Part shown: piece after piece, positions 1-46,972 of the stretch
How the letters are laid out: every line of letters begins with the position of its first letter
Numbering within the stretch: position 1 is the stretch's first letter
Source: a virus
IMG/VR virus record: IMGVR_UViG_3300032265_000302
Coordinates: 1 to 46,972 of that record
Direction: 5' to 3' (one strand)
DNA length: 46,972 nucleotides
Program-made: the position numbers and the translations under genes
The notes under the pieces: model-generated
Told to the model about the DNA's origin: nothing
The model's input: only the letters and a program-made list of their open reading frames with translations
Database searches by the model: none

Positions 1-396
1 GTTGGTGTTACTGGGAGTTATGATAACGCAAAACATGATCAAACAGGTTATGGCGTAACTGTTGGTGAACATTTTGGTAAATTTAGCGCAACTGCTGGAT
101 TTGATCGTTATAGCAAAGATAGTTTAAACAAATATAGTATCATTGGTGGTTATGATGTTGCTCAAATTGGCTCTGCAACTTTAACTGCTAAAATTGGTGC
201 AGTATACCTTGATCAAGAAAATTCAAAATATTATTCCGATCGTTCTGGCTATGCTGGCGTAGTTGGTGCTGGTGTATCAATCCCAGTAACAAAATCTGTT
301 GCTGCTACTGTTGATTATCGTTATCAGGCTGGGCAATCTCGTGTTGATAACTTAAATGGGTCAACTGTATTGGTTGGCGCAAAGTACGCATTTTAA
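1..396 (+). CDS. Outer membrane beta-barrel (porin-like) protein, C-terminal part
   Basis: The reading frame is open from base 1, so the start is outside the window; the last 131 residues are visible. They alternate polar and hydrophobic residues in short strands separated by Gly/Asn/Asp turns, as in small bacterial outer-membrane barrels. The chain ends in a strand finishing with Lys-Tyr-Ala-Phe, and a C-terminal Phe is the known recognition signal for the BAM insertion machinery. The product is therefore likely inserted in the outer membrane of a Gram-negative host. It sits directly before a secreted small protein and phage lysis-type genes, so it appears phage-borne. Possible roles such as masking a receptor or blocking superinfection are inference. 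The exact family (porin, OmpA-like, opacity-like) cannot be told from this fragment. Confidence 0.6.
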   Translation, partial: VGVTGSYDNAKHDQTGYGVTVGEHFGKFSATAGFDRYSKDSLNKYSIIGGYDVAQIGSATLTAKIGAVYLDQENSKYYSDRSGYAGVVGAGVSIPVTKSVAATVDYRYQAGQSRVDNLNGSTVLVGAKYAF

Positions 397-404
397 TTTG
401 AGAG

Positions 405-429
405 TTGATGGTCTCTTTAAAACCATCAA
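405..429 (+). terminator. Stem-loop after the barrel gene, weak terminator candidate
   Basis: A perfect 8-bp inverted repeat (TTGATGGT / ACCATCAA) encloses a 9-base loop just downstream of the barrel gene stop. No U-tract follows, so it may be an mRNA 3'-end stabiliser rather than an intrinsic terminator. The rest of 397-547 shows no gene. Confidence 0.35.
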
Positions 430-547
430 GAATTAATGAAGTCTTTGCTGTATGCTAGCACCCGATAGCCAAAGTTATCTTGGACTAACTAAAGTGGCGA
501 CATTAATGTGAAAAGAGCGTTATGACTAACTTTTTAAAGGATATAAA

Positions 548-751
548 ATGAAATCACTTATCGCATTGTTTGTTACTATGTTTGCTTTGACATCTTTTGC
601 TGCAGAACCAGCGAAGAAGGAAGAAAAGAAACCTGTTGTTGCTGAAAAGAAAGCACCTTCTGAAAAGAAAGCACCTTCTGCTAAGAAACCTACTGCTAAA
701 AAAGTAGAAAAGAAGGCTGATGCTCCAAAAGCAGAAGCAGCAAAAAAGTAA
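548..751 (+). CDS. Small secreted Lys/Ala/Pro-rich protein
   Basis: This 67-residue protein has a clear Sec signal peptide: Lys at position 3, a hydrophobic core at about 4-17, and a likely cut after Ser-Phe-Ala near residue 18. The mature part is almost only Lys, Ala, Pro and Glu, with repeated EKKAPS and AKK units, and would be very basic and disordered. An 18-bp DNA unit is repeated exactly at 644-679. AAAGGA precedes the start. Host bacteria encode similar KKA-rich periplasmic peptides; no enzymatic function can be assigned. It could bind cell wall or LPS (inference). With the barrel gene upstream it forms a pair of envelope-targeted products at the window edge. Confidence 0.7.
   Translation: MKSLIALFVTMFALTSFAAEPAKKEEKKPVVAEKKAPSEKKAPSAKKPTAKKVEKKADAPKAEAAKK
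644..679 (+). repeat. 18-bp perfect tandem repeat, two copies
   Basis: The unit GAAAAGAAAGCACCTTCT occurs twice without mismatch and encodes two copies of EKKAPS inside the small secreted protein. Confidence 0.9.
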
Positions 752-754
752 TAC

Positions 755-761
755 CTAAATA
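755..761 (+). promoter_or_regulatory. T4-type late promoter candidate (CTAAATA)
   Basis: CTAAATA lies 68 bases before the 830 start, just after the preceding stop. It matches the motif seen ahead of several structural operons in this window. Evidence here is the motif alone. Confidence 0.35.
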
Positions 762-829
762 GTATACACGTGGGTTGAAGGATCCCAATAAAACCTTCAT
801 TACACAAACACAACACAAAGGAGTATTTT

Positions 830-1102
830 ATGTCAAATATGACACCATTCGAAATTCGTCTTGAACTACTAAAAATGGCAAAAGACATGTTAAATGATGA
901 TTATTATGGTAAACGTGAAGTAATTAGCAACAGTTGGCATGCCAAACTGGAAATTGCTAAAATCAATGGTGGAGAGCTACCTGAACATCCAGGATTCCCA
1001 GCTTATCCATCTGAAGCAGAAATCATTACTAAGGCTCAGACCCTAAATGGTTTTGTTTCAAACATCCCACTAGAAAGTAAGTCTACTAAAAAGACCACTT
1101 AA
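830..1102 (+). CDS. Conserved small T4-like phage protein, unknown function
   Basis: This 90-residue acidic soluble protein starts after a strong AAAGGAG site. The pattern of an N-terminal TPFEIRLELLKMAKDML helix, then NDDYY, then PSEAEIITKAQTLNGFVS near the end resembles a small conserved hypothetical protein of marine T4-like phages. No catalytic motif is visible. An inverted repeat at 1112-1137 probably ends its transcript. Function unknown. Confidence 0.75.
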   Translation: MSNMTPFEIRLELLKMAKDMLNDDYYGKREVISNSWHAKLEIAKINGGELPEHPGFPAYPSEAEIITKAQTLNGFVSNIPLESKSTKKTT

Positions 1103-1111
1103 TTGTGAATT

Positions 1112-1137
1112 AAGGTATACAGTCACATGTATACCTT
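1112..1137 (+). terminator. Inverted-repeat terminator candidate
   Basis: AAGGTATAC and GTATACCTT form a 9-bp perfect stem around an 8-base loop, followed by TCTT. The hairpin covers the ATG at 1127, which argues that the downstream hydrolase starts at 1160 instead. Confidence 0.5.
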
Positions 1138-1159
1138 TCTTCCGACAAACTGGAGAAAT

Positions 1160-1708
1160 ATGTCGATATACAGAAAAATGCTGTTTATTATACTAGGAAT
1201 GATAACGCTAACCGTAGCACTTTCATCATACCATCCAACACAAAAATATTTGTACCCTACTTACAATATGTTAACAGGTGAGACACAAAAACAAATTGAT
1301 TGTCTTGCACGAAATATTTACTTTGAAGCTGGTTTTGAACCAGCCGACGGACAAGTGGCAGTGGCTTTAGTCACACTTAACAGAGTTAATGATCCACGAT
1401 TCCCAAAAGATATTTGTTCAGTAGTTGAACAAAAAACAAAATCAACGTGTCAGTTCTCTTGGTTTTGTTCCAATCCACCACTGAAAAATACCACTGTGTA
1501 TGATGCATCATTACAAGTGGCTTTATGGGTTTATGCTAACTATGAAATTTTAGACGACACAACCAAGGGAGCACTTTACTACCATGCGGATTATGTTAAT
1601 CCCCGATGGAAACTCGAGAAAACTACTGTGATAGGTAGACACATATTTTATAAGGATTACCATGATGCAAAAGATGAATTTACAAATAAGCAAAGACGAG
1701 GAATCTAA
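1160..1708 (+). CDS. SleB-type cell wall hydrolase with N-terminal membrane anchor
   Basis: The 182-residue product has a short basic N-terminus, one hydrophobic segment (about residues 7-24), then a domain matching the SleB/CwlJ hydrolase family (Hydrolase_2): LARNIYFEA with the probable catalytic Glu, GQVAVALVTLNRV, and a Cys-containing QFSWFC stretch. Such enzymes cut peptidoglycan, so this is a candidate endolysin acting from the periplasmic side; the single segment could be a signal-anchor. The start is set at ATG 1160 because GGAG lies 5 bases upstream, while the in-frame ATG at 1127 has no ribosome site and lies in a hairpin. The 3' end overlaps the ClpP-like gene by 47 bases. Confidence 0.8.
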   Translation: MSIYRKMLFIILGMITLTVALSSYHPTQKYLYPTYNMLTGETQKQIDCLARNIYFEAGFEPADGQVAVALVTLNRVNDPRFPKDICSVVEQKTKSTCQFSWFCSNPPLKNTTVYDASLQVALWVYANYEILDDTTKGALYYHADYVNPRWKLEKTTVIGRHIFYKDYHDAKDEFTNKQRRGI

Positions 1709-2222
1709 ACATTCGTTCTTTCTTTTAATGGACGAGATTAGTGTAGCCACTGTTAAACCTTGCGTTGAATGGATAATGGAAGCAAACTTCACTGAAGAAA
1801 GACCTGATCTACTCAATATATTAATTACAAGTCCAGGTGGTGATCTTAACGCTGCATTTGCATTAGTTGATATTATGCGTGGTTCTGCTGTTCCCATTAG
1901 AACCATTGGTCTCGGACAGATTGCATCAGCAGGATTAATGATTTTTATCGCTGGCTCTAAAGGTCAACGATTACTGACACCAAATACATCAATACTCTCG
2001 CACCAATACTCTTGGGGTGCGTTTGGTAAAGAACATGAATTGTTTGCTCAAGTTAAAGAGTTTGATTTGACTACAAAGAGAATGATAGCACATTATAAAA
2101 AGTGTACTGGATTATCTGAACAAAAAATTCGTGAGGTATTACTCCCACCACAAGACGTATGGTTGGGTTCTTTAGAAGCAAAAAAATTAGGGATATGCGA
2201 CGATGTTAAAGATCTTAAGTAA
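1662..2222 (+). CDS. clpP: ClpP-like serine protease
   Basis: This 186-residue protein has the ClpP/crotonase fold signature. LNILITSPGGDL matches the family's oxyanion region. Ser89 lies in GQIASAG, His114 in SHQYSWG and Asp165 in PPQDVWLGSLEAKKLGI, giving the expected Ser-His-Asp order. Length is near the usual 190-200. It lacks an N-terminal propeptide and the axial-loop region looks short, so pairing with a host ClpX/ClpA is uncertain. ClpP homologues occur in marine T4-like phages and are thought to remodel host proteolysis or process virion proteins. AAGGA precedes the start. It overlaps both neighbours, suggesting coupled translation. Confidence 0.85.
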   Translation: MMQKMNLQISKDEESKHSFFLLMDEISVATVKPCVEWIMEANFTEERPDLLNILITSPGGDLNAAFALVDIMRGSAVPIRTIGLGQIASAGLMIFIAGSKGQRLLTPNTSILSHQYSWGAFGKEHELFAQVKEFDLTTKRMIAHYKKCTGLSEQKIREVLLPPQDVWLGSLEAKKLGICDDVKDLK

Positions 2223-2391
2223 CTATCTGCAGTACTCTGGGATGTGGATTGCACTTTGTGTCAATCCATTTCAATGGAGTTTTAAGTTTGAATTCATGCA
2301 TCCAGACGATTTAAATCCAAAGATGCGAGGAGTCTATTTGGTATTGGCAATGGTGTCAATCCGAATAGTCATTGATGATGGTAGTTGGTAA
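2203..2391 (+). CDS. Small hypothetical protein, 62 residues
   Basis: It overlaps the protease gene by 20 bases. It is hydrophobic and aromatic-rich (SGMWIALCVNPFQWSF near the N-terminus, VYLVLAMVSIRIVI near the C-terminus), so it may associate with membrane. No clear ribosome site is seen, so translation is probably coupled to the upstream gene. No family motif; function unknown. Confidence 0.6.
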   Translation: MLKILSNYLQYSGMWIALCVNPFQWSFKFEFMHPDDLNPKMRGVYLVLAMVSIRIVIDDGSW

Positions 2392-2407
2392 ATTTAGGGA
2401 GTTTATT

Positions 2408-2650
2408 ATGGAAGTGAATAGAGAAGCAATGGCATTTATTATTGGTGTAACACTTGTATTAATGACAGCTTTGTGTTGCGCAACATTTTACCAATACAAC
2501 CAAACTCTTGCAATTAAGTCAAATATTGAATCTGCAATTGTTAAGGGTATTGACCCTCTTTCTGTTCGTTGTGCTTATGGAGATAATAGCCACACTTGTG
2601 TAGCCTATGTTGTGGCTCACGGAAAACCCTCTTCAGACGGTAAGAAATAA
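2408..2650 (+). CDS. Small single-pass membrane protein
   Basis: This 80-residue protein has one transmembrane segment (about residues 8-27, AFIIGVTLVLMTALCCATF) followed by a short outer domain with two Cys (RCAYG and HTCVAY) that could form a disulphide. The ATG at 2408 is chosen because TAGGGAG lies just upstream; the frame also opens at 2372 but that start has no ribosome site. It is the last gene before a repeat and promoter region. Function unknown. Confidence 0.65.
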   Translation: MEVNREAMAFIIGVTLVLMTALCCATFYQYNQTLAIKSNIESAIVKGIDPLSVRCAYGDNSHTCVAYVVAHGKPSSDGKK

Positions 2651-2692
2651 CGTTGTTTTTACGCAACTAGAACGTTGTATTTTCACAACTGG
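2649..2692 (+). repeat. Tandem 22-bp repeat with internal dyads
   Basis: Two adjacent 22-base units (2649-2670 and 2671-2692) agree at 18 of 22 positions. Each carries an inverted GTTG...CAAC that can form a small hairpin. They lie between a gene end and the sigma70-like promoter at 2704, a position suited to an operator or a paired hairpin; the role is inference. Confidence 0.7.
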
Positions 2693-2703
2693 TAATTTAT
2701 CTC

Positions 2704-2732
2704 TTTACAATAATGCGTAGTTGGAGTATAAT
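2704..2732 (+). promoter_or_regulatory. Strong sigma70-like (early) promoter
   Basis: TTTACA, a 17-base spacer and a perfect TATAAT. Expected transcription start is near 2739, giving a leader of about 40 bases before the GIY-YIG-like gene. Confidence 0.75.
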
Positions 2733-2777
2733 AGTTATTGTAGGATTGATTATGACCCAACGTGAGGATTATTTAAA

Positions 2778-3251
2778 ATGACTGTTGAAAACTTTATACT
2801 ATCGAAAGCTGTTTATATTTCTACGATGGAATATGAACCTGATCGTTATGGCTGGAATATCGCTGCATTACCTGATAAAATACCTGGGATTTATTTCATT
2901 GTTCGTGCAGGTAAATTTAAAGGTAAGGGTGCAAAACTAGATATTTTGAAAGTTGGTAAAGCTGAGGGTAAACAAGGTTTACGTGGCAGAATTCAGTCTT
3001 ATAGTTCTACTAGTATTAACCGAAAAGATTGGGATAGGACTATTCGTTATTTACATACATCTATGCAAACATTACTTGATGAAAATAATCATCATTGTGA
3101 AATAAAATTGTATTGCATGGAACTTCCTATGACTAAAGTTTTATTTGAGGGATATGAGTTAGAACAATCTATGATTCGTTCATTGGAAAAAACTCTGTCA
3201 GTCCAAGCCACGCAAGAAGGACACTCAATGTTATTGTCTGGGCAAGATTAA
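2778..3251 (+). CDS. GIY-YIG-like nuclease domain protein
   Basis: The 157-residue protein has PGIYFIV at 36-42, then ILKVGKAEG at 56-64, an Arg-rich helix start (GLRGRIQSY, Arg71) and a late Glu-containing helix (YELEQSMIRSLE, about 126-136). This order follows the GIY-YIG core: GIY strand, YVG-like strand, catalytic Arg, metal-binding Glu. The second Tyr of the motif is replaced (LKVG), so activity is uncertain. Such domains occur in homing endonucleases and in stand-alone phage nucleases; no intron or DNA-binding region is visible, so a stand-alone nuclease is favoured. It lies alone behind a sigma70-like promoter, which suggests early expression. Confidence 0.6.
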   Translation: MTVENFILSKAVYISTMEYEPDRYGWNIAALPDKIPGIYFIVRAGKFKGKGAKLDILKVGKAEGKQGLRGRIQSYSSTSINRKDWDRTIRYLHTSMQTLLDENNHHCEIKLYCMELPMTKVLFEGYELEQSMIRSLEKTLSVQATQEGHSMLLSGQD

Positions 3252-3258
3252 AAAGTTC

Positions 3259-3287
3259 TTTACTTTAATTCAGATTTAGGGTATAAT
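3259..3287 (+). promoter_or_regulatory. Sigma70-like promoter immediately before a start codon
   Basis: TTTACT, a 17-base spacer and a perfect TATAAT at 3282-3287. The expected transcription start, about 7 bases downstream, coincides with the ATG at 3294, so the mRNA would be leaderless. Confidence 0.65.
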
Positions 3288-3293
3288 TATATT

Positions 3294-3641
3294 ATGATAC
3301 TGATACACTCTACCTTGGGTCGTTCCAAAAAGCAAAAGCCATCGGCTAAGCAACGTGAGCTGCAAAAGTCGTGGGACGACATGTTGAAGAAGTATGCCAC
3401 AAAGACTGTTGTGAAACCCAAACCACAACAACTCAGTGATGTATACTCACTCGCATTACCTGCTTGTCGTGAGACACCTAAGATTGCGAGTTTGCCATTC
3501 ACAGCAGCACCTTGCGTGAAGAAGCCCAACCCAGTTTATACTGGAACTAAGGTAAAGGGTATTGGTACCATGCACAAGTCAAACGCTGTGCCAATTTTTA
3601 GTGATGAAGAAGCAGTAGCTATTGCAACCATGAGAAGATAA
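3294..3641 (+). CDS. Conserved small basic T4-like phage protein
   Basis: This 115-residue protein has a basic N-terminal helix (LGRSKKQKPSAKQRELQKSW), a Pro/Lys-rich centre and a C-terminal motif (GIGTMHKSNAVPIFSDEEA, then ATMRR). The combination resembles a conserved hypothetical protein found just upstream of gp33/gp59 in marine T4-like phages. No ribosome site precedes the ATG, which sits at the predicted transcription start. The next gene follows after two bases, so 3294 to about 6032 may be one operon leading to gp32. Function unknown. Confidence 0.7.
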   Translation: MILIHSTLGRSKKQKPSAKQRELQKSWDDMLKKYATKTVVKPKPQQLSDVYSLALPACRETPKIASLPFTAAPCVKKPNPVYTGTKVKGIGTMHKSNAVPIFSDEEAVAIATMRR

Positions 3642-3643
3642 TT

Positions 3644-3907
3644 ATGAACGAAACTTATAACAAAATTGTTTCAACTGATGCTGTTCAAGAACTCCTTGAC
3701 ATCAAACATCAACTGTATATGGAAAAGATGAAGTTAGATAAATTCTTTTCTATGTTCCTTGAAAAGTTTGATAGGAAAATGGATCCTAATGAAACAGATA
3801 CTCCTATTTGGAAACTCTATAATATTAAATTGAAAGAATATAGTGATATTGATAAATGCATCAAAGCAGCCACCTATTATGCTAATAAACGATCAGCCAA
3901 TATTTAA
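3644..3907 (+). CDS. Small helical protein upstream of gp33
   Basis: This 87-residue, charged, mostly helical protein contains LLDIKHQLYMEKMKLDKFF and a C-terminal IDKCIKAATYYANKR. It lies in the gene string leading to gp33 and gp59 and overlaps the predicted gp33 start. No enzymatic motif is visible; function unknown. Confidence 0.65.
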   Translation: MNETYNKIVSTDAVQELLDIKHQLYMEKMKLDKFFSMFLEKFDRKMDPNETDTPIWKLYNIKLKEYSDIDKCIKAATYYANKRSANI

Positions 3908-4115
3908 ATCTTCCAACGAATTTTCAATGTTTATTGAGTCTATCGTTAAAGAGAACAATATTACCCATATGGATGCTGTTCTTAAATATTGTGAAGATAA
4001 CATGCTTGAACCTGTAGACATTGCTAAATTAGTCAACAAGTCTTTAAAAGAAAAGATCGCTCTCAATATGCAGGATTTAAATTTCTTGCCAAAGAAAGCC
4101 CAGCTAGATGTCTAA
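3879..4115 (+). CDS. 33: Late-transcription coactivator gp33
   Basis: T4 gp33 bridges host RNA polymerase and the sliding clamp to activate late promoters. The core here (MFIESIVKENNITHMDAVLKY, then CEDN, IAKLVNKSLKEKIALNMQ and DLNFLPKKAQ) follows the marine-phage gp33 pattern, and the gene lies directly before gp59 and gp32 as in relatives. The frame opens at a GTG at 3843; the ATG at 3879 (78 residues) is preferred because it reduces overlap with the upstream gene, although neither has a good ribosome site. T4 gp33 is longer (112). The late promoter motifs in this window would be its targets. Confidence 0.7.
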   Translation: MLINDQPIFKSSNEFSMFIESIVKENNITHMDAVLKYCEDNMLEPVDIAKLVNKSLKEKIALNMQDLNFLPKKAQLDV

Positions 4116-4290
4116 TTTCTGGTTGACTACTGTAACTGTGTTATGCTTTATTGCTTTTTGGGGAAGTGTTATATTATTCATTCCCAAACATGGTGTAATA
4201 GTATATAATTGTTCCTTGGCAGAGATCTCTCCTGATTATCCAATTGAAGTTAAAAACAAATGTAGGGAAGCAGCAAGTGGACGGATTTAA
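4108..4290 (+). CDS. Small membrane protein, 60 residues
   Basis: One transmembrane segment at about residues 5-25 (WLTTVTVLCFIAFWGSVILF) is followed by a short polar tail containing YNCSLAEISPDYPIEVK with two Cys. It overlaps gp33 by 8 bases and gp59 by 14. A similar small gene with the LAEISPD motif is found in marine T4-like phages. Function unknown. Confidence 0.7.
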   Translation: MSNFWLTTVTVLCFIAFWGSVILFIPKHGVIVYNCSLAEISPDYPIEVKNKCREAASGRI

Positions 4291-4891
4291 AGCGTATAAG
4301 TATTACATGGCGATCAAGTTACACTTTACTCGAGATACTTTTGATGTATTTCAAAATCGTGGTAATGTTAAAGGAACTCGTGACGCATTTAATGCTAGGA
4401 ACGATAGGTATGTCTTTGAGAAATTAGCAAGGAAATACGCTGTTGATAAAGATTTGATTCAATATTATGTGGCAAACTTTGCTTATGGTTTTGATACTGT
4501 GATTTATTCTCAGTCAGAAGCAGAGCAGAATTTGCAAGAGTGGAATAGACGTAAGCAGTCTATCACTAAAATATTCTCAGATGATTGCAATAAAATTGTC
4601 ATGGATGCTTACAAGAATAAATTGAAAGCAGAGAGTATTTTAAATTTGACAAATAAAGGATATTGTAGTATACTTAAATTATTCCTTGGTAATCAGATAT
4701 CTCTGGAGACCATTCGAATCATTGATGATATGTTACCTGTTGTTCACAATTGGAAAACAAATGAGTCAATGTTGCTGTTGTGGGAAAACGAAATTCGTAG
4801 GATTGAAAAGTCTAAAGGGTTCGTTAAGTACGACAAAACCAAAGTCGTACCAGTGTTTAATAATTTTATGGAAGAAGTAAAAGAGTTATAA
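4277..4891 (+). CDS. 59: Helicase loader gp59
   Basis: T4 gp59 loads the gp41 replicative helicase onto gp32-coated forked DNA. The N-terminal half (GFKAYKYYMAIKLHFTRD, then DVFQNRG, AFNARNDRYVFEKLARKY and YYVANFAYG) follows the gp59 pattern, and the C-terminal half is helical with LKLFLGNQISLETIRIID. The GTG at 4277 is chosen because AGGGAAG lies just upstream, giving 204 residues against 217 in T4; a TTG at 4244 in the same frame is the alternative and would restore some of the T4 N-terminus. It lies two genes ahead of its partner gp32. Confidence 0.85.
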   Translation: MDGFKAYKYYMAIKLHFTRDTFDVFQNRGNVKGTRDAFNARNDRYVFEKLARKYAVDKDLIQYYVANFAYGFDTVIYSQSEAEQNLQEWNRRKQSITKIFSDDCNKIVMDAYKNKLKAESILNLTNKGYCSILKLFLGNQISLETIRIIDDMLPVVHNWKTNESMLLLWENEIRRIEKSKGFVKYDKTKVVPVFNNFMEEVKEL

Positions 4892-4892
4892 A

Positions 4893-5108
4893 ATGGGCAA
4901 GACTTGGGTTAACACTTCAAAGAAATTTGAAGATGATTCCAGTGGGCGATCTGGAAAACACGCAAAACATTCTAACGGTAAAAAAACCCATGGAATGAAA
5001 ACGCTAAATAGTTATGTTGAAGAAGATTATGATGATCCTTTCGGGGAACAAATTGAAATTCATGATGAGATATCAATACAGCTTATACAAAACGACGATA
5101 CAAATTAA
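4893..5108 (+). CDS. Small conserved protein before gp32
   Basis: This 71-residue hydrophilic protein has a basic first half (MGKTWVNTSKKFEDD, then KHAKHSNGKKTHG) and an acidic second half (YVEEDYDDPFGEQIEIHDE). The charge split suggests a disordered protein able to bind nucleic acid or gp32-type acidic and basic surfaces, but this is inference. It starts one base after the gp59 stop and is followed by gp32. Confidence 0.65.
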   Translation: MGKTWVNTSKKFEDDSSGRSGKHAKHSNGKKTHGMKTLNSYVEEDYDDPFGEQIEIHDEISIQLIQNDDTN

Positions 5109-5129
5109 TACTTAAATAAAGGAAATACG

Positions 5130-6032
5130 ATGGATATTAGTACTCTACGCAAAATGCGCACGTCAGACTTCGGAAAAATCTCTGGAGAATTCGACAAAAT
5201 CGCAAACCCCCAATCTGAATCAAAGTCATTCACAGACGACCGCATGTGGCGTCTTGAAGCAGACAAAGCTGGCAATGGTACAGCAACGATTCGATTCCTC
5301 CCACGTGTTGAAGGCGATGAACTCCCATGGGTTCGTATCTTCTCTCATGGTTTCCAAGGTCCAACTGGTAAATGGTATATCGAGAATAGTTTGACTACTC
5401 TTGGTGAAAACGATCCTGTAGGTGAGTTGAACACTAGCCTGTGGAACTCTGGTTCTGATGCTAACAAAGAAATTGCTCGTAAGCAGAAACGTAAACTTGG
5501 TTTCACTGCTAACGTGTTGATTATCTCTGATCCTAAGCATCCAGAGAATGAAGGACAAGTTCGCTTGTTCAAATTTGGTAAGAAAATCTTCGACAAGATT
5601 ATGGACAAGGCTCGTCCAACATTCGAAGATGAGAAGCCAGTGAATGTATTTGACTTCTGGGAAGGTGCCAACTTTAAATTGCGTATGCGCAAGAAAGATG
5701 GTTTCACCAACTATGATGAGTCATCATTCAGTGACCCAACACCTGTTGCTTCTAGTGATGAAGAAATTCTTGCTATTGCCAACAAGCAACATAAACTTTC
5801 TGAATTCACCGATCGTAAGAACTTCAAGTCTTATGATGAATTGAAACAGAAACTTGAGCAAGTATTGAGTGGTGATTCTTTCACTAACAAGACAGCTGCT
5901 CAGATTTCTGAAGAAGATCGTCCTGTTGCTGCAGCACCAGCATTTGTTTCTAAGCCAGCGCCGACTGCAAAGTCTGTTGACGAAGATGAAGATGTTATGT
6001 CTTACTTTGAGAAGATCGCCAAAGAAGATTAA
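5130..6032 (+). CDS. 32: Single-stranded DNA-binding protein gp32
   Basis: gp32 coats single-stranded DNA during replication, recombination and repair. This 300-residue protein matches T4 gp32 (301) in length and order: a basic N-terminal cooperativity region, an OB-fold core with ATIRFLPRVEGDELPWVRIFSH, the ENEGQVRLFKFGKKIFDKI block and DFWEGANFKLRMRKK, and an acidic C-terminal tail (SVDEDEDVMSYFEKIAKED) that recruits partners. The His of the T4 zinc site is kept in FSHGF, but the three zinc Cys are missing, so this homologue seems zinc-free. A terminator follows at 6066. GGAAATACG precedes the start, and CTTAAATA at 5111 is a weak late-promoter-like motif. Confidence 0.93.
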   Translation: MDISTLRKMRTSDFGKISGEFDKIANPQSESKSFTDDRMWRLEADKAGNGTATIRFLPRVEGDELPWVRIFSHGFQGPTGKWYIENSLTTLGENDPVGELNTSLWNSGSDANKEIARKQKRKLGFTANVLIISDPKHPENEGQVRLFKFGKKIFDKIMDKARPTFEDEKPVNVFDFWEGANFKLRMRKKDGFTNYDESSFSDPTPVASSDEEILAIANKQHKLSEFTDRKNFKSYDELKQKLEQVLSGDSFTNKTAAQISEEDRPVAAAPAFVSKPAPTAKSVDEDEDVMSYFEKIAKED

Positions 6033-6065
6033 TTATGAATTGCCAAAAGGCAATGTGAAGTACTA

Positions 6066-6089
6066 GGGGAGCAGAAGCTCCCCTTTTTT
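6066..6089 (+). terminator. Rho-independent terminator after gp32
   Basis: GGGGAGC-AGAA-GCTCCCC followed by six T. It separates the + strand replication operon from the convergent tape-measure gene, whose stop codon overlaps the T-tract. Confidence 0.92.
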
Positions 6090-7881
6090 ATGTCGAGAAT
6101 CTAGATCTCATATATCGATTCATTGTTTGTTCTTGATTTCTAACAGGTAATTCTACTATAGTTGATTGTTTATTTACTGTAGTGTTTGTAGTAGGTGCTA
6201 CAACAGTATTATTAGAACTCTTTCCATTTAATGCCATCGTACCACTTTGATTATCACTAGAAGAATTTGCAACTCGATTACCTGAATTTATAGCAAGTCC
6301 CATAGCAGCAATTTTATCCAATGGTAATGCAGCGATTGCTTTAATTTTCTCAGGATCTACTGCTGAAAATTGTGCCATACCCTCTGCAAGATTTTTAATA
6401 CCAGTTCCAACTTTCTGAACACCCTCACCAGCATTACCTATTGCTATGATTTGATCAACTGGGGATTTCTGCCCAGAAATAGCACCAAAAAATCCAGTGA
6501 CTAAATTAGTAAGACCAGTTGCAGCTTGTCCCACACCAAACGCAGCCATACCTACACCAAGTGATACTAATGCTGGTCCAAGTAACGCTAGATTAACTAC
6601 ATCTAATTTTGAAAGTCGTTCCATGGTATCAGCAAATGCAGCCATACCATCTTTTGCAAGATCTAAAGCATATGCCAGTGGAATTAATGCTACACCGATA
6701 GCAGCGAGTGCTGCAGCACCAAGGATTAAATATGGAAAAGCAGCACCCATAATCGCAGCGATAACACCAAGACCAGCTATCATAACAAACCCTTTACCGA
6801 CAGTTTCCCAGTCTAGTTCTGCAAACCCTTTAAATACTTCACCAATACCATAAAGAGCAAGACCAAGAATACCAAGTACAAATGCACCTTTGAGAATAGA
6901 CCCCTTCATCTTATCCAATACTACAGCAGCTAAAACTATACCACCGAGCGCAACCATACCTTTTTCAATAGAATCCCAGTCAACTTTACCGAAGTTTTCA
7001 AGTGCCAGTGATGCAGCCCAAAGACCAGCAGCAATAGCGACAAGACCGATACCAAATGTTTTCATTCCACCTATTGCTTTACCAACACCACCAGCAAGAC
7101 CAGAGAACAATCCTTTACCTTCTGCAGCAGCAACTGGCTTACCTGATTTTCCTGGAGGAGCTAAAGCTGAGGTATTTTCTTCAATCTTCTTGAGAACTTT
7201 TGAGTTTTCGTCTGCTTTCTTTCCTGCTTCAACATCTTGTTCATCTACATCAAATGATTTGGCTTTTGCAGCAGCATCTGTATTAATTTCTGGTTTAGAC
7301 AACCCTGCAATAGTTTTAACAGCTGCCATCTTTTGAGCAACAGCCATTCCAATTTTACTATCAGGTGCAGCACGCTTCTTAATCTCTTCATCAGTCAGTC
7401 CAGGATTTGATTTCTTAAACTCCTGTAATGTTTTATCTGCTTTATCATAATCTTTTTTGGCAGTATGACGTGTTTCAAAGTCATCTTTTAATTCAGAGGA
7501 AGATTTAGTACTACCCAGATCTTTCTGACTTTTTACAAACTCATTCTTGGCAATAGTCTTATTTAACACACCACCAAAGTTTAAAGACTTCAATAACCCT
7601 TGTTTCATTCCAAACCCAGTTGGCATGGAAGGAATAAGTCCCTTTAGTTTCTCTCCGATAGTCAAGAATGTCTGCTGTGCTTTTAATTCATCTTCAGATA
7701 ATTTTAATGATTTTTTGTCTATTTCAAATTGTGCTTTTTGAATCTTTAAAGATTCTTCTTCACGTTTGGCAGGTGGACCACTGTCTAACAGAGTTTTGAT
7801 TGCTTGTGTTGCTTCCAGAGATTGTTTTTGAATCTCTAATAGTCTAACAAAATTAGCTGGTGATGCGGTTATTAATGCCAT
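6088..7881 (-). CDS. Tail tape measure / tail-length protein (gp29-like)
   Basis: The 597-residue protein is close to T4 gp29 (590), the tail-length determinant. The N-terminal 250 residues are charged and helical with coiled-coil character (LKIQKAQFEIDKKSLKLSED and onward). The middle (about 255-480) is rich in Gly and Ala with long hydrophobic helices, including repeated W-(D/E)-(S/T)-(I/V)-x-K-G units (VDWDSIEKGM, LDWETVGKGF), typical of tape measures. The C-terminus is Asn/Ser/Thr-rich. It is the last gene of the - strand hub operon after gp26 and the gp51-like gene, a place matching hub and tape-measure genes. Direct homology to gp29 is not obvious from sequence alone, so the call rests on composition and context. 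Confidence 0.65.
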   Translation of the reverse strand: MALITASPANFVRLLEIQKQSLEATQAIKTLLDSGPPAKREEESLKIQKAQFEIDKKSLKLSEDELKAQQTFLTIGEKLKGLIPSMPTGFGMKQGLLKSLNFGGVLNKTIAKNEFVKSQKDLGSTKSSSELKDDFETRHTAKKDYDKADKTLQEFKKSNPGLTDEEIKKRAAPDSKIGMAVAQKMAAVKTIAGLSKPEINTDAAAKAKSFDVDEQDVEAGKKADENSKVLKKIEENTSALAPPGKSGKPVAAAEGKGLFSGLAGGVGKAIGGMKTFGIGLVAIAAGLWAASLALENFGKVDWDSIEKGMVALGGIVLAAVVLDKMKGSILKGAFVLGILGLALYGIGEVFKGFAELDWETVGKGFVMIAGLGVIAAIMGAAFPYLILGAAALAAIGVALIPLAYALDLAKDGMAAFADTMERLSKLDVVNLALLGPALVSLGVGMAAFGVGQAATGLTNLVTGFFGAISGQKSPVDQIIAIGNAGEGVQKVGTGIKNLAEGMAQFSAVDPEKIKAIAALPLDKIAAMGLAINSGNRVANSSSDNQSGTMALNGKSSNNTVVAPTTNTTVNKQSTIVELPVRNQEQTMNRYMRSRFST

Positions 7882-8070
7882 TTAGCGTGCTCTCTTCTGT
7901 GATTCGATTCTTTGTTTTTCTTCTTCTAAATATTTAACCAACATAGCGACGTAGACCTCTCGCTCAAATGGAATCATGTTATCCAAATCCGATAGCGAAT
8001 ACTTATGGTACTGCATTAACGCAAAGTTCATCCTATAAAAGTTGAACATATTGTCATGACAGAGGTTCAT
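7882..8070 (-). CDS. gp51-like baseplate hub assembly protein
   Basis: This 62-residue protein has the pattern ALMQYHKYSLSDLDNMIPFE followed by REVYVAMLVKYLEEE, resembling the small protein encoded next to gp26 in T4-like phages (gp51, hub assembly catalyst; also similar to tail assembly chaperone tails). It overlaps gp26 by one base and its stop meets the next start, indicating coupled translation. The functional assignment rests mainly on the gp26 neighbour. Confidence 0.5.
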   Translation of the reverse strand: MNLCHDNMFNFYRMNFALMQYHKYSLSDLDNMIPFEREVYVAMLVKYLEEEKQRIESQKRAR

Positions 8071-8783
8071 TAAAAAAAACTTTGGATCCCCTCCAACACT
8101 TTATGGTGGGCTTTCTTACATACAGGACAATTGTAATCAACTTCCTGTTTAATCTTTGGCATAGTTTCAAAGAAGTGTTGAACCTTCTTAAACTGCTCTG
8201 AGGTCAGATTATTCAAAAACTCAACCATTTCAGCTGGCGTCTGTTCTTTTGCATAAAACATTTCATCACCTTGATAGACAAATTCTATACATGCTGCCAT
8301 AATACTAAACAAGTCATCAAGATTATTGGTATCTAACTTTTCTAATTTCTGAATTACTTGAATAGTTGGGTATCTCATTTGTACTCCAACATCTCCAAAT
8401 AATGGAATATTTTTATTATGATCATCAGACTTAACTACCTCAAGTTTACTAATGTCAAAAGTAATTTGTACTCTTGCTTTTTCATCTTCGCAAGTATCGC
8501 AAGGGAATATTAGTTCAACATTCTCTCCTACAGATTTTGCACGTAGCTGAGTAAAAATATACTCTAGATCAAACGTGGCCAACATTTCAACATCAATTTC
8601 TGTTTGCAAACAGTTCTTAATTACGTTCTTAAGTGTTTCAACCATTACAACAGAGTCTTCGCTTTGTTGCGCCATCAATAATGCTTTTTCTTCCTTAATT
8701 AAGAAAGGTCTGTATTTAACTTCTACATTTAACGAAGGTACCACCAACGTATAAGTCGGGGTAGTATTAATTGGTAATGCCAT
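8070..8783 (-). CDS. 26: Baseplate hub subunit gp26
   Basis: The 237-residue protein fits the T4-like gp26 hub family: an N-terminal YTLVVPSLNVEVKYRPFLIK strand block, EEKALLMA, and two paired-Cys sites, FPCDTC (Cys95, Cys98) and YNCPVC (Cys219, Cys222), that probably bind one zinc. T4 gp26 is 208 residues. It is a hub component needed to nucleate the baseplate. A strong AAGGAG site precedes the start. gp16 lies upstream and the gp51-like gene downstream. Confidence 0.8.
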   Translation of the reverse strand: MALPINTTPTYTLVVPSLNVEVKYRPFLIKEEKALLMAQQSEDSVVMVETLKNVIKNCLQTEIDVEMLATFDLEYIFTQLRAKSVGENVELIFPCDTCEDEKARVQITFDISKLEVVKSDDHNKNIPLFGDVGVQMRYPTIQVIQKLEKLDTNNLDDLFSIMAACIEFVYQGDEMFYAKEQTPAEMVEFLNNLTSEQFKKVQHFFETMPKIKQEVDYNCPVCKKAHHKVLEGIQSFF

Positions 8784-8785
8784 GA

Positions 8786-9205
8786 TTATTCTCCTTTATT
8801 CATAGTCTTGATTAACTTATTCAACTCAGCTGTGCTACCTACAAAGATAGCGTTATTCACAGTTTTGGCGTCACCCTTCTTAGGTGCGTCTAGTTTTGCT
8901 TTTTGCTGATGTAAGTCCATAAGTTGTTGGTTTACATCAGCTAACTGTTTCATTAAATTACCCACAACCTCGAAAGCACGTGGGTGTTCACTTGATTTTG
9001 CAACTTCTAAAGCGTGCATCAAAGCACCTTGTCCAGTGGCTAATAATTCACGAAGATTATTTCTTGTGACATCATAATCGTCTTCAATCTTACCTTCTGG
9101 TGTTTTTACTATTTCACCAGTTGAATTATCAATCACTTCAAGTTCTGGAGTTTTCTTTACCATTGGTAAGTCAAAAACTTCAGCTAAATTATCATCAATT
9201 TTCAT
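8786..9205 (-). CDS. 16: Terminase small subunit gp16
   Basis: The 139-residue protein has the gp16 pattern: an acidic N-terminus, YDVTRNNLRELLATGQGALM, then HALEVAKSSEHPRAFEV, VGNLMKQLADVNQQLMDLHQ and a C-terminal FVGSTAELNKLI. gp16 recognises concatemer DNA and stimulates the gp17 packaging motor. T4 gp16 is 164 residues. It lies here between a holin-like gene and gp26; no gp17 is in the window, so the two terminase genes are split, unlike T4 where they adjoin. No good ribosome site precedes the ATG. Confidence 0.8.
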   Translation of the reverse strand: MKIDDNLAEVFDLPMVKKTPELEVIDNSTGEIVKTPEGKIEDDYDVTRNNLRELLATGQGALMHALEVAKSSEHPRAFEVVGNLMKQLADVNQQLMDLHQQKAKLDAPKKGDAKTVNNAIFVGSTAELNKLIKTMNKGE

Positions 9206-9207
9206 AT

Positions 9208-9915
9208 TTATAGATCGTTTCTAGTATTTCTTGTTTGTGGGTCACTGGGATGTAAAACAGGGGTTACTGCTGCTGGCGCTGGAGTTGTTGTAGGTGCGCT
9301 TCCAAAGCTACCTGCGCCTGCTGGACTATCAAACCCACCTGCAGCTGGTGTTGGTGTTGATGAATTAAAACCACCACCACCGAATCCTCCTGTTTGAGGT
9401 GCGCCAAATGCTGGAGCAGGTGTACTACCGAATCCACCTGACTGTTGACCACCAAATCCACCACCCATACCACCTGACTGTTGACCACCAAAGCCACCAC
9501 CCATACCACCTTGTTGACCACCAAAGCCACCACCCATACCACCTTGTTGACCACCAAATCCTCCAGCACCACCCATACCACCTTGCATCCCGCTAGGAAC
9601 ACCTGACATATTTGTATTGTTTGTCATAGTTTGTGAAGTAGCTGTTGGATTTGCCGCAGTACCTGCTAATTTTTCTTGTGTACGACCAAACGCACTAATA
9701 CCTAGTACAGCTCCCATGGCGATATGGAATAGGCCAGCACCTTGAAGTGTTAGTGGATTCCATTGTGTAATAGGTACATGATTAATACCTTGCCATAATG
9801 CCCACAGTACTGGAAATACTATCATGTCGGCCATACAGATCAGCATATACATCCAACCCATCGCTGGACGCCAGTATTTTTGCATCCATTCTGCTCCACC
9901 TTCTTTTTCTGACAT
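9208..9915 (-). CDS. Holin-like membrane protein with Gly/Gln-rich repeat tail
   Basis: The first 80 residues resemble short phage holins with a WRPAMGWMYMLICMADMIVF start: two membrane segments at about 18-41 and 57-75, with a possible amphipathic start (WMQKYWRP). Residues about 80-235 are low-complexity: GGMGGGFGGQQ units repeated about four times (around 105-165), then Ser/Pro/Ala/Gly-rich sequence. Such a long disordered tail is unusual for a holin. GGGAG precedes the start, which overlaps the gp54-like stop. If it is a holin it would release the SleB-type enzyme; a structural membrane-contact role is the alternative. Confidence 0.6.
   Translation of the reverse strand: MSEKEGGAEWMQKYWRPAMGWMYMLICMADMIVFPVLWALWQGINHVPITQWNPLTLQGAGLFHIAMGAVLGISAFGRTQEKLAGTAANPTATSQTMTNNTNMSGVPSGMQGGMGGAGGFGGQQGGMGGGFGGQQGGMGGGFGGQQSGGMGGGFGGQQSGGFGSTPAPAFGAPQTGGFGGGGFNSSTPTPAAGGFDSPAGAGSFGSAPTTTPAPAAVTPVLHPSDPQTRNTRNDL
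9420..9600 (-). repeat. Tandem repeats coding for GGMGGGFGGQQ
   Basis: About four near-identical units of 30-36 bases encode the Gly/Met/Phe/Gln repeats of the holin-like protein. Unit length varies by one or two codons (GGQQ or GGQQS), a pattern typical of slippage. Confidence 0.85.
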
Positions 9916-10640
9916 TATACTCTCCCTGTATAAGATGAAATATTTGTTATCATTGAATCGGTATCAGGCAACTGCTCGTTAAACGATTGTTGGTATCCTG
10001 TATAATTTTCAACATATTCTGAAGGAACACTTGGTAAACTCTCTAATTCACGACCATTAATAGTTGGCATTTTTAAGAATCTAGACCATGGAGATTCTTT
10101 AGTTTCTTTAGGCGCATCAAAACTACGTGAAGTCCAGTATTTGTAGTTCATTGATATTTGTAGTTTCATAACATCTTTACTCTCTTGAGCCAGTGTTATT
10201 CCACCAATATTTTTTGGATAACATTCAAATAGATGTACTTCATATCGTTTTCTATCTTTGGTATCTTCAACATTGAGAATCATATCTGTAATATAATTTT
10301 TATAGTATCCAAAATTTCTTGTAGTTGGGTTTTGTATAACACCCATCCAATCATCAAAAAATTGTTTAACTTTCATATTATTATCAACATAAAAAGATAA
10401 CGTAATATTGTCAAACATTTTTTCATATGGACTTTCACGGACTTCACCAAACATTCTAATTTGAGTTGTCGACATCGTGAGTCCAGGAATCTGAACATCA
10501 GAGCAGAATAATAGTATCTTTCTCATGTCTTTTTGACCTCGCATACCAGCTGGGGGTGCTAGCACAATAGAATATCTAGATGTGCGCATCAACCCTTCGG
10601 TCTTAACCATTGCTATAAAGTTTTTTAATTTATCTGCCAT
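9915..10640 (-). CDS. Baseplate tail-tube initiator / tube-like protein (gp54-like)
   Basis: This 241-residue protein contains SRYSIVLAPPAG, LLFCSDVQIPGLTMSTTQIR, ESPYEKMFDNITLSFYVD and KQFFDDWMGVI, the recurring pattern of myovirus tail-tube-fold proteins. T4 gp54 (320) caps the hub to start the tube and gp19 (163) builds it; length and place in the hub operon favour gp54. Its late C-terminal region (from about 185) is Ser/Pro-rich and not tube-like. It lies between the holin-like gene and an unassigned protein; gp48, its usual partner, is encoded divergently at 11749. Confidence 0.7.
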   Translation of the reverse strand: MADKLKNFIAMVKTEGLMRTSRYSIVLAPPAGMRGQKDMRKILLFCSDVQIPGLTMSTTQIRMFGEVRESPYEKMFDNITLSFYVDNNMKVKQFFDDWMGVIQNPTTRNFGYYKNYITDMILNVEDTKDRKRYEVHLFECYPKNIGGITLAQESKDVMKLQISMNYKYWTSRSFDAPKETKESPWSRFLKMPTINGRELESLPSVPSEYVENYTGYQQSFNEQLPDTDSMITNISSYTGRV

Positions 10641-10647
10641 TTTTAGC

Positions 10648-11265
10648 CTATATTTTTCTTTTAGAATCTAACCACACAGATTCTTTCGTTGCGCCACTAA
10701 ATCTCTCTACTGGAAGCATCATTGCAGTTGCCCAGTCATTGGCAGGTATTTGTCTCATTGGACTTCTAATATGTCCAATTAAATAATGTTTAACACAAGG
10801 TTTCGCTGGAGCAAATTTAGCAATACCATCTATAGTTGCCCAAGAATATTTTAATCTTGTTGTTTCGTCCATTCTTTGATTACTTGCATATGTCATCAAT
10901 CTATCTAAAAGTCTAATTCTTAATTGATATGGAAGATAATGCATATTCAATCCAAGAAACCCACCTTCTACTTTTCTAAAGGGAAATACTAGAGGAAACT
11001 TATCATAATATGGTAGTTCTAATTTTAATTTTGGGTCATATAAATACATATACAACTTACCAGGAACTATTGATCCTGATGATTTAAGATCTTCAGGAGA
11101 CCCACGTAAAACCTTAGGTGGAGTTATACCCTGCCTAGTCATTTTCGCAGCTTCTTGATCGAACCAAGCACGAGATTTACGAACAGCAGTTTTTAAGTCA
11201 TACTGGTTCTTATCAAAGACGTCTTGGAGTGTAGTTGGTTTGGTTGCCATATTATATTTAGGCAT
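10648..11265 (-). CDS. Conserved T4-family protein next to gp4, unassigned
   Basis: The 205-residue basic protein has PGKLYMYLYDPKLKLELPYY, DKFPLVFPF, GGFLGLNMHYLPYQLRIRLLD and FAPAKPCVKHYLIGHIRSP. This arrangement recurs in marine T4-like phages. In T4 the gene next to gp4 is gp2, the DNA end protector, so that is one possible identity, but I see no decisive motif. The ATG at 11265 overlaps the gp4 stop (TAATG), so translation is coupled; a second ATG at 11250 is the alternative start. Likely a virion or head-tail joining protein by context. Confidence 0.6.
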   Translation of the reverse strand: MPKYNMATKPTTLQDVFDKNQYDLKTAVRKSRAWFDQEAAKMTRQGITPPKVLRGSPEDLKSSGSIVPGKLYMYLYDPKLKLELPYYDKFPLVFPFRKVEGGFLGLNMHYLPYQLRIRLLDRLMTYASNQRMDETTRLKYSWATIDGIAKFAPAKPCVKHYLIGHIRSPMRQIPANDWATAMMLPVERFSGATKESVWLDSKRKI

Positions 11266-11699
11266 TAGATACCGAGTTCAGTTTCGGTAATAATTTTAAA
11301 TTGCCACCCACGATCTTTACAATATTCAGTGGCTGCTTTCCATTTAGCTTGATTTTTGATGTATGTTAAGGACTCTGTAATATATCGTTTAGTTTGACGT
11401 CCAGGATACTCAGGTGGAACTGTTTGTTTGGCTGGTTTAACTTCAATTAAGTAAGTCTTGAGTGCACCATCTTTTTGACGAACTTGTATTTGAAAATCTA
11501 CAAAATATCGATGTAATCTATCGTCAGTTGGGCAGCGATAGGGAACTACGGTTTCTTCCGATTTCCATTTAATTACAGAAGGATTTTTATCACACCATGA
11601 GGCGAATCTTGTTTCCCAAGAACTTCTCATAATTATGGCTGTGGGATCTCCTGAATATTTTTCTGGAAACATCGGTTTATATAATCGTTTGTGGAACAT
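11265..11699 (-). CDS. 4: Head completion protein gp4
   Basis: This 144-residue protein (T4 gp4 is about 150) has RSSWETRFASWCDKNPSVIK, then HRYFVDFQIQ, YLIEVKPAKQT and a C-terminal YCKDRGWQFKIITETEL. The Asp of FVDF and the Glu-x-Lys of IEVKP make a PD-(D/E)xK-like nuclease signature, known for this family. gp4 seals filled heads before tail attachment. The frame is open back to 11840, but ATG 11699 is chosen because the family starts there and the minus late promoter lies at 11735-11741. Confidence 0.8.
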   Translation of the reverse strand: MFHKRLYKPMFPEKYSGDPTAIIMRSSWETRFASWCDKNPSVIKWKSEETVVPYRCPTDDRLHRYFVDFQIQVRQKDGALKTYLIEVKPAKQTVPPEYPGRQTKRYITESLTYIKNQAKWKAATEYCKDRGWQFKIITETELGI

Positions 11700-11701
11700 G
11701 C

Positions 11702-11708
11702 CTAAATA
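11702..11708 (+). promoter_or_regulatory. T4-type late promoter candidate for the gp48 operon
   Basis: CTAAATA on the + strand, with 41 bases from its last base to the gp48 start. It lies in a divergent gap with an opposing copy at 11735-11741. Confidence 0.6.
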
Positions 11709-11734
11709 AATAAAGAGAACAATAACTTTCCATC

Positions 11735-11741
11735 TATTTAG
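11735..11741 (-). promoter_or_regulatory. T4-type late promoter candidate for the gp4 operon
   Basis: CTAAATA on the - strand, 36 bases from its proximal edge to the gp4 start. It pairs with the + copy at 11702. Confidence 0.6.
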
Positions 11742-11748
11742 GGATCCT

Positions 11749-12933
11749 ATGGGAATAATCGACACAATTACTGGTAAAGTAACTGACACAGCAGAACAAG
11801 CATATAAAAGTGCTACAGCAGCATTACCACCTCCATTCAAAGGAAAATTGTATACTCCAAGGGGAGATGGAAAATCACCAAATGCTGGAGATTATGAATT
11901 AGCATCGATGTCATTTCCTGCTGATATTACTAATAATCCTGAGTATGGTGGCAACTATGTAGTGTTTTATATCAACGTAAATATAGAATCAAAAATGGGT
12001 AAGCTGAATGAGAGTGCGTATATACCAGATAATATGGTACAACGTGATCGTGGTCCATTACTTGCCATGAATCAAAAAATGTTTGGCAATGAGGCTACAG
12101 CTGCAAGTAGAACAGGATTCGTTGCCTTAAATGCAGCTGGACAGGTTCTTACTGGAATAGGAGCTGGTGGTTTAGCAGCTGGTGGTGTCGGCGCAGTAAT
12201 TGGTGGTACTGCCAACGCTGCTCCTGCTGCAATCGGTGTTGGAGTTGCATCTACCCAATCAGGAACTTTATCTCGTGCTCAGAAAAGATTAAAAACGGCT
12301 ATTGCTCTGTATATTCCAAATCAATTAAGTGTTAGATATGGTATGCAATGGTCAGAAGAAGATACGTTTACTTATCAAGCAGCAGGAGCAGGCGCCAATG
12401 CTATCTTAAAAGCCATGGGAACAGGTGGTACTCAAGGACTTACTAAAGAGGCTCTTGGCGATGCTGCTGGAGTGGTCGGTGCTATGGGATTAAAAAGTGA
12501 CAAGCAAGGTGCAGCAGCATCGGCAGCACTTGGTCTAGCTGCAAATCCAAAGAAAGAACAAATATTTAAAGGTGTTGATTATAGAACATTTGCGTTTGAT
12601 TATCAATTTTTTCCAAGAGATGCCTCAGAAGCAGATAATGTAATATCAATTATTAAAGCATTTAAATATCATATGCATCCAGAATTCAAAGATGATAATG
12701 AATTTTTATATGTATATCCTTCTGAATTTGATGTGGAGTATTATGCTAATGCTAAAACAAACAAATATTTGCATCGTCACACATCATGTGTATTAACTGA
12801 GATGAATGTAAATTATACACCTAATGGACAATTTAACACTTTTGAAAATGGCCAGCCAACGCAAATTAATATTAGTTTGCAATTTAAAGAACTTGCTCTA
12901 TTAACTAACACTAAGATTGACGAAGGACTATAA
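11749..12933 (+). CDS. 48: Baseplate tail-tube cap gp48
   Basis: The 394-residue protein (T4 gp48 is 364) has a C-terminal block FKGVDYRTFAFDYQFFPRD, IIKAFKYHMHPEF, FLYVYPSEFDVEYYAN and MNVNYTPNGQFNTFENG, then LQFKELALLT, typical of gp48/gp54-type tube initiators. Residues about 125-250 hold a Gly/Ala-rich insert (AAGQVLTGIGAGGLAAGGVG and later GAAASAALGLA) that could be a membrane-like or disordered loop. gp48 sits on the hub and starts the tail tube. It leads the + strand baseplate operon; its stop overlaps the gp53 start (TAATG). Confidence 0.8.
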   Translation: MGIIDTITGKVTDTAEQAYKSATAALPPPFKGKLYTPRGDGKSPNAGDYELASMSFPADITNNPEYGGNYVVFYINVNIESKMGKLNESAYIPDNMVQRDRGPLLAMNQKMFGNEATAASRTGFVALNAAGQVLTGIGAGGLAAGGVGAVIGGTANAAPAAIGVGVASTQSGTLSRAQKRLKTAIALYIPNQLSVRYGMQWSEEDTFTYQAAGAGANAILKAMGTGGTQGLTKEALGDAAGVVGAMGLKSDKQGAAASAALGLAANPKKEQIFKGVDYRTFAFDYQFFPRDASEADNVISIIKAFKYHMHPEFKDDNEFLYVYPSEFDVEYYANAKTNKYLHRHTSCVLTEMNVNYTPNGQFNTFENGQPTQINISLQFKELALLTNTKIDEGL

Positions 12934-13424
12934 TGTATTTCGAAAAGTTTCCAATATTTTGGTATGATTTTGAGACAGATCCTAAAAAAGAACGTGTAAC
13001 ATATGCGATAACTGACATTACACGCAACATCCGTTTCCGTAGGGACGTGCTTGCAAATATTACGGTTTTTGATTCTTATATTATTTCCAATGGCGAAACA
13101 CCAGAAATACTGGCTGAAAAGTTTTATGGTGATCCTAATTACCACTGGGTAATTATGCTTGCAAATCAAAGATTCGATTATCGCTCAGATTGGTTACTTG
13201 ATACGGACACGTTAGAGAAATATGTAACTGACAAATATACAAACCCTTATGATATTCATCATTATGAAGCCAATAATTTAGTTGTTTCTTCTAACTATCC
13301 TAACGCACAACCTGTAACTAATTATGAATATGAAGATAAAATTAATGAGTCTAAACGTGTAATTAAAATTATATCTCCAACTTTGTTAAATGTAGTATTA
13401 AAGAATTTTGATGAGATGATGTAA
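12933..13424 (+). CDS. 53: Baseplate wedge gp53
   Basis: This 163-residue protein (T4 196) has YFEKFPIFWYDF at the start, then VFDSYIISNGETPEILAEKF, YGDPNYHWVIMLANQ and DWLLDTDTLEKYVTDKY, the LysM-like wedge pattern of gp53. In T4 it completes the wedge and joins it to the hub. It lies between gp48 and gp27 with one-base overlaps on both sides, indicating coupled translation. Confidence 0.9.
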   Translation: MYFEKFPIFWYDFETDPKKERVTYAITDITRNIRFRRDVLANITVFDSYIISNGETPEILAEKFYGDPNYHWVIMLANQRFDYRSDWLLDTDTLEKYVTDKYTNPYDIHHYEANNLVVSSNYPNAQPVTNYEYEDKINESKRVIKIISPTLLNVVLKNFDEMM

Positions 13425-14704
13425 TGGCATTACAAGAAACTATTAATTTTGCTGGTGCTATTACTATAGAGAAAGTGATAATCACATCATCTAATGGTCT
13501 TAGTCAAGATATTGTGAATCAGATTAAAGGTATACAGATTTTTGAAGATCTATTATCTCCTTTTATTACAGGCACTCTTATATTAAAAGATTCTCTTGAT
13601 CTAGCTAATTTCTTTCCATTTATAGGAGAGGAATATCTTGAGCTAAAGTTAAAAACTCCTACATTAGATACGGGTAAATTAAACGGTAAATATTATATTT
13701 ACAAAATGTCTGATAGACAATATGTAGGCGATAAAGCAGTTGCGTATCAATTGCATTTTATAAATCAAAATGCAATTATTGATTTGAATAAATCTTTAAG
13801 CAAAACATTTTCAGGTAAAGTATCTGATATTGTAAAACAGTTATTTACAGATAAAACAACTGGACTTCAGTTGCAACAAGACAAATATATTATTGAAGAA
13901 ACTTCAAATTCAGTTAAGTATACTTCTAACTTTTGGTCTCCTGTAAAGAATTTAATATACTTAACTGAAAATGCCATTAATGTTGATAAAATCCCAAGTT
14001 ACACTCTTTTTGAAAATCGTAATGGTATAAATTTTGTTTCTTTGTCATATCTTTATAAACAACCAGCAATTCAAGAATTTGTATACGATAATTATTCTAG
14101 AGATTCTCGCAATCTCGGTGGCTCTGTTAAAAATTTAAATGAAGATTATAAAAGAATTACTAGTATAGTTGTTCCAACTGGCGTAGATTATATGGATAGA
14201 ACTACATCTGGAATTTATGGATCAGTTCAGTATTCTCACGATTTATTATCTAAAAAAATTGAAAGTCAAAATTTTGATATGTTACAGTCATTTAAAAGAC
14301 AACCACACTTAAACGAATTTCCTTCAGCCAGTAAAAAATTGGTTTATCGTTATGGTGAGAAAGTTAAATTCTCTCCAAAATATTTTAACAATTTTAGTAA
14401 TTTTGGTGATGTTACTAATACTAATTACATACAAGAAAGAACTTCTCTATTGAGACAAGCAGAGTCTACTAAAGTAGAAATAAAAGTTCCTGGTAGACTA
14501 GATTATACTGTTGGTAAAAAAGTTTATTTAAAATTAAACAAAGTAGAGCCAACCAGTAAAAGAGATAGAGATACTACTGATAAATTATTTTCAGGAAATT
14601 ATCTTATTTCAGCTATTAATCATTTTATTACTCGTGAAAACCATGAGTGTACTATGGAATTGATTAAAGATTCTTTAATATTAAACCTTGACGAGAACAA
14701 ATAA
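13424..14704 (+). CDS. 27: Baseplate hub protein gp27-like
   Basis: The 426-residue protein (T4 gp27 is 391) starts with ITIEKVIITSSNG, followed by IQIFEDLLSPFITGTLILKD and IGEEYLELKLKTP, the strand pattern of the first VgrG/gp27 hub domain. Later parts (KVEIKVPGRLDYTVGKKVYL and LFSGNYLISAINHFITREN) fit the last hub domain. In T4 a gp27 trimer forms the cup holding gp5, encoded immediately downstream with a one-base overlap. Confidence 0.8.
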   Translation: MALQETINFAGAITIEKVIITSSNGLSQDIVNQIKGIQIFEDLLSPFITGTLILKDSLDLANFFPFIGEEYLELKLKTPTLDTGKLNGKYYIYKMSDRQYVGDKAVAYQLHFINQNAIIDLNKSLSKTFSGKVSDIVKQLFTDKTTGLQLQQDKYIIEETSNSVKYTSNFWSPVKNLIYLTENAINVDKIPSYTLFENRNGINFVSLSYLYKQPAIQEFVYDNYSRDSRNLGGSVKNLNEDYKRITSIVVPTGVDYMDRTTSGIYGSVQYSHDLLSKKIESQNFDMLQSFKRQPHLNEFPSASKKLVYRYGEKVKFSPKYFNNFSNFGDVTNTNYIQERTSLLRQAESTKVEIKVPGRLDYTVGKKVYLKLNKVEPTSKRDRDTTDKLFSGNYLISAINHFITRENHECTMELIKDSLILNLDENK

Positions 14705-17580
14705 TGCAGTTATATACAGGCGTAGTTGAAAATAGAGACGACCCATTAAAACTTGGTAGATGTCAAGTTAGAATTACTGGATTACATATAGAAGATAAAA
14801 CTATATTACCAACAGATGACTTACCTTGGGCATATCCAATCCAACCATTAATTTCAGCTGCTATGAATGGTATTGGTTGGTCTCCTGTTGGACCTGTCAA
14901 TGGAACATGGGTTGTTATTTCTTTTAGAGATGCAGATTTACAACAACCAATTATGCTTGGTACAATTGGTGGTATACCACAATCAAAAGCTGGTGCATTC
15001 GCTGCCAGTGATTCAGATGATTCTATTATTGCCACTGATGGTGGAGTATTAACAGATGGAAATGGCAATCCCGTAACAGATGGTAGTGGGAATCCTGTTC
15101 AAGTTGGAACACAAGAATCTACCAACAAACCAGCACCAACAGATCCATCTTCAAAGACAGCACCAAAGGTTGACGATACGGTACAAAAAGTTCCAAATGA
15201 AGCAAAGCCAGATGTTTTAAGTAAAGCAATTCCCTTTGATCCACCACCATGGGTTCAACTTTCAAATAAATCACAAGTTAAATCAAACATTGCATCAATC
15301 ATCGCTGCTTGTGATGAATTGGGATTAACTAGTAAATATGCTAAAGCAGGAATTTTGGCAATTGCTGGTGGAGAAACACTTTGGAATCCTGTCGAAGAAG
15401 GGCACTATTATCGAGATGCTGAATATTTAAAAAAGACATTTGGTTATACTTTTAAAACTATTGAAGAAGCTCGACCATATGTTAACTGGCAAGGGTCTAA
15501 AAAAGATTGGTTTAATGTTATTTACAGACCATCAGGTAATGGTAAATTAGTTTCAAACACTCAACCAAATGATGGCGGTGATTTTTATGGTCGTGGATAT
15601 ATTCAGATAACTGGTAGAGGTGGCTATCAGCAGATGCAAAATTTCTTGAAGAAGCAAGGAGTTACTATTGATCTAATGAATAATCCATCTTCAATTATTG
15701 GTGATTCTAGAACATCTGCACTGGCATGTGCTGGGTTCTTTAAACTAAACGTAAAAGTACCACACGATGATCCAGGATATTTTATGGCAGCACGTGCACG
15801 ATGTGGTGCAGATGCAGGTGGGGGTTATGCTAAAAAAGAGAAATATTATAATTATTTTTTGGGACAAGATTTAACAACAACTTCAACTAATAAACCTGCA
15901 GCTGATGATCAAAAAACATACACTAAAGAAGAAGTTAAAGATCTTCCACCTGCAAAACAAACAGCATTATTAGAAGATAGAAGTGCAAATAAAACCTTAG
16001 GTTTTGTAGATCCATCTGGGAAATATCCACTTCGCAATTTAATGGATGAGCCAGACACAAATAGATTGGCACGTGGTATTATCAAAGAAACTGCAATTGA
16101 ATTTAAAGATTCTACTAGAACACAAGAAATAGAAGCTGCTAATGGTGCAGATCCATGGGAGCAACCCTTAGCTCCATTTGGTGGAGTATATCCTTATAAT
16201 AAAGTTTTTGAAAGTGAGGGTGGACATATTCAGCAATTTGATGATACACCAACCAATGAAACATTAAGTTTATATCATCGCGCAGGTTCTTTCGTTGAAT
16301 GGGATGCTAATGGGACTCAAGTTAATAAAATTATTGGAGATGGTTATACAATCTATGATAGAAATGGTTTTATTAGTATTATCGGTAAAGCAAATTTAAC
16401 TGTTGGACAAGGTGTCAATATTTATGTAAAGGGTGCTGCAGATATTCAAGTAGATGGTGCTGCAACAATTAATCTAAATAACAATGCTGATATTGGTGTT
16501 GGTGGAGATTTAACTGTTGCAGTTGGTGGAAACTATAATCTGCAAGTAGGTGGCGATTTTAATACTAAGGTTGCTGGATCGTTAACACTACAATCTGCAG
16601 CAGCTACTACTGTTAAATCCGCATCTATGATTGGGATACAGGCTGCTCAGGATCTTACGATGAAAGCAGGAACCAATGTTAATAGCTCAGCTGGCTCAGC
16701 TCAGAATATAAAAGCAGGTGGTAATGTTAATGTTGATGGAGCAGAATTCCACGGACAAGAAGGTGCTGCAACTGTTGGAGATGATGTAGTAGATAGTTCA
16801 GTTGCTTTAACTCCACCTGATTTTGAAAATGGTGCTGGAAATACAATGGCAATTTTACCTACACCTGTTAGACCAAGTCCACCTGTTCTTGAGAAAAAAC
16901 AAATAACTGATGATAATATGGCTAAGGCACAAGATTTTATTGCTACACCTGATAAATATTATAATAAAGAAGCCGAAGCAGTTGGATCTAAACCAAATGT
17001 GCCACCACCACCAAAAGATAGTGGAACAGGACAAAGTTTAATTTCTGGTGCAAATACCAGTGATCTATATGCTTGGCTAACCAAACAACTTGAAGCAACA
17101 TCAACTGGTTACTGGCGTGAGACTGGACAGAATTCAAAACCCAGCAATCCTAATATTTTACGTATTTGGCAAGATCTTGGATTTAAAGGTGCGTATTGGG
17201 AAACCGATCAAACTCCATGGTGTATGGGATTTGTTGCTTGGTCACTAAAACAATGTGGATATCGTTATTTCCAAACAGCATCCTCATGGGCAATTAGAGA
17301 TGCAACAGCTAAGTTTGGTGCTACAAAAGTAGACAATTATGCTGATGCACAGACAGGAGATATCGCTTTGTTTAAGGTAGGACACGTAGCATTTGTTTAT
17401 AGAAATAAAGGTGGGCTTTTAAGTTTCGTTGGTGGAAATCAAGCACCTGGAAAGGGAGTTGGTCCACCAGTTAGAGATCCTAAAAATGATGGTGATGTTT
17501 CTGAGTCTTATATTGGACCTTGCTATACAGATGCAAGATATGGTCAGTTAGCTGGTATATGGCGACCAAGTAAGGCTTAA
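14704..17580 (+). CDS. 5: Central spike gp5 with GH19-like and NlpC/P60-like hydrolase domains
   Basis: At 958 residues it is far longer than T4 gp5 (575). Residues 1-95 form the OB-fold (YTGVVENRDDPLKLGRCQV, then GPVNGTWVVISFRD). Residues about 190-390 look like a GH19 chitinase-type lysozyme (GILAIAGGETLW with Glu224, GGDFYGRGYIQITGRGGY), replacing the T4 lysozyme. Residues about 540-690 contain VGG-type octads (VGGDLTVA, VGGNYNLQ, VGGDFNTK) of the gp5C beta-helix needle. Residues about 785-955 are an NlpC/P60 or CHAP-like domain with WCMGFVAWSLKQCGY (Cys840), GHVAFVYR (His894) and GGNQ. The protein should puncture the outer membrane and locally digest peptidoglycan. Two hydrolases flanking the needle is unusual. 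Confidence 0.88.
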   Translation: MQLYTGVVENRDDPLKLGRCQVRITGLHIEDKTILPTDDLPWAYPIQPLISAAMNGIGWSPVGPVNGTWVVISFRDADLQQPIMLGTIGGIPQSKAGAFAASDSDDSIIATDGGVLTDGNGNPVTDGSGNPVQVGTQESTNKPAPTDPSSKTAPKVDDTVQKVPNEAKPDVLSKAIPFDPPPWVQLSNKSQVKSNIASIIAACDELGLTSKYAKAGILAIAGGETLWNPVEEGHYYRDAEYLKKTFGYTFKTIEEARPYVNWQGSKKDWFNVIYRPSGNGKLVSNTQPNDGGDFYGRGYIQITGRGGYQQMQNFLKKQGVTIDLMNNPSSIIGDSRTSALACAGFFKLNVKVPHDDPGYFMAARARCGADAGGGYAKKEKYYNYFLGQDLTTTSTNKPAADDQKTYTKEEVKDLPPAKQTALLEDRSANKTLGFVDPSGKYPLRNLMDEPDTNRLARGIIKETAIEFKDSTRTQEIEAANGADPWEQPLAPFGGVYPYNKVFESEGGHIQQFDDTPTNETLSLYHRAGSFVEWDANGTQVNKIIGDGYTIYDRNGFISIIGKANLTVGQGVNIYVKGAADIQVDGAATINLNNNADIGVGGDLTVAVGGNYNLQVGGDFNTKVAGSLTLQSAAATTVKSASMIGIQAAQDLTMKAGTNVNSSAGSAQNIKAGGNVNVDGAEFHGQEGAATVGDDVVDSSVALTPPDFENGAGNTMAILPTPVRPSPPVLEKKQITDDNMAKAQDFIATPDKYYNKEAEAVGSKPNVPPPPKDSGTGQSLISGANTSDLYAWLTKQLEATSTGYWRETGQNSKPSNPNILRIWQDLGFKGAYWETDQTPWCMGFVAWSLKQCGYRYFQTASSWAIRDATAKFGATKVDNYADAQTGDIALFKVGHVAFVYRNKGGLLSFVGGNQAPGKGVGPPVRDPKNDGDVSESYIGPCYTDARYGQLAGIWRPSKA

Positions 17581-17581
17581 T

Positions 17582-18112
17582 ATGGCATGGTCTCCATCAA
17601 CAACTGAACTTGGTCCACATACTGAATTAGAAACATTCAGTCATAGTATTACATATATTGTTCCAGGAACTGATGCAGATCCTACTGCCAGTCCTCCAAC
17701 TGAGGCAACGGCAGAAATTAGATATAATGTAAGAATAGTACCACAAGAAGCAAATCCTTCTACTGTTTCTTTTACCGCAGGAGATCCAGCAATAATTTCT
17801 GGATATTTTAAAAGAGTTTTTAATGATACTATTCAGTATAAAACTTTTAACAAAGATATAAAAACTGCAGTAACTGATCCCGACAATGGAGCATGGGATA
17901 AAGTTATTAATGCAGAAGTATATGAAACAATATCATTTAAAGCTGATACAACAAGAAATATTATTAAAAACTACAGAGCAGAAGCATATAATCCTTTAGT
18001 TCCAGCCACAGTGGTTGCTTCTAATAATTATACAATTAACATTCGAGATTTGAACTGGACAACAGGGCAAACCTTATTAAAACAGTTAGTAACCCTAACT
18101 CAGAGTAGATAA
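17582..18112 (+). CDS. Unknown virion protein between spike and PAAR tip
   Basis: The 176-residue protein has a Thr/Pro-rich start, beta-rich middle (EIRYNVRIVPQEANPSTVSF) and a C-terminal INIRDLNWTTGQTLLKQLVT. It starts two bases after gp5 and overlaps the PAAR gene by one base, so it is part of the baseplate operon and probably a spike or baseplate component. I do not recognise the family. Confidence 0.6.
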   Translation: MAWSPSTTELGPHTELETFSHSITYIVPGTDADPTASPPTEATAEIRYNVRIVPQEANPSTVSFTAGDPAIISGYFKRVFNDTIQYKTFNKDIKTAVTDPDNGAWDKVINAEVYETISFKADTTRNIIKNYRAEAYNPLVPATVVASNNYTINIRDLNWTTGQTLLKQLVTLTQSR

Positions 18113-18411
18113 TGCCAGCGATATCTTTAGAAGCCCAACAATCAACAGGGCATGGATGTTTTCCTCCAACTTCAGCTTCTGGACCATACACAACTAAATC
18201 TTTTTTCAATGGTAAGGCTATCCAGCTACTGGGGCATACTCAATATCAGGCACATACGTGTGGAACTACTACGCATCCAAATTCTGCTCGAAAAGTATCA
18301 TCTTCTTCCTCCACATTCTATTTTGAAGGAAAAAAAGTCGCTAGAATCGGCGATAATATTGCATGTGGAGATACAATTGCTCAAGGATCGCAAGATTCGT
18401 TTATTGGATAG
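18112..18411 (+). CDS. PAAR-motif spike tip protein (gp5.4-like)
   Basis: This 99-residue protein is a PAAR tip: GHGCFPPTSASGPYTTKSFF near the start, a central GKAIQLLGHTQYQAHTC, and a C-terminal FEGKKVARIGDNIACGDTIA. His and Cys residues (HGC, H in GHTQ, AHTCG, IACG) are placed to bind the metal at the cone point. PAAR proteins sharpen the gp5-type needle; T4 gp5.4 is the counterpart. It lies just after the spike gene and before gp25. Confidence 0.85.
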   Translation: MPAISLEAQQSTGHGCFPPTSASGPYTTKSFFNGKAIQLLGHTQYQAHTCGTTTHPNSARKVSSSSSTFYFEGKKVARIGDNIACGDTIAQGSQDSFIG

Positions 18412-18412
18412 A

Positions 18413-18419
18413 CTAAATA
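18413..18419 (+). promoter_or_regulatory. CTAAATA motif before gp25, doubtful promoter
   Basis: The motif ends 5 bases before the gp25 ATG, so a transcript started from it would begin inside the gene. It matches the late motif but may be chance or serve internal re-initiation. Confidence 0.2.
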
Positions 18420-18423
18420 ATAG

Positions 18424-18816
18424 ATGGCACTAACTACAAGAACATTCTCTGACTTAGATCTTAATTTCACCAAGCATCCAGTAACTAAAGATATTACGAT
18501 GCGTTACGATGAAAATGCGATTAAAACCAGTCTGAAGAATCTAATCCTAACTTCTAACTATGAGAGACATTTCCATAGTGAAGTTGGCACACCTATTAAA
18601 CGTCTGTTGTTCGAACCAGCTGGTCCAATGACCAATTTGCTGATCAGACAAGCAATTATAGATTCAGTAAATAACTTTGAACCCAGAGTAGTTTTGTTGG
18701 ATGTAGATTGTAATACTAATATGGATTTAAACGCAATTAATGTAACTATTACTTTCGAGATAGTTAATACTGTAACTCCACTTGTCTTGACTATAGCACT
18801 AGAGAGAACCCGATAA
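18424..18816 (+). CDS. 25: Baseplate wedge gp25
   Basis: The 130-residue protein (T4 132) carries the gp25-like lysozyme-fold pattern: RTFSDLDLNFTKHPVTKDI, then SLKNLILTSNYERHFHSEVG, RLLFEPAGPM, and the conserved EPRV motif (NNFEPRVVLLDV) that binds the sheath base. It forms the wedge core with gp6 and gp53. It overlaps gp6 by one base. Confidence 0.92.
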   Translation: MALTTRTFSDLDLNFTKHPVTKDITMRYDENAIKTSLKNLILTSNYERHFHSEVGTPIKRLLFEPAGPMTNLLIRQAIIDSVNNFEPRVVLLDVDCNTNMDLNAINVTITFEIVNTVTPLVLTIALERTR

Positions 18817-20642
18817 TGGCAAATAAAAAGATTAATGTAGCCGAATTAGATTTCGATGCTATCAAACAGAACATTAAAACATTCTTGAAGGGTCAAGAAA
18901 CTTTTCAAGATTATGATTTTGAAGGTTCGGGTATGTCTGTCTTGATGGATGTATTGGCATATAATACTCATTACAATGCTCTTTACAATAACATGACAAT
19001 TAATGAAATGTTTTTGGATTCTGCCAGCAAAAGAAATAGTGTTGTTTCTTTGTCTAAAATGTTGGGTTATGTTCCGAGATCTGCTATTTGCTCCAAAGCT
19101 ACAGTTTCTTTAACCCTAACTACTACAACTGCTGGACCAAGTGTTTTAACATTACCTGCTTATAGCACATTTTCAACTTCAGTGAATGGTGTAAGTTATA
19201 ATTTCTATAATACATCTCCATATACAATTACTGGCGCTGGAACACAATACACTTTCCCTGATATTAAAATTATTGAAGGTACTCCGCTAACATTTAATTG
19301 GACAGTTGCTGCTGGTTCAATTTATGTTATTCCAAACAGTACTGTTGATTTAACAACACTAAAAGTTCAAGTTCAAGAATCTTCTTCAACTTCTATATTT
19401 GAAACATATACTAATGGTAATGATATAACTATTGCTAACTCAACAACTAGAGTGTATTTTGTAAAAGAAATTGATGATGGATTATATCAAATTACTTTTG
19501 GTGATGGTATTATCGGTAAACAATTGGATAACGGTAATGTTGTACATATTGAATACATGGCATCAAATCTTAGCGCACCCAATGGAGCACGATTATTTAA
19601 TTATACGGGTTCTACATTAATCACTAATGCAAGCACAAATATATCTACATCAGTTCCTGCCACTGGTGGCGATGCTGCCGAAGATATCGAAAGTATTCGT
19701 TTCAATGCACCAAGAACTTATGCTGCTCAAAATCGTGCTGTAACACCAGAAGATTATAAGGCTGTTATTTACTCAGCTTTACCGAATGCAAAATCAGTTT
19801 CTGTCTGGGGTGGTGAAGATAACAACCCACCTGTATATGGCAAAATATTTGTTTGTGTTAAACCTGTTGATGCTACTAAACTTACTACTGCTGAAAAGTC
19901 CAATTTAATTTCTACTATTTTGAATAGTAAAAACGTAGTATCAGTTCAACCTGAAATTGTTGATGCGGATTCTATTAACATTGCTTTAACTGTAACTGCA
20001 TATTATAATGATAGAGAAACAACTCGTTCCGCAGATGAACTTAAAACTATCATAACTAATACTATATTCGACTATGATACTAATGAATTAGAAAGATTTG
20101 ATAGTATATTTAAGTTCTCTAAACTTTCTCGTTTAATCGATACTTGCGAAGCGTCTATCGTTAGCAATATTACAACTGTAGCTCTACGTAGAAAAATGAC
20201 TCCACGTTATAACGTATCTGCTCAATATTTAATTAACTTAATTAACCCAATTTTCTTCTCTGAAGTTCCAGGTGGATCAATCTCTACCACAGGTTTCTAT
20301 ATTTCTGGTAGCGATGAGTTGCATTACCTAGATGATGATGGCGGAAATTTACGTTTAATCAAATATGGTTCCACTGCAAATAAAATTGTAGTAACCCCTC
20401 AGATTGGTTTTATTAATCATCAAGGTGGTGTATTGGATATTCGTAATTTACATATTACAGCATTGGCTGATGTTGATTTTGAAATTTCAATTAAACCAGC
20501 ATCAAATGACGTAGTATCTGCTTTAACGTCTATCGCTCAGATAGCAAGAGACCATTTAACGGTAAACGTCATTGCAGATAAAACTGCCAATGGCGATTTA
20601 CGTGCTGGATACAATTATACATTCTCAAATAGTTCTGCATAA
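18816..20642 (+). CDS. 6: Baseplate wedge gp6
   Basis: The 608-residue protein (T4 660) has the family start ELDFDAIKQNIKTFLKGQ, then QDYDFEGSGMSVLMDVLAYN and THYNALYNNMTINEMFLDSA, with AVTPEDYKAVIYSALPNAKS in the middle, the J/gp6 wedge signature. gp6 dimers form the ring joining the six wedges. It lies directly after its partner gp25. Confidence 0.92.
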   Translation: MANKKINVAELDFDAIKQNIKTFLKGQETFQDYDFEGSGMSVLMDVLAYNTHYNALYNNMTINEMFLDSASKRNSVVSLSKMLGYVPRSAICSKATVSLTLTTTTAGPSVLTLPAYSTFSTSVNGVSYNFYNTSPYTITGAGTQYTFPDIKIIEGTPLTFNWTVAAGSIYVIPNSTVDLTTLKVQVQESSSTSIFETYTNGNDITIANSTTRVYFVKEIDDGLYQITFGDGIIGKQLDNGNVVHIEYMASNLSAPNGARLFNYTGSTLITNASTNISTSVPATGGDAAEDIESIRFNAPRTYAAQNRAVTPEDYKAVIYSALPNAKSVSVWGGEDNNPPVYGKIFVCVKPVDATKLTTAEKSNLISTILNSKNVVSVQPEIVDADSINIALTVTAYYNDRETTRSADELKTIITNTIFDYDTNELERFDSIFKFSKLSRLIDTCEASIVSNITTVALRRKMTPRYNVSAQYLINLINPIFFSEVPGGSISTTGFYISGSDELHYLDDDGGNLRLIKYGSTANKIVVTPQIGFINHQGGVLDIRNLHITALADVDFEISIKPASNDVVSALTSIAQIARDHLTVNVIADKTANGDLRAGYNYTFSNSSA

Positions 20643-20644
20643 AA

Positions 20645-22453
20645 ATGTCACTAAAACCATCTGTATCAAATTTAGTACCTTATCAGGTTCCTGCATTTGT
20701 TAGGGAAGATAATCCTACATTTGTAGCATTCTTACAAGCATACTATGAATATCTTGAAACACAATCACCTGATTTAAAAGATCTTAGAAATTTAGATACA
20801 ACTTTAAATGGGTTTATTAAATATTTTAAAGATGAACTTGCTCATAATCTACCAGATATTGACAATCCAAGATTTGTATTAGAACACATTAAAAGTCAAT
20901 ATCTAGCAAAAGGTTCTGAAGCATCATACAAATTACTTTTTAGATTATTCTTTAATAAAGAAGTTGCCATTGATTATCCTGGTAAGCAGATGCTTCGTGC
21001 ATCTGACGGTAAATGGAACCAAGACGTTTCTATTATTGCACAGGTAACTAGTGGACATCCAGATCAGGTTGTTGGTAAGTTAATTGATGTTATAACACCG
21101 ACTAAAATTATTCGTATTATGATTGATAGACGTCAATATATTGAAATCGAAGTTGAGCGTGTTGTTAAAATTGCAGATGATATCTTTGAGTTTTATGTTG
21201 ATCGTCGTTTCTTTGGTAACATTTCTGTCAATGATAAACTGCGTTATAAAACCGATACAGTTTATTTTAGCGCCACAATTTTAGCAACTACTGCTAAATT
21301 AAATGTTCTATCAGCGGGAACTGGATTTAAAGTTGGACAGTTATATAATATTAGAAACGGTAAAGGTACTGGTTCTATTATGAAAATTACTGCAGTAACT
21401 TCTGCAGGTGGTATAATTTCTGCTCAATTTATTAAATATGGAACTGGGTATTCTACTGATTTTACATCAACAATTTATGCAGACTCTGGACAATCTGCAG
21501 CAGGTACTGGCGGGACTGCAATATCTTTGGTTGGTGGAACTTTGGGTATTTCTGAAGGAACTGATGGTTTCTCTGAGACTGGATCACTTAACATAGCAGA
21601 CTATGCTGCAGCCAGTGCAATTGATGGAACTTATGCTGGTTTAGTGTTGCGTGAATTCGGTGGTGACGCAACAGCAATAGTTAGTCCATATGACCCAGCA
21701 ATTATTAAAGTGTCTCTTGGTCCGCTTGCTAAATATCCAGGATACTATGTTAATAATGATGGTTTCTTAGATGATGCTATTTTTATTCAAGATAGTCGTT
21801 ATTATCAAGCATTCTCATATGTTTTAAAAATTGACGAACGATTAGATCAATATAAGTCATTGGTTAAAACATTACTACACCCTGCTGGTATGGCTGTGTT
21901 CGGTGAATATAGTGTCACCAATACATTTGACGTTGGTATAGCACTTGAGTCGATGATTAAAATTTTGGCTGTAAGTACTCGAGATAACGTACTTACAACA
22001 GATCAGTTAACCAATCTTTTCTTGACTAAAGGGTTTGATGACTCTGTGTCAATGGCCAATGAATTTATATCTACTATCGGTTTTGGTAAATCTTTGGGTG
22101 ATTCAATAGATACACCATCAGACAGTATTACAGCAAGAGATTTTGGTAAACGTCTAGACGATTCAATAGATACACCATCAGACAGTATTACGTCAAGAGA
22201 TTTTGGTAAACGACTGGACGATTTCCCTTCTATGGGAGATACTATTACCGCAAGAGATTTCGGTAAAGCATTATCTGATTTACCTGTTATAACTGAAATA
22301 CCTTTACTGAGTATGACTAAATATATTAATAATACTGCTTCAGGGGATGACACTTACACCCCAGTAGATAGTGGAGGTTATATGATTGTTAACCCATATG
22401 TGGAAGCTGGGTGGTTTTTAGAAAACTACGTTGGTGTTCCGATCAATTTTTAA
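20645..22453 (+). CDS. Baseplate wedge-type structural protein with C-terminal repeats
   Basis: The 602-residue protein starts NLVPYQVPAFVREDNPTFVA, with KGSEASYKLLFRLFFNKEVA and DYPGKQMLRASDGKW, a pattern known from the protein downstream of gp6 in marine T4-like phages, sometimes annotated as gp7-like. The middle has a beta-rich GTGFKVGQLYNIRNGKG type segment. Residues about 475-545 hold three copies of a 20-residue repeat containing DSIDTPSDSIT and RDFGK, coded by a 60-bp tandem repeat. The C-terminus ends in WFLENYVGVPINF. The gene lacks an obvious ribosome site and follows gp6 by two bases. Confidence 0.7.
   Translation: MSLKPSVSNLVPYQVPAFVREDNPTFVAFLQAYYEYLETQSPDLKDLRNLDTTLNGFIKYFKDELAHNLPDIDNPRFVLEHIKSQYLAKGSEASYKLLFRLFFNKEVAIDYPGKQMLRASDGKWNQDVSIIAQVTSGHPDQVVGKLIDVITPTKIIRIMIDRRQYIEIEVERVVKIADDIFEFYVDRRFFGNISVNDKLRYKTDTVYFSATILATTAKLNVLSAGTGFKVGQLYNIRNGKGTGSIMKITAVTSAGGIISAQFIKYGTGYSTDFTSTIYADSGQSAAGTGGTAISLVGGTLGISEGTDGFSETGSLNIADYAAASAIDGTYAGLVLREFGGDATAIVSPYDPAIIKVSLGPLAKYPGYYVNNDGFLDDAIFIQDSRYYQAFSYVLKIDERLDQYKSLVKTLLHPAGMAVFGEYSVTNTFDVGIALESMIKILAVSTRDNVLTTDQLTNLFLTKGFDDSVSMANEFISTIGFGKSLGDSIDTPSDSITARDFGKRLDDSIDTPSDSITSRDFGKRLDDFPSMGDTITARDFGKALSDLPVITEIPLLSMTKYINNTASGDDTYTPVDSGGYMIVNPYVEAGWFLENYVGVPINF
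22081..22257 (+). repeat. 60-bp coding tandem repeat, two close copies and one diverged
   Basis: Units 22081-22140 and 22141-22200 are nearly identical; 22201-22257 is a diverged copy shortened by one codon. Each codes for FGK...D-SIDTPSDSIT-(A/S)-R-D in the preceding wedge-type protein. Confidence 0.9.
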
Positions 22454-22463
22454 GGAGAATTCT

Positions 22464-22907
22464 ATGAATTTAAACGAAGGCTTACAAGCAAAAGGCGAAT
22501 TGACTATTATTCATCGTGCCGAAGATGGTACTGTAAAAAATGCTATTCACGTTCCAAACTTAGTTGTTACCACTGGTAAAACTTACATTGCTTCACGTAT
22601 TGTTGGTGTTGCAGCTACAGTTATGTCTCATATGGCTATTGGTATTGGTTCTGCCAGTCCAGTTGCTGGTGATCCTAGTCTGGGTAGCGAATCAGGTCGT
22701 GTCGCTTTGGCATCCCAGTCATCTTCTGGCGGTACTGTAACATATACTGCAACTTTCCCAGCAGGTGCTGGTACTGGTGCTATTACTGAAGCTGGTGTGT
22801 TTAATGCATCTTCTAGCGGTACAATGCTTTGTCGCACTACATTCCCAACAGTAACTAAGCAGTCTGGCGACTCGATTGCAATTACATGGGTTGTTACAGT
22901 TAGTTAA
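22464..22907 (+). CDS. Virion structural / short fibre protein
   Basis: The 147-residue protein follows a strong AAGGAGAA site, so ATG 22464 is used rather than the in-frame ATG at 22431. It has HVPNLVVTTGKTYIASRIVG, HMAIGIGSASPVAGDPSLG, then ATFPAGAGTGAITEAGVFNA and TMLCRTTFPTVTKQSGDSI. This GTxxP...L-G-x-E...ITEAG(I/V)FNA arrangement is common in small phage tail proteins. It precedes two larger tail proteins. Confidence 0.65.
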   Translation: MNLNEGLQAKGELTIIHRAEDGTVKNAIHVPNLVVTTGKTYIASRIVGVAATVMSHMAIGIGSASPVAGDPSLGSESGRVALASQSSSGGTVTYTATFPAGAGTGAITEAGVFNASSSGTMLCRTTFPTVTKQSGDSIAITWVVTVS

Positions 22908-22921
22908 TTTTTAGGGTTTCC

Positions 22922-25498
22922 ATGGCAACGTCCGCTCTGTTAAAATCTGGATTACATACAGCAATCGCTAAAGGGTTGTTTAATGAAATTCAGTCAAAAT
23001 CTACTCATTATTATTACTTTTTAGGTAAAACCCTTTCTTGGGATAATGAGGCAGATCCTCCATATCCAATAGAATCATTTAATTATGATCTATTGACACG
23101 TAATGAAATTATTACGATGAAAGAGATAAAATCTACAGATGTGGCATTTATTGCGGAAAGATATAATTGGACTACTGGAGTTGTGTGGGATCAGTATGAT
23201 GATTTTTATTGCGACGTACTAGATGGAATTGATCTAATTTCAGGTGGATATGGATATGCGGATCCACCAATTGTTACTATTACGGGTGGTGGTGCTGCTG
23301 TTGATGCAACTGCAGTTGCTACAATCGCCAATGGAATTATCGTTGATATTCAGTTAACAAATCCTGGACGTGGTTATACTTCTACACCAACTGTTACATT
23401 AACTGGTGGCGGTGGCGATACAGCATCAGCTGCAGCATTATTTAATAAACCACCTTCAGGTGCTACAAAACTTGAAGACTGTATATATTATGCAATGACA
23501 GACGAATATAACGTATACAAATGTCTTGATAATAATAACAATTCTATTTCAACTTATAAACCAGTTGGTACTACAGTTGATCCAGTAACAATGCCTGATG
23601 GTTATATGTGGAAATACTTGTACAGTATTCCTATTGCGTTACGTAACAAATTTTTAACTGAAACATATATTCCTGTTGTAACTGCTCTGCGTGGCCAGTT
23701 TTATTCTAATGGAAATATTAATACAGTTAAAGTTGATCGAAGAGGGTTGGGATATACTTCGGCTTCTATCTCAGTAGTTGGCGACGGATGTCGAGAATTA
23801 GATCCATTATTTGTAACATCAACCAGTATAACTAATGGTGGAAGTTTATATGGATCTGGAGCCAATGTAGCTTTCTCAGCACCATTTTCTTCAAATTCAT
23901 GGCAAGCAGACATTACGGTTTTGCTTGGACAAAAATATAATTATGGTGGTAATGTTTATGAGGTAACAATTCCAGGGGTATTCGCTACTCCTGCACCTAC
24001 TCATGGATCTGGTATCGTATCTAATGGTACTGCAGCCCTTAAATATATTGGTACTACTGTAACTGGAACTTGTACTGTTGTTGGTGGTGTGGTTACCGCA
24101 ATAAATTTACTCGGTGGACTTCGTGAAGTATCTATCACCGCTGCTGGATCTGGCTATACAACTGCTCCAGCAATTTCAGTTACTGGTGGTGGCGGATCTG
24201 GAGCCACTGGTCTAGCTGTTATGTCTGGTACTGGTGTTTCTCAAATTAAAGTTAATAATGCTGGATCTGGCTATACTTCTATTCCATCTATTGTGATTGG
24301 AACACAATTTGCTGCATCAACTGTATACACAGTTGGAACTCAGATTTTCCAATCAAATAGACTTTATACTGTTACAACTGCAGGTACTTCACACGCTTCA
24401 ACAACTCCAACTCATACAACAGGCGCAGTTGTTAATGGCACTGCTACACTAACTTATGCTGGTATTGCTGCATCGGCAGCTGGAATTCTTAGATATGGAA
24501 CTGGATATTCTTCACTGCCAACTATAACAGTGACTCCAGTATCAACTGGATCTGGCGCAACTGGTTATACTTCAGGTGTAAAATCTGAAGCCAAATTAAT
24601 ACCAATGCTCGACAGTGGCCAAATAGTAGGAGTTCAGATTGATGATCCAGGTATTGGATATACTTATGCAAACTTAACTGTTTCTGGTGATGGTACACTG
24701 GCAGAAATTTCTGCTGATTTATCTCCTGGCGATGTTAATACATTGCAAGCGAATACTGAATTGTTAACTATCGATGGACGTATTATGTCCTGTAAAGTTA
24801 CCTCAGGTGGATACGGCTTCGCCTCAGCTACTGTTACTATTTCAGGAAATGGAACTGGTGCAGAAGCCACCGCCACTGTTGTTGCTGGAAGAGTAACTAA
24901 AATAAATATGACTAGTTATGGCCAAGGATACAGACAAGCTACTGTAACTATTACTGGTAACGGCTATGGCGCTAAAGGTCGTGCTATTATTACAGATATC
25001 GGTGGTCATGGTAAAGATTCTATCCAAGGTTTACACGCAAGATCTTTGATGTTTTACACCAATATTTCCAAGGATAAAAACCAAGGATTTGAAGTTAATA
25101 ACGACTTCCGTCAAGTAGGTATTATTAAGAACCCGAAGAAATATGGAACAACGTATACTTTAGATTCTAACTTAGCATCAGCGTGTTGGGTAGTGACTGG
25201 TGATATTAATACTTTAAATTTTTCCAAAGACATGACAGTTAGATTGGCATCAAATAATAAAAAATTTAGAATTGTTAATCTAACAGCAACATCAGCATTA
25301 TTACAATCACTTGATGATGGTACACCTGTAGTTGGTGGCGTTATGCAAAATGATAATGCAAATACTTTTAGTATTGCTGGAGTTACACCTCCAACAGCAG
25401 ATAAATATTCTGGTGATATATTGTATATTGACAATAAACAAGCATTTACCCCTACTGGTGATCAAACAGTTACACTTAGAACTGTTATAAAATTCTAA
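22922..25498 (+). CDS. Large baseplate/tail structural protein with GxGY beta repeats
   Basis: The 858-residue protein begins LKSGLHTAIAKGLFNEIQSK, THYYYFLGKTLSW and VAFIAERYNWTTGVVWDQYD, then DGYMWKYLYSIP, a pattern recurring in baseplate-region structural proteins of marine T4-like phages. Inserted in it are about nine short units of the form G-x-G-Y-x-x-x-P-x-(I/V)-x-(I/V)-(S/T)-G-G-G (GYGYADPP, GRGYTSTP, GSGYTTAP, GSGYTSIP, GTGYSSLP, GIGYTYA, GYGFASA, GQGYRQA), likely small beta sandwiches. The C-terminus (QGFEVNNDFRQVGIIKNP) is conserved-looking. Function is inferred from context. Confidence 0.65.
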   Translation: MATSALLKSGLHTAIAKGLFNEIQSKSTHYYYFLGKTLSWDNEADPPYPIESFNYDLLTRNEIITMKEIKSTDVAFIAERYNWTTGVVWDQYDDFYCDVLDGIDLISGGYGYADPPIVTITGGGAAVDATAVATIANGIIVDIQLTNPGRGYTSTPTVTLTGGGGDTASAAALFNKPPSGATKLEDCIYYAMTDEYNVYKCLDNNNNSISTYKPVGTTVDPVTMPDGYMWKYLYSIPIALRNKFLTETYIPVVTALRGQFYSNGNINTVKVDRRGLGYTSASISVVGDGCRELDPLFVTSTSITNGGSLYGSGANVAFSAPFSSNSWQADITVLLGQKYNYGGNVYEVTIPGVFATPAPTHGSGIVSNGTAALKYIGTTVTGTCTVVGGVVTAINLLGGLREVSITAAGSGYTTAPAISVTGGGGSGATGLAVMSGTGVSQIKVNNAGSGYTSIPSIVIGTQFAASTVYTVGTQIFQSNRLYTVTTAGTSHASTTPTHTTGAVVNGTATLTYAGIAASAAGILRYGTGYSSLPTITVTPVSTGSGATGYTSGVKSEAKLIPMLDSGQIVGVQIDDPGIGYTYANLTVSGDGTLAEISADLSPGDVNTLQANTELLTIDGRIMSCKVTSGGYGFASATVTISGNGTGAEATATVVAGRVTKINMTSYGQGYRQATVTITGNGYGAKGRAIITDIGGHGKDSIQGLHARSLMFYTNISKDKNQGFEVNNDFRQVGIIKNPKKYGTTYTLDSNLASACWVVTGDINTLNFSKDMTVRLASNNKKFRIVNLTATSALLQSLDDGTPVVGGVMQNDNANTFSIAGVTPPTADKYSGDILYIDNKQAFTPTGDQTVTLRTVIKF

Positions 25499-25504
25499 TA
25501 AATA
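25497..25504 (+). promoter_or_regulatory. T4-type late promoter candidate (AATAAATA)
   Basis: AATAAATA ends 25 bases before the start of the 2073-residue protein; it differs at one position from the T4 TATAAATA consensus. Confidence 0.5.
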
Positions 25505-25528
25505 GTCTAATAACTTAAAGAGCAAAGA

Positions 25529-28500
25529 ATGATTGATTTCAATACCGAACCGTATAATGATGATTACGATGAGAATCAGAAATTTCACAGAATTTTATTC
25601 CGTCCTAGTTTTGCTGTTCAAGCACGTGAATTAACTCAACTTCAATCAATTCTGCAAAAGCAGATCGAACGTGGTGGTAAGGGTCTGTTTAAAGATGGAG
25701 CCATGGTTGTTCCTGGCCAGATCTCTCTAGATACTAAAACAGCATATGTTAAATTAGCATCTACCTATGGTGGTGTTGTAACTGAAACTTTCCTTCCCAA
25801 TTTAGCTGGTGGAACTATTGTTGGTTCAAGTGGGTTGACTGCAGAGATTATTAAAACTCAATCTCAAGAATCTGCAGACCCCACTACTTTATACATTCGT
25901 TACAAAGATTCTGGAACAACAGGAACAGTTAAAGCATTCACTGCCAATGAAGTTATTACTTGCAACACTGGTGTGACTACTTATACATTTCAAGCAGCAG
26001 ATACAGATCCGTGTGGTTATGGATCGCTAGTTACCATTCAACGTGGTATCTATTATATTAATGGCTCATTTGTTTTGTGCGATAACCAACAGTTACTTCT
26101 TGAAAAATATTCAGACACACCATCTTATCGAGTTGGTCTAAGTGTTAAAGAAACAGTTGTAACACCTGAAGATAATGAAACTCTTTTAGATAATGCTCAA
26201 AACTCATACAACTATGCTGCTCCAGGTGCGCATCGTTACATGATTGATTTAATTTTAGATAAACGTCCACTTGGTAGTATTGATGATCAAAATTTCGTTG
26301 AGTTGTTACGCACTGATGAAGGTGTTAATCTAAAACAAGTTACTAAAACTGAATACAGCGAATTAGAAAAAACTCTTGCTCGTCGTACTTATGATGAATC
26401 TGGAGATTACACTGTTAAAGATTTCGCAATTGATATTCGTGAGCACAGAACCAATGATAGAGGGCAGTGGACATCTAATACTGCATATTTAATTGGTGAC
26501 GTTGTTACCAATGCAGGTAAAACATATACTGCAAAAATTTCAGGTTCTTCTGTTTCTACCGCACCGACTCATACATCAGGAACTGCATATGATGGTCCAG
26601 GATCTACAGGTATTAACTGGACATATACACTAACCCCAGTATATAATCGTGGTATTTTTAAGGATGGCGATGCTGCTAAGTTGGCGATTGGTCTTGAGCC
26701 AGGAAAAGCATATGTCCGTGGTTATGAAATTGAAAAAATTGCCACTGAATATGTGGCTATTGATAAAGCACGTGACCTACTTCAAGCAGATAATGCTTTC
26801 GTTAATACTACTGTTGGTAACTATGTTTATGTTACTAACATAAACAATCTTCCACCTGTAACTACCTTTGAAACTATTAGTCTTTATAATCAAGTTACTG
26901 GTTCAGCAGCACGTGGTGTTGCAACAGGAACTAAGATTGGTACTGCTCGGGTTCGTTTTATTGACTGGGATAGTGGAACTTTAGGTACTACTACAGCAAT
27001 CTATAAGGTTGGTTTATTTGATGTTAAAATGAATACTGGATATTTGTTTGATCGTCATGTAAAATCAATATTCTACAATAATGGTTCTACTGCACAAAAT
27101 TTTACTGCAGATATTAACCCAATTACAACTCAGTTAATTGGTTCTGTTACCGCAGCAGGAACTACTGTTACTGGTACAGGAACTTCTTTCCTTACAGATT
27201 TAATTGCTGGTGATTATATTCAAGTAGCTGGTGTCAATTACTTAGTATCATCAATTTCTGCACAAGGTACTTTAGTATTGGGAGCGTCTCTCACTGCTAC
27301 TGGTGCTGCATATAGTTTAGTTAAAACTAAATTACAAGAAACAACTGCAGATAGTTTAATTTTCCAATTACCATATTATGCAGTGGCTTCACTAAGAAGT
27401 GCTTCTGGTACTAATGATACAACATATACTGCATATGAAAAATATTCAGGAACTGCATCTTCAGCTTCTGGATCATATTGCACCCTTACAGTATCAACTG
27501 CTTCAGGATCTATGGCTTCTGGTGCAACTAATGGAAATTATATTTTATGTGATAATACATCAGGATCTATTGTTGTTCCAACTAGCGTTGCAACTTCTGG
27601 ATCTTCTGTTACTTTCACATTAGCAAATACTTACGCTGCAAGACAGTTTGTTGTAGTTGGAACTGTAAATAAAACTGGTACTACCAATACTGAAAAAACT
27701 AAGACATTAAACAGCGCAACTGTTACACTCACCACCCAAGCTACAGCTGGTGGACCTTTCCTTTCATTGGGCAAATCTGATGGATGGAAAGTTACAAGCG
27801 TATTAATGCAATCAGGAACTTTTGCTTCTCCAGGTGGCACTTATAATATTGATATCTCAGATCGTTATGATTTTGATAATGGTCAAAAAGGAACTTATTA
27901 TGATATCGCTAAATTAGTTTTAAAAGATACATATGTTCCACCATCAGCACCTGTTCAAGTAATATTTGAATATTTCACTCACTCAACTGGTGACTACTGT
28001 TCTGTTAAATCATATCCAGCTGATGTTGCATATAGCGACATCCCAGCTGTCCTTAGAGATTCTCTAGATTTCCGTCCACGTATTGATGATACTGGATTGG
28101 TATTCAGTGGATCAGGTTCTGCATCATTAATTCCAAAACGTGGACAAGATGTTAGATGCGATTTTACATATTACCTATCACGCAAAGAAAAACTTGCTTT
28201 AGATATTAATGGTAATTTCTTCAATATCTCAGGAACATCATCCTTAACCCCAGGAGATCCTGCAGATCCTTCTATCGGTTTAGTTCTTTATAGTCTTTCT
28301 TTAGAGCCATATACATTTGGAACTACTGCAAAAAATATAGAAATTAAAAAATTCGATAATAAACGCTATACAATGCGTGATATCGGCAAGTTAGAAAAAC
28401 GTATTGATAACTTAGAATACTATACATCATTATCGCTATTAGAACAGCAAACAGAATCTTTAAAGATTACAGATCCAACTGGTCTTGATAGAATGAAAAA

Positions 28501-31500
28501 TGGATTTATTGTTGATAGTTTTAATGGTCATGGCGTTGGTGCTGACAGTTCTGCAGATTATAAGTGCTCTATTGATATGAGTAAAGGCGAACTGCGTCCT
28601 TTCTATACAATGAGAAACGTAAATCTTATTGAGAAAAATTCAAATGATTCACAGCGTACTGCAGCTCATTATGCACAGTATGGTGATGTTATCACATTAC
28701 CTATTCAATCGCACATACCTCTGATTAAACAAGAGTTTGGTTCACGTTTAGAAAACATTAACCCATTCGCAATCTTTACATTTATTGGCGATGTTAAAAT
28801 TAACCCATCCTCTGATGACTGGTTTGAGACTGATCGTCGTCCAGATATTGTAACAAACGTAGAAGGTAATTTCGTAACTATTGCTTCCCTTGCAGAAAAA
28901 GCTGGTGTTCTTGGTACTGTTTGGAACGCATGGCAAACCCAGTGGACTGGAGAACCAGTTAGCGCAGGTATAACACAATTCGTTGGAGATAGACGTGGTG
29001 TTGGTACTGTCGGTTGGAGAGATGGTTTAGCAGCAAATACGAATGATGGTCAGCTTGATCAAATGTTCGGTGTCGTACAAGGTAATGGTTGGGCACATCG
29101 TGTAGTTACTGCTGAAGTAACTGCTACGCAAATTGGTCAGTCAAGAAGTGGTGTTAAAACTAACTTAGTGCAAAAGGTTGATAGACAAGTTGTTGATGAT
29201 AGAACTATCTCCTCAGCTGTTATACCGTATATTCGTTCTAGAAATGTTCTAGTTCAAGTTCGTGGTCTAAAACCTGTTACAAGATTTTATCCATTCTTTG
29301 ACAATATTGATATCTCTGCATACTGCACTCCTGCTTCTTTCATCACTTATACTTCAAGTGGAACATTTAACGTAGAATCAAATGTTGGTGGGTTATCTTC
29401 AGAAGTTGCAAGAAGAATTTCTGGCGACTCTCAAGTTTGTTTAAATAAAGGTGATGTAATCACTGGGGCGATTTCAGGTGCAACTGCAGTTGTAGTTGGT
29501 AGTCAGCTAGATCCTGATACAAATGCTAAAGTTCTTCATGTTATGAACATTATTGGAACTTTCCAGAACAACGAAACTATTACAGGTTCTATTTCATCAA
29601 CAGTTGGTGTTATTCAGTCTATTACTGTTAATACTTTAGCATCCAATTTAAATACAAATAAAAATGGTGATATTAATCTTCTGTTTAATATTCCAAATAC
29701 AGACTCAGTTCGTTTCCGTACAGGATCTCGTGAGTTTAAATTAGTTGACGTTGCTACAGCAACTGGTGATTATACTTCTCGTGGTCGTGCTACTTACAAC
29801 GCAACTGGCATTCTTGAAACTAAACAATCACTAGTTAACGCTGTGCGTAATGCTGAAATTGTTCAAGAATCTGTTCAAGATTCGCAGACTATTGTAGAAA
29901 CTTCACAGCGTGTTATTGGCGATACTGGTTGGTATGATCCATTGGCTCAAACATTCTTGGTTGATAATACAGGTGGAGCATTCTTAACTAAAGTTGATAT
30001 TTTCTTTGCAACTATGGATACACGTATTCCTGTAACTTTAGAGATTCGTGAAGTAGTCAATGGATATCCAGGAAAACGAGTATTACCTTTCTCTCGTACA
30101 ACTATAAATCCTGAGCAGGTAACCCTATCTTCAAATTTAGTTTCTTTAGATGGTGTAGATATTCCATCCTATGATACTCCAACGACATTCAATTTTAAAT
30201 CTCCTGTATATGTTCAAGATGGTGGAGAATATTGTATTGTTTTAATTTCAGATTCAAACAAATACAAAGTATGGATCTCTCAGATGGGTGATACTATCCC
30301 AGGATCTTCTCGTACAATTTCTGAACAACCTTATAATGGTGTATTGTTTAAATCGCAAAACGCATCTACTTGGACAGCAGATCAGTCTCAAGATTTGAAA
30401 TTTACAATTTATCGTGCTGATTTTGATACATCAACTGTAGGTACTGTTCAGTTTGTTAATGATGTTCTACCATATCAAACATTAGACAAAGATCCATTCC
30501 AAGTTACAACTGGTTCTAATTTAGTTCGTGTATGGCAAAAAGATCATGGATTGACTGTAGGAGCGAGAGTAATTATTACTGGCGCAACAGGAACTCTTAA
30601 TGGCATTCCTTCAGCTGAACTTAATGGAACTAAAACTGTAGCTAATATTGACTTAGATTCATATACTATTAACACAACTACAGTTTCAACAGGAACTGGT
30701 TATTGTGGTGATATCGCAATCAGAGCTACTTCTCAAGTTCAATATGATACTGTTAATCCAATATGTCAAGTTCAAAATTTCTCTGAGACAGCTATTGAAT
30801 ATGCAATTAAAACTACATCTGGACAGGCTGTTGATGGAAGTCAAACTCCTTATATTACTGACATTGGTTTTGGCGACTGTTTAGCAAATACAAATAATCC
30901 ATTCTTTAGTCCAAGAGTTATAGCCTCAGAAGTTAATGAAAATACATTACTGTCTGGCGCAAAATCTGTGACTTTTGCGGTTAATATGTCTTCTACAAAT
31001 TCTTCACTTTCACCAGTGTTGGATACTCATCGCATGAGTTTAGTTGCTGTTTCCAACAGACTTAACTATCCATCTCACGCAAACGTGGACGTAACTCCAG
31101 TTGATTATGTAACTCTGTTTACTGGTGCCACTGGAGCGTTTAGTTTCTCTGGTTCTACAATTACTTCAACTAATGCTGCTGTAAGAACATTATTGGCAAC
31201 TATTAATATTGGTCAGTATATTGTAGTTTCTGGCACTACTACTGCTGGAAATGCAGGACAGTATCTGGTCACCAATAACGTGGATGATGGAACTACAACT
31301 ACTTTAACTTTAAACGGAATTACGTTTACCTCTGAAGCTGCAGTCAGTGGAACTACTATTCAGCTGATTAATCTGTTTAGTGATGAAATCTCTCCACTCG
31401 GTTCATCGGCTGCTTCTAAGTATGTAACAAACGTAACTAAATTGGCTCTTCCATCAACCTTCGCTAAGATTCGTTTCTCAGCCAACATACCTTCTGGTGC

Positions 31501-31750
31501 TGATGTTTCTGTTTATTATAAGACTACTTTGTCTGCCAGCGGAACTATGGATAAGACTAAATATACTTTAGCGAGTCCAATTACTCCAGCTGTAAAAGTG
31601 GAAAACGGAAACGAAGCATTCTATGATGTTGATTACTCGTTGACCAATTTAAACCCATTTGATGCAATTCAGGTAAAACTGGTTATGAATTCTATAAACA
31701 GTTCTGCTGTTCCAAGAATTAAAGATTTAAGAATTATTTGCTGCGCATAA
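25529..31750 (+). CDS. Very large tail/baseplate structural protein (DUF4815-like)
   Basis: At 2073 residues this is the largest complete gene in the window. The start (DFNTEPYNDDYDENQKFHRI, then LFRPSFAVQARELTQLQSIL) matches the DUF4815-type structural protein of marine T4-like phages. Repeated small domains follow (GTAPTHTSG-type and QVTGSAARG-type segments), then a DSLDFRPRIDD and RKEKLALDINGNF block around 850-900 and LPIQSHIPLIKQEFGSRLEN near 1070. The C-terminal third is beta-rich (VTLEIREVVNGYPGKRVLPF). A late promoter motif lies 25 bases upstream. It is probably a baseplate-linked fibre or wedge protein. Its last base is shared with the next start. Confidence 0.75.
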   Translation: MIDFNTEPYNDDYDENQKFHRILFRPSFAVQARELTQLQSILQKQIERGGKGLFKDGAMVVPGQISLDTKTAYVKLASTYGGVVTETFLPNLAGGTIVGSSGLTAEIIKTQSQESADPTTLYIRYKDSGTTGTVKAFTANEVITCNTGVTTYTFQAADTDPCGYGSLVTIQRGIYYINGSFVLCDNQQLLLEKYSDTPSYRVGLSVKETVVTPEDNETLLDNAQNSYNYAAPGAHRYMIDLILDKRPLGSIDDQNFVELLRTDEGVNLKQVTKTEYSELEKTLARRTYDESGDYTVKDFAIDIREHRTNDRGQWTSNTAYLIGDVVTNAGKTYTAKISGSSVSTAPTHTSGTAYDGPGSTGINWTYTLTPVYNRGIFKDGDAAKLAIGLEPGKAYVRGYEIEKIATEYVAIDKARDLLQADNAFVNTTVGNYVYVTNINNLPPVTTFETISLYNQVTGSAARGVATGTKIGTARVRFIDWDSGTLGTTTAIYKVGLFDVKMNTGYLFDRHVKSIFYNNGSTAQNFTADINPITTQLIGSVTAAGTTVTGTGTSFLTDLIAGDYIQVAGVNYLVSSISAQGTLVLGASLTATGAAYSLVKTKLQETTADSLIFQLPYYAVASLRSASGTNDTTYTAYEKYSGTASSASGSYCTLTVSTASGSMASGATNGNYILCDNTSGSIVVPTSVATSGSSVTFTLANTYAARQFVVVGTVNKTGTTNTEKTKTLNSATVTLTTQATAGGPFLSLGKSDGWKVTSVLMQSGTFASPGGTYNIDISDRYDFDNGQKGTYYDIAKLVLKDTYVPPSAPVQVIFEYFTHSTGDYCSVKSYPADVAYSDIPAVLRDSLDFRPRIDDTGLVFSGSGSASLIPKRGQDVRCDFTYYLSRKEKLALDINGNFFNISGTSSLTPGDPADPSIGLVLYSLSLEPYTFGTTAKNIEIKKFDNKRYTMRDIGKLEKRIDNLEYYTSLSLLEQQTESLKITDPTGLDRMKNGFIVDSFNGHGVGADSSADYKCSIDMSKGELRPFYTMRNVNLIEKNSNDSQRTAAHYAQYGDVITLPIQSHIPLIKQEFGSRLENINPFAIFTFIGDVKINPSSDDWFETDRRPDIVTNVEGNFVTIASLAEKAGVLGTVWNAWQTQWTGEPVSAGITQFVGDRRGVGTVGWRDGLAANTNDGQLDQMFGVVQGNGWAHRVVTAEVTATQIGQSRSGVKTNLVQKVDRQVVDDRTISSAVIPYIRSRNVLVQVRGLKPVTRFYPFFDNIDISAYCTPASFITYTSSGTFNVESNVGGLSSEVARRISGDSQVCLNKGDVITGAISGATAVVVGSQLDPDTNAKVLHVMNIIGTFQNNETITGSISSTVGVIQSITVNTLASNLNTNKNGDINLLFNIPNTDSVRFRTGSREFKLVDVATATGDYTSRGRATYNATGILETKQSLVNAVRNAEIVQESVQDSQTIVETSQRVIGDTGWYDPLAQTFLVDNTGGAFLTKVDIFFATMDTRIPVTLEIREVVNGYPGKRVLPFSRTTINPEQVTLSSNLVSLDGVDIPSYDTPTTFNFKSPVYVQDGGEYCIVLISDSNKYKVWISQMGDTIPGSSRTISEQPYNGVLFKSQNASTWTADQSQDLKFTIYRADFDTSTVGTVQFVNDVLPYQTLDKDPFQVTTGSNLVRVWQKDHGLTVGARVIITGATGTLNGIPSAELNGTKTVANIDLDSYTINTTTVSTGTGYCGDIAIRATSQVQYDTVNPICQVQNFSETAIEYAIKTTSGQAVDGSQTPYITDIGFGDCLANTNNPFFSPRVIASEVNENTLLSGAKSVTFAVNMSSTNSSLSPVLDTHRMSLVAVSNRLNYPSHANVDVTPVDYVTLFTGATGAFSFSGSTITSTNAAVRTLLATINIGQYIVVSGTTTAGNAGQYLVTNNVDDGTTTTLTLNGITFTSEAAVSGTTIQLINLFSDEISPLGSSAASKYVTNVTKLALPSTFAKIRFSANIPSGADVSVYYKTTLSASGTMDKTKYTLASPITPAVKVENGNEAFYDVDYSLTNLNPFDAIQVKLVMNSINSSAVPRIKDLRIICCA

Positions 31751-31974
31751 TGGATACATTAAAAGTTTTAGGTCACGATAGTCTGGTCAGAGATACATCT
31801 TCTCAGGCTATCATAAATACAAATACAGGCGAGTATTTTGAGTATCTTGCTCGCAAAGCTGCAAAAGAAGCTGAAGTAAAACAGCTACAACAGCAGAGTG
31901 AAGAAATTAATAATTTAAAGTCGGACATATCTGAAATTAAACAGATGTTGCATCTGTTAATAAAAGATCGCTGA
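31750..31974 (+). CDS. Small coiled-coil virion protein
   Basis: The 74-residue protein starts MDTLKVLGHDSLVRDTSSQA, followed by a coiled coil with KQLQQQSEEINNLKSDISEI. A similar small gene with the LGHDSLVRD motif lies beside tail-fibre genes in marine T4-like phages. ATG 31750 is used because it forms a TAATG overlap with the preceding stop; the open frame extends 12 bases further upstream. It may trimerise a fibre (inference). Confidence 0.7.
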   Translation: MDTLKVLGHDSLVRDTSSQAIINTNTGEYFEYLARKAAKEAEVKQLQQQSEEINNLKSDISEIKQMLHLLIKDR

Positions 31975-31988
31975 AATAAGGGAAAATA

Positions 31989-33167
31989 ATGGCGACGCTA
32001 GTTCTAAGACAATCAAAAGGCTCTCCTCTCACTAATACTGAAGTTGATACCAATTTTACCAACCTTAATGATGAGGTTGGAACTAAATTAGCATCATCTG
32101 CGTATACTGCTGCAGATGTCCTTACAAAAATTAAAACTGTTGATGGTACAGGTTCAGGATTAGATGCCGATTTAATCGATGGATTGAGTACCTCTGCTAC
32201 TACGCCAACTGCAACAGATAAAAGTTCTGTTGTAACACGAGATTCCAGTGGTAACATAGCTGCGGTTGCTGCAACTTTAACTGGATCATTGACAGGAACT
32301 ACTGCTACCTTTAGTGGAGCAGTTAACGTAGCTTCTATCAGTATTTCTGGTGGATCTATTCCAATTGGTGTAGGTGGTACTGGTGCAACAAATGCAACAA
32401 ATGCTCGCCAAAATCTTGGTCTTGAACTTGGAGTCAATGCCCAAGCATGGAACACTAAATTAGATTCAATCAGTGGCGTTACTTTTGCTGCTGACACACT
32501 TGCTTACTTCACTTCAGCATCTGTTGTTTCTAGCACGTCTTTACCAGCTTACGGTAGATCTTTAATTGCAGCAGCATCTTCTTCAGCTGCGCAAGCTGTT
32601 CTTGGGCTACGTCTTGGTACTGACGTCCAGCCAATGAGCTCTGAATTATCAGCTATTGGATCTTTATCTGCTACTGGTCTTGTCGTTAGAACTGCAGCAA
32701 ATACATTTACACCTAGAACTATTACTGGTGTAACAGGAGATATTGACGTTTCCAATGGTAATGGTGTTAGCGGAAACCCAGCTCTTTCAGTTGGCGCAAA
32801 CATTCCACGTTTGGCAAATAATAATACTTTTGCTGGATCTTCCAATACATTTTCAGGAACTGTTTATGCAGCCAGTTTCCAAGTTTCTTCTGATGCTCGC
32901 TTAAAAGAGAATGTTGAAACACTAAATAATGCTGTGGACACTGTTTGTCAATTACGTGGTGTTTCTTACCTAAAGGGTGGAAAACCAGAAATTGGTGTTA
33001 TTGCGCAAGAAGTAGAAAAAATTATGCCTTTCCTAGTTGGAGAAGACTCCGCTGGATATAAAACTGTGGCATATCAAAATATGGTTGGTCTTTTAATTGA
33101 AGCAATTAAAGAACAGAATAAAACTATCAAAGAATTAACAACTCGTTTAGAGAAATTGGAGAACTAA
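31989..33167 (+). CDS. Tail fibre with C-terminal S74 intramolecular chaperone
   Basis: The 392-residue protein starts TLVLRQSKGSPLTNTEVDTN, the pattern of T4-like fibre attachment ends, and has a Gly/Ser/Thr-rich shaft with IPIGVGGTGATNATNARQNL. Residues about 300-392 are a peptidase S74 chaperone (SSDARLKENVETLN, then IGVIAQEVEKIMPF and a closing coiled coil IKEQNKTIKELTTRLEKL). S74 domains trimerise fibres and then cut themselves off at the Ser before Asp-x-Arg. AAGGGAAA precedes the start. The Cys-rich gene follows one base later. Confidence 0.85.
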   Translation: MATLVLRQSKGSPLTNTEVDTNFTNLNDEVGTKLASSAYTAADVLTKIKTVDGTGSGLDADLIDGLSTSATTPTATDKSSVVTRDSSGNIAAVAATLTGSLTGTTATFSGAVNVASISISGGSIPIGVGGTGATNATNARQNLGLELGVNAQAWNTKLDSISGVTFAADTLAYFTSASVVSSTSLPAYGRSLIAAASSSAAQAVLGLRLGTDVQPMSSELSAIGSLSATGLVVRTAANTFTPRTITGVTGDIDVSNGNGVSGNPALSVGANIPRLANNNTFAGSSNTFSGTVYAASFQVSSDARLKENVETLNNAVDTVCQLRGVSYLKGGKPEIGVIAQEVEKIMPFLVGEDSAGYKTVAYQNMVGLLIEAIKEQNKTIKELTTRLEKLEN

Positions 33168-33168
33168 T

Positions 33169-33537
33169 ATGCCAGTAGCAGCTACAGGATTTAAAAGATC
33201 GGATGGTACAGACCTTAATGGTCTTTTTTGGACATGGCAAGGTGACGTTGGTAGCCGTAACGTAACAGACTCTAACGGTAATTGCGGTTGGAACTGCGCA
33301 TGTAACGCATGTAATAGTGCTTGTAACTGTGCCTGCGGTAACTGTGACGCAGCTGACCTTGGCTTTGGTATTGTTACCGACTGGCGCATTAACTTGTTTG
33401 TTTCTGGCGCATATAATGGTGCGGGTATCCGTCATGATTCCCAAGAACAATCACTGGGGCACTTCAGATATAATCGTGTAAATTGCAATTGTAACTGTGC
33501 TTGTAATTGTAACTGTGCTTGTAATTGTAACTGTTAA
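33169..33537 (+). CDS. Cysteine-repeat protein, candidate substrate of the radical SAM enzyme
   Basis: This 122-residue protein has 17 Cys in two blocks. Block 1 (39-59) has eight: C39, C43, C45, C48, C52, C54, C56, C59. Block 2 (106-122) has Cys at every second residue (106, 108 and so on to 122) alternating with Asn or Ala (NCNCNCACNC), and Cys is the last residue. Residues 1-38 and 60-105 look like an ordinary small beta-rich domain (DLNGLFWTWQGDVGS; GIVTDWRINLFVSGAYNGAG). Block 2 is coded by an 18-bp tandem repeat. GGAGAAC precedes the start. It follows the S74 fibre by one base, so it is probably a late virion-linked product. A strand with all Cys on one face could bind metal, form disulphides, or be cross-linked; the downstream radical SAM/SPASM enzyme makes modification plausible. 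No known family recognised. Confidence 0.75.
   Translation: MPVAATGFKRSDGTDLNGLFWTWQGDVGSRNVTDSNGNCGWNCACNACNSACNCACGNCDAADLGFGIVTDWRINLFVSGAYNGAGIRHDSQEQSLGHFRYNRVNCNCNCACNCNCACNCNC
33493..33534 (+). repeat. 18-bp tandem repeat coding Asn-Cys-Ala-Cys-Asn-Cys
   Basis: AACTGTGCTTGTAATTGT occurs at 33493-33510 and 33511-33528 without mismatch, followed by the first six bases again. It codes the C-terminal Cys block. Confidence 0.92.
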
Positions 33538-33546
33538 GGAATAACA

Positions 33547-34686
33547 ATGTTAAAGATATTTAAAATACTTGTAACTGGTATTGAAGGTCAAGATGGGATT
33601 GGCATTAATAGTACAGTTAGAACTACAATGGGATATGATAAGACTAAACAAGAAATTTCTCTTTTAGTTGAAAAAGTTATTCTCCCAGAAGTTCCTACAG
33701 ATAAAAATGTAGTATTGCGTGACCCACATACTACAGCAACATTTACAACTCTCTTGAGCAGAACATTTACTCCTAGTGATTTTTCAAAGATTGGTGAACT
33801 TAAACGCTGGCAAGTGGATTATGATGTAATTAAAAATGAATTGGTTATATTTGATGCATATGAATATAGTCTAACTAAAATTACTGGTAGTCAATCTGCA
33901 CGAAAAATTGCTCGTTTTGTTAAAGAACGCTATAATCATGATTTAATTCCGTTATTTTCTGTAGATAATGTTTACCAATCTTCTACAGATTTTGATACTT
34001 CTGTATTAACATTTTGGGTAGATGAAGTAGGACTTGATATTAACGATACAATTCTTATTAATGATGCCGTTGATGCAACAACTGTAACACAGCAAGAAAA
34101 AGAATTCTGGATGGTTTATAATGTTAATACTAATGTAATTTTTGAAGTTCTAAATGATGATAATAAAATTGTCTCTTCCACCGCACAGAAATCAGCTAAA
34201 CCAGCTGCACTCATTGCGAACCCAGTTCCAATGGTTCCAATGAATCTGGACGAAGATAATACAACAGCTACTCACATTATCTCTGATGGTGGTAATCAAT
34301 ATAAAGTTTGTTTGCCTGTAGCAGATTCATATAAAATTAGAATTGCCTATCAACGCCATTTGCACGATTTATTACCAGATCAAACAAAAGGTCCTGGAAC
34401 AGCGAGAGATGCATCTAGAAAGATGCCTGTTAGATTTGATATTGACTGTGTTAATGGTGTTTGTAATAGAACTAGATCTGTATCTAAAGGATATGAACAC
34501 TCGAATCCAGATGCTTTATCTGCTGCATATGAGGAATCTCACGTTGCTGGTCCAAAACCTTCTTTAGTTGGCGTTGACCAATTTATTATTGCAACTCACG
34601 GATTAGTAGTAGGCGATTTTATTAAATTAAAATTAAACTTAGGTAATTTTAAATCATATGCTGAACTTTGGATCGAATTAACTTAA
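33547..34686 (+). CDS. Unknown 379-residue protein in the Cys-repeat island
   Basis: I do not recognise this protein. The start (MLKIFKILVTGIEGQDGIGI) and LPEVPTDKNVVLRDPHTTA are followed by a mixed alpha/beta body. Three Cys occur late, one in YKVCLPV and two in DIDCVNGVCNR, a C-x4-C pair. The C-terminus has FIIATHGLVVGDFIKLKLNL. AAGGAA precedes the start, nine bases after the Cys-repeat gene, so the two are almost certainly cotranscribed. It could be a virion protein that carries the Cys-repeat protein, or part of its processing. No signal peptide or membrane segment. Confidence 0.6.
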   Translation: MLKIFKILVTGIEGQDGIGINSTVRTTMGYDKTKQEISLLVEKVILPEVPTDKNVVLRDPHTTATFTTLLSRTFTPSDFSKIGELKRWQVDYDVIKNELVIFDAYEYSLTKITGSQSARKIARFVKERYNHDLIPLFSVDNVYQSSTDFDTSVLTFWVDEVGLDINDTILINDAVDATTVTQQEKEFWMVYNVNTNVIFEVLNDDNKIVSSTAQKSAKPAALIANPVPMVPMNLDEDNTTATHIISDGGNQYKVCLPVADSYKIRIAYQRHLHDLLPDQTKGPGTARDASRKMPVRFDIDCVNGVCNRTRSVSKGYEHSNPDALSAAYEESHVAGPKPSLVGVDQFIIATHGLVVGDFIKLKLNLGNFKSYAELWIELT

Positions 34687-34694
34687 CATAAATA
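34687..34694 (+). promoter_or_regulatory. T4-type late promoter candidate for the radical SAM operon
   Basis: CATAAATA ends 31 bases before the radical SAM start and one base off the T4 late consensus TATAAATA. Confidence 0.5.
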
Positions 34695-34724
34695 CATTAT
34701 TATCACTACATTATAAGGGTTTAC

Positions 34725-36203
34725 ATGAGTAATTTTAAGCTGGTACTAACAGGTGCCAATGACGTGAAGCAGATTTTGATTTATGATCCTATGACTTCTG
34801 AAATGTATTGGGAAGAGGGTGGTCAAAAACCCACTCTCGTCCATATTTCAGAAGGACTTGAATATAGTTTAAATAGCAAAGTATGGACACCTGCTAAAGT
34901 GACTAATCCTCACGACCCAGAACTGCATGGGAAAAAATCAAGAAAGCCAACAACACTAAAAATCACAATGGGATTAAAGTGCAACTATGCATGTTCCTAT
35001 TGTAACCAAGCGCATCAGCCACACGAGCAAGTTGGTGGTAAAGAAGATGCTGATGAGTTGATTGCAAAAATGAAAGCTAATTTTGAATTTGGCACTTATG
35101 ACAAATTCCGTCTAGAGTTTTGGGGTGGTGAACCATTAGTGTACTTTAAAACGCTAAAACCTTTAGCTGAGAAAGTTAAAAAGGTTTATCCTAATGCTCA
35201 ATTTATGATGGTTACCAATGGTTCTCTTTTAGATAGAGAGAAAATTGATTGGTTTAATCGTATGGGATTTTCAATTGGTATGTCACACGATGGACCTCTT
35301 CATGCTCAAAATCGTGGACCAGATCCATTAGATGAACCAAAAGCAAAAGACGCAGTTGTATATGCTCTTAAAACAATGGGACAGGGTAGATTTACATTTA
35401 ACTGCGTATTAACTCGTGAGAATGTTTCTATCGCAAAAGTTCGTGATTTTATTTGTGACAAACTAAATCGAAAAGATTTGGGTTATGAACATATTGAAGT
35501 AGATCAACGAGAGTTGCAAGTAACAACAGAAGAATTAATGTTACCATATGATGATTCTGGTATGGCTCACTCTTTACAGACTATTGATGAAAAGAAAGAA
35601 ACAGTTCATGCTTTGTTTTGGGAAACTATTGAAGCAAAGAATGCATTTAGTTGGACTGTTGATCAAAAAATTAAAGGATTCTTTGAATCTATTGTTTATG
35701 GTCGTCCAGCTGAAGTAGTTGGTCAGAAATGTGGTATGGATAAAGAAGATAATCTTGCCATTGATATGAAGGGTAATGTTACTACTTGTCAAAACACCTC
35801 GTCATTGACCAAACATAATATTGGCAATATTGAAGATATGGAAAATGTTAGATTAACCAATTCATATCATTGGTCCACTAGAGCAGAATGTCCTTCTTGC
35901 CCAGTTGTTCAGTTATGCCAAGGTGCTTGTTTATTCCTTGAAGATCAATACTGGTCAGCAGCATGCGAAAATTTATTTCACTATAACCTAGGACTGCTAG
36001 CTTCGTCATTATTCATTATGACTGATGGTTTAGTTTTAACTGAAATCCAAGGTGACAAGATTAGGTTTGATAATGTTAAATCTTACCCAGTTATTGACAT
36101 CGATTTTGTCAAATCTGGTGGTACTAAGAAGTCTTGGAAAGTACGTAAACCAATAAATATTCCAATTATCCAAGCTCCAGTGGTGGTTGGCGAGATTGAA
36201 TAA
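34725..36203 (+). CDS. Radical SAM/SPASM enzyme, RiPP-maturase-like
   Basis: This 492-residue enzyme has an N-terminal extension of about 75 residues, then the radical SAM core: CNYACSYC (Cys86, Cys90, Cys93) for the catalytic 4Fe-4S cluster, FWGGEPL (133-138) for SAM binding, and MVTNGSLL. A SPASM region follows with seven Cys at 336, 355, 389, 392, 398, 402 and 414 (QKCGM, VTTCQ, CPSC, LCQGAC, AACEN), able to hold two auxiliary clusters as in anaerobic sulfatase-maturing enzymes and sactipeptide synthases. Such enzymes modify Cys, Ser or peptide backbone by radical chemistry. No sulfatase is encoded here. The Cys-repeat protein two genes upstream is the best substrate candidate (inference). 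A late promoter motif precedes it and AAGGGT precedes the start. Confidence 0.88.
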   Translation: MSNFKLVLTGANDVKQILIYDPMTSEMYWEEGGQKPTLVHISEGLEYSLNSKVWTPAKVTNPHDPELHGKKSRKPTTLKITMGLKCNYACSYCNQAHQPHEQVGGKEDADELIAKMKANFEFGTYDKFRLEFWGGEPLVYFKTLKPLAEKVKKVYPNAQFMMVTNGSLLDREKIDWFNRMGFSIGMSHDGPLHAQNRGPDPLDEPKAKDAVVYALKTMGQGRFTFNCVLTRENVSIAKVRDFICDKLNRKDLGYEHIEVDQRELQVTTEELMLPYDDSGMAHSLQTIDEKKETVHALFWETIEAKNAFSWTVDQKIKGFFESIVYGRPAEVVGQKCGMDKEDNLAIDMKGNVTTCQNTSSLTKHNIGNIEDMENVRLTNSYHWSTRAECPSCPVVQLCQGACLFLEDQYWSAACENLFHYNLGLLASSLFIMTDGLVLTEIQGDKIRFDNVKSYPVIDIDFVKSGGTKKSWKVRKPINIPIIQAPVVVGEIE

Positions 36204-36517
36204 TGGCTTTCTTAGATTGTAAAATCTGGGAGATTAGGAAGTTTCCCAGATATGGTAAACAATATAATAGGTTTTGTATAGAAAATATAGTAGAATATAG
36301 TTCAGATACTAAGGTATACCAGAACAATAATGTTAATATACAAATACCTGAATTTGAATTGGTTGCAACACAGGAACAGCTAGAATTTGTTTATAAATAT
36401 AAAGATGAAATTATAGCAAGAAACATTCCAGTAATTGTAAATTCGCTAAATAATATTAAAGAAACGTGGTCTGTAGACCTCTTTAAAGCAAACTTTTTAA
36501 AATACCTGAATAGGTAA
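36203..36517 (+). CDS. Small unknown protein coupled to the radical SAM gene
   Basis: The 104-residue protein starts FLDCKIWEIRKFPRYGKQYN and is mixed alpha/beta with a helical C-terminus (FVYKYKDEIIARNIPVIV). Its ATG overlaps the radical SAM stop (TAATG), so the two are probably made together. A size of about 100 residues next to a radical SAM maturase would suit a substrate-recognition (RRE/PqqD-like) partner, but I see no diagnostic motif. Function unknown. Confidence 0.55.
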   Translation: MAFLDCKIWEIRKFPRYGKQYNRFCIENIVEYSSDTKVYQNNNVNIQIPEFELVATQEQLEFVYKYKDEIIARNIPVIVNSLNNIKETWSVDLFKANFLKYLNR

Positions 36518-36530
36518 GGAGAACCAAGAA

Positions 36531-37478
36531 ATGAACAAAAAACATGTAAAATGGGTTATCGCCCACGAGCCAATCGGTCTATTTTTAAAAGTAGCTGATA
36601 GCTTCGCAAAAGAAGTTAATGAACAAACTGGTGGACAGTTTGACATTGAAGTTCTTTCAATTACAGATTACTCTACCAAGTATAACGCTGGCAAGCCAGT
36701 TGGTAAGCAAGACCTAATGGAATTGATCAATAATGGCACTATCGAAATGAGCCATATCTACACTACTTGGTTAGCTGACTACAATAAAGATTTGAACGCA
36801 TTGGATCTACCATTCTTGTTCAAAGACCATGACCACGCTGATCGTGTTTTAGAAGGTGAAATTGGAACTACTCTATTAAATGATGTTTCCAAGCAATCAA
36901 ACATCAAGGCAATGTCATTCACTTACTCTGGTGGTTTCCGTGTTGTTCCTGCTAACTTTAAAGCAACTTCTGTTGAGTCTTTCACTCATCGTAAAGTTCG
37001 TACTAGCCGTAGCCCAGTTGCTATCGAAACATTTAAAGCACTTGGTGCTCAGCCAAATCATATGGTTCAGTTGGAGCAAATGAACGAAGCTGCTGATAAG
37101 AATATTATCTCTGCTGGTGAATCTACATACGTACGTATTTTCCCACTTGATCAAGATAAATCTTTCAAGTATATCAATGATACTGCTCATAGTTTGTTCT
37201 TGACTTCTATCATTATTAACCAGGACTTCTTCAAGTCTGTTGGTCTTGATGTTCAAGAAATTATGTCTAAAGCTGCATTTAATGCTGCTCGCAAAGAGCG
37301 TCGTGAATCAGTTGCTGATATTCCTAATATTCTTGCTGAGTGTGAAGCACGTGGCGTTGAAGTTGTTACAATGTCCGCTGAAGAAAAGGCTAAGTTTGAA
37401 GCTGTAACTTCTACAGTATACGAGAAGTTTGCTGATTACTTCACTCCAGGATTGGTTAAGAAGATTCAGTTACAGTAA
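36531..37478 (+). CDS. TRAP/DctP-type solute-binding protein lacking a signal peptide
   Basis: The 315-residue protein follows the DctP periplasmic receptor pattern: NALDLPFLFKDHDHADRVLE, then GFRVVPANFKATSVESF (Arg137), the KVRTSRSPVAIETFKALGAQ block (Arg157, normally the carboxylate-binding Arg) and a helical C-terminus. Normal receptors are exported; here the N-terminus (MNKKHVKWVIAHEPIGLFLK) has no hydrophobic signal sequence and the first strand already begins at about residue 5, so the protein should stay in the cytoplasm or go into the virion. No TRAP membrane subunits are nearby. AAGGAGAA precedes the start. A strong hairpin follows. Possible roles are small-molecule binding for the island, a virion decoration or an inactive scaffold. 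Confidence 0.75.
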   Translation: MNKKHVKWVIAHEPIGLFLKVADSFAKEVNEQTGGQFDIEVLSITDYSTKYNAGKPVGKQDLMELINNGTIEMSHIYTTWLADYNKDLNALDLPFLFKDHDHADRVLEGEIGTTLLNDVSKQSNIKAMSFTYSGGFRVVPANFKATSVESFTHRKVRTSRSPVAIETFKALGAQPNHMVQLEQMNEAADKNIISAGESTYVRIFPLDQDKSFKYINDTAHSLFLTSIIINQDFFKSVGLDVQEIMSKAAFNAARKERRESVADIPNILAECEARGVEVVTMSAEEKAKFEAVTSTVYEKFADYFTPGLVKKIQLQ

Positions 37479-37492
37479 TTAAAAACTGCTGA

Positions 37493-37499
37493 CTAAATA
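37493..37499 (+). promoter_or_regulatory. T4-type late promoter candidate before the PP-loop gene
   Basis: CTAAATA sits directly before the UUCG hairpin, 41 bases ahead of the PP-loop ATG. The hairpin begins where transcription would start. Confidence 0.4.
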
Positions 37500-37522
37500 G
37501 TGGGGAGCTTCGGCTCCCCACT
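37499..37522 (+). terminator. UUCG-loop hairpin terminator after the DctP-like gene
   Basis: A 10-bp perfect stem with a TTCG tetraloop (core GGGGAGC-TTCG-GCTCCCC), followed after three bases by ATTTT. The core stem is the same sequence as the gp32 terminator at 6066. The short T-tract means read-through is possible. Confidence 0.75.
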
Positions 37523-37540
37523 GCCATTTTGAAGGATATT

Positions 37541-38596
37541 ATGAAGCAGATTTTATTTTACAATAACGGATTTATTAAACAAGTTGTTCCACGTGAACCT
37601 GAGATTCTAAAAGATTATCTTGTTAACGAAGACTTGTTTTATTTTTATGATAAACATAAAATGAATCTTAATAATGTTTATGATAGAACAGGAAATGTTC
37701 CTCACTATCTAAACATGAAACCAAACTTACTACCAATACCAGATGCAACTGGATTCAATAAGTCTTTTGAGCAGGTCGTTAAAGAACGATGCTTTGAAAT
37801 ACTTTCTTTGGGTAAACGTATAAACGTAGTTTGGAGTGGCGGGATTGATAGTACGTTGGTTCTATTTGCATTAATTCATTATGCAAAGGACCCATCTTTA
37901 ATTACGGTTTATGGAACCTATAATTCAATTATGGAATGTGGGGAATTATTTGACAAGTATATTTTACCTACAGGGGTAAAACATAAAATTAAGATATCAT
38001 CAAAAAGAGATTTTGATGACTGTGGTGAAGATGAAATTTTTGTAACAGGATTCTTTGGAAACCAACTATTCGGTCCAACGGATGATTTTACCAGCAATAA
38101 AGTAAAAACTGATGTTTCATTTTTCCACCATCAGTTCACTGGCGATCCGCTAGATGATTATACTAAATACATAGATGCTGAGCTGCACGAGTTTATGTTA
38201 CCTTGCATTAAAGCAAGTCCCAAGAAAATTGAAACTCTCAGGGATTTACGCTGGTGGTTTATTTTTAATCTTGATTGGTATACAGCTGAGTATTCATCTA
38301 AAGTGAGCACTAAACAGGTAGACAACCAATATCACTTCTTCGGTACAGATGATTTTCAGCGTTATGTTTTAACCACTAAAGACCCATTCACTAAAGAAAC
38401 TGGAAATGCTTTAACCCATCGTTGGGTCATGCGTGAACTTATTGAAGAGTACAGCGGAGATAGTTACTATGCTTGGAACAAACCAAAAGGGGTTTCCAAC
38501 CTAGGAAACCCCGTACCAACATGGTTATTACTGTTAGAAGATTACAGTTTATTCTATCTTCCTAAAAATGCGTTTAACGTCCAAATCCAACCTTAA
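37541..38596 (+). CDS. PP-loop, asparagine-synthase-like ATP-dependent enzyme
   Basis: The 351-residue protein carries a PP-loop, VWSGGIDSTLVLFAL (SGGIDST at 99-105), which binds ATP as AMP plus pyrophosphate, and a second motif FVTGFFGNQLFGPTDD (168-183) resembling the GDELFGGY region of asparagine synthetases. It has no N-terminal glutaminase domain. In asparagine-synthase-like lasso cyclases and amidotransferases this domain activates a carboxylate; substrate here unknown. ATG 37541 is chosen because GAAGGA lies just upstream; a TTG at 37529 opens the same frame. It overlaps the oppositely oriented gene by 23 bases at its 3' end. Confidence 0.7.
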   Translation: MKQILFYNNGFIKQVVPREPEILKDYLVNEDLFYFYDKHKMNLNNVYDRTGNVPHYLNMKPNLLPIPDATGFNKSFEQVVKERCFEILSLGKRINVVWSGGIDSTLVLFALIHYAKDPSLITVYGTYNSIMECGELFDKYILPTGVKHKIKISSKRDFDDCGEDEIFVTGFFGNQLFGPTDDFTSNKVKTDVSFFHHQFTGDPLDDYTKYIDAELHEFMLPCIKASPKKIETLRDLRWWFIFNLDWYTAEYSSKVSTKQVDNQYHFFGTDDFQRYVLTTKDPFTKETGNALTHRWVMRELIEEYSGDSYYAWNKPKGVSNLGNPVPTWLLLLEDYSLFYLPKNAFNVQIQP

Positions 38597-39221
38597 TATT
38601 TAACGTTGCGTAGGTTTGAGTTTTGTCAAGGTTAGTTTCTATATAACGTAGCATGTGTCCTGGAGATACAAAAATTTCTCCAACCTTACCTTTAATTTGG
38701 AAACTTGCACCGACTAGATTCTGCGCAACATAATGACGAATTACATGTGCACCACCACGAGTATCTGCAAAATATGTTGGGGGAATATATTCTCCACCAT
38801 GCATTACTAAGGTAAATACTAAAGGAACGTGCTCATAGCAATGCAATGGAATATGTTCAAATGGTTGCTGGAACAATACATTACTACCAATAATTACTGG
38901 AGTATATTGCAGTTCTGTATTAAATTCTGGAAGATCTTGACAGATTGTATAGATAATCTCTTTGAGTTTTTCTACGTAAAGGTTATCTTCAACATTCATT
39001 AAATCTGCAATTTTTTCTGGATCAGCTGCACCTTCAGCAGAGATTTGGCTGATTAGATCGATAAACTCTTTATCGTTCCAGTTTAATCCATCCAGTTTGT
39101 CTGGGTTAATATCGAAACTTTTAAATGATGACGAAAATAGCTCTCGACTATCGGTGACTACTACTAAGTCTCCACTAGTCTTTGGGGTTTCTGCTTGAGG
39201 TTGTTCGGTTTGATTTTCCAT
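38574..39221 (-). CDS. Possible 2OG-Fe(II) oxygenase-type beta-helix protein
   Basis: The 215-residue protein has a disordered acidic N-terminus and a C-terminal half resembling phage 2OG-Fe(II) oxygenases: IPLHCYEHVPLVFTLVMHGG, TYFADTRGG, GEIFVSPGHMLRY and ETNLDKTQTYATLNIKVGF. The His pair near 127-131 and His189 could be metal ligands and the late strand order fits, but the canonical HxD dyad is not clear, so activity is uncertain. The ATG at 39221 has GGAG five bases upstream; an in-frame GTG lies six bases earlier. It is the only - strand gene in the region and is driven from the divergent gap at 39222-39341. Confidence 0.5.
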   Translation of the reverse strand: MENQTEQPQAETPKTSGDLVVVTDSRELFSSSFKSFDINPDKLDGLNWNDKEFIDLISQISAEGAADPEKIADLMNVEDNLYVEKLKEIIYTICQDLPEFNTELQYTPVIIGSNVLFQQPFEHIPLHCYEHVPLVFTLVMHGGEYIPPTYFADTRGGAHVIRHYVAQNLVGASFQIKGKVGEIFVSPGHMLRYIETNLDKTQTYATLNIKVGFGR

Positions 39222-39273
39222 AGTCACTCCATAATAGGGTTAAAATAAGTTCGCTTTCACGCAAATCTCATTA

Positions 39274-39280
39274 TATTTAG
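39274..39280 (-). promoter_or_regulatory. T4-type late promoter candidate for the oxygenase-like gene
   Basis: CTAAATA (then TAAT) on the - strand, 53 bases from the start of the - strand gene, paired with a + strand copy at 39294. Confidence 0.55.
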
Positions 39281-39293
39281 CGTTTCCAAATAT

Positions 39294-39301
39294 GATAAAT
39301 A
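39294..39301 (+). promoter_or_regulatory. T4-type late promoter candidate for the fibre operon
   Basis: GATAAATA on the + strand, with 41 bases from its last base to the first fibre gene start, the same distance as the promoter at 11702-11708. Confidence 0.6.
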
Positions 39302-39341
39302 AAGATGTAAATGGTTTTTATAAACATATTAGGGTTCAAGA

Positions 39342-39677
39342 ATGGCGACTATAAGCAACCTTTTTGTTGATGCTGGCAGTGACTATAGTAATATAATTAC
39401 AGTATCCGCCACCAATGGACAAGCGTTAAATTTAACAGGATATACAGTGGCTTCTCAGATGAGAAAGTCATATGGATCAACAACTGTATATAATTTTGCA
39501 CCATCCCTATATGATGCACCGAATGGAAAAGTTCGCTTACAATTAAGTGCATCTACATCGTCATCAATCCCAGCTGGACGTTGGCTTTACGATGTTGAGA
39601 TAACTTCTCCATCAGGATCTAAGACTAGGGTGGTAGAGGGAATAGTTACAATAACCCCAGAAATAACGAGGGAATAA
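39342..39677 (+). CDS. Small beta-sandwich fibre-associated protein
   Basis: The 111-residue protein has LFVDAGSDYSNIITVSATNG, LNLTGYTVASQMRKSYGSTT, then IPAGRWLYDVEITSPSG. This LTGYT...QMRK...GRWLYDVEI pattern is common in small phage tail-fibre-region proteins and resembles the N-terminal domain of BppU baseplate proteins. AGGG precedes the start; three bases separate it from the next gene. Likely connects fibres to the baseplate. Confidence 0.7.
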   Translation: MATISNLFVDAGSDYSNIITVSATNGQALNLTGYTVASQMRKSYGSTTVYNFAPSLYDAPNGKVRLQLSASTSSSIPAGRWLYDVEITSPSGSKTRVVEGIVTITPEITRE

Positions 39678-39679
39678 TA

Positions 39680-39931
39680 ATGGCAGATACACTAGCTGTT
39701 ATAACCCCCGATGAGTCATTATCTGTTGCAGTTTCGGAAGGTGTTCTTACACTTTCATCGACAAACTTAGCTGCACCTGCTTATGTTGAATCTATGTCAA
39801 ATATCGCCGATGTCGATATTACTACAAATGGTAAAGTAGACGGGTCAATACTAGTTTACAAAACCACCACAAATAAATGGACATCTTCCACTACGCTAGA
39901 TGCGCAGAACATGGAAGGTGGAGAATTTTAA
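39680..39931 (+). CDS. Small fibre linker protein
   Basis: The 83-residue protein has IADVDITTNGKVDGSILVYK, then TTNKWTSSTTLDAQNMEGGEF at the C-terminus (KVDGS...LVYxTxTxKW). A similar linker segment recurs in fibre proteins of marine T4-like phages. Its C-terminal NMEGGEF resembles the NIDGGTY end of the long fibre gene that follows, suggesting a shared tip or joint. GAGGG precedes the start. Confidence 0.65.
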   Translation: MADTLAVITPDESLSVAVSEGVLTLSSTNLAAPAYVESMSNIADVDITTNGKVDGSILVYKTTTNKWTSSTTLDAQNMEGGEF

Positions 39932-39945
39932 CGGAGAAATAAAAG

Positions 39946-42702
39946 ATGGCATCAATAATTAGAATAAAACGCTCATCGGTATCAGGTAACCCAGCTACGC
40001 TTGGCACAGGCGAGTTAGCATACTCAGCATATAGTGGTGCAGGTGGTAATCGTCTATACATTGGTATGGGCGCAGAGACCACAGGTAATGCTGTAAACCA
40101 CTACGTAATCGGTGGTACTTACTATACTGGTTTAGTAGACGCATCGACTGCTGGTACATTAACTACTGGCGCATCCTCAATTCCAATCTTATCAGCAACT
40201 GGTACGATTGATAAATGGTTAGTTGGAAACTTACAGTTAACTGGTAATACACTATCTTCTACTAATACCAATGGTAATATTACTATTCAGCCAAATGGTA
40301 CTGGTCAGGTAAATCTATATAATCCGTATATCAATCAGTCTGGTACTCTAGTAACTCTAGATGAATATATCTACGACACAGTTGGTGGAACTATCACTGC
40401 TGGTACTGGTATTACTTCTACTGTTAGCGATCCTGCCAATACAACTACTCTTTCGATAACTAATACTGCAGTAACTGCAGGTAGTTATGGTTCTGCTACT
40501 GCTATTCCAACATTCACTGTTAATGCGCAAGGTCAATTAACTGCTGCAGGTACTGCTGCTCTGGCCACTACATTAAACATTGCTGGTAATACTGGTACTT
40601 CAGCATTTGCTCTATTGACAGATACCATGACTTTTGTTGGCGGTACTGGACTAAATTCTGTAGTTGCTAAGGTTGGCGCTGCTACTAGCGTTACGTATAG
40701 TATTGATTCTACTGTTGCTACTTTAACTGGTACGCAAACTCTTACAAATAAAACATTAACAAGCCCAACAATCAATGGTGCAACCATTGGATCTGCAGGT
40801 GCTACATTTAATGGTTCTACTTCTGGTACAATTACTGTAGCTGCTGCAGCTGTTGCTGGAACAAATACATTAACATTGCCAGCTGCGACTGATACTTTAG
40901 TTGGTAAAGCTACTACTGATACACTTACTAACAAGTCTATCAACTTAGCGAACAATACTCTAACTACTACTTCTGCCCAGTTGGCAACTGCCATCTCTGA
41001 TGAAACTGGTACTGGTGTTGTTGTATTTAATAATACTCCAACTCTTATTACTCCAGTATTGGGTGTTGCTACTGCCACTACAATTAACAAAGTTACTCTT
41101 ACTACTCCAGCGATGGGTTCTACTTTAACTATCGCTGATGGTAAAACTTTTACTGTAAGCAATACATTAACCTTAACTGGTACTGATACTTCTTCTATTG
41201 CTTTCGGTGCAGGTGGTACTGTTGCTTATGTAGCAAACAAACTAAGTGTATTTGCTGCAACTACGTCAGCTGAACTTGCTGGTGTTATCTCTGACGAAAC
41301 TGGTTCTGGTGCTTTAGTATTCTCTAACAGCCCAACTCTGATAACTCCAACTCTTGGTGCTGCTCTAGCAACTAGTATTACTGCCACTAGTGGCAATATG
41401 GTTGTTAATGCTGCAGCTGGTAATAACAGTGTAAACTTAGTCCCTACTGGTACTGGTACTGTTGACGTTGCTAACAAACGTATTACTTCTGTTGCTGAAC
41501 CTACTCAGTCTAGCGATGCAGCCACTAAGAACTATGTTGATGCTGTTAAAACTGGCTTAGATCCTAAAGATTCAGTTCGCATCGCAACTACTGCTGCGCT
41601 AACTGCAACATATGCCAATGGAACTTCTGGTGTTGGTGCAACTCTTACTAACTCTGGAACTCAAGCTGCATTTACAGTTGATTCTATTGTTGGTGTTGTT
41701 GGTGATCGTGTTCTGGTTAAAGACCAAGCAACTGCTTTACAAAATGGTTTCTACTCAATTACTACTGTTGGTACTGCTTCTACGAACTGGGTATTAACAA
41801 GAACTGTTGATGCAGACCAAGCATCTGAACTGACTCCTGGCGCATTTACTTTCGTTGAAGAAGGTACTGTTAATGGTCAGAATGGATATGTCTGTACTAA
41901 TACTGGATCAGTTACAGTTGGCACTACTTCAATCACTTTTGTTCAGTTCTCTGGTGCTGGTCAAGTTATCGCTGGTGATGGTTTAACTAAATCTGGTAAT
42001 ACACTAAACGTAGGTGGAACTACAAACCGTATTTCTATCTCTGCTGATGCTGTTGATATCTCTGCCAGCTATGTTGGTCAAGCAACTATCACTACTCTTG
42101 GAACTATCGCTACTGGTACTTGGCAAGGTTCAGTTATCGGTGCTACTTATGGTGGTACTGGTGTTAACAACGGATCTAATACATTAACTTTAGCAGGTTC
42201 AGTTACTCACGCTGGTGCATTTAGTCAATCGTTCACAGCCACTGCTAATACCACATTAACTCTACCTGTTACTGGTACTCTTGCTACTTTAGCTGGTACT
42301 GAAACATTTACTAACAAGACTTTAACTGCCCCAGTTATTGCCACTATTGTTAATACTGGTACTTTAACTCTACCAACTTCAACTGATACTTTAGTTGGTC
42401 GTGCCACTACTGATACTCTTACTAATAAGACAATTACTGGCGCAGTAATTACTACTGGTAGTATTAACAATACTCCAATCGGTGCTACCACTGCAAACAC
42501 TGGTGCGTTTACAACTCTTGCTGCTTCTGGTCTAGTAACATTAACTAATACTACTGACGCTACTAACTTAACAACTGCAGGTGTTGTTATGTCAGGTGGT
42601 TTGGCAGTAACTAAATCAATGTTTGTTGGAATCAATATTACTGGTGCTGGTGCAGCAACTTCTACTCTCGATGGATTTAACATCGATGGTGGTACTTATT
42701 AA
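39946..42702 (+). CDS. Long tail fibre, repeat-built
   Basis: The 918-residue protein opens with IRIKRSSVSGNPATLGTGEL and AYSAYSGAGGNRLYIGMGAE, the usual attachment domain of T4-like fibres. The shaft repeats TLTGTQTLTNKTLTSPTI, DTLTNKSINLAN and ISDETGTGVVVFNNTPTLIT type modules. A segment KRITSVAEPTQSSDAATKNY (about residue 505) resembles collar modules of other phage fibres. It ends with DGFNIDGGTY. GGAG precedes the start. Probably a host-recognition fibre. Confidence 0.85.
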   Translation: MASIIRIKRSSVSGNPATLGTGELAYSAYSGAGGNRLYIGMGAETTGNAVNHYVIGGTYYTGLVDASTAGTLTTGASSIPILSATGTIDKWLVGNLQLTGNTLSSTNTNGNITIQPNGTGQVNLYNPYINQSGTLVTLDEYIYDTVGGTITAGTGITSTVSDPANTTTLSITNTAVTAGSYGSATAIPTFTVNAQGQLTAAGTAALATTLNIAGNTGTSAFALLTDTMTFVGGTGLNSVVAKVGAATSVTYSIDSTVATLTGTQTLTNKTLTSPTINGATIGSAGATFNGSTSGTITVAAAAVAGTNTLTLPAATDTLVGKATTDTLTNKSINLANNTLTTTSAQLATAISDETGTGVVVFNNTPTLITPVLGVATATTINKVTLTTPAMGSTLTIADGKTFTVSNTLTLTGTDTSSIAFGAGGTVAYVANKLSVFAATTSAELAGVISDETGSGALVFSNSPTLITPTLGAALATSITATSGNMVVNAAAGNNSVNLVPTGTGTVDVANKRITSVAEPTQSSDAATKNYVDAVKTGLDPKDSVRIATTAALTATYANGTSGVGATLTNSGTQAAFTVDSIVGVVGDRVLVKDQATALQNGFYSITTVGTASTNWVLTRTVDADQASELTPGAFTFVEEGTVNGQNGYVCTNTGSVTVGTTSITFVQFSGAGQVIAGDGLTKSGNTLNVGGTTNRISISADAVDISASYVGQATITTLGTIATGTWQGSVIGATYGGTGVNNGSNTLTLAGSVTHAGAFSQSFTATANTTLTLPVTGTLATLAGTETFTNKTLTAPVIATIVNTGTLTLPTSTDTLVGRATTDTLTNKTITGAVITTGSINNTPIGATTANTGAFTTLAASGLVTLTNTTDATNLTTAGVVMSGGLAVTKSMFVGINITGAGAATSTLDGFNIDGGTY

Positions 42703-42708
42703 TATTGA

Positions 42709-42715
42709 CTAAATA
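42709..42715 (+). promoter_or_regulatory. T4-type late promoter candidate before the 42767 fibre gene
   Basis: CTAAATA on the + strand, with 52 bases from its last base to the start. Confidence 0.45.
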
Positions 42716-42725
42716 CAATTAGTTC

Positions 42726-42756
42726 GCTGGGGTTCTTACCTCAGCATAACCTTTTT
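42726..42756 (+). terminator. Weak hairpin between fibre genes
   Basis: GCTGGGGT-TCTT-ACCTCAGC forms an 8-bp stem with one G-T pair; CTTTTT follows six bases later. It may end the 39946 transcript or lie in the next 5' leader. Confidence 0.4.
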
Positions 42757-42766
42757 AGGAAGATGA

Positions 42767-43282
42767 ATGAGTAACAAGATCATACTCAAAAAATCCTCTG
42801 TTGGAGCAAAAGTTCCAGTTACAGGGGATTTAGATTACGGTGAATTGGCATTAAACTATGCTGATGGTAAACTGTATTTTAAAAATTCTTCCAATCAAAT
42901 AAGTTCATTCTCTGCATCAGCAGTAGACCTGTCTACATACGTTACTCTAACAGGCTCGCAAACCCTTACCAACAAAACTTTAACTGCACCATCAATTGGT
43001 AATGCGGTTTTAACAGGCACATTATCAGCTGGTGATTCAGTAGGTACTAATGGTCAAGTTTTAACATCCACTGGTACTGGTATTCAGTGGGCAGCTGCTA
43101 GCGGATCTGGATCTATAAGTTCAGGCGACGCAAATTTAGTAATCATTGGAAGATCCCTAAATATTACTGCAAAATTAACAGCATATTTGAGCATGTGTTT
43201 CAATTATGACGATATAACAACTAGATCACCATTGGCAACAGTCATAACAAGAAACAATACTGTTTATGCATATGGTTCATAA
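42767..43282 (+). CDS. Short tail fibre-type protein
   Basis: The 171-residue protein has IILKKSSVGAKVPVTGDLDY, then GELALNYADGKLYFKNSSNQ, the attachment-domain motif of many phage fibres, followed by TLTGSQTLTNKTLTAPSI shared with its neighbours and a C-terminal SMCFNYDDITTRSPLATVIT domain. AGGAAG precedes the start. It is much shorter than the fibres either side. Confidence 0.75.
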   Translation: MSNKIILKKSSVGAKVPVTGDLDYGELALNYADGKLYFKNSSNQISSFSASAVDLSTYVTLTGSQTLTNKTLTAPSIGNAVLTGTLSAGDSVGTNGQVLTSTGTGIQWAAASGSGSISSGDANLVIIGRSLNITAKLTAYLSMCFNYDDITTRSPLATVITRNNTVYAYGS

Positions 43283-43294
43283 TAGGAAAATTAA

Positions 43295-46200
43295 ATGACT
43301 AACAGAGTACCCTTAATAGTTGATTCAGTTTCACAGAGAATAAAAGAATTACCTTCTGGCGATAACTTAGATTTAACTGGAAGTCAAATTGCTTCCACAA
43401 GAGATATCATTCCTGAAGCTGATAATCTCTATACTTTAGGAACATCATCAAAACGATTCAGTACTCTTTATGCAGCTAATTTTGCAGGTAATGCAGCAAC
43501 TGCAACTGCTTTAGCTGCATCAAGAACAATTTCTTTAACTGGTGATGTTGCATATACCAGTGGATCTTTTGATGGTAGCGCAAACGTAACTGGTACTGCT
43601 ACGCTAGCGAATACTGCTGTTACTGCAGGTTCTTATGGTTCGTCAACATCAGTTCCAGTGATTACAGTTGATGCTAAGGGTAGAATTACATCTGCTTCAA
43701 CAGCATCTATCTCAGGTGCATTAACTTTCACTGGAGATGTAACTGGTTCAGGAACTACTGGTTCTTCAACAGCATTAACCCTTGCTAATACTGGTGTTAC
43801 TGCTGGAACATATTCCTATGTTACTGTAAATGCTAAAGGTTTAATAACTTCAGCTACTCAGGCAACTACAACAAATATTGCTGAAGGATCAAACCTTTAC
43901 TATACTGATGCAAGAGCAAGAGCTGCTCATTCAGCTGGTACTGGTATTTCTTACAATAGCACCACTGGCGCAATCTCTACTGTACAAGATATTTCGTCAA
44001 CAGCTTCTCCAACATTCGCTGCGCTAACTACTACTGGCGCAGGAACAATCGGTGGTAACTTAATCGTTTCTGGAAACTTAACTGTTAACGGAACTACAAC
44101 TACAATCAATGCTACAACAGTTAGCGTAGCTGATATTAACATTGAACTTGGTAAGACAGGAACACCAACAAACGCTACTGCCGATGGTGGCGGTATTACT
44201 CTCAAGGGTACAACTGATAAAACCTTTAACTGGGTCAACGCTACATCAGCTTGGACTTCTTCTGAACACTTAGCGTTGGCTGCTGGTAAGACTGTAGTAT
44301 TTTATGGCGCAACTTCAGGAACAATCACTTTATCTCCAACTGCAGTTGCTGGTACTACAACGCTAACTCTACCAGCAACAACTGGAACGTTAATTACATC
44401 AGGTGATACTGGAACCGTAACAAATACAATGTTGGCTGGTTCTATCGCAACTAGCAAAATTACTGGTCTTGCTGCTTCTGCCACGACAGATACTACTAAT
44501 GCAGCGAACATTACAAGTGGTACTCTACCAAACGCAAGATTAGTTTCTGTTCCAAACTCTTCATTGGCGAACAGTTCCGTTACTATCGGTACAACAGCAG
44601 TAGCTTTAGGTGCTTCTAGTACTACTCTAGTTGGTTTAACATCGGTTACTTCTACTGCCTTTATTGGTGCTTTAACTGGTAATGCTTCTACTACCACTAC
44701 TTTAGCTACCCCACGAGCAATCAATGGCGTAAACTTTGATGGTTCAGCTGCTATTACAGTTACAGCAAATACAACTAACACATTAACTATTGGTACTGGT
44801 TTAAGTGGAACTTCTTTTAATGGTTCTGCTGCAGTAACTATTGCGATTGATTCTACCGTAGCGACGCTAACTGGAACTCAGACTTTAACCAATAAAACAA
44901 TCGCTGCTGGTTCAAATACAATTAGTGGTTTAACAAACAGTAACCTTTCTGGTATGGCTGGAATTACTAATGCAAACTTAGCGAACAGTTCTGTTACTAT
45001 TGGTTCTACTGCAGTATCGCTTGGATCAACAGTAACTACGTTTGTTGGATTGACATCTGTATCTTCAACTACCTTTGTTGGAGCATTAACAGGTAATGCA
45101 GATACAGCAACTTCAGCAGGTAAGTGGACAACTGCACGTAACCTTGCTGGTAACTCAGTAGATGGTTCTGCCAACGTAGCATTTGCCAATAAATTTATCG
45201 TTCAAGGAACTACTGATACTGGATTATCTGGTGCTCAGTTTTTAGGTTCTCTTGGAACTGGTATTGTTAAAAATACAACAACAACTGGTGTTCTTTCAAT
45301 TGCAACTGCAGGTGATTTTCCTACATTAAATCAAAGTACTACTGGTTCTGCAGCAACTCTAACGACTGCTCGTGCGATTAATGGTGTAAACTTTGATGGT
45401 TCTGCTGCTATCACAATCAAAGCCAGCACAACTAACGCATTGACGATTGGTGCTGGTTTAAGCGGAACAAGTTTTGATGGTTCTACTGCTATCACAATTG
45501 CCAACGCAGGTGTCCTAAGCATTAACGGAGCAACTGGTGCAGTCACTGGTATCGCCAACGCAACTGATACACATTATATCGGTACTACTGCAGTTACGTT
45601 AAACCGAGCAAGTGGAAACTTAGCTCTTACTGGTATTTCCGCAATAACATTACCTGGATCTACATCAGGTTCTATTCAAGTTATTCCAAACTCCATCGCT
45701 GGCACTGGAACTGTAATTACCCTACCAGCAACTACTGGTACTATCATCACAACAGGTGATACTGGTACAGTCACTAACGCAATGTTGGCGGGTTCTATCG
45801 CCAACGCTAAGTTGCTTAACAGCAGTGTTATTGTTGGTACTACATCTATTCCATTGGGAAGCTCTAGTACAACTCTTGCTGGTTTAACATCTGTTACTTC
45901 TGCCAGCTTTGTTGGTGCCTTAACAGGTAATGCTGATACTGCAACTAAATTAGCAACTGCTCGTACAATTAACGGAGTTGCTTTTGATGGTACTGCAAAC
46001 GTAGCAGTTACAACAGCTGGTACTGGTATTAGCGTAAGTGGTACAGTAGTTTCTATTGACGCAACAGTTGCGACATTAACTGGCACTCAGACTTTAACCA
46101 ATAAGACTTTAACACTACCAACTATTGGTGGTACTGGTGCGGTATTTAACGGATCGACTTCTGGAACTACAACTGTATTGGCATCTGCTGCTGCGGGTAC

Positions 46201-46972
46201 AGGAACTATAATCACTCTACCAGCAACAACTGGTACTGTTATCACTAGCGGTGATACTGGCACTGTTACAAATACAATGCTTGCTGGTTCTATCGCAACT
46301 AGCAAAATTACTGGTCTAGCTGCTTCAGCTACAACTGATACTACTAACGCAACCAACATTAGTTCTGGTACTCTATCGGCTTCACGCTTACCAGCATTTA
46401 CTGGTGACGCAACTTCCACTGCTGGATCTTCAGCTTTAACTCTAGCAAACAGTGGTATCACTGCTGGTACTTATACTAAGGTAACCTTTAACGCTAAGGG
46501 ACTTGCAACTGCTGGCGCTTTAGCAACTACTACAGATATCGCTGAAGGTACAAACCTTTACTATACTGATGTTCGTGCCCGTGCAGCTCATTCTGCTGGT
46601 ACTGGTATTTCATATAACAGTACAACTGGTGCGATTTCTACAGTACAAGATATTTCCACTACTGCGTCTCCAACATTCGCAGTATTAACTACAACTGGTA
46701 ATGCCACTATTGGTGGAGCGTTAACTGTTACTGGCAACTTAACTGTAAACGGAACTGCAGAATATTTAAACTCAACAACTCTGCAGATTGCTGATAAGAA
46801 TATTGAAATTGGTAAGGTTGCAACACCTACTGATACAACTGCCAATGGCGGTGGTGTCCTATTATATGGTGCAACAAATAAATTGTTCCAGTGGGCGTCT
46901 TCTACTGCAGCGTGGACTTCTTCAGAACATATTGCTTTAGCATCTGGTAAAAACTTATTACTGAATGGTTCA
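43295..46972 (+). CDS. Giant tail fibre, 3' end outside the window
   Basis: The frame runs without a stop from ATG 43295 to the window edge, at least 1226 residues. It starts VPLIVDSVSQRIKELPSGDN and IIPEADNLYTLGTSSKRFST (fibre attachment type), then becomes a Thr/Ser/Gly/Ala-rich shaft of repeated modules: AINGVNFDGSAAIT, VTNTMLAGSIATSKITG, TLTGTQTLTNKT and ATTGTLITSGDTGTV. Two 420-base blocks at 43871-44290 and 46532-46951 are duplicates with no indel. It closely resembles the modular shafts of large phage fibres. TAGGAAAA precedes the start. The receptor-binding end is not visible. Confidence 0.85.
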   Translation, partial: MTNRVPLIVDSVSQRIKELPSGDNLDLTGSQIASTRDIIPEADNLYTLGTSSKRFSTLYAANFAGNAATATALAASRTISLTGDVAYTSGSFDGSANVTGTATLANTAVTAGSYGSSTSVPVITVDAKGRITSASTASISGALTFTGDVTGSGTTGSSTALTLANTGVTAGTYSYVTVNAKGLITSATQATTTNIAEGSNLYYTDARARAAHSAGTGISYNSTTGAISTVQDISSTASPTFAALTTTGAGTIGGNLIVSGNLTVNGTTTTINATTVSVADINIELGKTGTPTNATADGGGITLKGTTDKTFNWVNATSAWTSSEHLALAAGKTVVFYGATSGTITLSPTAVAGTTTLTLPATTGTLITSGDTGTVTNTMLAGSIATSKITGLAASATTDTTNAANITSGTLPNARLVSVPNSSLANSSVTIGTTAVALGASSTTLVGLTSVTSTAFIGALTGNASTTTTLATPRAINGVNFDGSAAITVTANTTNTLTIGTGLSGTSFNGSAAVTIAIDSTVATLTGTQTLTNKTIAAGSNTISGLTNSNLSGMAGITNANLANSSVTIGSTAVSLGSTVTTFVGLTSVSSTTFVGALTGNADTATSAGKWTTARNLAGNSVDGSANVAFANKFIVQGTTDTGLSGAQFLGSLGTGIVKNTTTTGVLSIATAGDFPTLNQSTTGSAATLTTARAINGVNFDGSAAITIKASTTNALTIGAGLSGTSFDGSTAITIANAGVLSINGATGAVTGIANATDTHYIGTTAVTLNRASGNLALTGISAITLPGSTSGSIQVIPNSIAGTGTVITLPATTGTIITTGDTGTVTNAMLAGSIANAKLLNSSVIVGTTSIPLGSSSTTLAGLTSVTSASFVGALTGNADTATKLATARTINGVAFDGTANVAVTTAGTGISVSGTVVSIDATVATLTGTQTLTNKTLTLPTIGGTGAVFNGSTSGTTTVLASAAAGTGTIITLPATTGTVITSGDTGTVTNTMLAGSIATSKITGLAASATTDTTNATNISSGTLSASRLPAFTGDATSTAGSSALTLANSGITAGTYTKVTFNAKGLATAGALATTTDIAEGTNLYYTDVRARAAHSAGTGISYNSTTGAISTVQDISTTASPTFAVLTTTGNATIGGALTVTGNLTVNGTAEYLNSTTLQIADKNIEIGKVATPTDTTANGGGVLLYGATNKLFQWASSTAAWTSSEHIALASGKNLLLNGS
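43871..44290 (+). repeat. Long internal duplication in the giant fibre, copy 1
   Basis: This 420-base block recurs at 46532-46951, offset exactly 2661 bases (887 codons), without insertion or deletion but with many synonymous and some coding changes (for example IAEGSNLYYTDARARAAHSA against IAEGTNLYYTDVRARAAHSA). Confidence 0.8.
46532..46951 (+). repeat. Long internal duplication in the giant fibre, copy 2
   Basis: Second copy of the block at 43871. A separate pair containing TNTMLAGSIATSKITGLAAS starts at 44420 and 46268 (offset 1848 bases). Confidence 0.8.

Follow-up and report, generated by a model that had tools for sequence, protein, structure and literature searches.

Introduction

Why the tail region of a phage should carry a dedicated radical SAM enzyme beside a protein exceptionally rich in Cys is the question raised by the locus described here. 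The DNA analysed (the window; all 46,972 nucleotides of IMG/VR record IMGVR_UViG_3300032265_000302) is the tail region of a T4-like phage, and an earlier, sequence-only reading had treated seven of its genes as one system in which the radical SAM enzyme might act on the Cys-repeat protein as a virion-linked substrate. That reading knew of no described phage system of such layout, and none was found in the open-access literature, a paper elsewhere being possible; descriptions of "NCNCNC", of Asn-Cys together with radical SAM, or of radical SAM maturation of phage fibres were likewise not found there.

Results and Discussion

Layout of the locus and the Asn-Cys unit

On re-examination of the window sequence, every gene listed earlier was found in its place, and the island is indeed flanked by fibre genes. 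On one side stands a tail-fibre gene with a C-terminal S74 (endosialidase-type) chaperone domain (31989-33167, + strand; PF13884, E=3.8e-14, together with PHROG tail-fibre matches), and more fibre genes stand on the other. The S74 fibre gene lies directly 5' of the gene for the proposed substrate, CysP (33169-33537, + strand), a position kept in relatives, and the synteny of the cassette is kept in approximately 20 distinct IMG/VR contigs.

CysP has 122 residues and, as had been described, 17 Cys and an alternating C-terminus: eight Cys fall in an internal block (residues 38-59; 33280-33345, + strand) and nine in a terminal ladder, NCNCNCACNCNCACNCNC (residues 105-122; 33481-33534, + strand), made up of nine consecutive Asn/Ala-Cys units in invariant or near-invariant alignment columns. 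The ladder Cys codons are a mixture of TGT and TGC and the Asn codons a mixture of AAC and AAT, indicating that the pattern is kept at the protein level; an origin of the ladder as a DNA microsatellite is ruled out by these mixed codons. No match to CysP was found among named phages, and profile searches of the Pfam/PHROG type gave no family match for this 122-residue protein.

Among ladder proteins, Asn precedes 80% of the Cys residues outside the ladders, the internal block of CysP among them, whereas it precedes only 3.6% of those in neighbouring proteins, suggesting that the unit is the Asn-Cys dipeptide, which is also present singly, outside the alternating run. Within ladders, Asn is replaced by Ala (16%) or Asp (6%), so the chemistry of the Asn side chain is perhaps dispensable. 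The ladder is the end of many unrelated tail-fibre proteins; most ladder-bearing candidate substrates are long fibre proteins, and the ladder proteins (n=67) have PHROG tail-fibre and Pfam collagen matches. The ladder is C-terminal, and where residues follow it, a Hint autoprocessing domain often begins immediately after its end, as in the Achromobacter phage JWF.

Co-occurrence of ladder and enzyme

The earlier reading had proposed co-occurrence as a check on the pairing of the Cys-repeat gene with the radical SAM enzyme, and the pairing held from both sides; the occurrence of either gene without the other as a rule, which that reading had named as a refutation, was not seen. Among ladder open reading frames with at least 3 kb of downstream sequence, 44 of 47 are followed by a radical SAM gene, and the three without it are short frames that do not resemble tail proteins. 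From the enzyme side, non-redundant loci with at least 5 kb of upstream sequence (n=102) carry a same-strand ladder in 84 cases, compared with an opposite-strand ladder in 5; the median same-strand distance, taken over divergent phages and prophages, is 1.4 kb. Chance co-location is ruled out by both search directions and their controls. One exception is a small clade of relatives of the enzyme that pairs with YcaO and lacks a ladder.

The link between enzyme and substrate is therefore strong, and the radical SAM enzyme very probably modifies the ladder. The core of the earlier idea is sustained by the co-occurrence and the tail-fibre matches, with incorporation into virions being presumed from homology, a circumstance that also weighs against the maturation reading developed below. 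The grouping of all seven genes into one system is not supported: the DctP, PP-loop and p104 genes form a lineage-specific module that has become joined to different lineages of the radical SAM enzyme.

Class of the radical SAM enzyme

The enzyme (492 residues; 34725-36203, + strand) matches PF04055 above the cut-off and phrog_1802 with E=1.3e-63. Its CxxxCxxC triad (C86, C90 and C93; 34980-35003, + strand) and the seven auxiliary Cys of the SPASM region (C336, C355, C389, C392, C398, C402 and C414; 35730-35966, + strand) are invariant in 25 relatives, which bears out its earlier assignment as a radical SAM/SPASM enzyme with seven auxiliary Cys. The nearest characterised profile models include maturases of the PapB, CcpM, SCIFF and QhpD types, and the closest are mostly Cys-linking or cyclophane enzymes. 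Relatives in the PDB include the solved structures of anSME and of the SCIFF maturase CteB, with the epimerase YydG among the weaker matches.

The window enzyme scores 80 bits against a curated cut-off of 340 for the PapB model (NF047865), 61 against 453 for QhpD (TIGR03906), 65 against 349 for anSME and 57 against 180 for viperin. All 25 enzymes match the QhpD model, the best at 1.9e-22, which is far from equivalog level. With scores far under every curated cut-off, the reaction is not transferable from any named family. QhpD is a radical SAM/SPASM enzyme that makes Cys-to-Asp/Glu thioethers not in a peptide but in a protein subunit, during maturation of quinohemoprotein amine dehydrogenase. 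The phage enzyme resembles it in having a protein as the candidate substrate, but the substrate itself (QhpC in that system) and the context differ.

The ranthipeptide maturases (PapB/PapA, CteB and CcpM) share with the phage system a radical SAM enzyme with a full SPASM domain and a Cys-rich repeat substrate gene beside it; PapB joins Cys to Asp even when the two are adjacent (CX0D), though incompletely (PMC9413430). In contrast to these systems, the phage substrate would be a tail-fibre C-terminus with an Asn-Cys sequon, not a short leader-bearing precursor peptide, and a recognition domain of the PqqD/RRE type was not found in the radical SAM enzyme or in Partner.

Partner and exchangeable accessory genes

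Between the ladder and the radical SAM gene lies a member of a divergent family, here called Partner (379 residues, Ig-like region at the C-terminus; 33547-34686, + strand), which is present in 48 of 77 fully covered loci. Its AF2 model (pLDDT 77.5) has no match in the PDB at E<=0.001, and a PDB profile search with Partner returned nothing useful.

Downstream, the start of p104 (36203-36517, + strand), a small protein of 104 residues with no assigned function, overlaps the stop of the radical SAM gene by one base, as had been noted. It is followed by a protein of the DctP fold (TRAP solute-binding family; 36531-37478, + strand) that was said to lack a signal peptide; its PF03480 domain (E=2.8e-47) begins at residue 20, and neither a hydrophobic leader nor any other export signal precedes it. 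The PP-loop enzyme (N-type ATP pyrophosphatase; 37529-38596, + strand), whose frame as listed begins at the TTG at 37529, carries the motif SGGIDS (37835-37852), and SGGxDS is present in 17 of 18 relatives. The PP-loop part of its earlier description as asparagine-synthase-like is thus well founded, but the likeness to asparagine synthetase is confined to the motif: the PDB profile match covers only about 30 residues (E=0.0019), and homology to nitrile or asparagine synthetases does not extend beyond it. The nitrilobacillin pathway, in which an asparagine-synthetase-like nitrile synthetase and iron oxygenases act on a peptide C-terminus (PMC13060819), offers a parallel in pairing a PP-loop enzyme with such oxygenases; it differs in that only the PP motif region matches, the setting is a phage, a radical SAM enzyme takes the place of the MNIO, and no glutaminase domain was seen. 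A PP-loop gene accompanies the p104 family in 14 of 15 loci and DctP in 11 of 12.

The last gene (38574-39227, - strand) had been read as a possible 2OG-Fe(II) oxygenase. Its predicted fold agrees (model pLDDT 76; Foldseek matches 3bvc at 3.7e-06 and 2rg4 at 1.6e-05, with a double-stranded beta-helix), but it lies on the opposite strand and its metal site is poorly conserved, with the distal His present in 2 of 18 family members and replaced by Tyr in the others. Activity of the window protein is therefore doubtful, and its gene is probably an optional part. At most other loci, the place of the DctP, PP-loop and p104 genes is taken by real 2OG oxygenases, and 2OG families, an Asp/Asn beta-hydroxylase among them, are found repeatedly beside the radical SAM gene. 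The DctP and PP-loop genes and the 2OG oxygenases are exchangeable add-ons; as lineage-specific genes, they are ruled out as core parts. 2OG and PP-loop genes occur together at zero loci (Fisher p=4e-4). The PP-loop state changes only four times on the tree, too few for a paired sign test to reach significance, so a functional swap is only hinted at.

Alternative explanations

The strict alternation at the tips of fibre proteins could also be read as a metal needle, in which inward Cys of a trimeric fibre hold metal ions or Fe-S stacked in a column, while the radical SAM enzyme makes another change, e.g., on Asn, or prepares the site. The precedent is T4 gp37, whose trimeric tip repeats an inward ligand pattern, X-L-X, at HxH iron sites (PMC11705849). 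The phage ladder, however, has Cys for His (the window ladder follows a Cys-X-Cys pattern and has zero His), is continuous at the extreme C-terminus and is linked to a radical SAM enzyme. A metal site has no need of such a dedicated enzyme, which is nevertheless linked in almost every case, and single Asn-Cys dipeptides occur outside the alternating run; this explanation is accordingly considered unlikely. In another reading the enzyme would invert alternate residues, giving an L/D ladder in a beta-helix that places Asn on one face and Cys on the other. Polytheonamide has a comparable alternating Asn-X core and forms an L/D beta-helix, and the weak YydG match points the same way. Epimerisation nevertheless leaves the fixed Cys partner and the single Asn-Cys units unexplained, and Cys-linking or cyclophane enzymes predominate among the nearest models, which makes it somewhat less likely still.

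The anSME models and structures among the relatives, and the annotation of the JWF enzyme as an anaerobic sulfatase-maturating enzyme, raise the prospect that an anSME-type reaction oxidises ladder Cys to formylglycine-like aldehydes and so leaves a reactive tip that could bond amines of the host surface. A CxPxR-like context is absent, Asn-Cys is unlike known anSME sites and the anSME score is far under its cut-off, so this chemistry is judged very improbable. Scarcely any weight is given to the view that the radical SAM gene is a passenger, a host-metabolism or defence gene of viperin or sulfatase type hitch-hiking in a variable fibre region. Cargo does accumulate in such regions, and radical SAM cassettes are found in the host-recognition clusters of pelagimyophages (PMC7029224), which are likewise T4-like and have these genes among their tail-fibre genes; the accessible part of that report names no Cys-ladder substrate, and its radical SAM genes are candidate kin of those described here. 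A passenger would not account for the close same-strand linkage across divergent phages and prophages or for its recovery in the reverse search direction, and the enzyme has a full SPASM domain and a viperin score well below the cut-off. Viperin-like defence and host sulfatase maturation are both disfavoured by the SPASM architecture, the linkage and the scores.

Proposed mechanism

The preferred reading is that the system would carry out post-translational maturation of a tail-fibre tip, and its computed basis consists of the genes, their synteny, the two-way co-occurrence, the Asn-Cys unit, the fibre context and the position of the Hint domain. The substrate would be a virion fibre protein with a C-terminal Asn-Cys run and further Asn-Cys dipeptides nearby, on whose units the radical SAM/SPASM enzyme dedicated to it, the product of a gene a short way downstream, would act, with the Ig-like Partner as the usual adaptor or assembly factor. 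Maturation of the ladder through a sulphur-to-carbon linkage of some kind is rather probable. The likeliest reaction would be an oxidative link from each Cys sulphur to a carbon in a neighbouring residue, for which the first candidate is the Asn that shares its dipeptide (a thioether, minus 2 Da per link); thioether chemistry on the Asn-Cys units specifically is put forward tentatively, as a possibility close to evenly balanced. The product may be a compact C-terminus free of thiols and resistant to protease and redox, and a mechanical or adsorption role of such a modified tip is conceivable, if somewhat more speculative. In phages with a Hint domain after the ladder, its self-removal would expose the ladder. 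Accessory enzymes might decorate the tip further, 2OG oxygenases in most lineages and the PP-loop, DctP and p104 proteins in the lineage of the window.

Conclusions

Overall, these findings may, though this is advanced with reserve, reveal a widespread and unrecognised phage route to receptor-binding tips, in which an Asn-Cys sequon at the fibre C-terminus is converted to a rigid non-standard tip by a phage radical SAM enzyme together with exchangeable 2OG oxygenases, PP-loop/DctP proteins and desaturases. If so, the route would, to our knowledge, provide the first virion protein matured by a radical SAM enzyme as well as a new code for protein modification. Cultured members exist (the temperate Achromobacter phage JWF and phage 2-1, along with candidate prophages in Limnohabitans), and the claim is therefore directly testable. 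If it is true, radical SAM chemists would have a natural family of substrates that is large and carries a clear Asn-Cys sequon, and the presence of radical SAM genes among the fibre genes of aquatic phages would have a reason. Adsorption structures may then bear enzyme-made cross-links that are invisible to sequence and structure prediction, which would change the understanding of fibre tips and host range.

The tail-fibre locus and its relatives

The window covers tail genes of a contractile, T4-like phage; proteins recognised there are those of the tail tube and its cap, the lysozyme-bearing baseplate hub and the baseplate wedge. All genes that the sequence-only reading listed between fibre genes are present: an S74-chaperone fibre gene (31989-33167) is followed by genes for CysP, a 122-residue Cys-repeat protein (33169-33537), a 379-residue Partner, a radical SAM/SPASM enzyme (rSAM, 34725-36203), p104, a DctP-fold protein and a PP-loop enzyme; next comes a 2OG-fold gene (38574-39227) encoded on the opposite strand, and from 39342 onward there are more fibre genes. 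The proposed 2OG oxygenase was borne out in its fold, yet its distal metal His is not conserved across its family. Of the 17 Cys of CysP, eight lie within an internal block and the other nine in its C-terminal NCNCNCACNCNCACNCNC, an [Asn/Ala]-Cys run termed the ladder; the CxxxCxxC motif and seven SPASM Cys of the rSAM are invariant in an alignment of 25 diverse relatives.

Searches of IMG/VR located 25 loci with a CysP relative and 17 with a close relative of the rSAM (66-84% identity). CysP and the rSAM recur in the same order; loci with enough sequence read S74 fibre, CysP, Partner, rSAM, p104, DctP, PP-loop and the reversed 2OG-fold gene, with two exceptions (loci L014 and L018/L046), the latter retaining CysP and the rSAM with an oxygenase and two desaturase-like genes in between. 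Because Asn and Cys codons are mixed within the ladder in 16 relatives, the ladder is kept as protein sequence.

Two-way linkage of ladder and enzyme

IMG/VR was scanned for DNA encoding NCNCNCxC. Among the matches listed, an rSAM accompanied 53 of 74 in-frame tail-type ladders, 1/32 out-of-frame chance matches and 0/13 small zinc-type proteins (CKNCNCNCHC). Ladders lacking the enzyme were mostly on contigs that break off early; with at least 3 kb downstream, it was present for 44/47 among the matches listed, and the three remaining were frames of 33-71 residues, unlike tail proteins. Small ladder proteins (e.g., ...DDYSTACNCNCNCNCTRGIL) also occur close to radical SAM genes that are more distantly related and in some cases present in several copies (L076, L163, L083, L069, L153); they may form another branch of this kind of system. 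Very small viral proteins of a distinct family, KCKNCNCNCHC...C.SCQ or similar (L062-L065, L070, L080, others), are probably metal-binding; the rSAM was not found near them.

An enzyme-first search of GTDB genomes and IMG/VR with the 25-sequence rSAM alignment returned 80 loci from each; because the ladder-first search supplied some of the alignment rows, the two directions are not fully independent. GTDB genomes, many of them MAGs, included Limnohabitans, Burkholderia, Rhodobacteraceae, Magnetospirillum and Bradyrhizobium. After collapsing at 90% identity and requiring at least 5 kb upstream (n=102), a same-strand ladder was present at 84 loci (median distance 1.4 kb) and an opposite-strand ladder at five; of the 18 without a same-strand ladder, at least four have looser Cys ladders or ladder-protein relatives (L193, L312, L311, L319). 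Neither gene thus occurs without the other as a rule. Most ladder-bearing proteins match tail-fibre or collagen-like tail families. In one rSAM clade that lacks ladders (L220, L226, L233, L248), the adjacent gene encodes a large protein with a YcaO domain (PF02624, tested on L220), which suggests a separate bacterial pathway for peptide modification. Four enzyme matches, one short, in Thalassobacter stenotrophicus genome G003 (L230, L235, L332, L335, L337) suggest several prophages or copies.

The sequence-only reading had treated the seven genes as one island, which did not hold: Partner was found in 48, 2OG oxygenases in 42 and PP-loop genes in nine of 77 fully covered loci. The oxygenases were mainly PF13759, with PF13640 and the Asp/Asn beta-hydroxylase PF05118 also present. 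PP-loop genes never co-occurred with them, an exclusion not significant in a tree-aware test owing to too few state changes. Since the DctP of the window shares 62-75% identity with that of loci whose rSAMs are only 35-39% identical and sit in separate parts of the tree, the exchangeable DctP/PP-loop module probably joined ladder systems on more than one occasion. Genes of the fatty-acid-desaturase family are found repeatedly in other ladder loci (PF00487, tested on L327; also L263, L284, L304, L316, L325, L236).

The Asn-Cys unit and its placement

In 58 non-redundant ladder proteins, the residue before a ladder Cys is Asn in 233 of 334 cases, Ala in 53 and Asp in 21. Asn also precedes 168/210 of their non-ladder Cys, although it makes up 9% of residues; the corresponding share of Cys for neighbouring proteins is 3.6%. 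The position after Cys is much less constrained. The natural reading of these sequences is that Asn-Cys would be the modification unit and the ladder many such units in series.

The intended place of the ladder is the C-terminus, from which it lies 0-9 residues away in 74/88 enzyme-first cases. Sequence past it is often a Hint domain, whose first Cys (CFPAG...MA.G) directly extends the ladder in 8/9 proteins examined, including that of Achromobacter phage JWF; the ninth (L285) has three Gly in between. Placement in phage 2-1 is as in JWF. We infer that this domain cleaves, which would leave the ladder at the protein end. A conserved 'SKIICxKL' domain replaces Hint in phages with several oxygenases; it spans ~170-185 residues at the C-terminus of ladder proteins (L311, L315, L318-L320, L323, L325, L327 and L082), where the rSAM gene is followed by three or four genes for 2OG oxygenases. 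In its database record the JWF enzyme (L053, KP202971.1 31659-33023) bears the name 'anaerobic sulfatase-maturating enzyme' and the adjoining fibre that of 'Hom_end-associated Hint family protein', names that both hide the ladder system.

Candidate chemistry

The best model scores of the enzyme, all far below cut-offs, were for PapB, CcpM, DynA and nif11 maturases; QhpD and SCIFF models also match, and PDB matches include anSME and CteB structures. Several of the matched maturases produce Cys thioethers, and QhpD acts on a protein subunit. PapB can link adjacent Cys and Asp, though incompletely (PMC9413430). For these reasons Cys-S-to-carbon links within or between Asn-Cys units are favoured over a metal needle, epimerisation, aldehydes or hitch-hiking of the enzyme gene. 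The proposal of a virion-linked substrate is strengthened by the two-way linkage and the tail-fibre matches, and its product chemistry is argued from related enzymes: the fibre tip is very probably the substrate, judging from gene linkage, while a thioether product, by analogy, has slightly less than an even chance.

Conclusions

Close enzyme relatives among 50,697 phage records were restricted to the temperate siphovirus JWF (PMC3899368) and 2-1. Radical-SAM cassettes have been noted in pelagimyophage host-recognition clusters, and the passages describing them mention no Cys ladder (PMC7029224). In agreement with the sequence-only reading, no published ladder and rSAM phage system was found in the open-access literature searched. 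The enzyme type is already known; the substrate class, Asn-Cys sequon and phage context appear new. The proposed links would give a compact, thiol-free fibre tip, for which a role in hardening or adsorption is a tentative suggestion.
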